A stretch of 39,196 nucleotides of DNA from Flavobacteriales bacterium (GTDB lineage Bacteria > Bacteroidota > Bacteroidia > Flavobacteriales_D > Sanyastnellaceae). Location of the stretch: NCBI GenBank assembly GCA_022428285.1, contig JAKMCX010000180.1, positions 1 through 39,196 of the forward strand, given 5' to 3'. This document shows, piece after piece, positions 1 to 39,196 of this stretch. Below the pieces are notes generated by a model. That model was not told the origin of the DNA. It ran no database searches and was given only the letters and a program-made list of their open reading frames with translations. Position numbers and translations under genes: made by a program. How positions within the stretch are numbered: position 1 is the stretch's first letter; the number at the start of each line of letters is the position of its first letter.

Positions 1-743
1 GCACAGGGGTAGGTGATGCCGCCGATGACCAAGGCCATTTCGCTGATCACGGGTATGGCATACCAGCGGAGACCGATTGCATCGATTCCAGTGTGCTCAG
101 GGTGGGTGATGTCGACTTCTGGAAATTGTTCAGGGTGGGCCGCAAAGTGATCCAGAGGCGAGGTCTCCTGGTCATCAATCCAGATGGACCAAGGAAGGGG
201 CGTATGTGCACCCCGTTGGGCTGGGTTCCATCCCTGTGACAACATGCGCTCGGTAAACTCCGTGGAATGCGGGTCACCGATCACGGTTCCGTCGTCCTGT
301 TTGAACCCGGCGTACCGCAACAATTGGTGGTTTCCAACGCGGACAGGGTCAGGCTTGTGAGGCTCTCCCGGCATGCGGGGAGGAAATACGGTGATGACAC
401 TCTCCAAATCGCCGCCTTTCCAAGCTGTACCCAAGTGGTTTTGAAGGGCATCTGCGACACCTGCGCGGGTGCGGATGTTCCTGCAATCCTGGATTTTCAG
501 GGTGCGCCACATGTGCCTTCCGATACAGCGGTTGCTGCTGCGCCATGCCCATTGCACACCAAATCTGAGCTCTTCATCGGTGTGGGTATACGTTCCCGTT
601 TCCTCGATTTCTTTCGCGATGAGGTCGAGGCGAGTAGAAACATCTGAAGCCTCCATTTTGAAGCGTGCGTCGGTGGCCATATCGGCGAGAAAGGCTCCAG
701 CTTGAGAAAGCAGGGTACTATGGGCTGAGTGGAACGACTTCAT
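1..743 (-). CDS. nos: Nitric oxide synthase oxygenase (bacterial NOS), C-terminal part truncated by window edge
   Basis: Reverse translation from ATG at 743 stays open to the window edge: MKSFHSAHSTLLSQAGAFLADMATDARFKMEASDVSTRLDLIAKEIEETGTYTHTDEELRFGVQWAWRSSNRCIGRHMWRTLKIQDCRN...NHQLLRYAGFKQDDGTVIGDPHSTEFTERMLSQGW...LRWYAIPVISEMALVIGGITYPCA. Contains the NOS haem-thiolate signature AWRxSxRCIGR, plus GDPxxxEFT and IGGIxYPxAP-like motifs. Not in the ORF track because it is open at the edge. Confidence 0.93.
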   Translation of the reverse strand, partial: MKSFHSAHSTLLSQAGAFLADMATDARFKMEASDVSTRLDLIAKEIEETGTYTHTDEELRFGVQWAWRSSNRCIGRHMWRTLKIQDCRNIRTRAGVADALQNHLGTAWKGGDLESVITVFPPRMPGEPHKPDPVRVGNHQLLRYAGFKQDDGTVIGDPHSTEFTERMLSQGWNPAQRGAHTPLPWSIWIDDQETSPLDHFAAHPEQFPEVDITHPEHTGIDAIGLRWYAIPVISEMALVIGGITYPC

Positions 744-923
744 GAGACAAGCATTTAACGGCAGAAACAAATCTAGGTTCACCCAAGGTGGACAAGACGG
801 AATGTCCAAGCATGACCCCCATCATCTGGGGGCATGACTTTTGTCAGCGGCCAATAATATTTCTTGGGAATAATCCATACCCCGGCCTTTTCATCATTGA
901 TATCTGGGTTCGATGTTTGTACC

Positions 924-1565
924 ATGATGAACCGTTACCTGTCTTTAGAGGGCGCCATCGGTGCCGAACTCCAAACTTCCCTCACACCCGCAGATGCCAT
1001 CGCGCTCCTGAAGGACGGTGTGAGAAGGTCCACTACAGGAGAAACCAGCCAACGCAACAGGGCGGCTTTGCTCACCGATGCGGCAGGAGGTCAGTATCCC
1101 TATGCAGCGGTGCTTTCTTGCATCGACAGCCGTGCACCCGTAGAGCAGATTTTCGATGCCGCATCTGGGGACCTGTTCGTGGCCCGTGTTGCAGGCAATG
1201 TGGCCTCACCAGATTTGACAGCCAGCTTGGAATACGCCACCAAGTATGCCGGCAGCAAGGCCATCCTCGTCTTGGGGCACACCCGCTGCGGTGCTGTGAA
1301 AGGCGCTTGGGCTGGTCTTGAGGATGGGCACCTGACAGGACTGCTTGGTCGCATTCAGCCCGCTGTGGACGCCACCAAGGCAGAAGTAGGAGCTGCGGAT
1401 TCAGCCGAGAACCTCGACCGCTGTTCCCAGGTCAACGTGCGCAAAACCATGGCCGCCTTGCGCAGCGAAAGCAGCATTCTCGCTGGGTTGGAAGACGAAG
1501 GCAAAATCGCCATTGTTGGCGGTGTCTACGACGTAGCTACGGGCGAAGTGGAATGGCTCGACTGA
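924..1565 (+). CDS. Beta-class carbonic anhydrase
   Basis: ORF with AVLSCIDSRAPVEQIFDAASGDLFVARVAGN and LGHTRCGAVKGA zinc-ligand motifs (C...D.R / H..C). Start placed at ATG 924, in frame with the longer ORF from 864. Confidence 0.92.
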   Translation: MMNRYLSLEGAIGAELQTSLTPADAIALLKDGVRRSTTGETSQRNRAALLTDAAGGQYPYAAVLSCIDSRAPVEQIFDAASGDLFVARVAGNVASPDLTASLEYATKYAGSKAILVLGHTRCGAVKGAWAGLEDGHLTGLLGRIQPAVDATKAEVGAADSAENLDRCSQVNVRKTMAALRSESSILAGLEDEGKIAIVGGVYDVATGEVEWLD

Positions 1566-1612
1566 ACCAGCCAGCATTCCATTAAGAAAGGAATGGGGCC
1601 TCGAGGCTTCGG

Positions 1613-3031
1613 TTAGCGGGCAAGTTTGACCCTGCCGGCGCCGGCTTTGTCGGCGATGCTCAAGACGTGAATGCCTCTGGCGGCGAAGGGTACGGTCCCG
1701 TCTGAACTGTATCCGGAGGAGACCCACCTTCCACTGAGGTCGAAGATGGTCCATTCAAATCCCGCCCGGTGCAACACGCGCCAACCTTCTGGAAGAACAG
1801 CAATCTCGAGGGGCTCAGCTTCTGCATGAGAAGGCAGATTCATCCCTGTGGATATGGTGCCTTTTCGGTAGTGGACGGTTCCCTCAGATGGGCGTTGGTA
1901 GACGAGGTGAACGGTGTTTTCATGGATCCGCACAACAGGGCGGCGGCTGTGTCCAGAGAGGTCTTCGGTCACCTCAATAGCAGCAGAAACCCATTCGTTG
2001 GGCGCTGAAGTTGCATTGCTCCCTACAGCCACGACGATGCCATAACCTCCGAGGTTTCTCTCCCAAGCGGCAACACTGTATTGCCCGTCGGCATCTACAG
2101 AAGGATTGTTTTCGAGGTGGGTGGTTCCGGGCTGTATCCGGTCTGACCCCATCAGGGACCATTCCTCTAAATCAACGGTTGACCAATAGACCCTGCTGCC
2201 TCCTTCGCCGGCAGACATGAACACCACCATGAGCGTGCCATCTGCCAAAATGCAGGTCTCCGCTTCAGATGCAGGGCAAGCGTTGATGTTCCAATCTGTG
2301 GGGTCGATGTCCAGGGCTTCGGTCCAGTTTCCAAGCCCATCGGTTCTGACCATCCAGAAATCGCGGATGTTGTCATTGTTGTTGCGCACGATATCGTAGT
2401 TCCGGCCGCCGTGACTGAAAGGCATGGACGCGCAGCACTCGCAGACCGCTTCACCCTCCATGGCTTGCCCCGCATCCACAGGTGCAGAGAAGGTCCCACT
2501 CGCTGCTTCCCAAAAGAGGGCCCCTTCCAATACAGGAGCAGGCCCCCATTTCACGGTGACCCAAGGCTGCTGGTCGCCATCAAATGCGGGAACAGGCATG
2601 AAATGGTCCACCGTGGCTTCGGGTGCTACAGGAATTGGACTGTCCCATGAAGTGCCGCCGTCTTCGGAGAGCACCAGCCTGCCGCCATTGGCCCATTGTC
2701 CTGACAATTGATACGACACGGCGATGCGGTCACCCGAAACCGCCATTCGCGGTCCTTCGGCGTCATTGATGAACAGTCCTGCCTCGCTGGTGACGGCCAC
2801 GGGTCCATCAAATCCAGAACCATTCCATCGGGTGCAATAAAGGCCGCCATTGGCTCCGCTCTTTCCATGGAGGATCACGGGCGCCCCGCCGTTGTCAAGC
2901 ACCATGCGGAGGTTGGTATAGCCGAAATCTGAAGGGGCAATCGCTACTGGATCTTCCCAACTGATGGAGGTTTGAGACAAGAGCGGACTGGACAAGAAAA
3001 GGGCCAAAGCAACCAGAATAGCATTGCGCAT
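1613..3031 (-). CDS. Secreted sialidase/beta-propeller-like protein with T9SS-like C-terminal sorting domain
   Basis: Signal peptide MRNAILVALALFLSSPLLSQ; repeated propeller-like SEDGGTSWDSPI (Asp-box-like) segment; C-terminus EWTIFDLSGRWVSSGYSSDGTVPFAARGIHVLSI..GRVKLAR resembles T9SS type A domains. Confidence 0.7.
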   Translation of the reverse strand: MRNAILVALALFLSSPLLSQTSISWEDPVAIAPSDFGYTNLRMVLDNGGAPVILHGKSGANGGLYCTRWNGSGFDGPVAVTSEAGLFINDAEGPRMAVSGDRIAVSYQLSGQWANGGRLVLSEDGGTSWDSPIPVAPEATVDHFMPVPAFDGDQQPWVTVKWGPAPVLEGALFWEAASGTFSAPVDAGQAMEGEAVCECCASMPFSHGGRNYDIVRNNNDNIRDFWMVRTDGLGNWTEALDIDPTDWNINACPASEAETCILADGTLMVVFMSAGEGGSRVYWSTVDLEEWSLMGSDRIQPGTTHLENNPSVDADGQYSVAAWERNLGGYGIVVAVGSNATSAPNEWVSAAIEVTEDLSGHSRRPVVRIHENTVHLVYQRPSEGTVHYRKGTISTGMNLPSHAEAEPLEIAVLPEGWRVLHRAGFEWTIFDLSGRWVSSGYSSDGTVPFAARGIHVLSIADKAGAGRVKLAR

Positions 3032-3084
3032 GAGGGGAAGTTAATGCGGCATTCCATTTTCTGGCTTTCGCTAAATTCACTCCC

Positions 3085-4017
3085 ATGAAAGATTTACATC
3101 TCCTTCGTCAGGTCGCATATGCCGCCACATTTTTGATGTTGTGCGGAGCTGCGCAAGCTCAGGTTTTGACCTGTGCAGAAATCCAGGGTGGGTCGGACGT
3201 GAGTCCCTACGAAGGACAGGAGGTGACTGTCACAGGGAAGGTGACGGTCTTTTTCGGTGACATCTGGTACTTACAAGATGACTACGGCCCCTGGAATGGC
3301 CTCATGTGTGTCGGCCCCGATGTGTTGATCGACGCCAACCCACCTTGGTGGAATGCGCCCCGTCAGCCGGAGGTAGGGGATGTGCTGCAGTTGACAGGCA
3401 CCATTTATGAAACAGATGGCAACACTCAGATGATGGACATCACCGAGTTTGTGTTCAATGACTTTTGGAATGCCACCGCTGCGGGAGTGGGGGTGACTGT
3501 TGCTGAGATGATGGACGAAAGTTTAGAAGGGACCCGCGCCAGGTTGGATCCTGTGACCGTGATGACCGCTCCGGAAGATGGCGTGTGGACGGTGTCTGAT
3601 GCTACCGGAACCTTGAAGGTCTATGGTGTCGATACCGACGATCCAGGCCTCAATGAGGATGCTGATGGCCCAACCCCTGGCGATGTCTACCGCATTTACG
3701 GTGCTGTGCGCCAAATTGGAGAGGAGTACGTCTTGGACCTGAGCGACATCGACACGTTGTCTCTCGCCGTGGGGGTTGGCGAAAGAAAAGGGCTGGAAGT
3801 GCTGCTGATGCCCAATCCTGCGCGCGATGCAGTGCGCATTTCAGGACTGGATCAGCCTGGGGTGTGGGATGTTTATGATGCCATGGGCCGAACAGTGCGC
3901 ACAGGCCAGACTTCAGGTGCTTTTACGCTGTCCTTGGAAGGCCTGTTGCCAGGCAGGTACACCGTACAACTCAGTGTTGACGGCGAATCCATTCGCAAGC
4001 CGCTGGTGGTGCACTGA
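3085..4017 (+). CDS. Secreted OB-fold-like protein with T9SS type A sorting domain
   Basis: Signal peptide; YEGQEVTVTGKVTVFFGDIWYLQDDYGPWNGLMC resembles OB-fold domains of secreted bacterial proteins; C-terminal LMPNPARDAVRISGL...YDAMGRTVRTGQTSG...LLPGRYTVQLSVDGESIRKPLVVH is a typical T9SS sorting domain. Confidence 0.72.
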   Translation: MKDLHLLRQVAYAATFLMLCGAAQAQVLTCAEIQGGSDVSPYEGQEVTVTGKVTVFFGDIWYLQDDYGPWNGLMCVGPDVLIDANPPWWNAPRQPEVGDVLQLTGTIYETDGNTQMMDITEFVFNDFWNATAAGVGVTVAEMMDESLEGTRARLDPVTVMTAPEDGVWTVSDATGTLKVYGVDTDDPGLNEDADGPTPGDVYRIYGAVRQIGEEYVLDLSDIDTLSLAVGVGERKGLEVLLMPNPARDAVRISGLDQPGVWDVYDAMGRTVRTGQTSGAFTLSLEGLLPGRYTVQLSVDGESIRKPLVVH

Positions 4018-4040
4018 TACAGCAGCCCTGCTGACCCCAT

Positions 4041-4062
4041 ATAGAGGGAGTCAGTCCTCTAT
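4041..4062. terminator. Candidate bidirectional hairpin between convergent genes
   Basis: ATAGAGG (4041-4047) pairs with CCTCTAT (4056-4062) between and slightly into the ends of the convergent CDSs; no strong U-tract. Confidence 0.35.
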
Positions 4063-6414
4063 GGATTCGATGTAATCCTGGTTTTCCCGAACGCGCTGCA
4101 TGGGGTTGGCAGCATCGCGGCCATAACTCCGGGTAGCGTCATTGTAGAGGTCGATGCGCTGCGGACGCACATTGCGCGGCCAGGCATTGTTGGACAAGTC
4201 CGTGTCGGCGGTTTCCAAGTAGGGGTCGAGGGTGATGGACACCGCCTCTTGCGGGGTCACAAACACCTTGGTGACTTCCTTGCTGCCTTTGCGCCAAATC
4301 TCCACGGGAACGCGGCGAACATCGGTGGTTCCATCTTCATAGGTGAATCCCACAATAACCGGCATCACGAGCCCTCCGAGGTTTTCGAAGGTCAATTGGT
4401 AAAAGTGCTTCCCTGAAGACAGCATTTTGAGTTCTTCCTCATCCAATTGGGCCACATAGTCCTTGTATTCCTCGCGCTCAATTTCCATCACAGCATAAGG
4501 ATCTACGGTGGTGTAGTGGTCGTTGAGTTCGGGGCGCGCCTCAAGCCTGCTCTCCGCGATGTAAGTCTCATCCCGCGTCAAAGAGATGTCCTCGGGTTGG
4601 GCGTCTTGTTCGGCCTTGGCGAGTGCTTTTTCTACGTCGGGGTCTCCTGAAGAGATCTGATACCACTGGATGTCTTTGAGTGAAAGGTCCACATGGTCGT
4701 TGGTGTAGAACCATCCGCGCCAGAACCAATCCAAGTCTACGCTGGAGGCATCTTCCATCGTACGGAAAAGGTCGGCAGGTGTGGGGCGCTTGAAAGCCCA
4801 TCGGCGTCCATACTCTTTGAAGGCGTAATCGAACAGTTCGCGGCCCATGACGGTTTCGCGCAGAATGTTGAGGGCCGTGGCGGGCTTCCCGTAGGCATTG
4901 GGGCCAAACTGGAAGATGCTTTCAGAGTTGGTCATGATGGGAGAAATCCGCTTGGGATCACCCCCCATGTAATTGGTGATTTTTCGCGCTGGACCGCGGC
5001 GGGTAGGGTAGTTCCGGTCGAATTCCTTTTCCGCGAGGTATTGCACAAAGGTGTTCAGGCCCTCGTCCATCCATGTCCATTGGCGCTCATCCGAATTGAT
5101 GATCATGGGGTAGAAGTTGTGTCCCACCTCGTGTATGATGACAGAGACCATGCCGTGCTTGGTTCGGGCACTGTATGTGCCGTCGGGTTCGGGCCGACCA
5201 CCATTGAAGCAGATCATCGGATACTCCATGCCGATCCACTTGGTGTGGACGCTGATGGCCACCGGGTACGGGTACTCACAAGCGAATTCAGAATAGGTGA
5301 GGAGGGTCTGGGCTACGGCCTCAGTGCTGTATTGCTCCCACAATGGGTTGCCCTCTTTGGGGTAGTAGCTCATGGCGAGCGGGGTGCTGTTCTCCAGAGG
5401 GACGGCCATGGCATCCCAAATGAACTTTCGGCTAGAAGCAAAGGCGAAGTCACGCACATTATCGGCCTTGTAGCGCCATGTCTTGAGGCCCTTTTCCTTG
5501 GTCTTCTCGTTTTCTCGTGCCTCGTCCTCCGTGACAATCAAAACAGGACGGTCTGATGTTTTGGCCTCGTCGAAACGCGCACGTTGTGTGGCCGTCAATA
5601 CTTCCTTGGGGTTTTGAAGCACACCCGTTGATCCCACAATGTGATCGCTGGGTACCGTGATGCTCACGTCGTAATCTCCAAACTCAAGGGTAAACTCTCC
5701 ACCTCCCAAGAACTGCTTGTTTTGCCATCCCATCCGGTCATAGTAGGCGCAAAGCCTTGGAAAGAACTGTGCGATGGTGTAGAGGTAGTTGTCTTCTTCT
5801 TCGAAGTATTCGTAGCCGCTGCGGCCTCCAATGGCAAGGCGGTCATTGATGTTGTACCACCAGTCCACTTGAAAGGTGAACTTCCCACCGGGTGCCAATG
5901 GCTTCGGCAGGTCCACGCGCATCATGGTTTGGTTGATGGTGTGGGCGAGTTCTCGTCCTGATCCATCCTTCACGGCTTCGATTTTGAAGCCTCCGTCAAA
6001 GTCGGGCTCGAGACCCGACACCCGATCAAAGGTCATGCGGTCTTCCATAAAGCCCTCCTTGATCATGTGGCTGTCGCTGTCCAGGTCGCGCATGTTCTGG
6101 TCCAATTGAAGCCAGAGGTAACGCAGCTCATCCGGTGAGTTGTTGATGTAGGTGATGGTCTCTTTTCCATCGATGCGTTGCGTGGCATCGTCAAGGCGGA
6201 TGTCCATCACATAGTCCACTTGTTGCTGCCAATAGGCATGACCAGGAGCTCCGCTCGCCGTTCTCACCGTGTTGGGCGTAGGCAAAACGTCGTAAAGCTG
6301 ACGGAATGGATTGTCGTTCGTGTTGCCCTCCAATTGAGCCTGGCTCTGCAATGCACAAAGGAGCATCAGAGACAGTGCAGCAGCGAATCGGAAGCAGGAC
6401 TGAAGTGTGGTCAT
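4051..6414 (-). CDS. M1 family (gluzincin) metallopeptidase, secreted
   Basis: HEVGHNFYPMIINSDERQWTWMDEGLNTFVQY matches HExxH-(18)-E; GMEYPMICFNGG exopeptidase-like motif; signal peptide MTTLQSCFRFAAALSLMLLCALQSQAQ gives a start at 6414 rather than 6582. Confidence 0.92.
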   Translation of the reverse strand: MTTLQSCFRFAAALSLMLLCALQSQAQLEGNTNDNPFRQLYDVLPTPNTVRTASGAPGHAYWQQQVDYVMDIRLDDATQRIDGKETITYINNSPDELRYLWLQLDQNMRDLDSDSHMIKEGFMEDRMTFDRVSGLEPDFDGGFKIEAVKDGSGRELAHTINQTMMRVDLPKPLAPGGKFTFQVDWWYNINDRLAIGGRSGYEYFEEEDNYLYTIAQFFPRLCAYYDRMGWQNKQFLGGGEFTLEFGDYDVSITVPSDHIVGSTGVLQNPKEVLTATQRARFDEAKTSDRPVLIVTEDEARENEKTKEKGLKTWRYKADNVRDFAFASSRKFIWDAMAVPLENSTPLAMSYYPKEGNPLWEQYSTEAVAQTLLTYSEFACEYPYPVAISVHTKWIGMEYPMICFNGGRPEPDGTYSARTKHGMVSVIIHEVGHNFYPMIINSDERQWTWMDEGLNTFVQYLAEKEFDRNYPTRRGPARKITNYMGGDPKRISPIMTNSESIFQFGPNAYGKPATALNILRETVMGRELFDYAFKEYGRRWAFKRPTPADLFRTMEDASSVDLDWFWRGWFYTNDHVDLSLKDIQWYQISSGDPDVEKALAKAEQDAQPEDISLTRDETYIAESRLEARPELNDHYTTVDPYAVMEIEREEYKDYVAQLDEEELKMLSSGKHFYQLTFENLGGLVMPVIVGFTYEDGTTDVRRVPVEIWRKGSKEVTKVFVTPQEAVSITLDPYLETADTDLSNNAWPRNVRPQRIDLYNDATRSYGRDAANPMQRVRENQDYIESIED

Positions 6415-6491
6415 CGGTTCGTCTCGGTTGGGGCAAAACATGCCTTGGGAACTGCCCAATTTACGAATGGACGCTGATGTAATTTGCCACC

Positions 6492-7022
6492 ATGATTGGA
6501 TGCAGTTTGAATGCCGTTTGGATGCCACTTTTTTTCTGGCTGAATGGCGCGGTTTCAGGACCTGAAATGGGGAGTGCTTCATGTGAACACCCTGACCACG
6601 GAGCGCCTTTTGTTGAGCAGTTGTCCGGGCAATGGGTCATCTCCTCCAAAAAAGGCGAGGAGCGGCGATTGCGGATGTATGAGGATGGCCGATTCGCATT
6701 TAAATCTGATGCTGAATGGACGGCGGGGAGTTATGTCATTCTCCGTTCAGATGAGCGGCAAAAAGGGGTTTTGCGTATGGAGTATTACCTCGATGGAAAC
6801 CTGCATCTGCAAGAAGTGAGGTGCGAAATCTACTTTGCAGAGCATGCGCGCGACAGCGATGGAGATGCAGAGCACAACCACAGCCATTCAGAGGAACACG
6901 GCGGTGGGCATGAAACGGCAGAGGCAGAAGAGGGGCACCACCACGAATACCTGCGGGTAGAAGTGTTGCCCGCTGCAGAGCAACGGCTCAACATGGCTGG
7001 GGACTACCTCCACCAGCATTAA
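6492..7022 (+). CDS. Small secreted protein with His-rich loop (hypothetical)
   Basis: ORF with N-terminal hydrophobic segment and EHNHSHSEEHGGGHETAEAEEGHHHEY His/acid-rich stretch. Confidence 0.65.
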   Translation: MIGCSLNAVWMPLFFWLNGAVSGPEMGSASCEHPDHGAPFVEQLSGQWVISSKKGEERRLRMYEDGRFAFKSDAEWTAGSYVILRSDERQKGVLRMEYYLDGNLHLQEVRCEIYFAEHARDSDGDAEHNHSHSEEHGGGHETAEAEEGHHHEYLRVEVLPAAEQRLNMAGDYLHQH

Positions 7023-7119
7023 GAGTCTTCAGGGGGCCTTCAACGGCACGGGCCATTGTGGCTTCGCCTGGGCCTTCATCGAAATCATCAAGGGGCAACC
7101 GGCCCCACATCGCCTTGCT

Positions 7120-9030
7120 TTATTGCTGCACGACCACGCGGCTGTGAAGGCCGAATGTGGGAAGACTTAGGATGTACACCCCGTGAGGCGCGTTCCAAGC
7201 ATTCCATGAAGACAATGCCCCACTTTGAAGGGTCCTGCCAGCAGCATCCAACAGCGACCATGGCTGTCCAATGCATGCGGCACACTGGATATTAAACCCA
7301 GAATGAGTGGGCACCACAGTAACGTCAGAGCCATCCAGACTTCCTATCGAGAGCACAGATTCAGCAGCGAATGGGGACGACCCGTTCAACACTTCATACA
7401 TGTCGCAAAGTCCGTCGCCATCTGTATCGAGAACAGCTGGAGAACAGGGGTCTTCTGGATCGTGACCGAGCAGAATTTCTTCCATGTCACACCACCCGTC
7501 GCCGTCGGAGTCAGTTGCAATGGGCATACATGGATCTGAATCTGACCAGCCGGATGCCAACTCCATGCCTCCGCACCAACCGTCACCGTCCAAGTCACTG
7601 TCATTGGGGATACAGGCATTGTCCGCATCCCATGCTTCAATGCCTTCAAGCTGGTCGCAGAAACCGTCACCATCGCTGTCTTCGGAGTAAGGAGAACAGG
7701 GATCTATGATGGACGAACCGATGACAATTTCCAACTGGTCACAAAGTCCATCTCCGTCGGTGTCGGTGCCAAGGGGGTCGCAGGTGCTGTTTGGGTCCGT
7801 TCCATTGGCAAGCTCAGCACTGTTGCAGATGCCATCCATGTCCGAGTCCAAAAAGTCAGGGCTGCAGGCATCGTTCAAGTCGGACCCCATGTCCAACTCT
7901 TCCGAATCGCAGTACCCATCTCCATCGGTATCTGTGGTAGCAGGTGAACATGGATTGTTGGGGTTGGACCCCATGAGCTCTTCCTCTATGTCGCAAAAAC
8001 CGTCATTGTCGGAGTCCAGATAGAACGGATCACAGGGGTTTTGGAGGTCTGTTCCCGAGAGCAATTCCATGGCATCACAAGTGCCGTCGCCATCGGTGTC
8101 CTCAATTCCTTCAGTACCGAGATCACACGGGTTGAAGGGATCCGTGCCAAGTTCGAGTTCCAATGCGTCGCAGGTCCCGTCTCCGTCCGTATCCATGGCG
8201 CCATCTTCACAGATTTCTTGGGCGTTTGAGGAGAGCAAGCAAAAGGACTCAATCATGGACGGCTCTTGCGCCAAGGATTGCAGTGCAAATTGGTTCTCCG
8301 AATCGGTGAGGAACAACCCAAACCAATCCGCCCTTTCCACGACAATTCCGTCACAGTTGATGACCACCATTCCGGCGGGTCTTAAAAAGAAATGCTCGTA
8401 GATGATGTTGTTCGGGGAATCGATCAGGATGTCATCCCATGGAAAGGCAAAATCGTTGTCTGACGCAGGGCCCATGAAATCAATCACGGATTGTGCAGCA
8501 TCATAGCGGTCTTGCACAATACGGTGCTGGTTCCGGTACAGGCCGTCTGGGCCTGGAATGGGAAGGTCAGGACAATTTGACGGGCAATTCTCCAAGTCCA
8601 GAGCATGGGCTTCTCCTACGTAAACGGGGACCCAGTTGAAGTCTTCCAAATGGGCCATTACCCATGCGACGATGTTGTTTGGGGCACTCAACAACCAATC
8701 GTTTTGGAACCTCACACAAGTGGCCGAGCCATTCAGGATAATCGTGGGTTTGCTCGGGTTGATTTGCTGCGAAAGAATGAATTCTTCTCCGAGGAAGGAC
8801 CAAAGGTGAAAGTCTCCAATGGTGTCTCCGATGGCATAGCCACCGCTAAAGTCATTGAGCTCTCCACTGTAGGGGAGGTCATCAATGCTGTCATTGGGAA
8901 GAGGCATGACATCAACTCCAAGCCAATCGAAGTGCTCATTTTGACCCATCGCTGCAGAAGCGAAGACCAAGACGAGCGAAAGAATGCTATAACGTAAAAT
9001 CATAGGGGGCACAAAGAAAACGCAGTTCAC
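7120..9030 (-). CDS. Secreted protein: deiodinase/thioredoxin-fold-like N-terminal domain + TSP3-type calcium-binding repeats + T9SS C-terminal domain
   Basis: KPTIILNGSATCVRFQNDW...WVPVYVGEAHALD...HRIVQDRYDAAQSVI resembles the iodothyronine-deiodinase family (LNFGSATC, VYIEEAH, R..AA). Followed by about ten DTDGDGxCDxxE repeats and a C-terminal ...PWSLLDAAGRTLQSGALSSWNAWNAPHGVYILSL segment. Confidence 0.78.
   Translation of the reverse strand: MNCVFFVPPMILRYSILSLVLVFASAAMGQNEHFDWLGVDVMPLPNDSIDDLPYSGELNDFSGGYAIGDTIGDFHLWSFLGEEFILSQQINPSKPTIILNGSATCVRFQNDWLLSAPNNIVAWVMAHLEDFNWVPVYVGEAHALDLENCPSNCPDLPIPGPDGLYRNQHRIVQDRYDAAQSVIDFMGPASDNDFAFPWDDILIDSPNNIIYEHFFLRPAGMVVINCDGIVVERADWFGLFLTDSENQFALQSLAQEPSMIESFCLLSSNAQEICEDGAMDTDGDGTCDALELELGTDPFNPCDLGTEGIEDTDGDGTCDAMELLSGTDLQNPCDPFYLDSDNDGFCDIEEELMGSNPNNPCSPATTDTDGDGYCDSEELDMGSDLNDACSPDFLDSDMDGICNSAELANGTDPNSTCDPLGTDTDGDGLCDQLEIVIGSSIIDPCSPYSEDSDGDGFCDQLEGIEAWDADNACIPNDSDLDGDGWCGGMELASGWSDSDPCMPIATDSDGDGWCDMEEILLGHDPEDPCSPAVLDTDGDGLCDMYEVLNGSSPFAAESVLSIGSLDGSDVTVVPTHSGFNIQCAACIGQPWSLLDAAGRTLQSGALSSWNAWNAPHGVYILSLPTFGLHSRVVVQQ
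7390..8205 (-). repeat. Tandem TSP3-like DxDGDGxCDxxE coding repeats
   Basis: Repeated DTDGDGTCDALELELGTDPFNPCD-type units in the translation of 7120..9030. Confidence 0.85.
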
Positions 9031-9097
9031 GGAATGTTAGTTGCTTCGACACTAACCTTTTGTCGGTGCTCATGTTCATTGCGCTGTCGCAGACTGC

Positions 9098-11626
9098 TCA
9101 AATAGGGGTAAGAGCTTCACTCTCAACCCAGCCGGTGTTGCCGTTGGCGAGTCTGACTTGATGCCAAAGGCCTTCCGTCCTCAGAATCTGAATCACCGTA
9201 CCCTCGTGGATGACGAAAAGCTTCGAAGCTTCGCTGCTGTTCGATGGGCTGCTCAGTACTTCGATCCGTGGCGACATGATCACAGCACCGTCGTTTGATT
9301 TGCGCTTGAGGTCCGTTTCACGTCCCAAGAAGCCCAGCAAAAGCGCCAAGATGCCCAATATGGGTGTCACAATGGCCAATCCACGTCTAATGGCCATGTC
9401 CTGGGAAGCCATACGCACATAGAGCAGTAAAAAGGTCAGCATCCAGAGCGCCAAGCAGCTTACGGTCCAAGTAAATAGGCGGTGGGCCGAGGTCAGTTCT
9501 CTCCACAATGGGGCCAAGTCAATTTCGGGCATCTCTTCGATGCGGTCGACCACAGAGGACCGCGCGAGCAACAGATTGGCATGCAAGTCATCGTCACTCG
9601 GTTGGATGCGTTTTGCCCTTTCAAAGTGCAGGATGCTTGGGCCTATTCGACCGGACTTGTAATGGGCAACGCCGAGGTTGTACTCCAATTCGAAGGAGGT
9701 CCACAGTTCTGCTGCTTCAGAATAAGAGGCCACCGCAGCATCAAAATTTCCTTCGAGGTATGCAGCATTGCCCGCATTAAAAGCCGTTTGAGCAGCCACA
9801 GCATCCGGGGCAGACCAACACCATCCCGGAAAAGCTGTGAGAACCAACAACAGCGCCATGGCTGCAGGTCCAGAGGAAGAGCTTGGCGCCCGCTCTGAGT
9901 CCAATGCTTTGGCGGCCGCTTCTAAGCGGTGGGCAACGTCGGCAACATTTGGGGCCCCAGGTGCAAAGCGCCCTTGGTCCAGTGTTTGGATCAAATAGAA
10001 CCACTCGTTTTGTAAATCTTCTCCGTATCCCGACAGGCAGGCCCTGTATTTGTCCATGCCGGCATCGCTCCTGGAGATTCCCAATTGGCCTTGCAAGAAT
10101 TCGTGGGCTGCTTGACCCAAGTCGTCGAAGCTGGCTCCGCCTTTTTTGGCCTCGCTGAGGGCGGCTTTCAATTGGGCTTTGGACTGGCGTTTGCGCAACA
10201 GCGCGGGGTTGCGTACTTCTTTGTTCTTGCGCCGGCGCATCCCCCATCCAATCAGAAACCCGATGGGAGGCAGTCCCAGCAGCGCCATGTGAAAAGGCCC
10301 ACCAAAAAACGGGTGAGAACGCGGCTTGAGTTTGGTTTCGGTGCGAATGAACCGCATGTCGCGCGTCAGAATGGTGACATCGGTCTTGCTGTTGAACCCA
10401 AAGGCAGGGCCCTCGGCTTGTTCGCTTCCGGTCACATCCAATGCCACAGGGGGAGGGGTGAGTGTCACGAAGCGATCGAGGCCATGGTCGAAGTAGGACA
10501 GCTCGGGTAGCGCGATTTCATACGTGCCCTCTGCCCGTGGTATGACCAAATAGGTCAGCGTCCTACGGCCACGCTGGCCTTGAAAATCCTTGGTGATCCT
10601 GTCTTGGATTTCGGGGTCAAAAACCTCGAGGTCTTTGGGCCATGTGATTTCGGGAGCGCCGATCAGCCCCAAATTCCCATTGCCCTTGAATTCAAGGGTC
10701 AGGTTGATGGCTTCATTGGCTTTTGGTTTGACTTGCCCGTCTGCTTTCCACGTTGCGGTAAGCTTTCGGAAAGTTCCCAAGGAGGAAGCTGGAGTGGGTG
10801 TGGGAAGGGGCAGGACTTCTATGCTTACCGGCCTTGCATCCGAACTCAACGGGCGGGTATTGAAGAACGACACCCGCATTTGAGCCTCCACGTTGAACCC
10901 TGAAATGTCGAGTTTTCCAGTCCGGGTAGGATAGAGGATGTCGGTTCTGACCGTGGCCACTTGAATGCGCTTTCCGTCCACAATGGTGTTTTCCCACCGT
11001 GGATCTTCGCCCTCCACGTTCTCCTTCCAAACCCCTGACAACTCTGGAAAGCTGTAATTCCGAACGTCCACAGCATCCAGTCGGTTGTAAATGCGGTATT
11101 GAACGCGCACCGGTTCTCCGAGGTGGACTTTTTTCTTGTCTGTTTCAATCACAGCTTCAAACTGTGCAACGGATTGACCCGCATTGCTTCCTTGCTTGAC
11201 GACCTTGAGATTAATGGCTTTTGAACGAAGCCTCCCTTTGTTGGTGTTGAATGAGAACGCAGGGATACTCAGTGTACCAGGTTGGGTCACCACGGCAGAA
11301 TAAGTGTAGCCCCTTTTGGAGGTCATGGCCCCGTTGATGATTTGGGTACTTGAAGAGGTGGAAGGGCCACTCAAATAACGCAGCCCTTGGATTTTTGGAG
11401 GGGTTTTGAACTGGACATTGACGCCTTTGAATTCGAACGTGATCCGAAATGCTTTTCCCGCTTCTACGGGGTTTCGGTCCACAACGACTGTCGCTTCTGC
11501 CTGAGCGAAGACCATGGTGCTGGAGGCCAATACCACGAGCACGGCCCCAATGGCATTGCGCCAAGTGATCCAAAGGGAGGGGAGCTTCGGAACCTGTAAA
11601 GCCTTATTCAAATTCACAATACCCAT
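9098..11626 (-). CDS. BatD-BatE fusion (oxygen-tolerance family domain + TPR/SH3 domain)
   Basis: N-terminal BatD-like EATVVVDRNPVEAGKAFRITFEFKGVNVQFKTPPKIQGLRYLSGPSTSSSTQIINGAMTSKRGYTYSAVVTQPGTLSIPAF. C-terminal BatE-like TPR (AFNAGNAAYLEGNFDAAVASYSEAAEL..ELEYNLGVAHYKSG), TM segments and SH3-like VIHEGTVIQILRTEGLWHQVRLANGNTGWV in the same ORF. Confidence 0.85.
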   Translation of the reverse strand: MGIVNLNKALQVPKLPSLWITWRNAIGAVLVVLASSTMVFAQAEATVVVDRNPVEAGKAFRITFEFKGVNVQFKTPPKIQGLRYLSGPSTSSSTQIINGAMTSKRGYTYSAVVTQPGTLSIPAFSFNTNKGRLRSKAINLKVVKQGSNAGQSVAQFEAVIETDKKKVHLGEPVRVQYRIYNRLDAVDVRNYSFPELSGVWKENVEGEDPRWENTIVDGKRIQVATVRTDILYPTRTGKLDISGFNVEAQMRVSFFNTRPLSSDARPVSIEVLPLPTPTPASSLGTFRKLTATWKADGQVKPKANEAINLTLEFKGNGNLGLIGAPEITWPKDLEVFDPEIQDRITKDFQGQRGRRTLTYLVIPRAEGTYEIALPELSYFDHGLDRFVTLTPPPVALDVTGSEQAEGPAFGFNSKTDVTILTRDMRFIRTETKLKPRSHPFFGGPFHMALLGLPPIGFLIGWGMRRRKNKEVRNPALLRKRQSKAQLKAALSEAKKGGASFDDLGQAAHEFLQGQLGISRSDAGMDKYRACLSGYGEDLQNEWFYLIQTLDQGRFAPGAPNVADVAHRLEAAAKALDSERAPSSSSGPAAMALLLVLTAFPGWCWSAPDAVAAQTAFNAGNAAYLEGNFDAAVASYSEAAELWTSFELEYNLGVAHYKSGRIGPSILHFERAKRIQPSDDDLHANLLLARSSVVDRIEEMPEIDLAPLWRELTSAHRLFTWTVSCLALWMLTFLLLYVRMASQDMAIRRGLAIVTPILGILALLLGFLGRETDLKRKSNDGAVIMSPRIEVLSSPSNSSEASKLFVIHEGTVIQILRTEGLWHQVRLANGNTGWVESEALTPI

Positions 11627-13593
11627 TACCAGTCCTTCTCAATTTTGGTCTTCTTGCCCTTGCGGCGCTTGGCATTTTCTTGAGCCTGCAATTTGGTGCG
11701 AAGTGCGGCTTCGTTGCGCTCGAGCATGTCGAGAATGCGCTCGGCGTCAGCGGGTTGGATTTGGCCCTCCTTGGGTTCACTCGGTTCGGGCTGTTGGTCT
11801 TGGGCGCCATTTTGCTGATCCCCTTTCTGGTCCTGCTCGCCGTCCTGGTTGTCCTGATCCTGCTCGCCGTCCTGGTTTTCCTGGTCCTGCTCGCCGTCCT
11901 GGTTCTCCTGGTCTTGCTCGCCGTCCTGGTTCTCCTGGTCTTGCTCGCTGTCCTGGTTCTCCTGGTCCTGCTCGCCGTCCTGGTTCTCCTGGTCCTGCTC
12001 GCCGTTCTGTTCCTGCTGTTCCTGTTGGTCTTGACGCATGGCCATTGCCAGGCTCAAATTGTAGCGGGTTTCCGCATCAGTAGGGTCCAGCCTCAAGGCT
12101 TCTTTGTAGGCGCCGACAGCACCTTCCACGTCTTGACCACCGAGCAGCAGGTTGCCGACATTGTTCCATGCATCGGATTGGATGTAGGGGTCTTTTGACA
12201 ACGCAGCGGCCCGCTGAAAGGCCTTCATGGCGTCCTCGTCACTTCCGCTGCTGGCCAGTGCCAAACCGCGGTTCAATGCCAGCTGTCCTGGGGCAGCGCC
12301 CTTCCAACCCTCAGCCTGACCAAAAAGACTATCAGCAGCAGCAAAATCTCGGTCCAACATCGCTTGCGTGCCTCCGACAGCATCGCTTTTGGTTCCATTT
12401 TTCAATGTCCCGGTCTGGGCACCGGCCTGTCCAGAGAGGAAGAGCAGCAGCAAGGCGGCAACTGCAGGTGCCTTCTTCGCAGACGACAATGGCCACAGGC
12501 CTTCCATCAACAGCAGCAACAGGCCGATGAGAAAGAACCAGGGAAACTGATGCACATAGTCCGTGTAGGCCACTTTGGTCGTTTTTCCAGTTTCCAGATT
12601 TTCGAGACGCTCCAAAAATGGGCTGAGGTCCACATATCCAGAACGCGCGCGAACATAGGTTCCGGTGCCCGCTTCAACCATGGCGACCAACATGCGTTCG
12701 TCCAGGGTCGACACAACAGGTTGTCCATTCTGGTCCTCCTTGTATCCCGTTTGACGGCCGTACCGATCAAATTCGGGAATCGGGCCGCCCGCCTCACTGG
12801 CCATGCCTGCTGCGTGGACTTTGATGCCCAGTTTCGCCGCCTCGTCAGCCCGTGCCAATGCATCGTCTTCATGGTTCTCGCCATCGGTGAGGATCATGAT
12901 GACCTTGCTGGCTTGGCTTTCCGGGTCAAATGAGGCGACACACTGTTCGATGGCCGCACCGATGGCGGTGCCCTGAACGGGCATGGCTTCCGGGCCGATG
13001 GCATCCAAAAACAGTTTGACCGCTGCCAAGTCGAGGGTCAATGGCGCTTGGACGTAGGCGTCACCAGCAAAGACCACAAGTCCGGCCCGGTCGCCGTCGA
13101 GGCTGCCCACGATGCGTTCAATGGTGCGCTTTGCCAGGTCGAGTCGGGACATCCCCAGGTCTTCCGCCAACATGGAGCGGCTGACATCCAAAGCAATCAT
13201 GATGTCAACACCCTTGGCCTCGACTTCTTTGAGCCGCGTTCCAGTTTTGGGCGCCAGCATGCCCATGGCCAAAAATGCCAATGCAGTCCGCCAGACCAGG
13301 AACTTCCAGATGGACCTTCTGGGGCGGGCGTTGGGCCACAATGTCTTGCTCAGTTTGAGGTCAACCGATTGCGAAATTCTGCGCTGCTTCCACAAATAAT
13401 GACGTGCAAAAAACACCAGCACAATGGGCGCAATCAGCAACGCAGGCCAGGCAGAAGGCTGGTGCAATTCAAATTGCGGAACAGTGGTTTTGATCAGGAG
13501 ATAGACCCCGCCAATGGCGGCCCAGAACAGCAGCTCAAACACCACGAGTCCCGTGACGTTGGCGAACACCTTGTATGTGCGTTCATTGCTCAT
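11626..13593 (-). CDS. BatB-BatC fusion (membrane VWA protein + TPR protein)
   Basis: DIMIALDVSRSMLAEDLGMSRLDLAKRTIERIV (VWA MIDAS) followed by TPR (AWNNVGNLLLGGQDVEGAVGAYKEALRLDPTDAETRYNLSLA) and an acidic/Gln-rich tail. Start at MSNERTYK (13593). Confidence 0.85.
   Translation of the reverse strand: MSNERTYKVFANVTGLVVFELLFWAAIGGVYLLIKTTVPQFELHQPSAWPALLIAPIVLVFFARHYLWKQRRISQSVDLKLSKTLWPNARPRRSIWKFLVWRTALAFLAMGMLAPKTGTRLKEVEAKGVDIMIALDVSRSMLAEDLGMSRLDLAKRTIERIVGSLDGDRAGLVVFAGDAYVQAPLTLDLAAVKLFLDAIGPEAMPVQGTAIGAAIEQCVASFDPESQASKVIMILTDGENHEDDALARADEAAKLGIKVHAAGMASEAGGPIPEFDRYGRQTGYKEDQNGQPVVSTLDERMLVAMVEAGTGTYVRARSGYVDLSPFLERLENLETGKTTKVAYTDYVHQFPWFFLIGLLLLLMEGLWPLSSAKKAPAVAALLLLFLSGQAGAQTGTLKNGTKSDAVGGTQAMLDRDFAAADSLFGQAEGWKGAAPGQLALNRGLALASSGSDEDAMKAFQRAAALSKDPYIQSDAWNNVGNLLLGGQDVEGAVGAYKEALRLDPTDAETRYNLSLAMAMRQDQQEQQEQNGEQDQENQDGEQDQENQDSEQDQENQDGEQDQENQDGEQDQENQDGEQDQDNQDGEQDQKGDQQNGAQDQQPEPSEPKEGQIQPADAERILDMLERNEAALRTKLQAQENAKRRKGKKTKIEKDW
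11827..12006 (-). repeat. Approx. 27-bp in-frame tandem repeat encoding (G/S)EQDQENQD
   Basis: Translation shows GEQDQENQD x2, SEQDQENQD, GEQDQENQD x2, GEQDQDNQD, GEQDQKGDQ; the plus strand shows recurring ctggt(c/t)(c/t)tgctcgccgtcctggttctc. Confidence 0.9.
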
Positions 13594-14702
13594 GGGAGGC
13601 TCCTCAAAAAAACGTGGCGAACAAATGCCTCGGCTCCAATGACCATCAGGGTGAGCCATCCAAGAAGGGGGAATTCTTCGGTCCTCTTGTTGTAGCGAAA
13701 GACGTTGAAACGGGTCTTTTCGAGGGTGTCGATCTCTTCGTAGACCTCTCGGAGTTTGTCGCCACTTGTGGCCCGGAAATACCGTCCCCCAGTCTCTTGG
13801 GCGATGCTCTGAAGCGTTCCCTCATCGATGTTGACTTCTACCCAGTCATAGATGAAACTCCCGTCGGGCCTTTTGCGCACGGGACTCTTGGCTTTGCCCA
13901 CTGTGCCGACCCCAATGGTGTAGACCCGAATCGATTCAAGGGAAGCCAATTGGGCGGCATCCATCGGCTCGATCTGACCCGCATTGTTTTCTCCATCGGT
14001 GATCAGGATGACCACCTTGCTTTTGGCTTCGCTCTTTCTGAGCCGGTTGACCGCAGTGGCCAACCCCATGCCGATGGCCGTTCCGCCCTCCACCATGCCC
14101 GTTTCCAGCCCATCCAATCCATCGACCACGACCCGGTGATCCGTTGTCAAAGGCACGCGGGTGAAGCTTTCACCTTCGTATACCACCACACCTACGCGGT
14201 CGTAGGGCCGTTCTTCCACAAATTCTCGGGCGACTTCTTTGGCCGCCTCCAGGCGGTTCGGTCGAAAATCCTTGCTCAGCATGCTCGCCGAAACGTCCAT
14301 GGCCATGACGATGTCAATGCCTTCGCGGGTCATGTTTTCAATGCTGGAAGAACTTTGAGGCTGGGCAATCACCATCACTATCAGGGCCAGTCCAGCGGTG
14401 CGCAGTGCATCGGGCAGCAGGGGGATCCACTGGTCCCTGCGGGGAGGGTTGAGGCCCAAGTGCTGCAGGTTCATCCGGAATTGCGGCAATGCGATGGGGC
14501 GGAAAACCGACCAAAGGCTCCAAGCACCAACCGCCCCAAGCAACCACCACGCCAAGGGTTTTCCCCATTCATAGCGGTCATCGGCCACCAGAAAGACAGC
14601 GAGCCAAGCCCCCCAGCCCCCCAGTTGGGCGATGGCCTGTCGGCTGCGCAGGGTCCATATGTTGGCCGACTCACGCATGGCCTTGGGCAGAATTTGAGCC
14701 AT
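13590..14702 (-). CDS. BatA-like membrane VWA domain protein
   Basis: GIDIVMAMDVSASMLSKDFRPNRLEAAKEVAREFVEERPYDRVGVVVYEGESFTRVPLTTD...VVILITDGENNAG. Start at MAQILPKAM. Confidence 0.87.
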   Translation of the reverse strand: MAQILPKAMRESANIWTLRSRQAIAQLGGWGAWLAVFLVADDRYEWGKPLAWWLLGAVGAWSLWSVFRPIALPQFRMNLQHLGLNPPRRDQWIPLLPDALRTAGLALIVMVIAQPQSSSSIENMTREGIDIVMAMDVSASMLSKDFRPNRLEAAKEVAREFVEERPYDRVGVVVYEGESFTRVPLTTDHRVVVDGLDGLETGMVEGGTAIGMGLATAVNRLRKSEAKSKVVILITDGENNAGQIEPMDAAQLASLESIRVYTIGVGTVGKAKSPVRKRPDGSFIYDWVEVNIDEGTLQSIAQETGGRYFRATSGDKLREVYEEIDTLEKTRFNVFRYNKRTEEFPLLGWLTLMVIGAEAFVRHVFLRSLP

Positions 14703-15693
14703 CGGAGGAGTCTCCACCGAAAGTGTCGTCAGATGGGGTGGGGATGGTGCGGTTGATCCAAGCAATGCTCTCTTGCACCACCCTCAAATGAGCATCTCCG
14801 TCCATGTCTTGTTTGGCAAATTTCACCAGGTCCGAACGCTGCAGCAGGGCGATCATCCAGTCGCTCTCATCGGCGGCCATGCCCCGGATGGGGGCGCTGC
14901 GCAAGGTTTGGGCCAATTCATCGGTGGTGCGCTCTAGGGCTTTGACACCAAAGCTCCCTTGGAGGTGAACTCGGACCGCTTCTGAGAGGACCGCTTGTGC
15001 TTCTTTTCCGCGTCCCTCTGTCCAAGGTTTGTCCTGCTCGAGTTGACGCAACAGGGCCAGCGCTGTAATGTGGGCAGGGATTTTCGGGACAATGGGTGCG
15101 CCTGCCTCAGCTTCTTGGGGTTCTCGCGATTGCCATTTGCGGTAAAGCCAACGCCCCAGCAACGCGATCGCGACTGCCCCGAAAATCCAAGGCAAAACGA
15201 ACTTGATCCGCTCCCACCAGGTGAATTGGTAGACCTTAAACCCTTGCATAGGCTTTGGAGCGGCATTGGCTTCGAGGGGCACCAGGCCGACTTCGATTTC
15301 CATAAGGGGCGTCTTCGCGGCCACCTCACCACTGTCCAAAAGGACAATGGGCGCCAAAACCATCATCCCGGTATCCCAGGCCATGATGGCGATGTTTTGT
15401 TGCCTTCTGAGTCCCGCATCAAGCACAGGTGAAGCACTGCTGTCCAATTCAGAAACGGAAAGGATTTCCCAACCCTGGGCCAAAGAGTCTCCTGGAATCA
15501 ATGTGGGCCATTGCCAGTGCTTTCCACCTTGCAGGGGTTCGTCTGAGATCAGCTGCAGCTGCAAGGGTTCTCCCACTCCAATGCTGTCGCGGTCCACGAG
15601 AAGATTGAACGCGGGGCCAGTTTGTCCCCAAGCGGCAGCCGACAGGGTCAGCATCAAAACGACAATGGTGCTCACTTTAGCCACGGCGGTCAA
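14671..15693 (-). CDS. BatD/DUF4381-like membrane protein of the Bat operon
   Basis: Signal peptide; N-terminal Ig-like LLVDRDSIGVGEPLQLQLISDEPL; single TM FVLPWIFGAVAIALLGRWLYRKWQ; located between the DUF58 and batA genes. Confidence 0.65.
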   Translation of the reverse strand: MTAVAKVSTIVVLMLTLSAAAWGQTGPAFNLLVDRDSIGVGEPLQLQLISDEPLQGGKHWQWPTLIPGDSLAQGWEILSVSELDSSASPVLDAGLRRQQNIAIMAWDTGMMVLAPIVLLDSGEVAAKTPLMEIEVGLVPLEANAAPKPMQGFKVYQFTWWERIKFVLPWIFGAVAIALLGRWLYRKWQSREPQEAEAGAPIVPKIPAHITALALLRQLEQDKPWTEGRGKEAQAVLSEAVRVHLQGSFGVKALERTTDELAQTLRSAPIRGMAADESDWMIALLQRSDLVKFAKQDMDGDAHLRVVQESIAWINRTIPTPSDDTFGGDSSDGSNSAQGHA

Positions 15694-16543
15694 ACAATTG
15701 CATGAGCGGTTGGACGTAGGGCTTTGCGGTATTCAGGACGGCATGGTCTACCCCAGAACGCTTCATCATGTCGATGAGGTCAGACTGAAATTGTTGGGCT
15801 GCTGCTGTATAGCGCTTGCGCCATCGCAAGGAGGAGGTGTCGATATACGAGGCCGTTCCAGATTCGGGGTCGGTCGCCGCAAGCCATCCAAATTTGGCGG
15901 CCTTCAGTTCCACATCATCCACCAATTGCAAAGCGACCAAGTCATGGCGACGGGCCGTCCGCTTGAGCACATCTCCGAACCCCGTGTCTTGCAGGTCACT
16001 GATGAGGAAGGCGATGGTGCGCTTCTTCATCACGCGTCCGAAGTGCTCCAGGGCAGAAGTGATGTCGGTTCCCTTGCCTTCCGGCTCCAGGTCGATGATT
16101 TCTCTGACAATCCGAAGGATGTGACTGCGTCCTTTTTTGGGGGGAATGAAACGCTCGATGCGGTCGCTAAACAGGATGGCGCCAATCTTATCGTTGTTCT
16201 GACCCGCCGAAAAAGCGAGCACAGCAGCGAGCTCTGCAGCGAGCTCCCGTTTGGACTTTTCGCGGCTCCCCAATTTGCCCGATGCACTGACATCGATGAG
16301 CAACATGGCCGTCAGCTCACGCTCCTCCTCAAACACTTTGACGTAGGGACTGCGCATGCGCGCCGTCACGTTCCAGTCAATGGTGCGGATTTCGTCTCCA
16401 TGCTGATAAGCCCGGTTTTCGCTGAACGCCATGCCCCTTCCTTTGAAGGCGCTGTGGTATTCACCCGAAAAAATCTGGCTGCTCAGTCCACGGGCGCGCA
16501 ACTCCACCCGGCGAACACGGCGAATCAGCTCGGAGGCTTCCAT
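15677..16543 (-). CDS. DUF58 family protein
   Basis: FSGEYHSAFKGRGMAFSENRAYQHGDEIRTIDWNVTARMRSPYVKVFEEERELTAMLLIDVSASG is a canonical DUF58 signature. Start at MEASELIRRVRR. Confidence 0.92.
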   Translation of the reverse strand: MEASELIRRVRRVELRARGLSSQIFSGEYHSAFKGRGMAFSENRAYQHGDEIRTIDWNVTARMRSPYVKVFEEERELTAMLLIDVSASGKLGSREKSKRELAAELAAVLAFSAGQNNDKIGAILFSDRIERFIPPKKGRSHILRIVREIIDLEPEGKGTDITSALEHFGRVMKKRTIAFLISDLQDTGFGDVLKRTARRHDLVALQLVDDVELKAAKFGWLAATDPESGTASYIDTSSLRWRKRYTAAAQQFQSDLIDMMKRSGVDHAVLNTAKPYVQPLMQLFDRRG

Positions 16544-16544
16544 C

Positions 16545-17582
16545 TCAGGGAACTTGAACCTGGTCGAGGATCTCGGTGACGATTTGTTCTTGGCGGATTT
16601 CCTCGGCTTCGGCCTCAAAAGTCAATCCAATGCGGTGACGCAGCACGTCCATGGCCACAGCGCGAATGTCTTCGGGAATCACATACCCACGGTGCGCCAT
16701 AAAGGCCCTCGCTTTTCCGGCCATGGCCAAGCCAATGGTGGCACGAGGGGAAGCGCCGAATCCAATGAGCGGGCCGAGGTGGCCCATGCCATGGTTTTCG
16801 GGTTTCCGGGTCGCTTGAACGAGGGTCACGATGTAGCGCTCGATTTTCTCGTCCATGTAAACTTCCCGCACCAGATTTCGGGCGGTGACGATTTCTGCAG
16901 GGGTGACCACAGGTTGAACCTTGGGGCGATCTCCAGATGAAACTTGGTTTCTCAAGATGAGTTGTTCCTCGTCGGAGGTAGGGTAGTCGATGACCGCCTT
17001 GAGCAAGAACCGGTCGACCTGGGCCTCAGGCAGGGGGTACGTGCCTTCTTGCTCCACAGGGTTTTGTGTGGCGAGGACCAAGAATGGTTGGGGCAGAGGA
17101 AAGGTCTCAGAACCAATGGTCACTTGGCGCTCTTGCATGGCCTCCAACAAGGCACTCTGCACTTTGGCCGGGGCGCGGTTGATTTCATCTGCGAGCACGA
17201 AATGGGCAAAAATGGGGCCCTTGCTCACGGTGAATTGTTCTTGTTTTTGGTTGTAGATCATGGTGCCCACAACGTCGGCAGGCAGCAAGTCGGGGGTGAA
17301 TTGAATGCGGCTGAAATCCACAGCAACGGCACGGCTCAGGGTCTGAATCGCCAGGGTCTTGGCCAGTCCAGGAACGCCTTCTAGAAGCACGTGTCCATCG
17401 GCCAACAACCCTGTAATCAAGGTGTCCATCATGTTGCGCTGGCCGACAACAGCTTTTCCGACTTCGTGACGGAGTTGGTCTACAAATCCGCTGGCTGAGC
17501 GGATCCGTTCCGTGAGGGCCTGAATGTCCGGACTGCCATTGCTGGCCGAAGCGATCTCCGAAGTGGGGGTGTTGCTTAACAT
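16545..17582 (-). CDS. MoxR family AAA+ ATPase
   Basis: ADGHVLLEGVPGLAKTLAIQTLSRAVAVDFSRIQFTPDLLPADVVGTMIYN...VLADEINRAPAKVQSALLEAMQERQVT. Confidence 0.95.
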   Translation of the reverse strand: MLSNTPTSEIASASNGSPDIQALTERIRSASGFVDQLRHEVGKAVVGQRNMMDTLITGLLADGHVLLEGVPGLAKTLAIQTLSRAVAVDFSRIQFTPDLLPADVVGTMIYNQKQEQFTVSKGPIFAHFVLADEINRAPAKVQSALLEAMQERQVTIGSETFPLPQPFLVLATQNPVEQEGTYPLPEAQVDRFLLKAVIDYPTSDEEQLILRNQVSSGDRPKVQPVVTPAEIVTARNLVREVYMDEKIERYIVTLVQATRKPENHGMGHLGPLIGFGASPRATIGLAMAGKARAFMAHRGYVIPEDIRAVAMDVLRHRIGLTFEAEAEEIRQEQIVTEILDQVQVP

Positions 17583-17703
17583 GTCTGTTGTTCGGTATTG
17601 TGCAAGCTCTGGACAAACTCAGGTTTTTGCCCTGTCAAAAATAGAGGAGTGCTTTTGGCACACATGATAGGTGCGGTTAAAAGATGTTGAACCAAATTGG
17701 GGC

Positions 17704-18126
17704 ATGACCTTGAATGAATGCCTTTCCTCCGTCGCGGAGTTCCACAGCACCTTTGGTATGCGGGTGGAAGAAAAGCCCACCATGGTGCTGTCAGAAGCAG
17801 AAATGTCTTTGCGGCACAGCCTCATGGCTGAAGAGAACGATGAATACCTCGAGGCAGTGCGCGCTGGCGACATGGTGGAGGTGGCCGATGCTTTGGGTGA
17901 CATGCTGTACATCTTATGCGGCACCATCATCTCCCATGGGATGCAAGATGTGATGGCCGATGTTTTTCGGACCATTCAGGCTTCTAACATGTCCAAGCTC
18001 GGTCCCGATGGCCAGCCCATTTACAGGGCCGATGGCAAGGTGTTGAAAGGCCCTCAATACTTCAAGCCAGACATTGCCGGCGCCCTCAAAGGAGCTGGTG
18101 TCGAATTGACAAACCTTGCTCCATGA
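17704..18126 (+). CDS. MazG-like / phosphoribosyl-ATP pyrophosphohydrolase-like nucleotide pyrophosphohydrolase
   Basis: SLRHSLMAEENDEYLEAVRAGDMVEVADALGDMLYILCGTIISHG: all-alpha NTP-PPase ExxE...ExxD pattern; start at MTLNECLSS. Confidence 0.82.
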   Translation: MTLNECLSSVAEFHSTFGMRVEEKPTMVLSEAEMSLRHSLMAEENDEYLEAVRAGDMVEVADALGDMLYILCGTIISHGMQDVMADVFRTIQASNMSKLGPDGQPIYRADGKVLKGPQYFKPDIAGALKGAGVELTNLAP

Positions 18127-18629
18127 ACGCGTGGGTAGCACAACGGGCGGACAAAGCCCTCGCCGATGCGCGCGCCGGAAACCCCAAAGCCCTCGATCGT
18201 CTGATGCGGGTTGCGCTTCCTTTTAACCGCCCCCATCGCATCGGACTTTCCGAAGTCAATGGCGAGGAAGTAAAGGTCACTTTGCCAGAACGCAGGTCCA
18301 ACCGCAACCACTTGGGGGGCATGCATGCCTGCGCCATTGCGACCGCTTTGGAGTTTTCTTCTGGGGCGTCCATTTTGATCGAGGTGGGCATGAGCGACTA
18401 CCGCATCATCATGTCGCGCATCGAGGTGGATTACCTCGCCAAACCACAAGGCCATTGTGCGGCGACCTCAAAAAGAAACACACCGGAAGTCCTGGGACTG
18501 TCCGATGTGCTTCAAAAGGAGGGGGTTGCCAGGGTCCAATTGGGCGCCGCCCTCCACGACGCCAGGGGCGAACATTGCGCCCAGGCCCTGGTTCATTGGC
18601 ACCTCAAGGCGTGGGGCAGTCGTGGTTGA
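18123..18629 (+). CDS. DUF4442/hotdog-fold thioesterase-like protein
   Basis: NRPHRIGLSEVNGEEVKVTLPERRSNRNHLGGMHACAIATALEFSSGASI resembles DUF4442 hotdog proteins; overlaps the upstream stop by 4 nt. Confidence 0.7.
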   Translation: MNAWVAQRADKALADARAGNPKALDRLMRVALPFNRPHRIGLSEVNGEEVKVTLPERRSNRNHLGGMHACAIATALEFSSGASILIEVGMSDYRIIMSRIEVDYLAKPQGHCAATSKRNTPEVLGLSDVLQKEGVARVQLGAALHDARGEHCAQALVHWHLKAWGSRG

Positions 18630-19296
18630 CCACCAGGTCTGACCGCGTGCGCTCATAGCCGGTGAGCGCCCAGCGCGTTCCGTCAAAAGAAGCGGTGAGT
18701 TTGACGTCCCCGTGTCCGTTTGTCGGACGGACGTAATCGCTGCCGATGTAGCCTTTGATTTTCCCGAGCTCAGGGTGCTCCAAGCGCACCGGGGTCCAGC
18801 TGGTTCCATCGCGGTCCACAGTCCACCGGCCTACATCCAACTGGCCGGGCAAGGTGCCTTGATCCAATAGGGCGATGACTTCGCCGTCTGCACCGGGACT
18901 GCGGCGGAATTTCACCCGGTTGCCCAGGATGTCCAACAGGTGGTTTTGTCCCATCGCACGGGCCTGCAGGTTGGTCATGGTGCCGTCAGTGTCGATGAGC
19001 ACGAACCCATCGGCAAACCGCGCTACATCTCGGCCGGTTGCCTTCCAACCAAACCGCTGGGCTTCAAGTCCTAGGATGTCTGCGATGGCCACGGGGTCGC
19101 ACCCTTCTTCTTGCACCACCATGGGGGCGAAGCAGTCCATGATGCGTTCTGCATCTCCCGAATGGGCTTCGGTTCGAACGTAATGAATGAAGTCGTCAAA
19201 GTTGCGGAGGTCCTGGGGCGAGGACATTGCGGAGGTGGGTGCAGCAAGTGCGATCAAAATCGCGGCCGTGGAAGTCGTGCGAAGCGCCATGAACAT
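18604..19296 (-). CDS. Secreted hypothetical protein, possible SH3-like domain
   Basis: Signal peptide MFMALRTTSTAAILIALAAPTSAMS; RRSPGADGEVIALLDQGTLPGQLDV...GYIGSDYVRP looks SH3-like. Confidence 0.55.
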   Translation of the reverse strand: MFMALRTTSTAAILIALAAPTSAMSSPQDLRNFDDFIHYVRTEAHSGDAERIMDCFAPMVVQEEGCDPVAIADILGLEAQRFGWKATGRDVARFADGFVLIDTDGTMTNLQARAMGQNHLLDILGNRVKFRRSPGADGEVIALLDQGTLPGQLDVGRWTVDRDGTSWTPVRLEHPELGKIKGYIGSDYVRPTNGHGDVKLTASFDGTRWALTGYERTRSDLVVNHDCPTP

Positions 19297-19467
19297 GGGG
19301 GAGGGGATATGGGATTTATGGGCGGAGACGGTCTCTGTCCTATATGAGCAATGCAGACTTTCAGTGTCTTGGTATGGAGATGCCACCAAAGCGGTGGGAA
19401 TTTGACATCCTTTTTGAAGGCTGTTGCGCCGGGGCTCGGGATTATCTTTGCCGCCAATCCGGACAGC

Positions 19468-21429
19468 ATGATCAACATCACCCTTCCCGACGGCTCAATC
19501 CGCCAAGCCGAAGCCAACGCCACCGCAATGGACGTTGCACGTGACATCAGCGAGGGCCTGGCGCGCAATGTGCTCGCTGCCGAAGTCGATGGCGAAGTGC
19601 GTGATGCACAGCGCCCCCTGGGTGGCGACGTCTCTCTGAAGTTGTTGACCTGGGGCGACGAAAACGCCCAAAGTACGTTTTGGCACAGCGGTGCACACTT
19701 GATGGCCGAGGCCCTCGAGGACATGTATGACGGTGTCAAGTTTTGGGTAGGGCCGGCAGTGGAAGGGGGGTTCTATTATGACGTTGACTTTGGCGATCAT
19801 GTGTTCAGCGACAAAGACTTTCCTGCCATCGAGAAAAAGATGCTCGAGTTGGCCAAGCAGAAGAGTGAATACGTTCGGCGCGAGGTCTCCAAGTCGGAAG
19901 CCCAAGCCTATTTCGAAGACAAGGGAGACGAATACAAGCTGGACTTGCTTCAAAATCTGGAGGACGGTACCATCACTTTCTACACCCAAGGCGGGTTCAC
20001 AGATTTGTGCCGCGGTCCACACTTGCCCCACACCGGCCACATCAAAGCAGTCAAGCTGCTCGCCGTTGCGGGAGCCTATTGGAAAGGAGATGAGACCAAG
20101 AAGCAGCTGACCCGGATTTACGGCGTCGCGTTTCCCAAAAAGGCGCAGCTGACCGAACACCTCGAGCTTCTAGAACAGGCGCGTCTTCGCGATCACCGAA
20201 AGCTGGGCAAGGAGCTCGATCTCTTTACGTTCAGCGAAAAGGTGGGCCAAGGCTTGCCATTGTGGTTGCCCAAAGGCGCAGACCTGCGCATGCGCCTCGA
20301 GTCTTTCCTCAAGGAGGCCCAGCGCAAAATGGGATACCAACCGGTCATCACGCCACACATTGGAAACAAGGAGCTCTATGTGACCAGCGGTCACTACGCC
20401 AAATACGGAGAGGACAGTTTTCAGCCCATCAAGACGCCCGCGGAAGGAGAGGAATACCTGCTCAAGCCCATGAATTGCCCGCACCACTGCGAGGTCTACA
20501 AAAGCCGCCCGCGCAGCTACCGCGATTTGCCGGTCCGCTTTGCGGAATTCGGAACGGTATACCGCTATGAGCAAAGTGGCGAGTTGCATGGACTCACACG
20601 CGTTCGTGGATTCACACAGGACGACGCCCACATATTCTGTACCGTGGACCAGGTCAAGGAAGAGGTCGGAAAAGTCATCGATTTGGTGTTGTACATCTTC
20701 AAGACTCTTGATTTTGTGGATTTCGTAGCCCAAGTGTCATTGAGGGATCCCGAGACCCCAGACAAGTACATCGGCGATGACAGCAATTGGGACAATGCGG
20801 AAAAAGCGATCGCCGAAGTGGCCGAGGAGAAGGGACTCAAGACGATCACAGAATTGGGCGAAGCGGCTTTTTACGGACCCAAACTCGACTTTATGGTGCG
20901 CGACGCCATCGGTCGGAAGTGGCAACTTGGAACGGTTCAGATTGACTACAACTTGCCCGAACGGTTCGAACTCGAGTACGTAGGCGCCGACAACCAAAAA
21001 CACCGTCCGGTGATGATTCACCGCGCTCCTTTTGGCTCTATGGAACGTTTTGTGGCCATTCTGATTGAGCATTGTGCGGGTAAATTCCCGCTTTGGCTCA
21101 CTCCGGAACAGGCGCGGATACTGCCAGTTAGCGATAAGTACAACGACTATGCCCAAGAGGTTTCAAAATCCCTTGAAAAGCGCGATATTCGCGCCCTCGT
21201 TGACGACCGCAGTGAAAAGGTCGGGAAGAAGATCCGCGAAGCGGAGCTCGACAAAGTCCCGTACATGCTCATCGTAGGAGGAGACGAGGCCGAGAACGGA
21301 ACTGTAGCCGTGCGCAAGCAAGGCGAAGGAGATGTAGGAGGCATGGCCACCAAGGCTTTTGCAGACCGAATCGACAGTGAGGTCGCCGAAATGCTTGGCG
21401 GTAACGAAATGATTGAACCACCAAACTGA
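19468..21429 (+). CDS. thrS: Threonyl-tRNA synthetase
   Basis: TGS domain [86 protein letters not shown]-terminal anticodon-binding domain. Confidence 0.98.
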
Positions 21430-21436
21430 TAGCACC

Positions 21437-21991
21437 ATCGCTATTCGACGAAGACGATCCCGAGGCCCAGCCCGGGTGATTAAAAAGAACCCGCACAGGA
21501 CGAACCGTGAAATCCGGGCGCCCAAGGTGCGATTGGTAGGAGACAACATCGGCGATGCCGACGTCGTCGAGGTAGAAGATGCCATTAAGATGGCAGAGGA
21601 GCAGGAACTGGACCTGGTGGAGATTTCTCCCAAAGCAGACCCTCCTGTCTGCAGGATTCTGAATTATCAGAAATTCCTGTACGACCAGAAGAAGAAGCAG
21701 AAGGAAATCAAGGCCAACCAGTCCAAGGTGACCCAGAAAGAAATCAGGTTTGGCCCGAATACGGACGACCACGATTTCAACTTCAAGGTGAAGCACGCCA
21801 GGAAGTTTCTGGAAGAGGGGAACAAATTGAAGGCACACGTATTCTTCCGTGGAAGGGCGATTGTCTTTAAAGAGAGGGGAGAGATTCTGTTGCTGCGTTT
21901 TGCGCAGGAGTTAGAAGACGTAGGCACGGTTGAACTCATGCCGAAGTTGGAGGGGAAGCGGATGTTTATCACGCTTAGACCAAAGAAGTAA
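21437..21991 (+). CDS. infC: Translation initiation factor IF-3
   Basis: [68 protein letters not shown] is canonical IF-3. The ATG at 21413 lies inside thrS; likely start is the non-AUG AUC (21437) or AUU (21443). Confidence 0.95.
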
Positions 21992-22033
21992 AAACCTGGG
22001 GAGGGGAGACCTGAACCGACACATACGGACGAC

Positions 22034-22228
22034 ATGCCGAAGATGAAGACCAAGAGCAGCGCGAAGAAGCGCTTCACCGTGACCGGCACGGGCAAGCTGA
22101 AGCGTAAGCACGCGTTCAAGTCGCACATCCTGACCAAGAAAAGCACCAAGCAAAAGCGAAACCTGACCCATTCAGGTTTGGTGCACAAGTCGGATACGCC
22201 GAACATCAAGACCCAATTGGGGATCTGA
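22034..22228 (+). CDS. rpmI: 50S ribosomal protein L35
   Basis: [44 protein letters not shown]. Confidence 0.98.
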
Positions 22229-22303
22229 AGTAGAACAACGTTGAACAGGTTGCCAGCTCCTCAAGTTCCCAACAGGGACGCTGTCCGCCGAAACCAATAA
22301 ACC

Positions 22304-22648
22304 ATGCCCCGTTCAAACAATGCCGTAGCGAGCCGCGCTCGCCGGAAGAAAATCCTAAAGATGGCCAAGGGCTACTATGGAGCACGCAAAAACGTGTGGA
22401 CCGTAGCCAAGAATGCCGTCGAAAAAGGCCTCCTCTACGCTTACGTAGGCCGTAAGCTGAAGAAGCGCCAATTCCGTTCACTGTGGATCCAGCGTATCAA
22501 CGCCGGTGCCCGCCAACACGGAATGAGTTACTCCCAGTTTATGGGCAAGTGCAGCAAGTCAGGCATTGAGCTCAACCGCAAGGTGCTCGCCGACTTGGCC
22601 TTGAACCACCCGGCCGCCTTCAAGGCAGTGGTGGACCAGGTGAAATAA
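22304..22648 (+). CDS. rplT: 50S ribosomal protein L20
   Basis: [80 protein letters not shown]. Confidence 0.98.
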
Positions 22649-22669
22649 TCCCTGCCACTCCAAACCTAA

Positions 22670-22706
22670 ACAACGCCGGCTCCCTTGGGGCCGGCGTTGT
22701 TCGTTT
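22670..22706 (+). terminator. Rho-independent-like terminator after rplT
   Basis: Perfect stem CAACGCCGGC (22671-22680) / GCCGGCGTTG (22690-22699), extended by flanking A-T pairs, followed by a modest T-rich tract (TTCGTTTC). Confidence 0.7.
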
Positions 22707-22757
22707 CAGCCCCCGCATTTGAGTCATGTGATGAAAGGGGCGGATATGTGAAGGGGG

Positions 22758-23795
22758 TCAGCGCAGCGCTTCGATCACCCGTCCTTTGGCAAGTGCAGCA
22801 GGTGTATATGCTGGAGCGTAGGACAGTGCGTTGTCATAGGCGGTCAATGCGTCCTCATTGCGTCCCATGCTCTCCAAGGCGAGTCCTTTGTTGTAATGCG
22901 CTTGGTGGTAGTAAGGAAGCCGCTCAATGGCAGCATCAAACCAGAAGGCAGCACTGTCGTATTGGTTCAGATACTCCAAATGCACAAAGCCCTTGTTGAA
23001 TGCAGCCGATGCATTCGTGGGGTCCAACGTCAGAATGCGGTCATAGAGGGCCAAAGCCGAAGCGTAGCGCAGTTGGTCAGTTTGACCGTGTTCCTGCAGA
23101 TAAATCGCTTCATCGTACAAGGCCTCGATGCTGTTCGCCTTGAGGCTTCTGGCTGTCTTGAAGTATTCAAGAGCGAGGTCGTCGTGCGCAGCGGCATAGA
23201 GCAGCCCCAGTTGTATGTAGGCATCATACCGTGTGGGATTGACCTCCACCACGGTCTGAAAAGAACTCGCGGCTGTGGCAGTATCTCCGGTTTCCAGGTA
23301 CAACCTCCCCTTGAGGAAGTAGGCGTCTTCGAGCCGTTCGTCGTTGCGCAAAGCATTGTTGATTTTCACCAACGCCGCGTCATAGGACCGCAAAAGCAAG
23401 TCTACTTCTGCCAGAGACAGCAGCGCGGGGATGTGTTGATCATCAACGGCCAAAACCCCTTGCCATTCTCTCACAGCACCCTCAAAATCCTGGATCCCAA
23501 AGCGAATTTCTCCCAAGCGGTGTCGGTCTTCTGTTCGGGTAGAGTCCAATCCTACAGCGCGGGCGTAATCTGCCATGGCTTCTCCCGTTCGGTCGTTACG
23601 CAGGTGGAACTGCGCCCTTGCAACGTAAGCCTCTGGCAGCTGAGGGGCCGCGGCGACTTGATCGTTGAACCAACCGAGAGAATCTGTGGAGGCTGTGGTA
23701 TCCAAATCGGCGCTGCCGGAAGGCCCGAAAGCACAACCCGCAGCGCCGAGCATGGCCAAGACTCCAAAAGAGGAAGCCTTGATGAAGCGCATCAA
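22758..23795 (-). CDS. TPR-repeat lipoprotein
   Basis: Lipobox LGAAGC near the N-terminus; multiple TPR units ([48 protein letters not shown]...). Confidence 0.82.
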
Positions 23796-24829
23796 GCTTC
23801 TTCTAACGCCTGTACCTCCTCTTCAGCAGGTGCGTTGTCACTCAAGGCAGCCTTGATTTTGCCTTCGAGTTCTTCCATCAATTCGATGTTGTCCTCCAGC
23901 AAATTCTTGACTGAATCGCGGCCTTGCCCAAGTCGGGTTTCGCCATAGCTAAACCAAGAGCCTGACTTTTTGACGATGCCCAAGTCCACTCCGAGATCGA
24001 TGATCTCTCCGACTTTGGAGATGCCCTTGCCGTACATGATGTCGAATTCCGCGCGGCGGAAAGGCGGCGCGACTTTGTTTTTGACAATCTTGACCTTGGT
24101 GCGGTTGCCCATCACAACATCCCCATCCTTGATTTGACTGCTTCTGCGAATGTCAATCCGAACGGAAGAGTAAAACTTGAGGGCATTTCCACCAGTGGTG
24201 GTTTCAGGGTTGCCAAACATCACTCCGATCTTCTCTCGAAGCTGGTTGATGAAGACGCAGCAGCACCCGGTTTTGTTGATGGTAGAGGTCAGTTTCCGCA
24301 GAGCCTTCGACATCAGTCGGGCCTGAAGACCGACCGATGAGTCGCCCATCTCACCTTCGATTTCTGCGCGCGGCGTCAAAGCAGCCACGGAGTCGATGAC
24401 GATGAGGTCGATGGCGCCCGAACGGATGAGGTTGTCGGCGATCTCAAGTCCCTGCTCACCGTTGTCGGGCTGCGAAATCAAGAGGTTTTCGGTGTCTACA
24501 CCGAGTTTCTCGGCGTAGTATTTGTCAAAAGCGTGCTCGGCATCGATAAAGGCACAGATGCCGCCGGCTTTTTGGGCCTCCGCAATGGCGTGGGTGGCCA
24601 AGGTGGTTTTACCTGAACTTTCGGGGCCATAGATCTCTACGACGCGTCCGCGGGGGAATCCACCCACGCCGAGTGCAATGTCAAGAGAGAGTGAGCCTGA
24701 GGGAATGGCATCCACCTTTTCGACGGCTTCGTCTCCCAATTTCATCACTGTACCCTTGCCGTAGGTCTTGTCGAGGCGGTCGAGGGTCAGTTGGAGTGCT
24801 TTGAGCTTGTCCTTGTTTTCTGCAGCCAT
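23792..24829 (-). CDS. recA: Recombinase RecA
   Basis: [61 protein letters not shown]...[17 protein letters not shown]. Confidence 0.99.
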
Positions 24830-24919
24830 GTTGCTGTTGTTTTCCTGTGAATCGTAGGCAAAGTAGAGGCAGCAGTCCGTAAGGGATTTACGTTGCTGCG
24901 CATTTTTGTGAACGCCTGT

Positions 24920-25390
24920 TCAACGTTCGTCTGCGAAGGCAGCGAGCACTTCTTGGGCGTGCTCCTTGACCTTGGGCTTTCTAATGATGGCTGCGATGGT
25001 GCCGTCTTCCTTGATACAGAAGGTGGTGCGGTGGGTTCCGTCGTATTCACGTCCCATAAATTTCTTCAAGCCCCAAACGCCATACTGCTCTTGTAACGCA
25101 TGATCCTCGTCGACCAAAAGGTCAAATGGCAAGTCAAATTTGTCAATGAATTTCTGGTGAGAGGCCGCATGGTTGATGCTCACACCCAAGACTTTGATGC
25201 CCGCCTTTTTGAGGTCGGCCATGCCATCCCTCAAGCTACAGGCCTGGTTCGTACACCCAGGAGTATTGTCCTTGGGGTAGAAGTACAAGGCGAGTTTTTG
25301 ACCTGAGTAATCTGTGAGCGTTTGCTTTCGCCCTTGTTGATCCAGGGCTTCAAATACCGGTGCGGGATCTCCTTCGTTCAAATGATGCAT
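24920..25390 (-). CDS. bcp: Thioredoxin-dependent peroxiredoxin (Bcp/PrxQ)
   Basis: LALYFYPKDNTPGCTNQACSLRDGMADLKKAGIKVLGVS: peroxidatic Cys with CxxxxC resolving Cys. Confidence 0.95.
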   Translation of the reverse strand: MHHLNEGDPAPVFEALDQQGRKQTLTDYSGQKLALYFYPKDNTPGCTNQACSLRDGMADLKKAGIKVLGVSINHAASHQKFIDKFDLPFDLLVDEDHALQEQYGVWGLKKFMGREYDGTHRTTFCIKEDGTIAAIIRKPKVKEHAQEVLAAFADER

Positions 25391-25479
25391 GCTGTATGAA
25401 CCGAAATGTGCGGATGCTGTTCACGGGTTTGTATAAGTTGATTGTGATCTGACGCGTTCGGGTACTTTCGCCCCTGCAG

Positions 25480-27927
25480 ATGTATGTGGATGTCATCCTC
25501 CCGTTGGCCCTTCCCGGGCTTTTGACCTATGAGGTTCCCTCTGGCGACGAAAGTGCTGTGCAGGAAGGGTGTCGGATCATCGTTCCGTTGAGGGGTAAAC
25601 GGCTTCACACTGCCGTGGTCCGGCGGATTCACAACAACAAGCCCGACCATGCTACTGAGCCTTATCTCTCGGTTTTGGACACCCAACCCCTTCTTTCTCC
25701 TGCGACGCTCAAATTCTGGGATTGGATTGCGTCACATTACTGCTGCGGACCGGGAGAAGTGGCCCTCGCGGCATTGCCATCTGGCATGAGGCTCGCCAGT
25801 GAGACCAAGCTGGAATTGTCTCCCGATGCCGAAGAACGCGATGAAGAAGAGCTCGGTGACAAGGAGTTTCAAGTGGTCGAAGCACTCCGCTTGAGGGGCG
25901 GATTGTCATTCAAGGAGGTCGGGTCTTTGCTGGGGGTGGTCAATCCCGCTCCACTGCTCCACCGGCTTGTAGAGGCAGGGTGGGTGCTCTCCATGGAGGA
26001 GCTCAAGGCGAGCCCGCGCCGAAAATTGGTCTCTATGGTGAGGTTGTCGGAGCAAGCATGCGCCGATGAGCGCTGGCTCAACGAAGCTTTGGATGCGCTG
26101 GATTCTCGCGCGCCCTCCCAATCCCGCGCCATGATGACCCTTCTCGCAGAGGACGCAGCGCCGGTGGGGGTGCCCTTGGAGAGCCTCACCAAAATGGAAG
26201 GGGTGACCTCTACTTTGTTCAAGAGGCTGATGGAAAAGGGCCTTGTCTTCCAATTCAAGCAAGACCCCTGGCAATTGCAGTCTTCTCAGGAGGTGGAGCC
26301 GCTGGCGACATTGAGTGAAGCACAGCAGAAGGCGGTCGGTTCCATGCGCGAAGCCTTTGAAGCCACCCCTCTTGTGTTGTTGGAAGGCGTGACGGGCTCA
26401 GGAAAGACAGAGGTGTACACCCACTTGATCCACGATGTGCTGGAGTCGGGAAGGGATGCGCTGTTTTTGGTTCCTGAAATCGCCCTTACAACACAGTTGA
26501 TCGTGCGGTTGCGCCGCTTTTTTGGTGACCGGTTGGAAGTCTATCACAGCCGATTTAGCCCCAGGGAGCGCACGGCAACATACCGCCGCGTATCGTCCAA
26601 GGAGTCCAGAGGACGTCTGATGGTAGGTGCACGCAGCGCCATTTTCTTGCCCTTCTCAAACCTGGGTTTGATCGTCGTAGACGAAGAACACGACGCCAGC
26701 TACAAACAACAAGATCCAGCACCGCGGTATCAGGCGCGGGATGCAGCAGCGATGCTGGGCCGCATGCACAGTGCTGCGGTGGTTTTGGGTTCTGCTACAC
26801 CATCGTTGGAGGCGCGATTCGCCGTGCAGTCAGGCCGAGCGGCACACATTGAATTGGCTGAACGGTTTGGGGGGACCTCTTTGCCGGAGGTGGGGCTGGT
26901 TGACCTGCGGAAGGCGCACAAACAGCGCGCCATGGAAGGCCATTTTAGCCGGACGTTGCTCGATGCGCTCAAGTCTACGCTAGAGGCAGGCAAACAAGCG
27001 ATATTGTTTCAGAACAGGCGCGGATTCGCCCCCGTGTATCAATGCCGAACATGCGGTTGGGTTCCGGACTGCGAGCGCTGCGATGTCAGTTTGACCTATC
27101 ACAAGTACCTCAAAGACCTTCACTGTCACTATTGCGGCTACCGGCAGGGCGAGCCCAGTACTTGTCCCCGCTGCGGAAGCGAGGAGGTGGAGGCCAAAGG
27201 CTTGGGAACGGAGCGCATCGAGGAAGAGGTGGTCCAGCTTCTGCCAGGGGTGACGGTGCAACGCATGGACCTGGATACCACCCGCAGTCGGACGGGGCAC
27301 GAACGCATCATCCGAGCATTTGAGCAGGGTGAAATTCAAGTTCTGGTGGGCACACAAATGGTCACGAAGGGATTGGATTTTGAAAGGGTGGGGCTGGTTG
27401 GGATTTTACAGGCTGACCACATGCTGCACTTTCCCGACTTCAGGGCATTGGAGCGGACTTTTCAATTGTTGACCCAAGTGGCAGGAAGGGCGGGGAGAAG
27501 AGGGGAGCGTGGTCAGGTGCTGATTCAGACTTTCGATCCTGAGCATTGGGTATTCCAGCATGTGGTGACCCACGACGCCCAAGCCATGGCGGAAGCGGAA
27601 TTAAAAGAGCGCGCGTCATTTGGCTATCCTCCCATTGTGCGGCTGGTGCGGTTGATCATGCGACACCGCGATCCTCATTTAACCCGGGAAGCTGCGTCGG
27701 CATTGGCAGGCCGTTTGCGCAGCAGGTTCGGCGGTCGGGTCATTGGTCCAGAAGAACCGGGCATTGCCCGGGTCAATGATCTGTATCAGCGGCACATCTT
27801 GCTCAAGGTGGAGCGCACGGTGGATACGGTAAAGTTCAAAGAGGCCATGATGGAAGACATTGGAACGTTGCGGCAGGTTCCCCGCTTCAAGCCGGTCCGG
27901 GTCATAGTCGACATAGACCCGTATTGA
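25480..27927 (+). CDS. priA: Primosomal protein N' (PriA helicase)
   Basis: YVDVILPLALPGLLTYEVP; VLLEGVTGSGKTEVYTHLI; VDEEHDASYKQQDPAPRYQARDAAAMLG; zinc-binding CRTCGWVPDCERCDVSLTYHKYLKDLHCHYCGYRQGEPSTCPRCGSE. Confidence 0.98.
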   Translation: MYVDVILPLALPGLLTYEVPSGDESAVQEGCRIIVPLRGKRLHTAVVRRIHNNKPDHATEPYLSVLDTQPLLSPATLKFWDWIASHYCCGPGEVALAALPSGMRLASETKLELSPDAEERDEEELGDKEFQVVEALRLRGGLSFKEVGSLLGVVNPAPLLHRLVEAGWVLSMEELKASPRRKLVSMVRLSEQACADERWLNEALDALDSRAPSQSRAMMTLLAEDAAPVGVPLESLTKMEGVTSTLFKRLMEKGLVFQFKQDPWQLQSSQEVEPLATLSEAQQKAVGSMREAFEATPLVLLEGVTGSGKTEVYTHLIHDVLESGRDALFLVPEIALTTQLIVRLRRFFGDRLEVYHSRFSPRERTATYRRVSSKESRGRLMVGARSAIFLPFSNLGLIVVDEEHDASYKQQDPAPRYQARDAAAMLGRMHSAAVVLGSATPSLEARFAVQSGRAAHIELAERFGGTSLPEVGLVDLRKAHKQRAMEGHFSRTLLDALKSTLEAGKQAILFQNRRGFAPVYQCRTCGWVPDCERCDVSLTYHKYLKDLHCHYCGYRQGEPSTCPRCGSEEVEAKGLGTERIEEEVVQLLPGVTVQRMDLDTTRSRTGHERIIRAFEQGEIQVLVGTQMVTKGLDFERVGLVGILQADHMLHFPDFRALERTFQLLTQVAGRAGRRGERGQVLIQTFDPEHWVFQHVVTHDAQAMAEAELKERASFGYPPIVRLVRLIMRHRDPHLTREAASALAGRLRSRFGGRVIGPEEPGIARVNDLYQRHILLKVERTVDTVKFKEAMMEDIGTLRQVPRFKPVRVIVDIDPY

Positions 27928-27937
27928 TGTGACTAAT

Positions 27938-27969
27938 TTTGTATAATAGATTATACTAGGCTATATTTG
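27938..27969 (+). promoter_or_regulatory. Bacteroidota-type promoter (-33 TTTG / -7 TAnnTTTG)
   Basis: TTTG at 27938-27941 and TATATTTG at 27962-27969, 20-nt spacer; predicted TSS lies only a few nt upstream of, or at, the leader ATG (27977). Confidence 0.7.
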
Positions 27970-27976
27970 TCACATC

Positions 27977-28057
27977 ATGAACGTTAATCTCAGCATTTGT
28001 TGTTGTTGTTGTCCGGCCCCTCCGGGCAGGTTACCGTCATGCAAGAGAATGAGCTGA
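27977..28057 (+). CDS. Cysteine-rich attenuator leader peptide MNVNLSICCCCCPAPPGRLPSCKRMS
   Basis: ATG AAC GTT AAT CTC AGC ATT TGT TGT TGT TGT TGT CCG GCC CCT CCG GGC AGG TTA CCG TCA TGC AAG AGA ATG AGC TGA. Five tandem UGU codons directly abut a set of alternative RNA pairings. Absent from the ORF track because of its length. Confidence 0.85.
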   Translation: MNVNLSICCCCCPAPPGRLPSCKRMS

Positions 28058-28113
28058 ACAGCCATTGTCCTTTATCCCTTGACCAACCTGCCCGGCCTTC
28101 GCCGGGCTTTTTT
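28009..28113 (+). promoter_or_regulatory. Candidate cysteine-responsive transcription attenuator (protector, antiterminator, terminator)
   Basis: Protector: 28009-28016 with 28022-28029 (UUGUCCGG/CCGGGCAG, GU pairs included). Antiterminator: CCGGGCAGGTT 28022-28032 with AACCTGCCCGG 28085-28095, perfect 11 bp. Terminator: 28090-28096 with 28101-28107 plus T6. Confidence 0.85.
28090..28113 (+). terminator. Intrinsic terminator of the attenuator
   Basis: GCCCGGC (28090-28096) CTTC GCCGGGC (28101-28107) TTTTTT (28108-28113), located just before the ATG at 28122. Confidence 0.9.
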
Positions 28114-28121
28114 ATGCGCCT

Positions 28122-29120
28122 ATGTTTTCTCCTTTACAATTCCAATTTGGAACCGATTCTGCTCCTGTCATTCACATCATCCATGAGAACGATACATGGT
28201 TGGAGCCCTTGCGCCTTGAACTGGCTGAGCGCGCCTTGCCTTATGCCGAGTGGTTTATAGACGACCTCGTTCTGGACCTCACCACTGCGCCGCCTGAGGG
28301 GGTGTTTTACAACCGGATGAGCGCGAGCTCCCACACCAGGGACCACCGCTATGCATGGGAGGCCACGCGTGGATTGATGGGCTGGCTCGAAGCGCACGGC
28401 AGAAGGGTTGTGAACAACAGACGCGCGACTGAGCTGGAGGTGAGTAAAGTAGAGCAGGCCATAGCCTTGCAGGCCAGCGGATTGATGACGCCGAAGACGG
28501 TGGCGGTTACCGGGCCCCAAGCATTGCGAAGTGCAGCAGCCGATTGGTCCGACCCTTTCATCCTCAAGCCCAATCGAGGAGGAAAAGGGACGGGAGTAGA
28601 GCTCGTCCGGAATCAAGCGCAGTTGGACCGAATTGTCGAAGGTTTTGAAGACTACACCTTGGACGGTACTGTGGTCCTTCAATCCTATATACAACCTGCA
28701 GATGGACGGGTTTGGCGACTCGAATTCGTGGGTGGGAATCACCTGTACACGGTGAGCATTGACGCTGGGGGCGGCTTCGAGCTTTGCCCTTCGGATGCTT
28801 GTCAAGTGGGCAACGCCTATTGTCCCGCTGACGGCAGGGCCAAGTTTGAAATCTTGGATGGACACCATCCCCAAGAGTTGGAGCGTTGCTTGTCCTTTTT
28901 GCGCGGCGCGGGGATGGAGGTGGCGGCCATGGAGGCCGCTCCCGATGCCCAAGGCAGGTTGCGGTTTTACGATGTCAACATCAATACCAATTACAATGCT
29001 GATGCGGAGCGTCGACAGGGTGTGGAACGGACGGGAATGGGAGAAATCGCTGCGTTTTTAGGACGAGAACTCGAGGTGGTTCGTGCAGAGGCCAAGCGAC
29101 AAAAACAGCATGCGTCATGA
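28122..29120 (+). CDS. ATP-grasp ligase (RimK/glutathione-synthetase-like fold), substrate unknown
   Basis: SKVEQAIALQASGLMTPKTVAVTGP...WSDPFILKPNRGGKGTGVELV...TVVLQSYIQPADGRVWRLEFVGG...YDVNINTNYNADAE: ATP-grasp Lys/Gly-rich loop and metal-binding D.N.N.N motif. Confidence 0.85.
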   Translation: MFSPLQFQFGTDSAPVIHIIHENDTWLEPLRLELAERALPYAEWFIDDLVLDLTTAPPEGVFYNRMSASSHTRDHRYAWEATRGLMGWLEAHGRRVVNNRRATELEVSKVEQAIALQASGLMTPKTVAVTGPQALRSAAADWSDPFILKPNRGGKGTGVELVRNQAQLDRIVEGFEDYTLDGTVVLQSYIQPADGRVWRLEFVGGNHLYTVSIDAGGGFELCPSDACQVGNAYCPADGRAKFEILDGHHPQELERCLSFLRGAGMEVAAMEAAPDAQGRLRFYDVNINTNYNADAERRQGVERTGMGEIAAFLGRELEVVRAEAKRQKQHAS

Positions 29121-30265
29121 CCAGAATGGCACCAAAAAGGGAGGGGCTGAAAGCCTCCCAGACCGCCAAACAGGTCGCCGTCGTTGGGGGTGGCATTATG
29201 GGGGCGATGACTGCAGCGCACCTCGTCGATCAAGGGGCAAAAGTCACCTTGTACGACCCGAATCTCATGGGGACCGGGCCCGGCGCTTCTGTCGATACCG
29301 GCCGGAGCTTTAGGGTCCATTATGGTGAGGACAAGGGCTTGATCAAGATGGCGGTCCGGAGCCGCGTTCTTTGGGGAAACTGGGAGCGAGAACTGGGACG
29401 GCCTTTGCTGCATACCACAGGGAAGCTGCTGATTGAGGAGCCCGGAGACCGACATGCCCGCGACAGTTGGAGGGCCATGCGCTCACTTGGGCTGCGGGCC
29501 GACCGCATGTCCAAGGGTGCCGTCTCTGAGGAGTGGCCTGGTCTCCATACAGGGGCCGCCACCGTGGACCGCATGGGAGGGGTGCTTGACCCCATGGTCA
29601 TCCTCCAAGGGTTGCTCGTGTGGTTGGCCTCCAGAGGGGTGGATTTCAAAGGCGAAGCATTCGACGTGACGACCACCGCTGTAGAATGCGCCAAAGGCCG
29701 TGCAGAGTTCGACTCCGTCGTGTTGACGGCTGGAGCGTGGACGCGCCGTTGGACCGAGGTTTCTATGGAAGTCACGCGTCAAGAACTCGTGTATTTTGAT
29801 GCTTCAGCTTTGGGGGGCCGGTTGCAAAACCTGCCAGTATTCAGCCACATGGAAAGCGGATTTTATGCCATTCCGACGGTCAAGGATGGACGGATCAAGG
29901 TGGCCAACCACCACCCCGGGGTCCAAGGCCATCCCGACGGAGATGCGCGTCAGGTTTCCGCGGCTTTTGAGCAGGAAGCACGAAAGTTCTTGGGCCGTTA
30001 CATTCCGGAGTTGGCCGAAGCCGACGTGGCCAGGCGGTACGTCTGTTTCTACAGTGGCACAGCAGACCGAGATTTCATTTTGGATCGAACGTCAGAAGGG
30101 CTGGTGATCGGAGCGGGTTTTAGTGGCCACGGATTCAAATTTGCCCCATTGATTGGGCGCCTTCTGGCACAACTCGCATTGGGGTTAGAGCCGGAAGTGA
30201 ACCTCGACCGTTTTTCTATGAAGCGTCCAGCACTGCGGGGTGCGCGAACAAAGATTGCCGTCTAA
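29117..30265 (+). CDS. FAD-dependent amine oxidase, monomeric sarcosine oxidase / N-methyltryptophan oxidase-like
   Basis: VAVVGGGIMGAMTAAHLVDQGAKVTLYD dinucleotide fold; GRSFRVHYGEDKGLIKMAVRSRVLW; YVCFYSGTADRDFILDR...GLVIGAGFSGHGFKFAPLIGRLLAQLAL matches the MSOX covalent-flavin Cys and C-terminal GFSGHGFKF motifs. ATGA overlap with the ATP-grasp gene. Confidence 0.88.
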   Translation: MTRMAPKREGLKASQTAKQVAVVGGGIMGAMTAAHLVDQGAKVTLYDPNLMGTGPGASVDTGRSFRVHYGEDKGLIKMAVRSRVLWGNWERELGRPLLHTTGKLLIEEPGDRHARDSWRAMRSLGLRADRMSKGAVSEEWPGLHTGAATVDRMGGVLDPMVILQGLLVWLASRGVDFKGEAFDVTTTAVECAKGRAEFDSVVLTAGAWTRRWTEVSMEVTRQELVYFDASALGGRLQNLPVFSHMESGFYAIPTVKDGRIKVANHHPGVQGHPDGDARQVSAAFEQEARKFLGRYIPELAEADVARRYVCFYSGTADRDFILDRTSEGLVIGAGFSGHGFKFAPLIGRLLAQLALGLEPEVNLDRFSMKRPALRGARTKIAV

Positions 30266-30275
30266 TGTCAGCCGC

Positions 30276-30554
30276 TTAGCTGCCAGCATTATCGCCTTCT
30301 TCTGGCGGTGTGGATTGAACCCAGACCCTGGCCAATACGACCATCAGGAGGGTAAAAGCAACGGTGCAAGCTGCTGCGTATCCCCAAGTTCCTTGGGGCT
30401 CTGGCACATCCAGGCTGTCTGCCCTCAGTTGAGCGAGGCGAAGACGCGCATTGCGCACAATGAAATGGCTGCCCCAGGCCACCAGAGGGGCTAGGATGAG
30501 CCAGGCCCGAAACCACGGCTCAAAGTCCTTCCAATGGTGAGGCTTGTCTTTCAT
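30276..30554 (-). CDS. Small membrane protein, two predicted TM segments
   Basis: MKDKPHHWKDFEPWFRAWLILAPLVAWGSHFIV...WGYAAACTVAFTLLMVVLARVWV; overlaps the start-proximal yggS gene end. Confidence 0.6.
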   Translation of the reverse strand: MKDKPHHWKDFEPWFRAWLILAPLVAWGSHFIVRNARLRLAQLRADSLDVPEPQGTWGYAAACTVAFTLLMVVLARVWVQSTPPEEGDNAGS

Positions 30555-31237
30555 CGGTGGCCAAATATGGAGCTTCCAATGCGGACCATATTGCTGCCGT
30601 TGTCCACCGCTATTTGCCAATCACCGCTCATGCCCATGGACAATGTGTCCCAACCAAAGGAGTCCCGGTATCGATCGTAAAGCTTCCGCAGGCTTTGAAA
30701 CTCCCGCGCTACTTGCGCCCGGTCTTCAGTAAATGTGGCCATGCCCATGAGGCCTTTGATTTCCACCTGAGGCCAATGGCCTGTATCTACATCGCTGAGC
30801 AATGCAGCAAGCTCCGATTCGGACAGGCCGAATTTGCTGCTTTCCTGAGCGATGTGAAGCTGAAGGAGCACGGAGATTTTACGCCCATTGGCGTCAGCGC
30901 GCTTGTCGACTTCGTCCAACAAAGACCTTTGATCGACCGCGTGAATGAGTCCAACGAATGGCGCGATGTACTTCACCTTGTTTTTCTGAAGGGTGCCGAT
31001 TTGGTGCCAGGACAGGTCGGGATAATCCGCAAGTTGTCCAGTCTCGGGATGGGTCAGGGCTTCATGTTTGCCCACCAATTCCTGAACGCGGTTTTCTCCA
31101 AAACTGCGCGCACCCGCTGTGTACGCCGTTTCTATGGCAGAGATGGGCTTGGTTTTGCTGACCGCAATCACCTGCACTTCGGCAGGCACTGCAGCCCTGA
31201 CCTCATTCCAACGCTGCGCAATGTCCCATCCGTCCAT
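30551..31237 (-). CDS. YggS family PLP-binding protein (PLP homeostasis protein)
   Basis: EVQVIAVSKTKPISAIETAYTAGARSFGENRVQELVGK...LSWHQIGTLQKNKVKYIAPFVGLIHAVDQ...LSMGMSGDWQIAVDNGSNMVRIGSSIFG. Confidence 0.95.
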   Translation of the reverse strand: MDGWDIAQRWNEVRAAVPAEVQVIAVSKTKPISAIETAYTAGARSFGENRVQELVGKHEALTHPETGQLADYPDLSWHQIGTLQKNKVKYIAPFVGLIHAVDQRSLLDEVDKRADANGRKISVLLQLHIAQESSKFGLSESELAALLSDVDTGHWPQVEIKGLMGMATFTEDRAQVAREFQSLRKLYDRYRDSFGWDTLSMGMSGDWQIAVDNGSNMVRIGSSIFGHR

Positions 31238-31247
31238 GGTACAAAGG

Positions 31248-32456
31248 TCAGGATGAAGGCCCGAAATCAAAGAGGGTCATGCCGCTGCGCAATTTTGGGG
31301 CAATCCAGGTGCTTTTTGGCGGTAAATGCCGGCCATCATCTGCCACTTTTTGGAGCGTTGAGAAGGTCATGGGCGGCATGATAAAAGCCAAGCGCAACGG
31401 ATTTGATGTGGTGGCTTCGAGCTCATCTTGGGCCAAGTCACCAGCGAGGTATTTCAGCCGTCGGTCTGTTCGGGGCTCTGCAATGTCAAACAACGGGTTC
31501 AACACCTCTTCTTGCAGCCACTCAGCAGGGGTGTTCCCTAGAGAACGCAGGGCCTTTTCTATGTGGAGTGATCCCACAATGGCCCCGCGCAAGAGGATGC
31601 AACCCTCTGTAGGCTCAGGGTGATGGTCTCCTGGTTGCCACAGGACTCCGTCAAGCCTGTTCAGTTGCTGAAGCACCCTGGCGCATTGCTGGTCGTCCTC
31701 TACCTGGACCGTGCGGTGAAAACCGCGAAACATCAACTCGTCTTCAGCCACAAGCAAGGCCATAAAGGCGTGAGACTCCTTTCGGTCAGGATGGGCCTCT
31801 GCCATCTTCATGCTCGAGGCTACCCGGTGGTGGCCATCGGCGATGTAGGCATGTTCCACCGTTTCAAACGCAGCCGTCAGCTGGGACAATGCGCTGCGGT
31901 TTGGTCGCCACAGGGTGTGGCGGATCCCGTCGGCTGTGGTGAAGTCAAAGTCGGCGGGTTGATCGGTGACGGCGCGAATGGCGGCATCAACATCGGCATT
32001 GAAAGGGTGCGCCAACAGGGTGGGTTCAGCATTGAGGCCGACCTCCGACAGATACTGGGCAAACAGGGCTTCTCGGTTCGCCAAAGTCGCCTCATGCACC
32101 TTGATTCGGCCCGTTTTGGCCTCTGCAGTTGGCACCAATCCAACGACGCCAGTGCACGTTCCCATGGGCCCAGATTGCCTCTGGACATAGTAATTCTTGT
32201 GCCCATCACGCTCCAACCATCCCCGTTTTAAAAACGCTTCATACGCGCCTCTGACCGAGGCAAGGTCTTTACTGGAGTCCAAGTCGCCATCTGGGTGGAT
32301 GACGTGCAGATAGCTGTATGGATTGCGCGCGAGCTTGTCTTTGAGCTCGTAATCGCTGTAGCTCAAATAGCTGCGTGTGGCCACAAGATGGGCCTTGTCC
32401 CGACTGGGCAAAACACCTTCAAAAGGTGTCAAAAGGAGGGGCGGCTTCGTTGACAT
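31248..32456 (-). CDS. DUF1015 family protein
   Basis: SYLHVIHPDGDLDSSKDL..ARGAYEAFLKRGWL-type text, LWRPNRSALSQLTAAFETVEHAYIADGHHRVASSMKMAE, FIMPPMTFSTLQKVADDGRHLPPKSTWIAPKLRSGMTLFDF. Confidence 0.92.
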   Translation of the reverse strand: MSTKPPLLLTPFEGVLPSRDKAHLVATRSYLSYSDYELKDKLARNPYSYLHVIHPDGDLDSSKDLASVRGAYEAFLKRGWLERDGHKNYYVQRQSGPMGTCTGVVGLVPTAEAKTGRIKVHEATLANREALFAQYLSEVGLNAEPTLLAHPFNADVDAAIRAVTDQPADFDFTTADGIRHTLWRPNRSALSQLTAAFETVEHAYIADGHHRVASSMKMAEAHPDRKESHAFMALLVAEDELMFRGFHRTVQVEDDQQCARVLQQLNRLDGVLWQPGDHHPEPTEGCILLRGAIVGSLHIEKALRSLGNTPAEWLQEEVLNPLFDIAEPRTDRRLKYLAGDLAQDELEATTSNPLRLAFIMPPMTFSTLQKVADDGRHLPPKSTWIAPKLRSGMTLFDFGPSS

Positions 32457-32495
32457 TGAACGGGCGCGCCGGAAGGTACCGGTAGCGGGTTCGAA

Positions 32496-33461
32496 TTAAC
32501 GCAATTCAAGAATGCGTTCAACGAGTTCGTCGCCAATCCGATCTTGGGCTTCGAGGGTTGCCGCGCCGATGTGGGGGGTGAGGGCCAAACCGGCGACGCT
32601 CAGCAGTGAAGCATCGGGCTTGGGCTCTCCCACAAAGACATCGAGGGCTGCGCCGCGAAGGTGTCCATTTTCCACTGCAGAGCGGACTGCGCTTTCATCC
32701 ACGGTGCCGCCTCTGGCGGTGTTGACCAACATGGCACCCGGTTTCATGGAAGCGATGCCAGCAGCATCCAGCACGGGTGAGCCGTCCGATTGCGCAGGAA
32801 CGTGGAAGGTGATGGCGTCTGCTTTGGCCAGCATGTCCTCCAGGGGAACCAAAGGGATTTCTACTTCGATGTCTTGAATTTTGGCGCCGCCAAGGGGCAC
32901 TTCGACATGGACAGTGCGGGAAGTGCCTTCGCGGTCTACGCCGATGACGTGCATGCCACAACCAAGCGCGTATTGGGCCACAGCCGTTCCAATGCGGCCA
33001 AATCCTACAATACCGAGGGTCTTTCCTCGAAGTTCAATGCCCTTGGCGTAGGCCTTCTTGAGCACTTTGAACTCCTCTGCACCCTGTTCCGGCATGGCGC
33101 GATAGCTGTGTTGCAGAGAACGCGCCATGGCAAACAAGTGGGCCATCACCAGTTCAGCCACGCTTTGGGAGCTGGCCGCGGGCGTGTTGAACACGACCCG
33201 TCCTTGCTCTCGGGCGTAAGCCACATCGATGTTGTCCATTCCGACGCCACCCCGCCCGATAAACCGCAGGTTGGGGCAGGCGTCGATGAGGTCTTGGCGG
33301 ACCTTGGTTGCACTGCGCACGAGGATGCCATCGTAGCCTTCTGAATTGAGGGTGTCGATCAGGTTGGCTTGATCCACATGGTCAGTGGAGACATGGACGC
33401 CAGCGGCTTCGAGCTGGGCTTGGGCCTTGGCAGAAATGCCGTCGTTTGCAAGGACTTTCAT
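32496..33461 (-). CDS. serA: D-3-phosphoglycerate dehydrogenase (D-2-hydroxyacid dehydrogenase family)
   Basis: LRFIGRGGVGMDNIDVAYAREQGRVVFNTPAASSQSVAELVMAH...GKTLGIVGFGRIGTAVAQYALG...MLVNTARGGTVDESAV; adjacent to serC. Confidence 0.88.
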   Translation of the reverse strand: MKVLANDGISAKAQAQLEAAGVHVSTDHVDQANLIDTLNSEGYDGILVRSATKVRQDLIDACPNLRFIGRGGVGMDNIDVAYAREQGRVVFNTPAASSQSVAELVMAHLFAMARSLQHSYRAMPEQGAEEFKVLKKAYAKGIELRGKTLGIVGFGRIGTAVAQYALGCGMHVIGVDREGTSRTVHVEVPLGGAKIQDIEVEIPLVPLEDMLAKADAITFHVPAQSDGSPVLDAAGIASMKPGAMLVNTARGGTVDESAVRSAVENGHLRGAALDVFVGEPKPDASLLSVAGLALTPHIGAATLEAQDRIGDELVERILELR

Positions 33462-33497
33462 GGCAGGATGGTCGGTGTTTCTTTTGGATAAAGGGGG

Positions 33498-34580
33498 TCA
33501 GCCGTGGGTGCGCTCGAATTCTTTCATGACGTCGGTGAGCACTTCGACGCTGGAGAGGGGCAACGCATTGTACATGGAGGCGCGGAAGCCGCCAATGGAC
33601 CGGTGCCCCTTGATTCCATTGATGCCCGCTGCATTGCAAGCGTCCAAGAACAGAGGGGTGTGGGTCTCATTCGCTGCGGTGAACGTGGCGTTCATGACGC
33701 TGCGCGACCCAAGGGCTGCATACCCATTGAACAGCGGATTGCGGTCTATTTCACCGTAGATGCAGGCGGCTTTGGCTGCATTGCGCTGTTGCATTTCGCG
33801 CACACCGCCTTCGCCTTTGAGCCAGCGCAAAGTCAGCATGCTCGTATAGATGGCAAAGACGGGGGGCGTGTTGAACATGCTGTCTTTGTCGGCGTGAACC
33901 GCCAAATCAAGATAGCTGGGCAAATCGCGTCCTGTTTGGCCCACTTGCCGCTTGTCATAGATGTAGAGGACGGTCCCTGCAGGGCCCATGTTCTTTTGGG
34001 CGCCGGCGTAGATGCAAGCGTACCGCTCGATGTCGATGGGACGCGAAAAAATGTCCGAGGACATGTCCGCAACCATGGGCTTGTTTACCGAGGGGTCACC
34101 GGCATATTGTGTGCCGTAAATGGTGTTGTTCGTCGTGATGTGGACAGCGCTGGCAGAGGATGCCGCCGGCAATTCAGGAATGTGGTTAAACCCACTGTCT
34201 TCGCTGGATGTGATGGCCTGCGCTGTGCCCATCTTGCGCGCTTCCTTCAAGGCCTTCTTTGCCCATGTTCCGGTGACAGCGTAGTCCATGCTGCCATTTG
34301 ACGGGGTGAAATTCATGGCCGTTGTGAGAAAGCCCAAGCTGGCGCCGCCTTGGAGAAACAAGACTTCGTAATGGTCGGGGAGGCTCAATTCGGAACGGAC
34401 CAAATCCCGGGCTTCTTCCATCACGGCCACAAAGGGCTTGCTGCGGTGGGAAATTTCAATCAAGCTGAGTCCGCCACCATCGAGGTCGCGAACCGCATCG
34501 GAGGCCTGCTGAAGCACGGAAGGTGGCAGAATACAAGGGCCTGCAGAAAAATTATGGATGGTATGGGTGGTGGTCGACAT
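33498..34580 (-). CDS. serC: Phosphoserine aminotransferase
   Basis: IHNFSAGPCILPPSVLQQASDAV...GLSLIEISHRSKPFVAVMEEARDLVRSELSLPDHYEVLFLQGGASLGF...YACIYAGAQKNMGPAGTVLYIYDKR. Confidence 0.96.
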   Translation of the reverse strand: MSTTTHTIHNFSAGPCILPPSVLQQASDAVRDLDGGGLSLIEISHRSKPFVAVMEEARDLVRSELSLPDHYEVLFLQGGASLGFLTTAMNFTPSNGSMDYAVTGTWAKKALKEARKMGTAQAITSSEDSGFNHIPELPAASSASAVHITTNNTIYGTQYAGDPSVNKPMVADMSSDIFSRPIDIERYACIYAGAQKNMGPAGTVLYIYDKRQVGQTGRDLPSYLDLAVHADKDSMFNTPPVFAIYTSMLTLRWLKGEGGVREMQQRNAAKAACIYGEIDRNPLFNGYAALGSRSVMNATFTAANETHTPLFLDACNAAGINGIKGHRSIGGFRASMYNALPLSSVEVLTDVMKEFERTHG

Positions 34581-34674
34581 GGTCAGATACTCTGGAGTTC
34601 AAAACAACCCGAATAGGCTTTGGTTCCAAGGGAGAAAACGGTGGAGTTACCCACAGGATAAACACGGCCTCGGC

Positions 34675-35358
34675 TCAATCGATTGAAGGGACCCATTCAG
34701 TAAACGCGGTACGGTAATGTTGGGAAACAAAAAGCGGCTCCAGTTGAGAGATGTTCGCGGGTGAGGCGCAGGTCGCAGATTGAATGACTTTTAACCGGCG
34801 CGCTTCGTCATCAAAGGCAGCGGCCAAACGGCCGATTTGCTCTGTTGATGCGCACTTGTCTTCCAACCAGTTCACGACCAAATTGAGGCGGGATGATTCA
34901 AAAGGAAGACGCAACGCGTCTTCGAGAATGCCATCGAACGCCTGGGAAGAAGTCAAAGGAAAGCACCCTGACTGTTCAGCGCTCCAGAACAAGCGCGAGG
35001 TGTCGCTGGCCAAAACAACGGTAAGGCCGAGCGTATCGCAGCCCAACCAAAACCCACAAGAGTCCGCGTATTTCGGCAGGGGAAACTCGAACTGCAGGCG
35101 TCCCAATGGTCCGCGCGCCCAGCCTGAAATATGGGTGCCCCTGGCGGTGGAGACGGCGAGGCTGTCTCCAGGTGACAGCTTGAATTCACCCAGCTCGACC
35201 TGAAGGGTTGTTTCGGACAAGAGGCTATCGGGAGCTTCCGCAATATGCCCCACCACGTAGAGGCTGTCGGACAGTAAACCGATGCCATGGCCTGAGGCGC
35301 TGGCCGCTGATGAACAGAGACAAAAGACGGCGAAAAGATGGCGGAGCGTGCCGGGCAT
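34675..35358 (-). CDS. Secreted hypothetical protein with DUF4476-like C-terminus
   Basis: Signal peptide; FDGILEDALRLPFESSRLNLVVNWLEDKCASTEQIGRLAAAFDDEARRLKVIQSA resembles DUF4476 repeats common in Bacteroidota. Confidence 0.6.
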   Translation of the reverse strand: MPGTLRHLFAVFCLCSSAASASGHGIGLLSDSLYVVGHIAEAPDSLLSETTLQVELGEFKLSPGDSLAVSTARGTHISGWARGPLGRLQFEFPLPKYADSCGFWLGCDTLGLTVVLASDTSRLFWSAEQSGCFPLTSSQAFDGILEDALRLPFESSRLNLVVNWLEDKCASTEQIGRLAAAFDDEARRLKVIQSATCASPANISQLEPLFVSQHYRTAFTEWVPSID

Positions 35359-35381
35359 GGGCCGGCAAAACTAACCCCTAC

Positions 35382-36890
35382 TCAGCGACGGACATCGCCA
35401 TCGGGTATCCATCGCTGCTTCAGGGCCGCAATGGGGACGCGCGTGGCAATTTGAGCGAGGATGTTGTTGGCACCATGCTGCAAGGAGCGGGGGAAAATCC
35501 AGGCCCAAACCGAGACACCCACAAAGGCGGAGAGCAGGCCCAACCCCAATCTTAACAGCCAGTGAATCTCCTGAAGGAAGACCATTGGCGCCGCTGCACA
35601 GAGGGTGACCAGTCCGAGGACAACTCCGGGCCCCGCGGTAGACAAAACTGCACTCCAAGCCAACTCCAACTTGCGCACGATGAGTGCGAGCATGGCGATG
35701 GCTTGCAACAGTGTGGAGACCACAACGCCCCATGCCAGCGTCTCGAAGCCATGCTGGTATCCCAGGTAGGCAGAAAAAGCCAAGCCTGCGCAAAAGACGG
35801 CTTTGACAATGGATGCTGCCCCGATGATGTCAGTGGCCCGGACGGTAGCGTCACATACCTTGATCCAGCTCCTCAAAAAGACGGCCACATAGAGGATGCG
35901 AATGATGGGGACGGTGGGCAGAAGCTTCTCGTCGAGCAGTGCCAACACGAATTCCTCAGTGAACAACTCCAGCAACACAACCCCTGGAAAGACCAGGCAA
36001 GCGGTGAAGTAAGTCCCGCCCAGAAAGATGCCTTTGAGGCGTTCCCGGTTTTCCTGCACTTCGCTCATGCTGCTGAAGAGCACGCTGTCGGACAGCTTGC
36101 CCAACAGCGTAATGGGCAGGGTCATCATGTAGTTCGACCGGTCGTAAATCCCCTGGTCTGCATTGCGGCTTTCAGGCAGAAATCGGCCCAGTACCAAAAC
36201 GTCGAGTCGGGAGGCCGCATAATTCAGAAAGTTGAACACGGTGCTGGACGCTCCGTATTTGAACAGAGGTTGTGCAGGGGCTAAGGCAGGCTTGTGAATG
36301 CGCACACCGGCGCGGATCCAGTAATTGAGTCCGAGCAGTGCGTTTTGGGCGAGCAGGGCGCCTGCATAGGCGTAAACGCCCCAGCCATTGTAAGCAGCGA
36401 GGATGCCGATCACACCATTGCCAATGGGCATGGCGATCAGAGAGGACCAAAACAGGTTTCGAAAGTCCATCTTTCGAATCAACATGGCCCGAGGCACCAA
36501 GGCCAGCCCTGCCAAGGGAAAGCTCAACGCAATGAAGCGCAACAGCGAAATGAGGTCGGGCCGGTGGTAGAAGTTGGCGATGAATGGCGCCGTAAAAAAA
36601 GTGGTCAGACCAAACAACACGCCGAGCAGCAAAGACACCCAAAAGGCGGCTGAGATTTGCTCATTGGTCAGCGATTTTCGTTGGATCAAAGAGGGACCAA
36701 CCCCGAGCTGGGCAAAAATCTCGATGATGCCGATGATGCCGAGCGCGATGCCAATGATGCCCCATTCTGCCTCAGTGAGGAAGATGGAGAGCGCCTTGAT
36801 AAAGGCGAGTTGAAAGAGCACCTGAAAGCCGACATTCAGGGTCTGCCATTGGACAGATTGGGCAAGCCGGCCTTCTGGGGCGTCGCTCAT
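35382..36890 (-). CDS. Polysaccharide flippase (Wzx/MviN-like)
   Basis: Multi-[59 protein letters not shown] is typical of O-antigen/polysaccharide exporters. Confidence 0.88.
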
Positions 36891-38428
36891 TTGGCCACGC
36901 TGACGGCCCTGGTCTCTCGGATCACCGTGACTTTGACTTGGCCGGGATAGGTCATCTCATTCATGATCCTTTGCGAGATGTTAAAGGAGATTTGCTCGGC
37001 CATCTCGTCATTGACCTGATCGCTCTCCACCATGACCCGCAGTTCACGGCCGGCCTGAATGGCATAGCTCTGGGTCACGCCAGGTTGCTCAAGGGCAATG
37101 TTCTCCAAGTCTTTGAGCCGCTGGATATAGCTCTCGACCACCTCACGGCGGGCTCCAGGACGTGCGCCAGAAATGGCGTCGCAGACCTGAACGATGGGAG
37201 AGATGAGCGAGGTCATCTCAATTTCGTCGTGGTGGGCACCGATGGCATTCAAGACATCGGGGCGTTCTCCTGCCTTTTCGGCCAGCTTCATGCCCAACAG
37301 TGCGTGTGGCAATTCGCTTTCTTCGTCGCTGACCTTGCCGATGTCGTGCAGGAGTCCGGCGCGCTTGGCCGCCTTGGTGTCCAAGCCGAGCTCTGCAGCC
37401 ATGGTGGCGCAAAGGTTGGCGACTTCACGGCTGTGCTGCAGCAAGTTCTGTCCGTAGCTGGAACGGTATTTCATCCGGCCTACCATGCGGACCAAGGCAT
37501 TGGCCATGTTGGGAATGCCCAAGTCAATGACCGTGCGTTTGCCGGTCTGCAGGATTTCCTCCTCGATCTTACGAGAGGTCTTGGCGACAACCTCTTCAAT
37601 GCGGGCAGGGTGAATGCGCCCGTCCGAAACAAGCTGATGGAGACTCAGCCGCGCAATTTCTCGGCGGACTGGATCAAAGCAGCTGATGATGATGGCTTCT
37701 GGGGTGTCGTCGACAATGAATTCGACACCGGTTGCCGTTTCCAAGGCACGGATGTTCCGGCCTTCGCGGCCAATGATGCGGCCTTTAATGTCGTCGCTCC
37801 CAATGTTGAAAACGGAAACGCTGTTCTCGATGGCGTGTTCCGTGGCCACCCTTTGAATGGTCTGAATGACCACTTTCTTGGCGTCTTGGTTGGCCCGGCT
37901 GCGCGCGTCATCCAAGATGTCCTGCACCTGCTGGGCAGCCATGGCGCGTGCGTCGCCTAGAATTTGTTCTTGGAGTTGCGTTTTGGCGGCATCCACAGAC
38001 ATGCCGGCTGCTTCTGACAGCAGTTTGGCGGCTTGACTTTGTGTCTTCTCCAGCTCTTTGTGTTTGGCTTCATTGGCCTTTAGACGCGCTTGGAGGGTCT
38101 CTTCGTCGCGTTTGAGGCGGGAGCGCCGGTCCTTGAGCTGCTGGTCGTCCCTTTTGAGGTTGCGCTCTTGGTTCTTCAGCTTGTCCTCGAGGGCCTGCAC
38201 TTTGCTGTTGCGGGACTTGAGCTCTTTGCCGTGCTCTTCTTTGAGCTTCAAAAACTTCTCCTTCGCTTGAAGGATTTTTTTCTCTTTGATGTTTTCGCCT
38301 TTCTGCTCAGCCTCTTTGATGACTTGGTCAGCCTTGGACTGCAGCATGCGGTTCAGCAATACATAAGCCAAGCCTCCTCCTAAGATGAGGCCGGCGAGTG
38401 CGCCGAGTATATAGGGAATGGGATCCAT
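36887..38428 (-). CDS. rny: Ribonuclease Y
   Basis: N-terminal TM and coiled coil; KH domain [55 protein letters not shown] domain [17 protein letters not shown]. Confidence 0.97.
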
Positions 38429-38432
38429 AGGG

Positions 38433-38762
38433 TCAGGATGTTATATCCTGTCCTTCCTCCGGCGAAATGCCAGCTTGAGCCAGCAAAGACCGAACTTCTT
38501 CGAGGCCATCAAACACCTCGGTGGGCACTCCAACAGGTGTTGGTGTGGATTCCGAAGGAGGGGAGGCCGCATCGCTCAAAAGCTGAAGTGCAGCCATCGC
38601 CAAGAGGTCTTGGCGGTCTGATACGCCGTAATCACGCTGAAACCGTTGCACAATTTCATCGATTTTCCCCGCCGCATCACGCACGCTTTTGGCTTCTCCA
38701 TCCGCAACTGTGAGCGGATAGGTGCGGCCTGCGATGGTGACTTGGATGGAAGATTCGTTCAT
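38433..38762 (-). CDS. zapA: Cell division protein ZapA-like
   Basis: [61 protein letters not shown]; start at MNESSIQV; directly upstream of rny. Confidence 0.85.
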
Positions 38763-39187
38763 GCGGTCATGATTTCGGCCGAGGCCATATCCCGGGTGCG
38801 GGGCATGAGGGCGATGCAAGCGTCGATTTCTTCGACGAGGGCCCGAATGCGTTCACCGACGACGGGATTGGAGGAGTGGACAGGGGTAGGGGTGGGGGCA
38901 GGCGTGGGAGCGGCATCAACCTTGGCTTGTTCGCATGCAGCGAGCTGCATTTCCAAGGCCTCAACGCGGTTTGTCAGTCGCGCATTTTCCTCCGTCAGCT
39001 GTTTGCGCTCTGCAATCAGTCCTGACGTTCTCTTCTTGATGTCTTCAAGAACGTCGCCCAGAAGGGCGTAATCGGGATGCCGTTTCTCTTCCACGGACTC
39101 AAATTTAACCTTTGGATTCGAGGGGATGACACCAACGGGGTAATTTGCGAACATGCGACAGGGAATGAATCGGATTTTGGGGGTCAT
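38759..39187 (-). CDS. Coiled-coil protein (ZapB-like position), hypothetical
   Basis: ALLGDVLEDIKKRTSGLIAERKQLTEENARLTNRVEALEMQLAACEQAK coiled coil; overlaps the zapA start. The start codon may instead be internal (MFANYPV). Confidence 0.6.
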   Translation of the reverse strand: MTPKIRFIPCRMFANYPVGVIPSNPKVKFESVEEKRHPDYALLGDVLEDIKKRTSGLIAERKQLTEENARLTNRVEALEMQLAACEQAKVDAAPTPAPTPTPVHSSNPVVGERIRALVEEIDACIALMPRTRDMASAEIMTA

Positions 39188-39196
39188 GGCCTTGGT

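Follow-up and report, generated by a model that had tools for sequence, protein, structure and literature searches.

A candidate cysteine-responsive leader-peptide attenuator with a predicted leaderless start upstream of an orphan ATP-grasp ligase gene in Bacteroidota

Transcription attenuators of the trp/his type combine a leader peptide carrying regulatory codons, a 1:2 protector hairpin and a 2:3 antiterminator that shares a strand with a 3:4 intrinsic terminator, and the same layout is seen ahead of an ATP-grasp ligase gene in the window studied here (the whole stretch of 39,196 nucleotides that was analysed; it belongs to contig 42 of a genome that is 90% complete and has uncultured Flavobacteriales MAGs as its close relatives). 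The locus has a codon run for one amino acid, an intrinsic terminator before the first gene and a covarying antiterminator, together with a 1:2 protector that is clear in the window's clade; agreement between the amino acid sensed and the metabolism of the controlled gene is found for a sister leader on a cysM-JAMM-ThiS gene set. It departs from the trp/his type in its amino acid (cysteine), in having an ATP-grasp ligase as first gene, in its predicted leaderless or nearly leaderless ORF and in its phylum, Bacteroidota.

Cysteine leaders have been proposed in two other groups. In Rhodobacterales, uORFC-8-2 precedes cysS and contains two tandem Cys codons, mainly UGC, for which attenuation by uncharged tRNA-Cys was proposed (PMC8632094). 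Like the window, it places the tandem Cys codons of a short ORF within the first of two stems and has an intrinsic terminator/U run behind them; however, it has two Cys codons and occurs only before cysS in Alphaproteobacteria, whereas the type described here has four to seven, mostly UGU, before the ligase or cysM, and the gene downstream in the window is an ATP-grasp ligase rather than cysS. Mycobacterial leaderless poly-Cys short ORFs attenuate downstream translation, according to the passage of PMC9031893 that describes Canestrari et al. (2020), and mycobacterial Cys leaders without obvious terminators had been predicted in PMC1262725. These share with the window a contiguous Cys run and a position before cysteine-related genes, and a leaderless or nearly leaderless ORF is predicted for the window as well, but they lack obvious terminators and are described as acting on translation, whereas the window type has a strong conserved terminator and an antiterminator. 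Within the window's own phylum and class, Flavobacterium psychrophilum has predicted attenuators of the leader-peptide kind ahead of operons for amino-acid biosynthesis, with no cysteine leader or ATP-grasp target in the parts of that source dealing with them (PMC9723704). The original prediction for this locus knew of no description of the arrangement for the operon, and likewise neither a Bacteroidota Cys leader nor one ahead of this ATP-grasp family turned up in the open-access literature searched. No Rfam family scored above threshold in the window or in 15 related loci, and the sub-threshold matches look like chance. The mechanism is classical and cysteine versions of it are already known; what is unusual is the predicted leaderless start, the occurrence of tandem units and the orphan target.

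The features of the locus are as follows.

27938 to 27969, + strand: Bacteroidota-type promoter boxes (-33 box TTTG at 27938-27941, 20 nt spacer, -7 box TATATTTG at 27962-27969)
27977 to 28057, + strand: leader peptide ORF of 26 codons, ATG at 27977 and TGA at 28055-28057, translation MNVNLSICCCCCPAPPGRLPSCKRMS then stop
27998 to 28012, + strand: five regulatory UGU (Cys) codons, read from the sequence
28009 to 28029, + strand: 1:2 protector hairpin, 28009-28016 paired with 28022-28029 (8 bp, two of them G-U; -10.8 kcal/mol alone)
28022 to 28032, + strand: segment 2, the antiterminator 5' arm (CCGGGCAGGTT), with covariation
28036 to 28083, + strand: inner antiterminator helix formed by GTCA (28036-28039) and TGAC (28080-28083), around a hairpin that spans the leader stop codon
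28085 to 28095, + strand: segment 3, the antiterminator 3' arm (AACCTGCCCGG), overlapping the terminator 5' arm
28090 to 28113, + strand: intrinsic terminator, GCCCGGC (28090-28096), CTTC, GCCGGGC (28101-28107) and T6 (28108-28113)
28122 to 29120, + strand: RimK/LysX-type ATP-grasp ligase, 332 aa, orphan (TIGR00768 below cut-off)
29117 to 30265, + strand: FAD-dependent amine oxidase, sarcosine/N-methyltryptophan oxidase type (Pfam DAO 3.5e-48; PDB sarcosine oxidase 1e-34)

The 26-codon ORF with its five UGU codons, the 1:2 pairing, the perfect 11-bp antiterminator and the terminator with its T6 tract, with segment 3 common to the last two, had all been proposed in the original prediction, and each lies where it was placed there. 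Our analysis adds the Bacteroidota-type promoter boxes and the GTCA/TGAC inner helix, which is conserved and covaries (97.9% of alignment cells paired, with G-C/G-U/A-U variation); the stop-codon hairpin is visible by eye in most relatives. A terminator scan returned two overlapping sites against 0.1 in shuffled sequence, and folding of 28009-28113 gave z = -5.5 relative to dinucleotide shuffles (z = -3.2 for the whole region). Without a ribosome the two states are in near balance, with -10.8 and -24.5 kcal/mol for 1:2 plus 3:4 and -33.3 kcal/mol for 2:3.

Between the TATATTTG box and the leader ATG lie 7 nt, and in 15/15 aligned relatives a TAnnTT box is found 6 or 9 nt 5' of the start codon. 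Since the boxes stop so close to the ATG, the leader ORF should begin at or almost at the RNA 5' end, and it is probably leaderless or nearly so under the TAnnTTTG/TTTG consensus quoted for Bacteroidota promoters (PMC7366714). Leaderless mRNAs are a minority in the class, with a figure of 5.5% for F. psychrophilum in the relevant passage of PMC9723704. An inverted repeat (TGATGTGAC..GTCACATCA, 27925-27976) lies on both sides of the promoter and GTATAAT..ATTATAC lies between its boxes, GTATAAT being kept in nine relatives; an operator or an alternative -10 are possible readings of these elements.

Across the window's own genome, the distinct runs of at least four Cys codons (57 overlapping pattern matches) include one, the ORF at 27977, that combines a short ORF, a promoter-like box and a convincing terminator; one other short Cys-run ORF has a weak hairpin-T4 match and no promoter-like box. 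Raw TGYx4 and TGYx5 pattern searches were discarded as a means of finding leaders, as their matches were mostly coding or antisense repeats without a leader. Poly-proline stalling (APPG) was also set aside, being present in some leaders only and not conserved.

We consider it very probable that the region is a ribosome-mediated transcription attenuator that senses cysteine supply via ribosome speed. The switch point was located by modelling a ribosome whose leading edge reaches 12 nt past the A-site codon. With this ribosome on the Cys codons of the window the terminator probability was 0.0 (0.3 at one of them), and from the next codon onward it was 1.0. In the model, then, a halted ribosome on the Cys codons frees the antiterminator, and the terminator wins one codon further on. 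Sequence and computation establish the ORF, the Cys run, the alternative helices, their covariation and conservation, and the switch point; where transcription starts, that the leader is translated, that ribosomes stall on it and that readthrough changes with cysteine are what we infer, as follows. The RNA would begin at the leader ATG or just ahead of it, and translation by a ribosome would set in at once. When charged tRNA-Cys is scarce, the ribosome would halt on the UGU run and cover segment 1, leaving segment 2 free to pair with segment 3, together with the GTCA/TGAC helix; no terminator would then form and polymerase would read into the ligase and oxidase genes. With ample Cys-tRNA, the ribosome would pass and either cover segment 2 or let 1:2 form after leaving; the 3:4 terminator would fold and transcription would end at about 28108-28113.

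The same behaviour was examined in 45 leaders with a co-transcriptional version of the model, in which the RNA is cut just after the terminator 5' arm. This arm was paired upstream with a value of 0.72 when the ribosome stood on the last Cys codon. Shuffled linkers (a shuffle that keeps dinucleotides only) lowered the value to 0.48, and moving the ribosome to the stop codon lowered it to 0.26 (Wilcoxon 3e-13 and 9e-12, p-values that are optimistic as the leaders are related); the effect also holds across unrelated leader sequences. In the AT-rich Saprospiraceae leaders the equilibrium terminator probability does not separate Cys from stop positions, whereas the co-transcriptional version does, and since many of these leaders always favour the terminator at equilibrium the switch there must be kinetic. 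Two Rhodothermia-like leaders gave no pairing switch by this modelling and a third has an eroded run, CRCRC.

Orthologues of the ATP-grasp gene are present in 14/17 other genomes of the genus and in one genome of a sister genus (taxonomy of the relatives, mostly MAGs, as given in the sequence records); the three genomes of the genus without a match are 67-78% complete. All 15 assessable genomes (at least 300 nt upstream of the ATP-grasp gene; 14 of the genus, the window included, and one of the sister genus) have a 23-26-codon Cys-run ORF, then a terminator, then the same ATP-grasp gene. The run itself varies (CCCCC, CPCCCC, CCCCCC, CCIICCCC, CCCLCC, CCSCC, CCCTCC, CTCCCL, CTCCCC), and across nine close leaders there are 108 synonymous and 398 non-synonymous pairwise codon differences, the cysteines being kept while the remaining peptide drifts. 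Mostly amino-acid-changing differences outside the Cys run are what would be expected if only the codons and the RNA matter. The UGU:UGC ratio is 70:19 in the clade's leaders compared with 21:34 in the genes of the window (Fisher p = 1e-6), a bias that may be partly due to pairing constraints.

The antiterminator covaries, and neither a shifted nor a shuffled pairing reaches the observed values. Alignment A4 has 90% of the antiterminator cells paired, versus 22-48% after sliding by 1-3 columns, and includes 11 double-changed cells versus 4.1 +- 1.5 in shuffles (0/500), with examples such as AGGTT/AACCT, CGGTA/TATTG, CACA/TGTG and GGGTG/CACCC. Segment 2 binds its own segment 3 at -12.8 kcal/mol, compared with -10.4 +- 0.65 for swapped partners (p = 0.0003). 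RNAalifold on A4 independently recovered 1:2 (its innermost pair changing from G-C to A-U), the GTCA/TGAC inner helix and the terminator, whose stem all aligned relatives keep. The original prediction had named in advance, as evidence against a cysteine-responsive attenuator, homologous operons without a Cys run or without arms that covary; instead, the Cys run is conserved and the antiterminator covaries, and the same design recurs in unrelated sequences before the ATP-grasp gene and in an independent leader on cysteine-synthesis genes.

The ATP-grasp alignment was scanned against one genome per species, giving 80 loci. Besides the close relatives, 27 of these carry an upstream Cys-run ORF, with up to seven Cys; they comprise Saprospiraceae and relatives, other Bacteroidota, one Candidatus Kapaibacterium and one further bacterium. 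In nearly all 27 a terminator follows whose sequence is quite different (AGAGCCTTCTC.., AGCCTTTCC..), and segment 2 is altered to match. Two complete Cys-leader-terminator units stand in tandem in a Candidatus Kapaibacterium MAG (L107, about 140-420 nt 5' of the ATP-grasp gene) and in a bacterium MAG (L125). The ATP-grasp gene is rare across the phylum (3/298 sampled genomes, the window's own excluded), and in this phylum sample another Bacteroidota genus (L184-L186) accounts for three loci, two with a short CCCC leader and one with its run eroded to CRCRC. In total, about 29 further genomes from Bacteroidota and Kapaibacteria-type lineages have the leader arrangement before the ATP-grasp gene. 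No Cys leader was found upstream of 32 homologues in other bacteria, mostly Proteobacteria by their record titles, or at five loci labelled Bacteroidota (L100, L101, L108, L114, L129). The proposed protector, which includes the last Cys codons, is clear in the window's clade; in the Saprospiraceae, the leader stop codon adjoins segment 2 and the leader seems to work mainly via a ribosome at the stop codon covering segment 2.

A search ahead of cysteine genes showed that four genomes of the genus (L206-L209) have a second, different Cys-run leader with a terminator (MMRFNCCCCCCTLLGALGFRRGRRC and variants), about 200-340 nt 5' of the cysM match. The three that were checked downstream have a CysM-like cysteine synthase, then a JAMM-type reading frame, then a ThiS-family carrier, a set that is, by predicted gene content, a CysO-type cysteine-synthesis operon. 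A genome of the sister genus (L205) has a similar leader followed by a cysteine-synthase-like gene, a Prok-JAB protein and a small ThiS-like ORF. Family calls for these loci were made with TIGR01138/TIGR01136 (below cut-off), PF02597 and PF14464, and the JAMM fragment of L207 had no Pfam match. The four genus cysM leaders were modelled by the pairing of the terminator 5' arm, the measure used for them. With the ribosome at any of the Cys codons this pairing is 0.9, and it is no more than 0.5 at the next codon; each of the four has a TAnnTT box exactly 6 nt 5' of the ATG. A leader of this cysM type was not found in the window's own assembly, nor did 25 cysS loci of the clade and of related genomes, or most of the clade's cysK copies, have a Cys leader. 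In the window, serA-like and serC genes lie near the operon (32496-34580, - strand), possibly by coincidence; O-phosphoserine, the product of SerC, is the substrate of CysO-dependent CysM in mycobacteria.

That the clade's Cys-run leaders precede real cysteine metabolism speaks for sensing of cysteine and against an arrest peptide that binds metal. The same RNA switch could in principle be driven by the nascent CCCCC peptide, sensing copper, zinc, oxidants or an antibiotic in the exit tunnel and arresting the ribosome, an idea that draws on the cysteine-rich leader peptide and on the Cys-containing metal-responsive leader peptides known elsewhere. It is very improbable, as such an arrest would be expected after the Cys residues enter the tunnel, yet the terminator wins one codon past the run; moreover, the non-Cys residues are unconserved, the Cys pattern varies freely (CCCCC, CPCCCC, CCCLCC, CTCCCC) and the sister leader precedes a cysteine-synthesis operon. 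We regard as marginally less probable still a translational attenuation, in which the hairpins would determine whether ribosomes reach the start of the ligase gene, a mode put forward for the mycobacterial leaderless poly-Cys ORFs in the passage of PMC9031893 describing them. Nearly every homologue with a leader has a strong GC stem directly followed by T5-T9, which is the mark of intrinsic termination. Ribosome binding in Bacteroidota does not depend on a Shine-Dalgarno sequence of the kind that a hairpin could hide. Lastly, the stem-loop might be no more than the terminator of priA, whose end lies 50 nt 5' of the window's leader, and the Cys ORF might have arisen by chance. This view is barely credible and is already contradicted by the comparative data: in genomes with other upstream genes (G019/L014, Saprospiraceae, Kapaibacterium) the leader is still found with the ligase, priA and the leader are separated by a promoter-like box, and the terminator and segment 2 change together.

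Under the favoured cysteine-responsive attenuation, the genes controlled would be the ligase and the oxidase, whose start overlaps the ligase stop (ATGA). The oxidase adjoins the ligase gene in the Flavobacteriales group only; elsewhere the ligase gene is mostly alone, and gene neighbours in distant genomes have no obvious common theme. Pfam, NCBIfam, PDB sequence and fold searches place the ligase in the RimK/LysX/Ddl class only, with a sub-cutoff TIGR00768 match in 52/52 ATP-grasp homologues scanned and, for its AlphaFold model (pLDDT 85), best PDB matches to ArgX, LysX, RimK, DcsG and Ddl. The model has a low-confidence loop (residues 221-238) whose cysteines, in the motif LCPxDxC..CP, are invariant; these could bind a metal or cluster or sit at the active site. 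A homologue on a Pediococcus acidilactici plasmid (L281) lies in a cluster (2827-6930) that also encodes a thioredoxin-fold protein and a GltP-like symporter, the latter interrupted by IS30; a T-box upstream of it, at 2542-2770 of the same locus (below gathering score), was rejected as a Cys sensor, its specifier reading UUA or AUU, not Cys. The leader is the sole tie between the ligase and cysteine. As attenuation switches genes on when the amino acid is short, a role of the ligase in cysteine supply or salvage would be more likely than one in its consumption.

A further phylum thus gains poly-Cys leaders, and as far as the open literature searched shows, no earlier Bacteroidota example comes with the full anatomy of antiterminator and terminator together with covariation. 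Predicted leaderless attenuators without Shine-Dalgarno initiation also bear on early ribosome-polymerase coupling. Cysteine-tRNA charging is attached as a probable signal to a widespread orphan ligase family, and with a physiological signal attached the function of the ligase becomes testable. We would give an even chance to the broader proposal that members of this ATP-grasp family (HENxxW, NRMSAS, LCPxDxC...CP) are enzymes that serve cysteine supply or cysteine-thiol homeostasis, a role so far unrecognised. On this view Bacteroidota and relatives keep the family under a leaderless poly-Cys attenuator of its own, doubled in places and joined in one clade by CysO-type synthesis, which would amount to an undescribed leader-peptide cysteine regulon in the phylum.

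Follow-up and report, generated by a model that had tools for sequence, protein, structure and literature searches.

A two-gene operon in the window (the whole stretch of DNA analyzed, 39,196 nt of a draft Flavobacteriales genome of 2.69 Mb in 261 contigs) encodes an ATP-grasp ligase and an FAD-dependent oxidase downstream of a putative cysteine-responsive attenuator. The reading that we favor, with reasonable confidence, is that this attenuator governs a translationally coupled operon whose core is a RimK/LysX-like ATP-grasp enzyme for cysteine supply, and that the oxidase, of the monomeric sarcosine oxidase (MSOX) type, is an accessory of one lineage. At the level of sequence, the comparisons establish the leader, the terminator, a competing antiterminator and their conservation, as well as leaders on known cysteine and methionine assimilation genes. 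Joint control of both genes by the Cys attenuator appears real, and the ATP-grasp enzyme probably helps the bacteria to obtain cysteine by a route not yet described, since the same switch guards known cysteine-making genes. The regulatory linkage gives a widespread ATP-grasp family a firm functional context, namely sulfur amino acid supply.

The features are collected in Table 1. The first gene is separated from the promoter by a short ORF in which several codons for the presumed regulating amino acid follow one another. The candidate promoter resembles the Bacteroidota -7 consensus, given in PMC9723704 as TAnnTTTG at -12 to -5, and box-to-ATG distances were compared over the clade leaders. 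Because the promoter position puts the predicted transcription start at about 27974, some 3 nt 5' of the leader ATG, the leader mRNA would be nearly leaderless. The antiterminator helix is a perfect duplex of 11 bp (-26.5 kcal/mol, z -5.4 compared to shuffles). In constrained folding, which is a model only, the terminator has a probability of 1.0 with the ribosome placed at the stop codon of the leader, compared to about 0.02 with its footprint over the last Cys codon. The window thus has a terminator and a mutually exclusive antiterminator just past the stall codons, an arrangement that is weaker in some relatives. A search of the window against Rfam at the gathering threshold gave no match. 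As the earlier note had read from the sequence, the terminator U-tract (28108-28113) ends 8 nt 5' of the ATP-grasp ATG at 28122, and the ATP-grasp stop codon overlaps the oxidase start.

Table 1. Positions of the leader and operon features in the window and, in the last two lines, of features in the Pediococcus acidilactici plasmid locus L214.
Feature	Position	Strand	Basis or description
Candidate promoter, Bacteroidota-type	27938..27969	+	TTTG 27938-27941, spacer 20 nt, -7 box TATATTTG 27962-27969
Leader ORF, MNVNLSICCCCCPAPPGRLPSCKRMS and stop codon	27977..28057	+	read from sequence; polyCys orthologues in 14/14 clade operons with upstream DNA
Cys run, TGT x5, codons 8-12, presumed stall site	27998..28012	+	sequence
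Antiterminator arm (segment 2), CCGGGCAGGTT	28022..28032	+	perfect complement of 28085-28095; just 3' of Cys-stalled ribosome
Antiterminator partner (segment 3), AACCTGCCCGG	28085..28095	+	overlaps/contains 5' arm of terminator
Intrinsic terminator GCCCGGC-CTTC-GCCGGGC-TTTTTT	28090..28113	+	sequence; -15.8 kcal/mol
ATP-grasp ligase, RimK/LysX-like, 332 aa	28122..29120	+	sequence, family profiles, structure model
ATGA stop/start overlap	29117..29120	+	kept in intact orthologous operons
FAD-dependent oxidase, monomeric sarcosine oxidase/N-methyltryptophan oxidase family, 382 aa	29117..30265	+	sequence, profiles, alignment
Oxidase covalent-FAD Cys codon	30044-30046	+	alignment
T-box (L214)	7807-8035		
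Thioredoxin-like protein, SDF-family (dicarboxylate-type) symporter, ATP-grasp homologue (L214)	8092-10930		

From these features we infer ribosome-mediated (leader peptide) attenuation of the classical type, with the operon, by the same inference, on at low cysteine. Scarcity of Cys-tRNA(Cys) would make the ribosome stall on the Cys run of the leader, which is predicted to be near-leaderless. This would leave segment 2 free to pair with segment 3, by which the terminator is broken and the operon transcribed. With plentiful cysteine the ribosome would move across segment 2 as far as the stop codon, allowing the terminator to form. Most leaders of the genus retain an extra Cys codon near their end (PSC or SSC; 28040-28042 in the window), and slowing of the ribosome at this codon would mask the antiterminator arm and favor termination.

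The operon was compared across draft metagenome-assembled genomes (MAGs). Of the 17 genomes of the genus, 14 have an orthologous operon, and the three that lack it are only 67-78% complete; within the family, one further genus has the operon as well. All 14 clade operons with upstream DNA (the window and 13 orthologues) have a Cys-run leader and a terminator. The antiterminator duplex scores better than shuffled sequences (p <= 0.02) in 11 of the 14 clade leaders. Folding of L033, L034, L038 and L041 gives a switch like that of the window, and in L036, L037, L042 and partly L044 and L045 the terminator persists at equilibrium despite a stalled ribosome. The whole-leader MAFFT alignment was too gappy, and helix pairs were counted in hand-anchored columns; there, own helix partners pair at 3.17 of four variable positions, compared to 2.58 for species-swapped partners. 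Compensatory changes in the helix are few, with a two-sided change at one position, from G-C to C-G in L039-L041. The proposal in the earlier note that one Cys leader controls both genes is strengthened by this comparative evidence, the leader, terminator and ATGA overlap being conserved in the clade. Two loci, L031 (G004:C61 21276-22241) and L118 (G446:C2), have an ATP-grasp gene with one in-frame TAG, suggesting a pseudogene or an assembly error.

A scan of GTDB species genomes yielded 252 relatives of the ATP-grasp protein, the best 80 of which were studied. By one fixed rule, a polyCys leader with a terminator precedes 39 of 45 Bacteroidota-type homologues, compared to 2 of the 268 remaining ORFs of these loci (Fisher p 7e-41, not corrected for kinship, and the genomes are related and hence not independent). 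These counts bear on the possibility that the leader is a chance short ORF and the terminator that of priA, so that expression of ligase and oxidase would be independent of cysteine. The end of priA at 27927, only about 50 nt 5' of the leader, is in keeping with such a reading. It is nevertheless extremely improbable given the consensus-type promoter after priA and the recurrence of the arrangement behind other upstream genes at the above frequencies. In Saprospiraceae, Chitinophagales, Kapaibacterium and other Bacteroidota-type loci a terminator accompanies polyCys leaders whose flanking sequences are unrelated, and none of the 33 proteobacterial ATP-grasp loci has a Cys leader. On the protein tree of the ATP-grasp family the leader label changes only four times. 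Leaders are found in one large Bacteroidota clade and in a separate high-GC family, f47 (L114-L116), in which they are weaker; this suggests, as far as sequences tell, that the association arose independently in f47. A pattern search in f47 found no further leaders beyond those of the ATP-grasp genes.

In the clade comparison, presence or absence of the oxidase matches that of a full-length ATP-grasp match in 60 of 60 relatives (15 with both, 45 with neither), and two further genomes have weak ATP-grasp matches only (E about 1e-5). Outside the Flavobacteriales clade no oxidase lies near the ATP-grasp gene in any studied locus (best 80 of 252 relatives), and a moderately similar oxidase occurs anywhere in the genome in only 4 of 18 genomes. 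The pairing of the two genes put forward in the earlier note therefore holds inside the clade but not outside it, where the oxidase is not adjacent and the leader stays with the ATP-grasp gene; rare co-occurrence, which that note had named as grounds for refutation, is found outside the clade and not within it. Judged by these distributions, the conserved target of the attenuator is the ATP-grasp gene and the oxidase is an accessory of one lineage. The ATP-grasp gene is usually solitary, and outside the clade no generally conserved neighbors were found. A divergent class III aminotransferase gene adjoins it in 11 proteobacterial loci. Tandem polyCys leaders, each with its own terminator, precede the ATP-grasp gene in L068 (3947-4407) and L086 (5531-6001) and appear to be double attenuators. 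Automatic leader calls in L121 and L091 were in the wrong frame or spurious and were left out as evidence; in a different frame, L091 does have what looks like a true leader.

The one Firmicutes context is a Pediococcus acidilactici plasmid (L214), with an ATP-grasp homologue of 44% identity behind the genes for a thioredoxin-like protein and a dicarboxylate-type symporter. A Cys T-box was expected there. The T-box that heads this operon (69.7 bits, short of the gathering score of Rfam) has AUU or UUA as its specifier instead of a Cys codon, and the context therefore does not point to cysteine.

Leaders of the same kind are found before genes of known function. Four members of the genus have a polyCys leader with a terminator ahead of a gene for cysteine synthase of the CysM type, and wherever the sequence beyond it was read, a gene for a JAMM peptidase comes next; the CysK-type paralogues have no Cys leader. 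Outgroup genomes L248, L249, L251 and L254 have a polyCys leader before cysM-JAMM-ThiS/peroxiredoxin-MoeB, and outgroup L256 has one before a NirA/sulfite reductase-siroheme synthase-cysH operon. Mixed Met/Cys leaders precede metY (O-acetylhomoserine sulfhydrylase) in L252 (~560-735) and L255 (~808-985), with leader peptides MMCCCMMICCM and MMCCCMCCCSC. The gene order in L062 is Met/Cys leader, metY, a metX-homoserine dehydrogenase fusion (metX/hom) and the ATP-grasp gene. The ATP-grasp enzyme is placed in sulfur amino acid supply because of these co-regulated genes and this one shared operon, and a cysteine attenuation regulon is predicted for the Bacteroidota. That the operon would serve cysteine supply rather than consumption, as had been argued from its expected induction, gains from the occurrence of such leaders before the cysM, sulfite reductase/cysH and metY operons. 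In the genome of the window itself no other CCCC leader was found besides that of this operon, a search that could miss interrupted runs. A leader-plus-terminator pattern match in C212 was rejected; its spacing is unchanged across several species, and it resembles coding sequence. Tandem leaders before cysM, each with its own terminator, are seen in L248 (560-1080) and L249 (480-900) as apparent double attenuators. Between the JAMM and MoeB genes of the Cys-attenuated operon of L248 lies a ThiS-like sulfur-carrier domain fused to a peroxiredoxin (2556-3467).

The nature of the signal should also be considered. The polyCys nascent peptide could respond not to tRNA-Cys charging but to oxidation, to an electrophile or to a metal that binds thiols. 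Metal binding is conceivable for the Cys runs, which reach a length of seven, the oxidase should make H2O2, and one operon of the regulon contains the peroxiredoxin-ThiS fusion. We consider such sensing very improbable, as only the Cys run is shared between leaders while the flanking residues vary freely, and the antiterminator sits just past the stall site. Moreover, Met codons are interspersed with Cys codons in the metY-type leaders (MMCCCMMICCM), which is what a response to amino acid supply would predict.

The ATP-grasp structure was predicted with a pLDDT of 89.3, and its closest folds are LysX, ArgX and RimK (3vpd, 5k2m, 3vpb, 5zct; Foldseek E 6.7e-17 to LysX). The residues expected to bind ATP and Mg are present as invariant K109, K149, E271, D284 and N286. 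They belong to 30 positions that are invariant in 78 homologues and that include R65, S67, S69, R73 and a CPxxxC motif. The two invariant cysteines, C222 and C227, lie in the CPxxxC loop, which is poorly modeled (low confidence). Although RimK and LysX/ArgX are the best structural matches and share the fold, sequence identity to them is only 15-22%. The scores are below the cut-offs of the curated families (rimK_fam 52.8 of 143.4 bits, LysX_arch 34.9 of 275.6), and the enzyme is therefore not counted as a member of either. Other differences from RimK and LysX/ArgX are the extra CPxxxC motif and that no gene for a LysW-like carrier was seen alongside.

Two other functions can be considered for an enzyme of this type under the same attenuator. 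The operon could spare cysteine or protect against its lack, by RimK-like protein modification or by a Cys-free substitute compound made in starvation. RimK does modify a protein, RimK-like models are the best sequence matches and a usually solitary gene would suit such a role. However, the co-regulated genes are biosynthetic and one operon joins the ATP-grasp gene to metY-metX/hom, which makes this function unlikely. Alternatively, the operon could make a Cys-containing small molecule (a low-molecular-weight thiol or Cys-peptide), with the attenuator balancing this product with free cysteine. Amino acid conjugates are common products of ATP-grasp ligases, and the invariant C222 and C227, in their low-confidence loop, would be compatible with it. 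Yet a Cys-consuming pathway would then be switched on just when cysteine is scarce, and the regulon partners are Cys-producing; synthesis of a conjugate is accordingly quite unlikely in our view. Under the favored reading, the ATP-grasp enzyme would add to cysteine supply.

The form of this supply may be connected to the sulfur physiology of the genus. The sulfite reductase family NIR_SIR was found in none of the 17 genus genomes, six of which are at least 90% complete. A control search detected NIR_SIR in 11 of 14 known genomes, and MAG incompleteness may partly explain the absence. The organism is probably dependent on sulfur in reduced or organic form. Since sulfite reductase is missing, salvage of organosulfur compounds would be the more probable form of cysteine supply here, and the operon points to a new cysteine-acquisition route in Flavobacteriales that apparently cannot reduce sulfite.

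MSOX carries covalent FAD and oxidizes N-substituted or cyclic alpha-amino acids, giving H2O2. The oxidase of the operon aligns end to end with it (PDB 1el5, E 2.7e-52). Cys310 falls in the column of the covalent-FAD Cys315 of MSOX. Neither this column nor those of MSOX R49, R52, Y254, K265, H269, Y317 and K348 vary among 14 orthologues. The motif GFSGHGFKF is invariant as well, and the description of this motif and of the flavin-linking Cys in the earlier note was thus correct. The hallmarks of the MSOX family are all found: the DAO fold, the covalent-FAD Cys315, the R52/K348 carboxylate clamp and K265. Homology to monomeric sarcosine oxidase and N-methyltryptophan oxidase is full-length, and the carboxylate-binding and O2-activating residues are shared with them. 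Unlike in monomeric sarcosine oxidase, the position of M245 is Phe and the gene is in an operon with a ligase. The scores are below the NCBIfam cut-offs, both for soxA_mon (160.1 of 479.65) and for N-methyl-L-tryptophan oxidase. Because the active-site residues of MSOX are conserved, the analysis predicts a covalent-FAD enzyme that oxidizes N-substituted or cyclic alpha-amino acids with release of H2O2. Its substrate could be such an amino acid made or used by the ligase, and thiazolidine-4-carboxylate is, speculatively, one candidate. A wider proposal can be made only tentatively. Bacteroidota and some neighboring lineages may possess a cysteine attenuation regulon comprising cysM-JAMM-MoeB, sulfite reductase/cysH, metY/metX and the ATP-grasp gene, sometimes with tandem attenuators, in which the ATP-grasp enzyme catalyzes an undescribed step of cysteine acquisition. 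The Flavobacteriales clade, without sulfate reduction, would then have recruited the sarcosine oxidase-type enzyme to free cysteine from an N-substituted or cyclic derivative.

Comparable leaders are known from other phyla. The leaderless polycysteine ORFs of mycobacteria (Canestrari et al. 2020, as cited by PMC9031893) are likewise short upstream ORFs with a Cys run; they precede sulfur and cysteine genes and are considered sensors of Cys availability. For the leader in the window, near-leaderless translation is a prediction from the promoter. Similarly, actinobacterial cys/cbs leader peptides have runs of Cys codons before sulfur and cysteine genes (PMC1262725). The system described here differs from both in phylum, in targets and in having an intrinsic terminator and an antiterminator, whereas no conserved terminator was found for the mycobacterial leaders, for which Rho was suggested (PMC1262725). 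The uORFC-8-2 motif before cysS in Rhodobacterales (PMC8632094) combines an upstream ORF that contains Cys codons with an intrinsic terminator behind it, and ribosome-mediated attenuation was proposed for it as well. It is likened here by arrangement, not by sequence; it has two Cys codons, occurs in alphaproteobacteria and controls cysteinyl-tRNA synthetase. The attenuators of Flavobacterium psychrophilum amino acid operons (PMC9723704) share the phylum, the general mechanism and the promoter type, and the available text of that paper describes none for cysteine. Our literature search turned up no Bacteroidota cysteine attenuator and nothing on an operon combining ATP-grasp, sarcosine oxidase and cysteine. 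Polycysteine attenuators are thus known in Actinobacteria and Rhodobacterales, and the Bacteroidota regulon around this ATP-grasp gene appears to be new.

Downstream of the operon, at 30551-34580 on the minus strand, the window carries convergent genes for yggS, DUF1015, phosphoglycerate dehydrogenase and serC (serine synthesis). A serC-like sequence lies near the operon in some relatives too.
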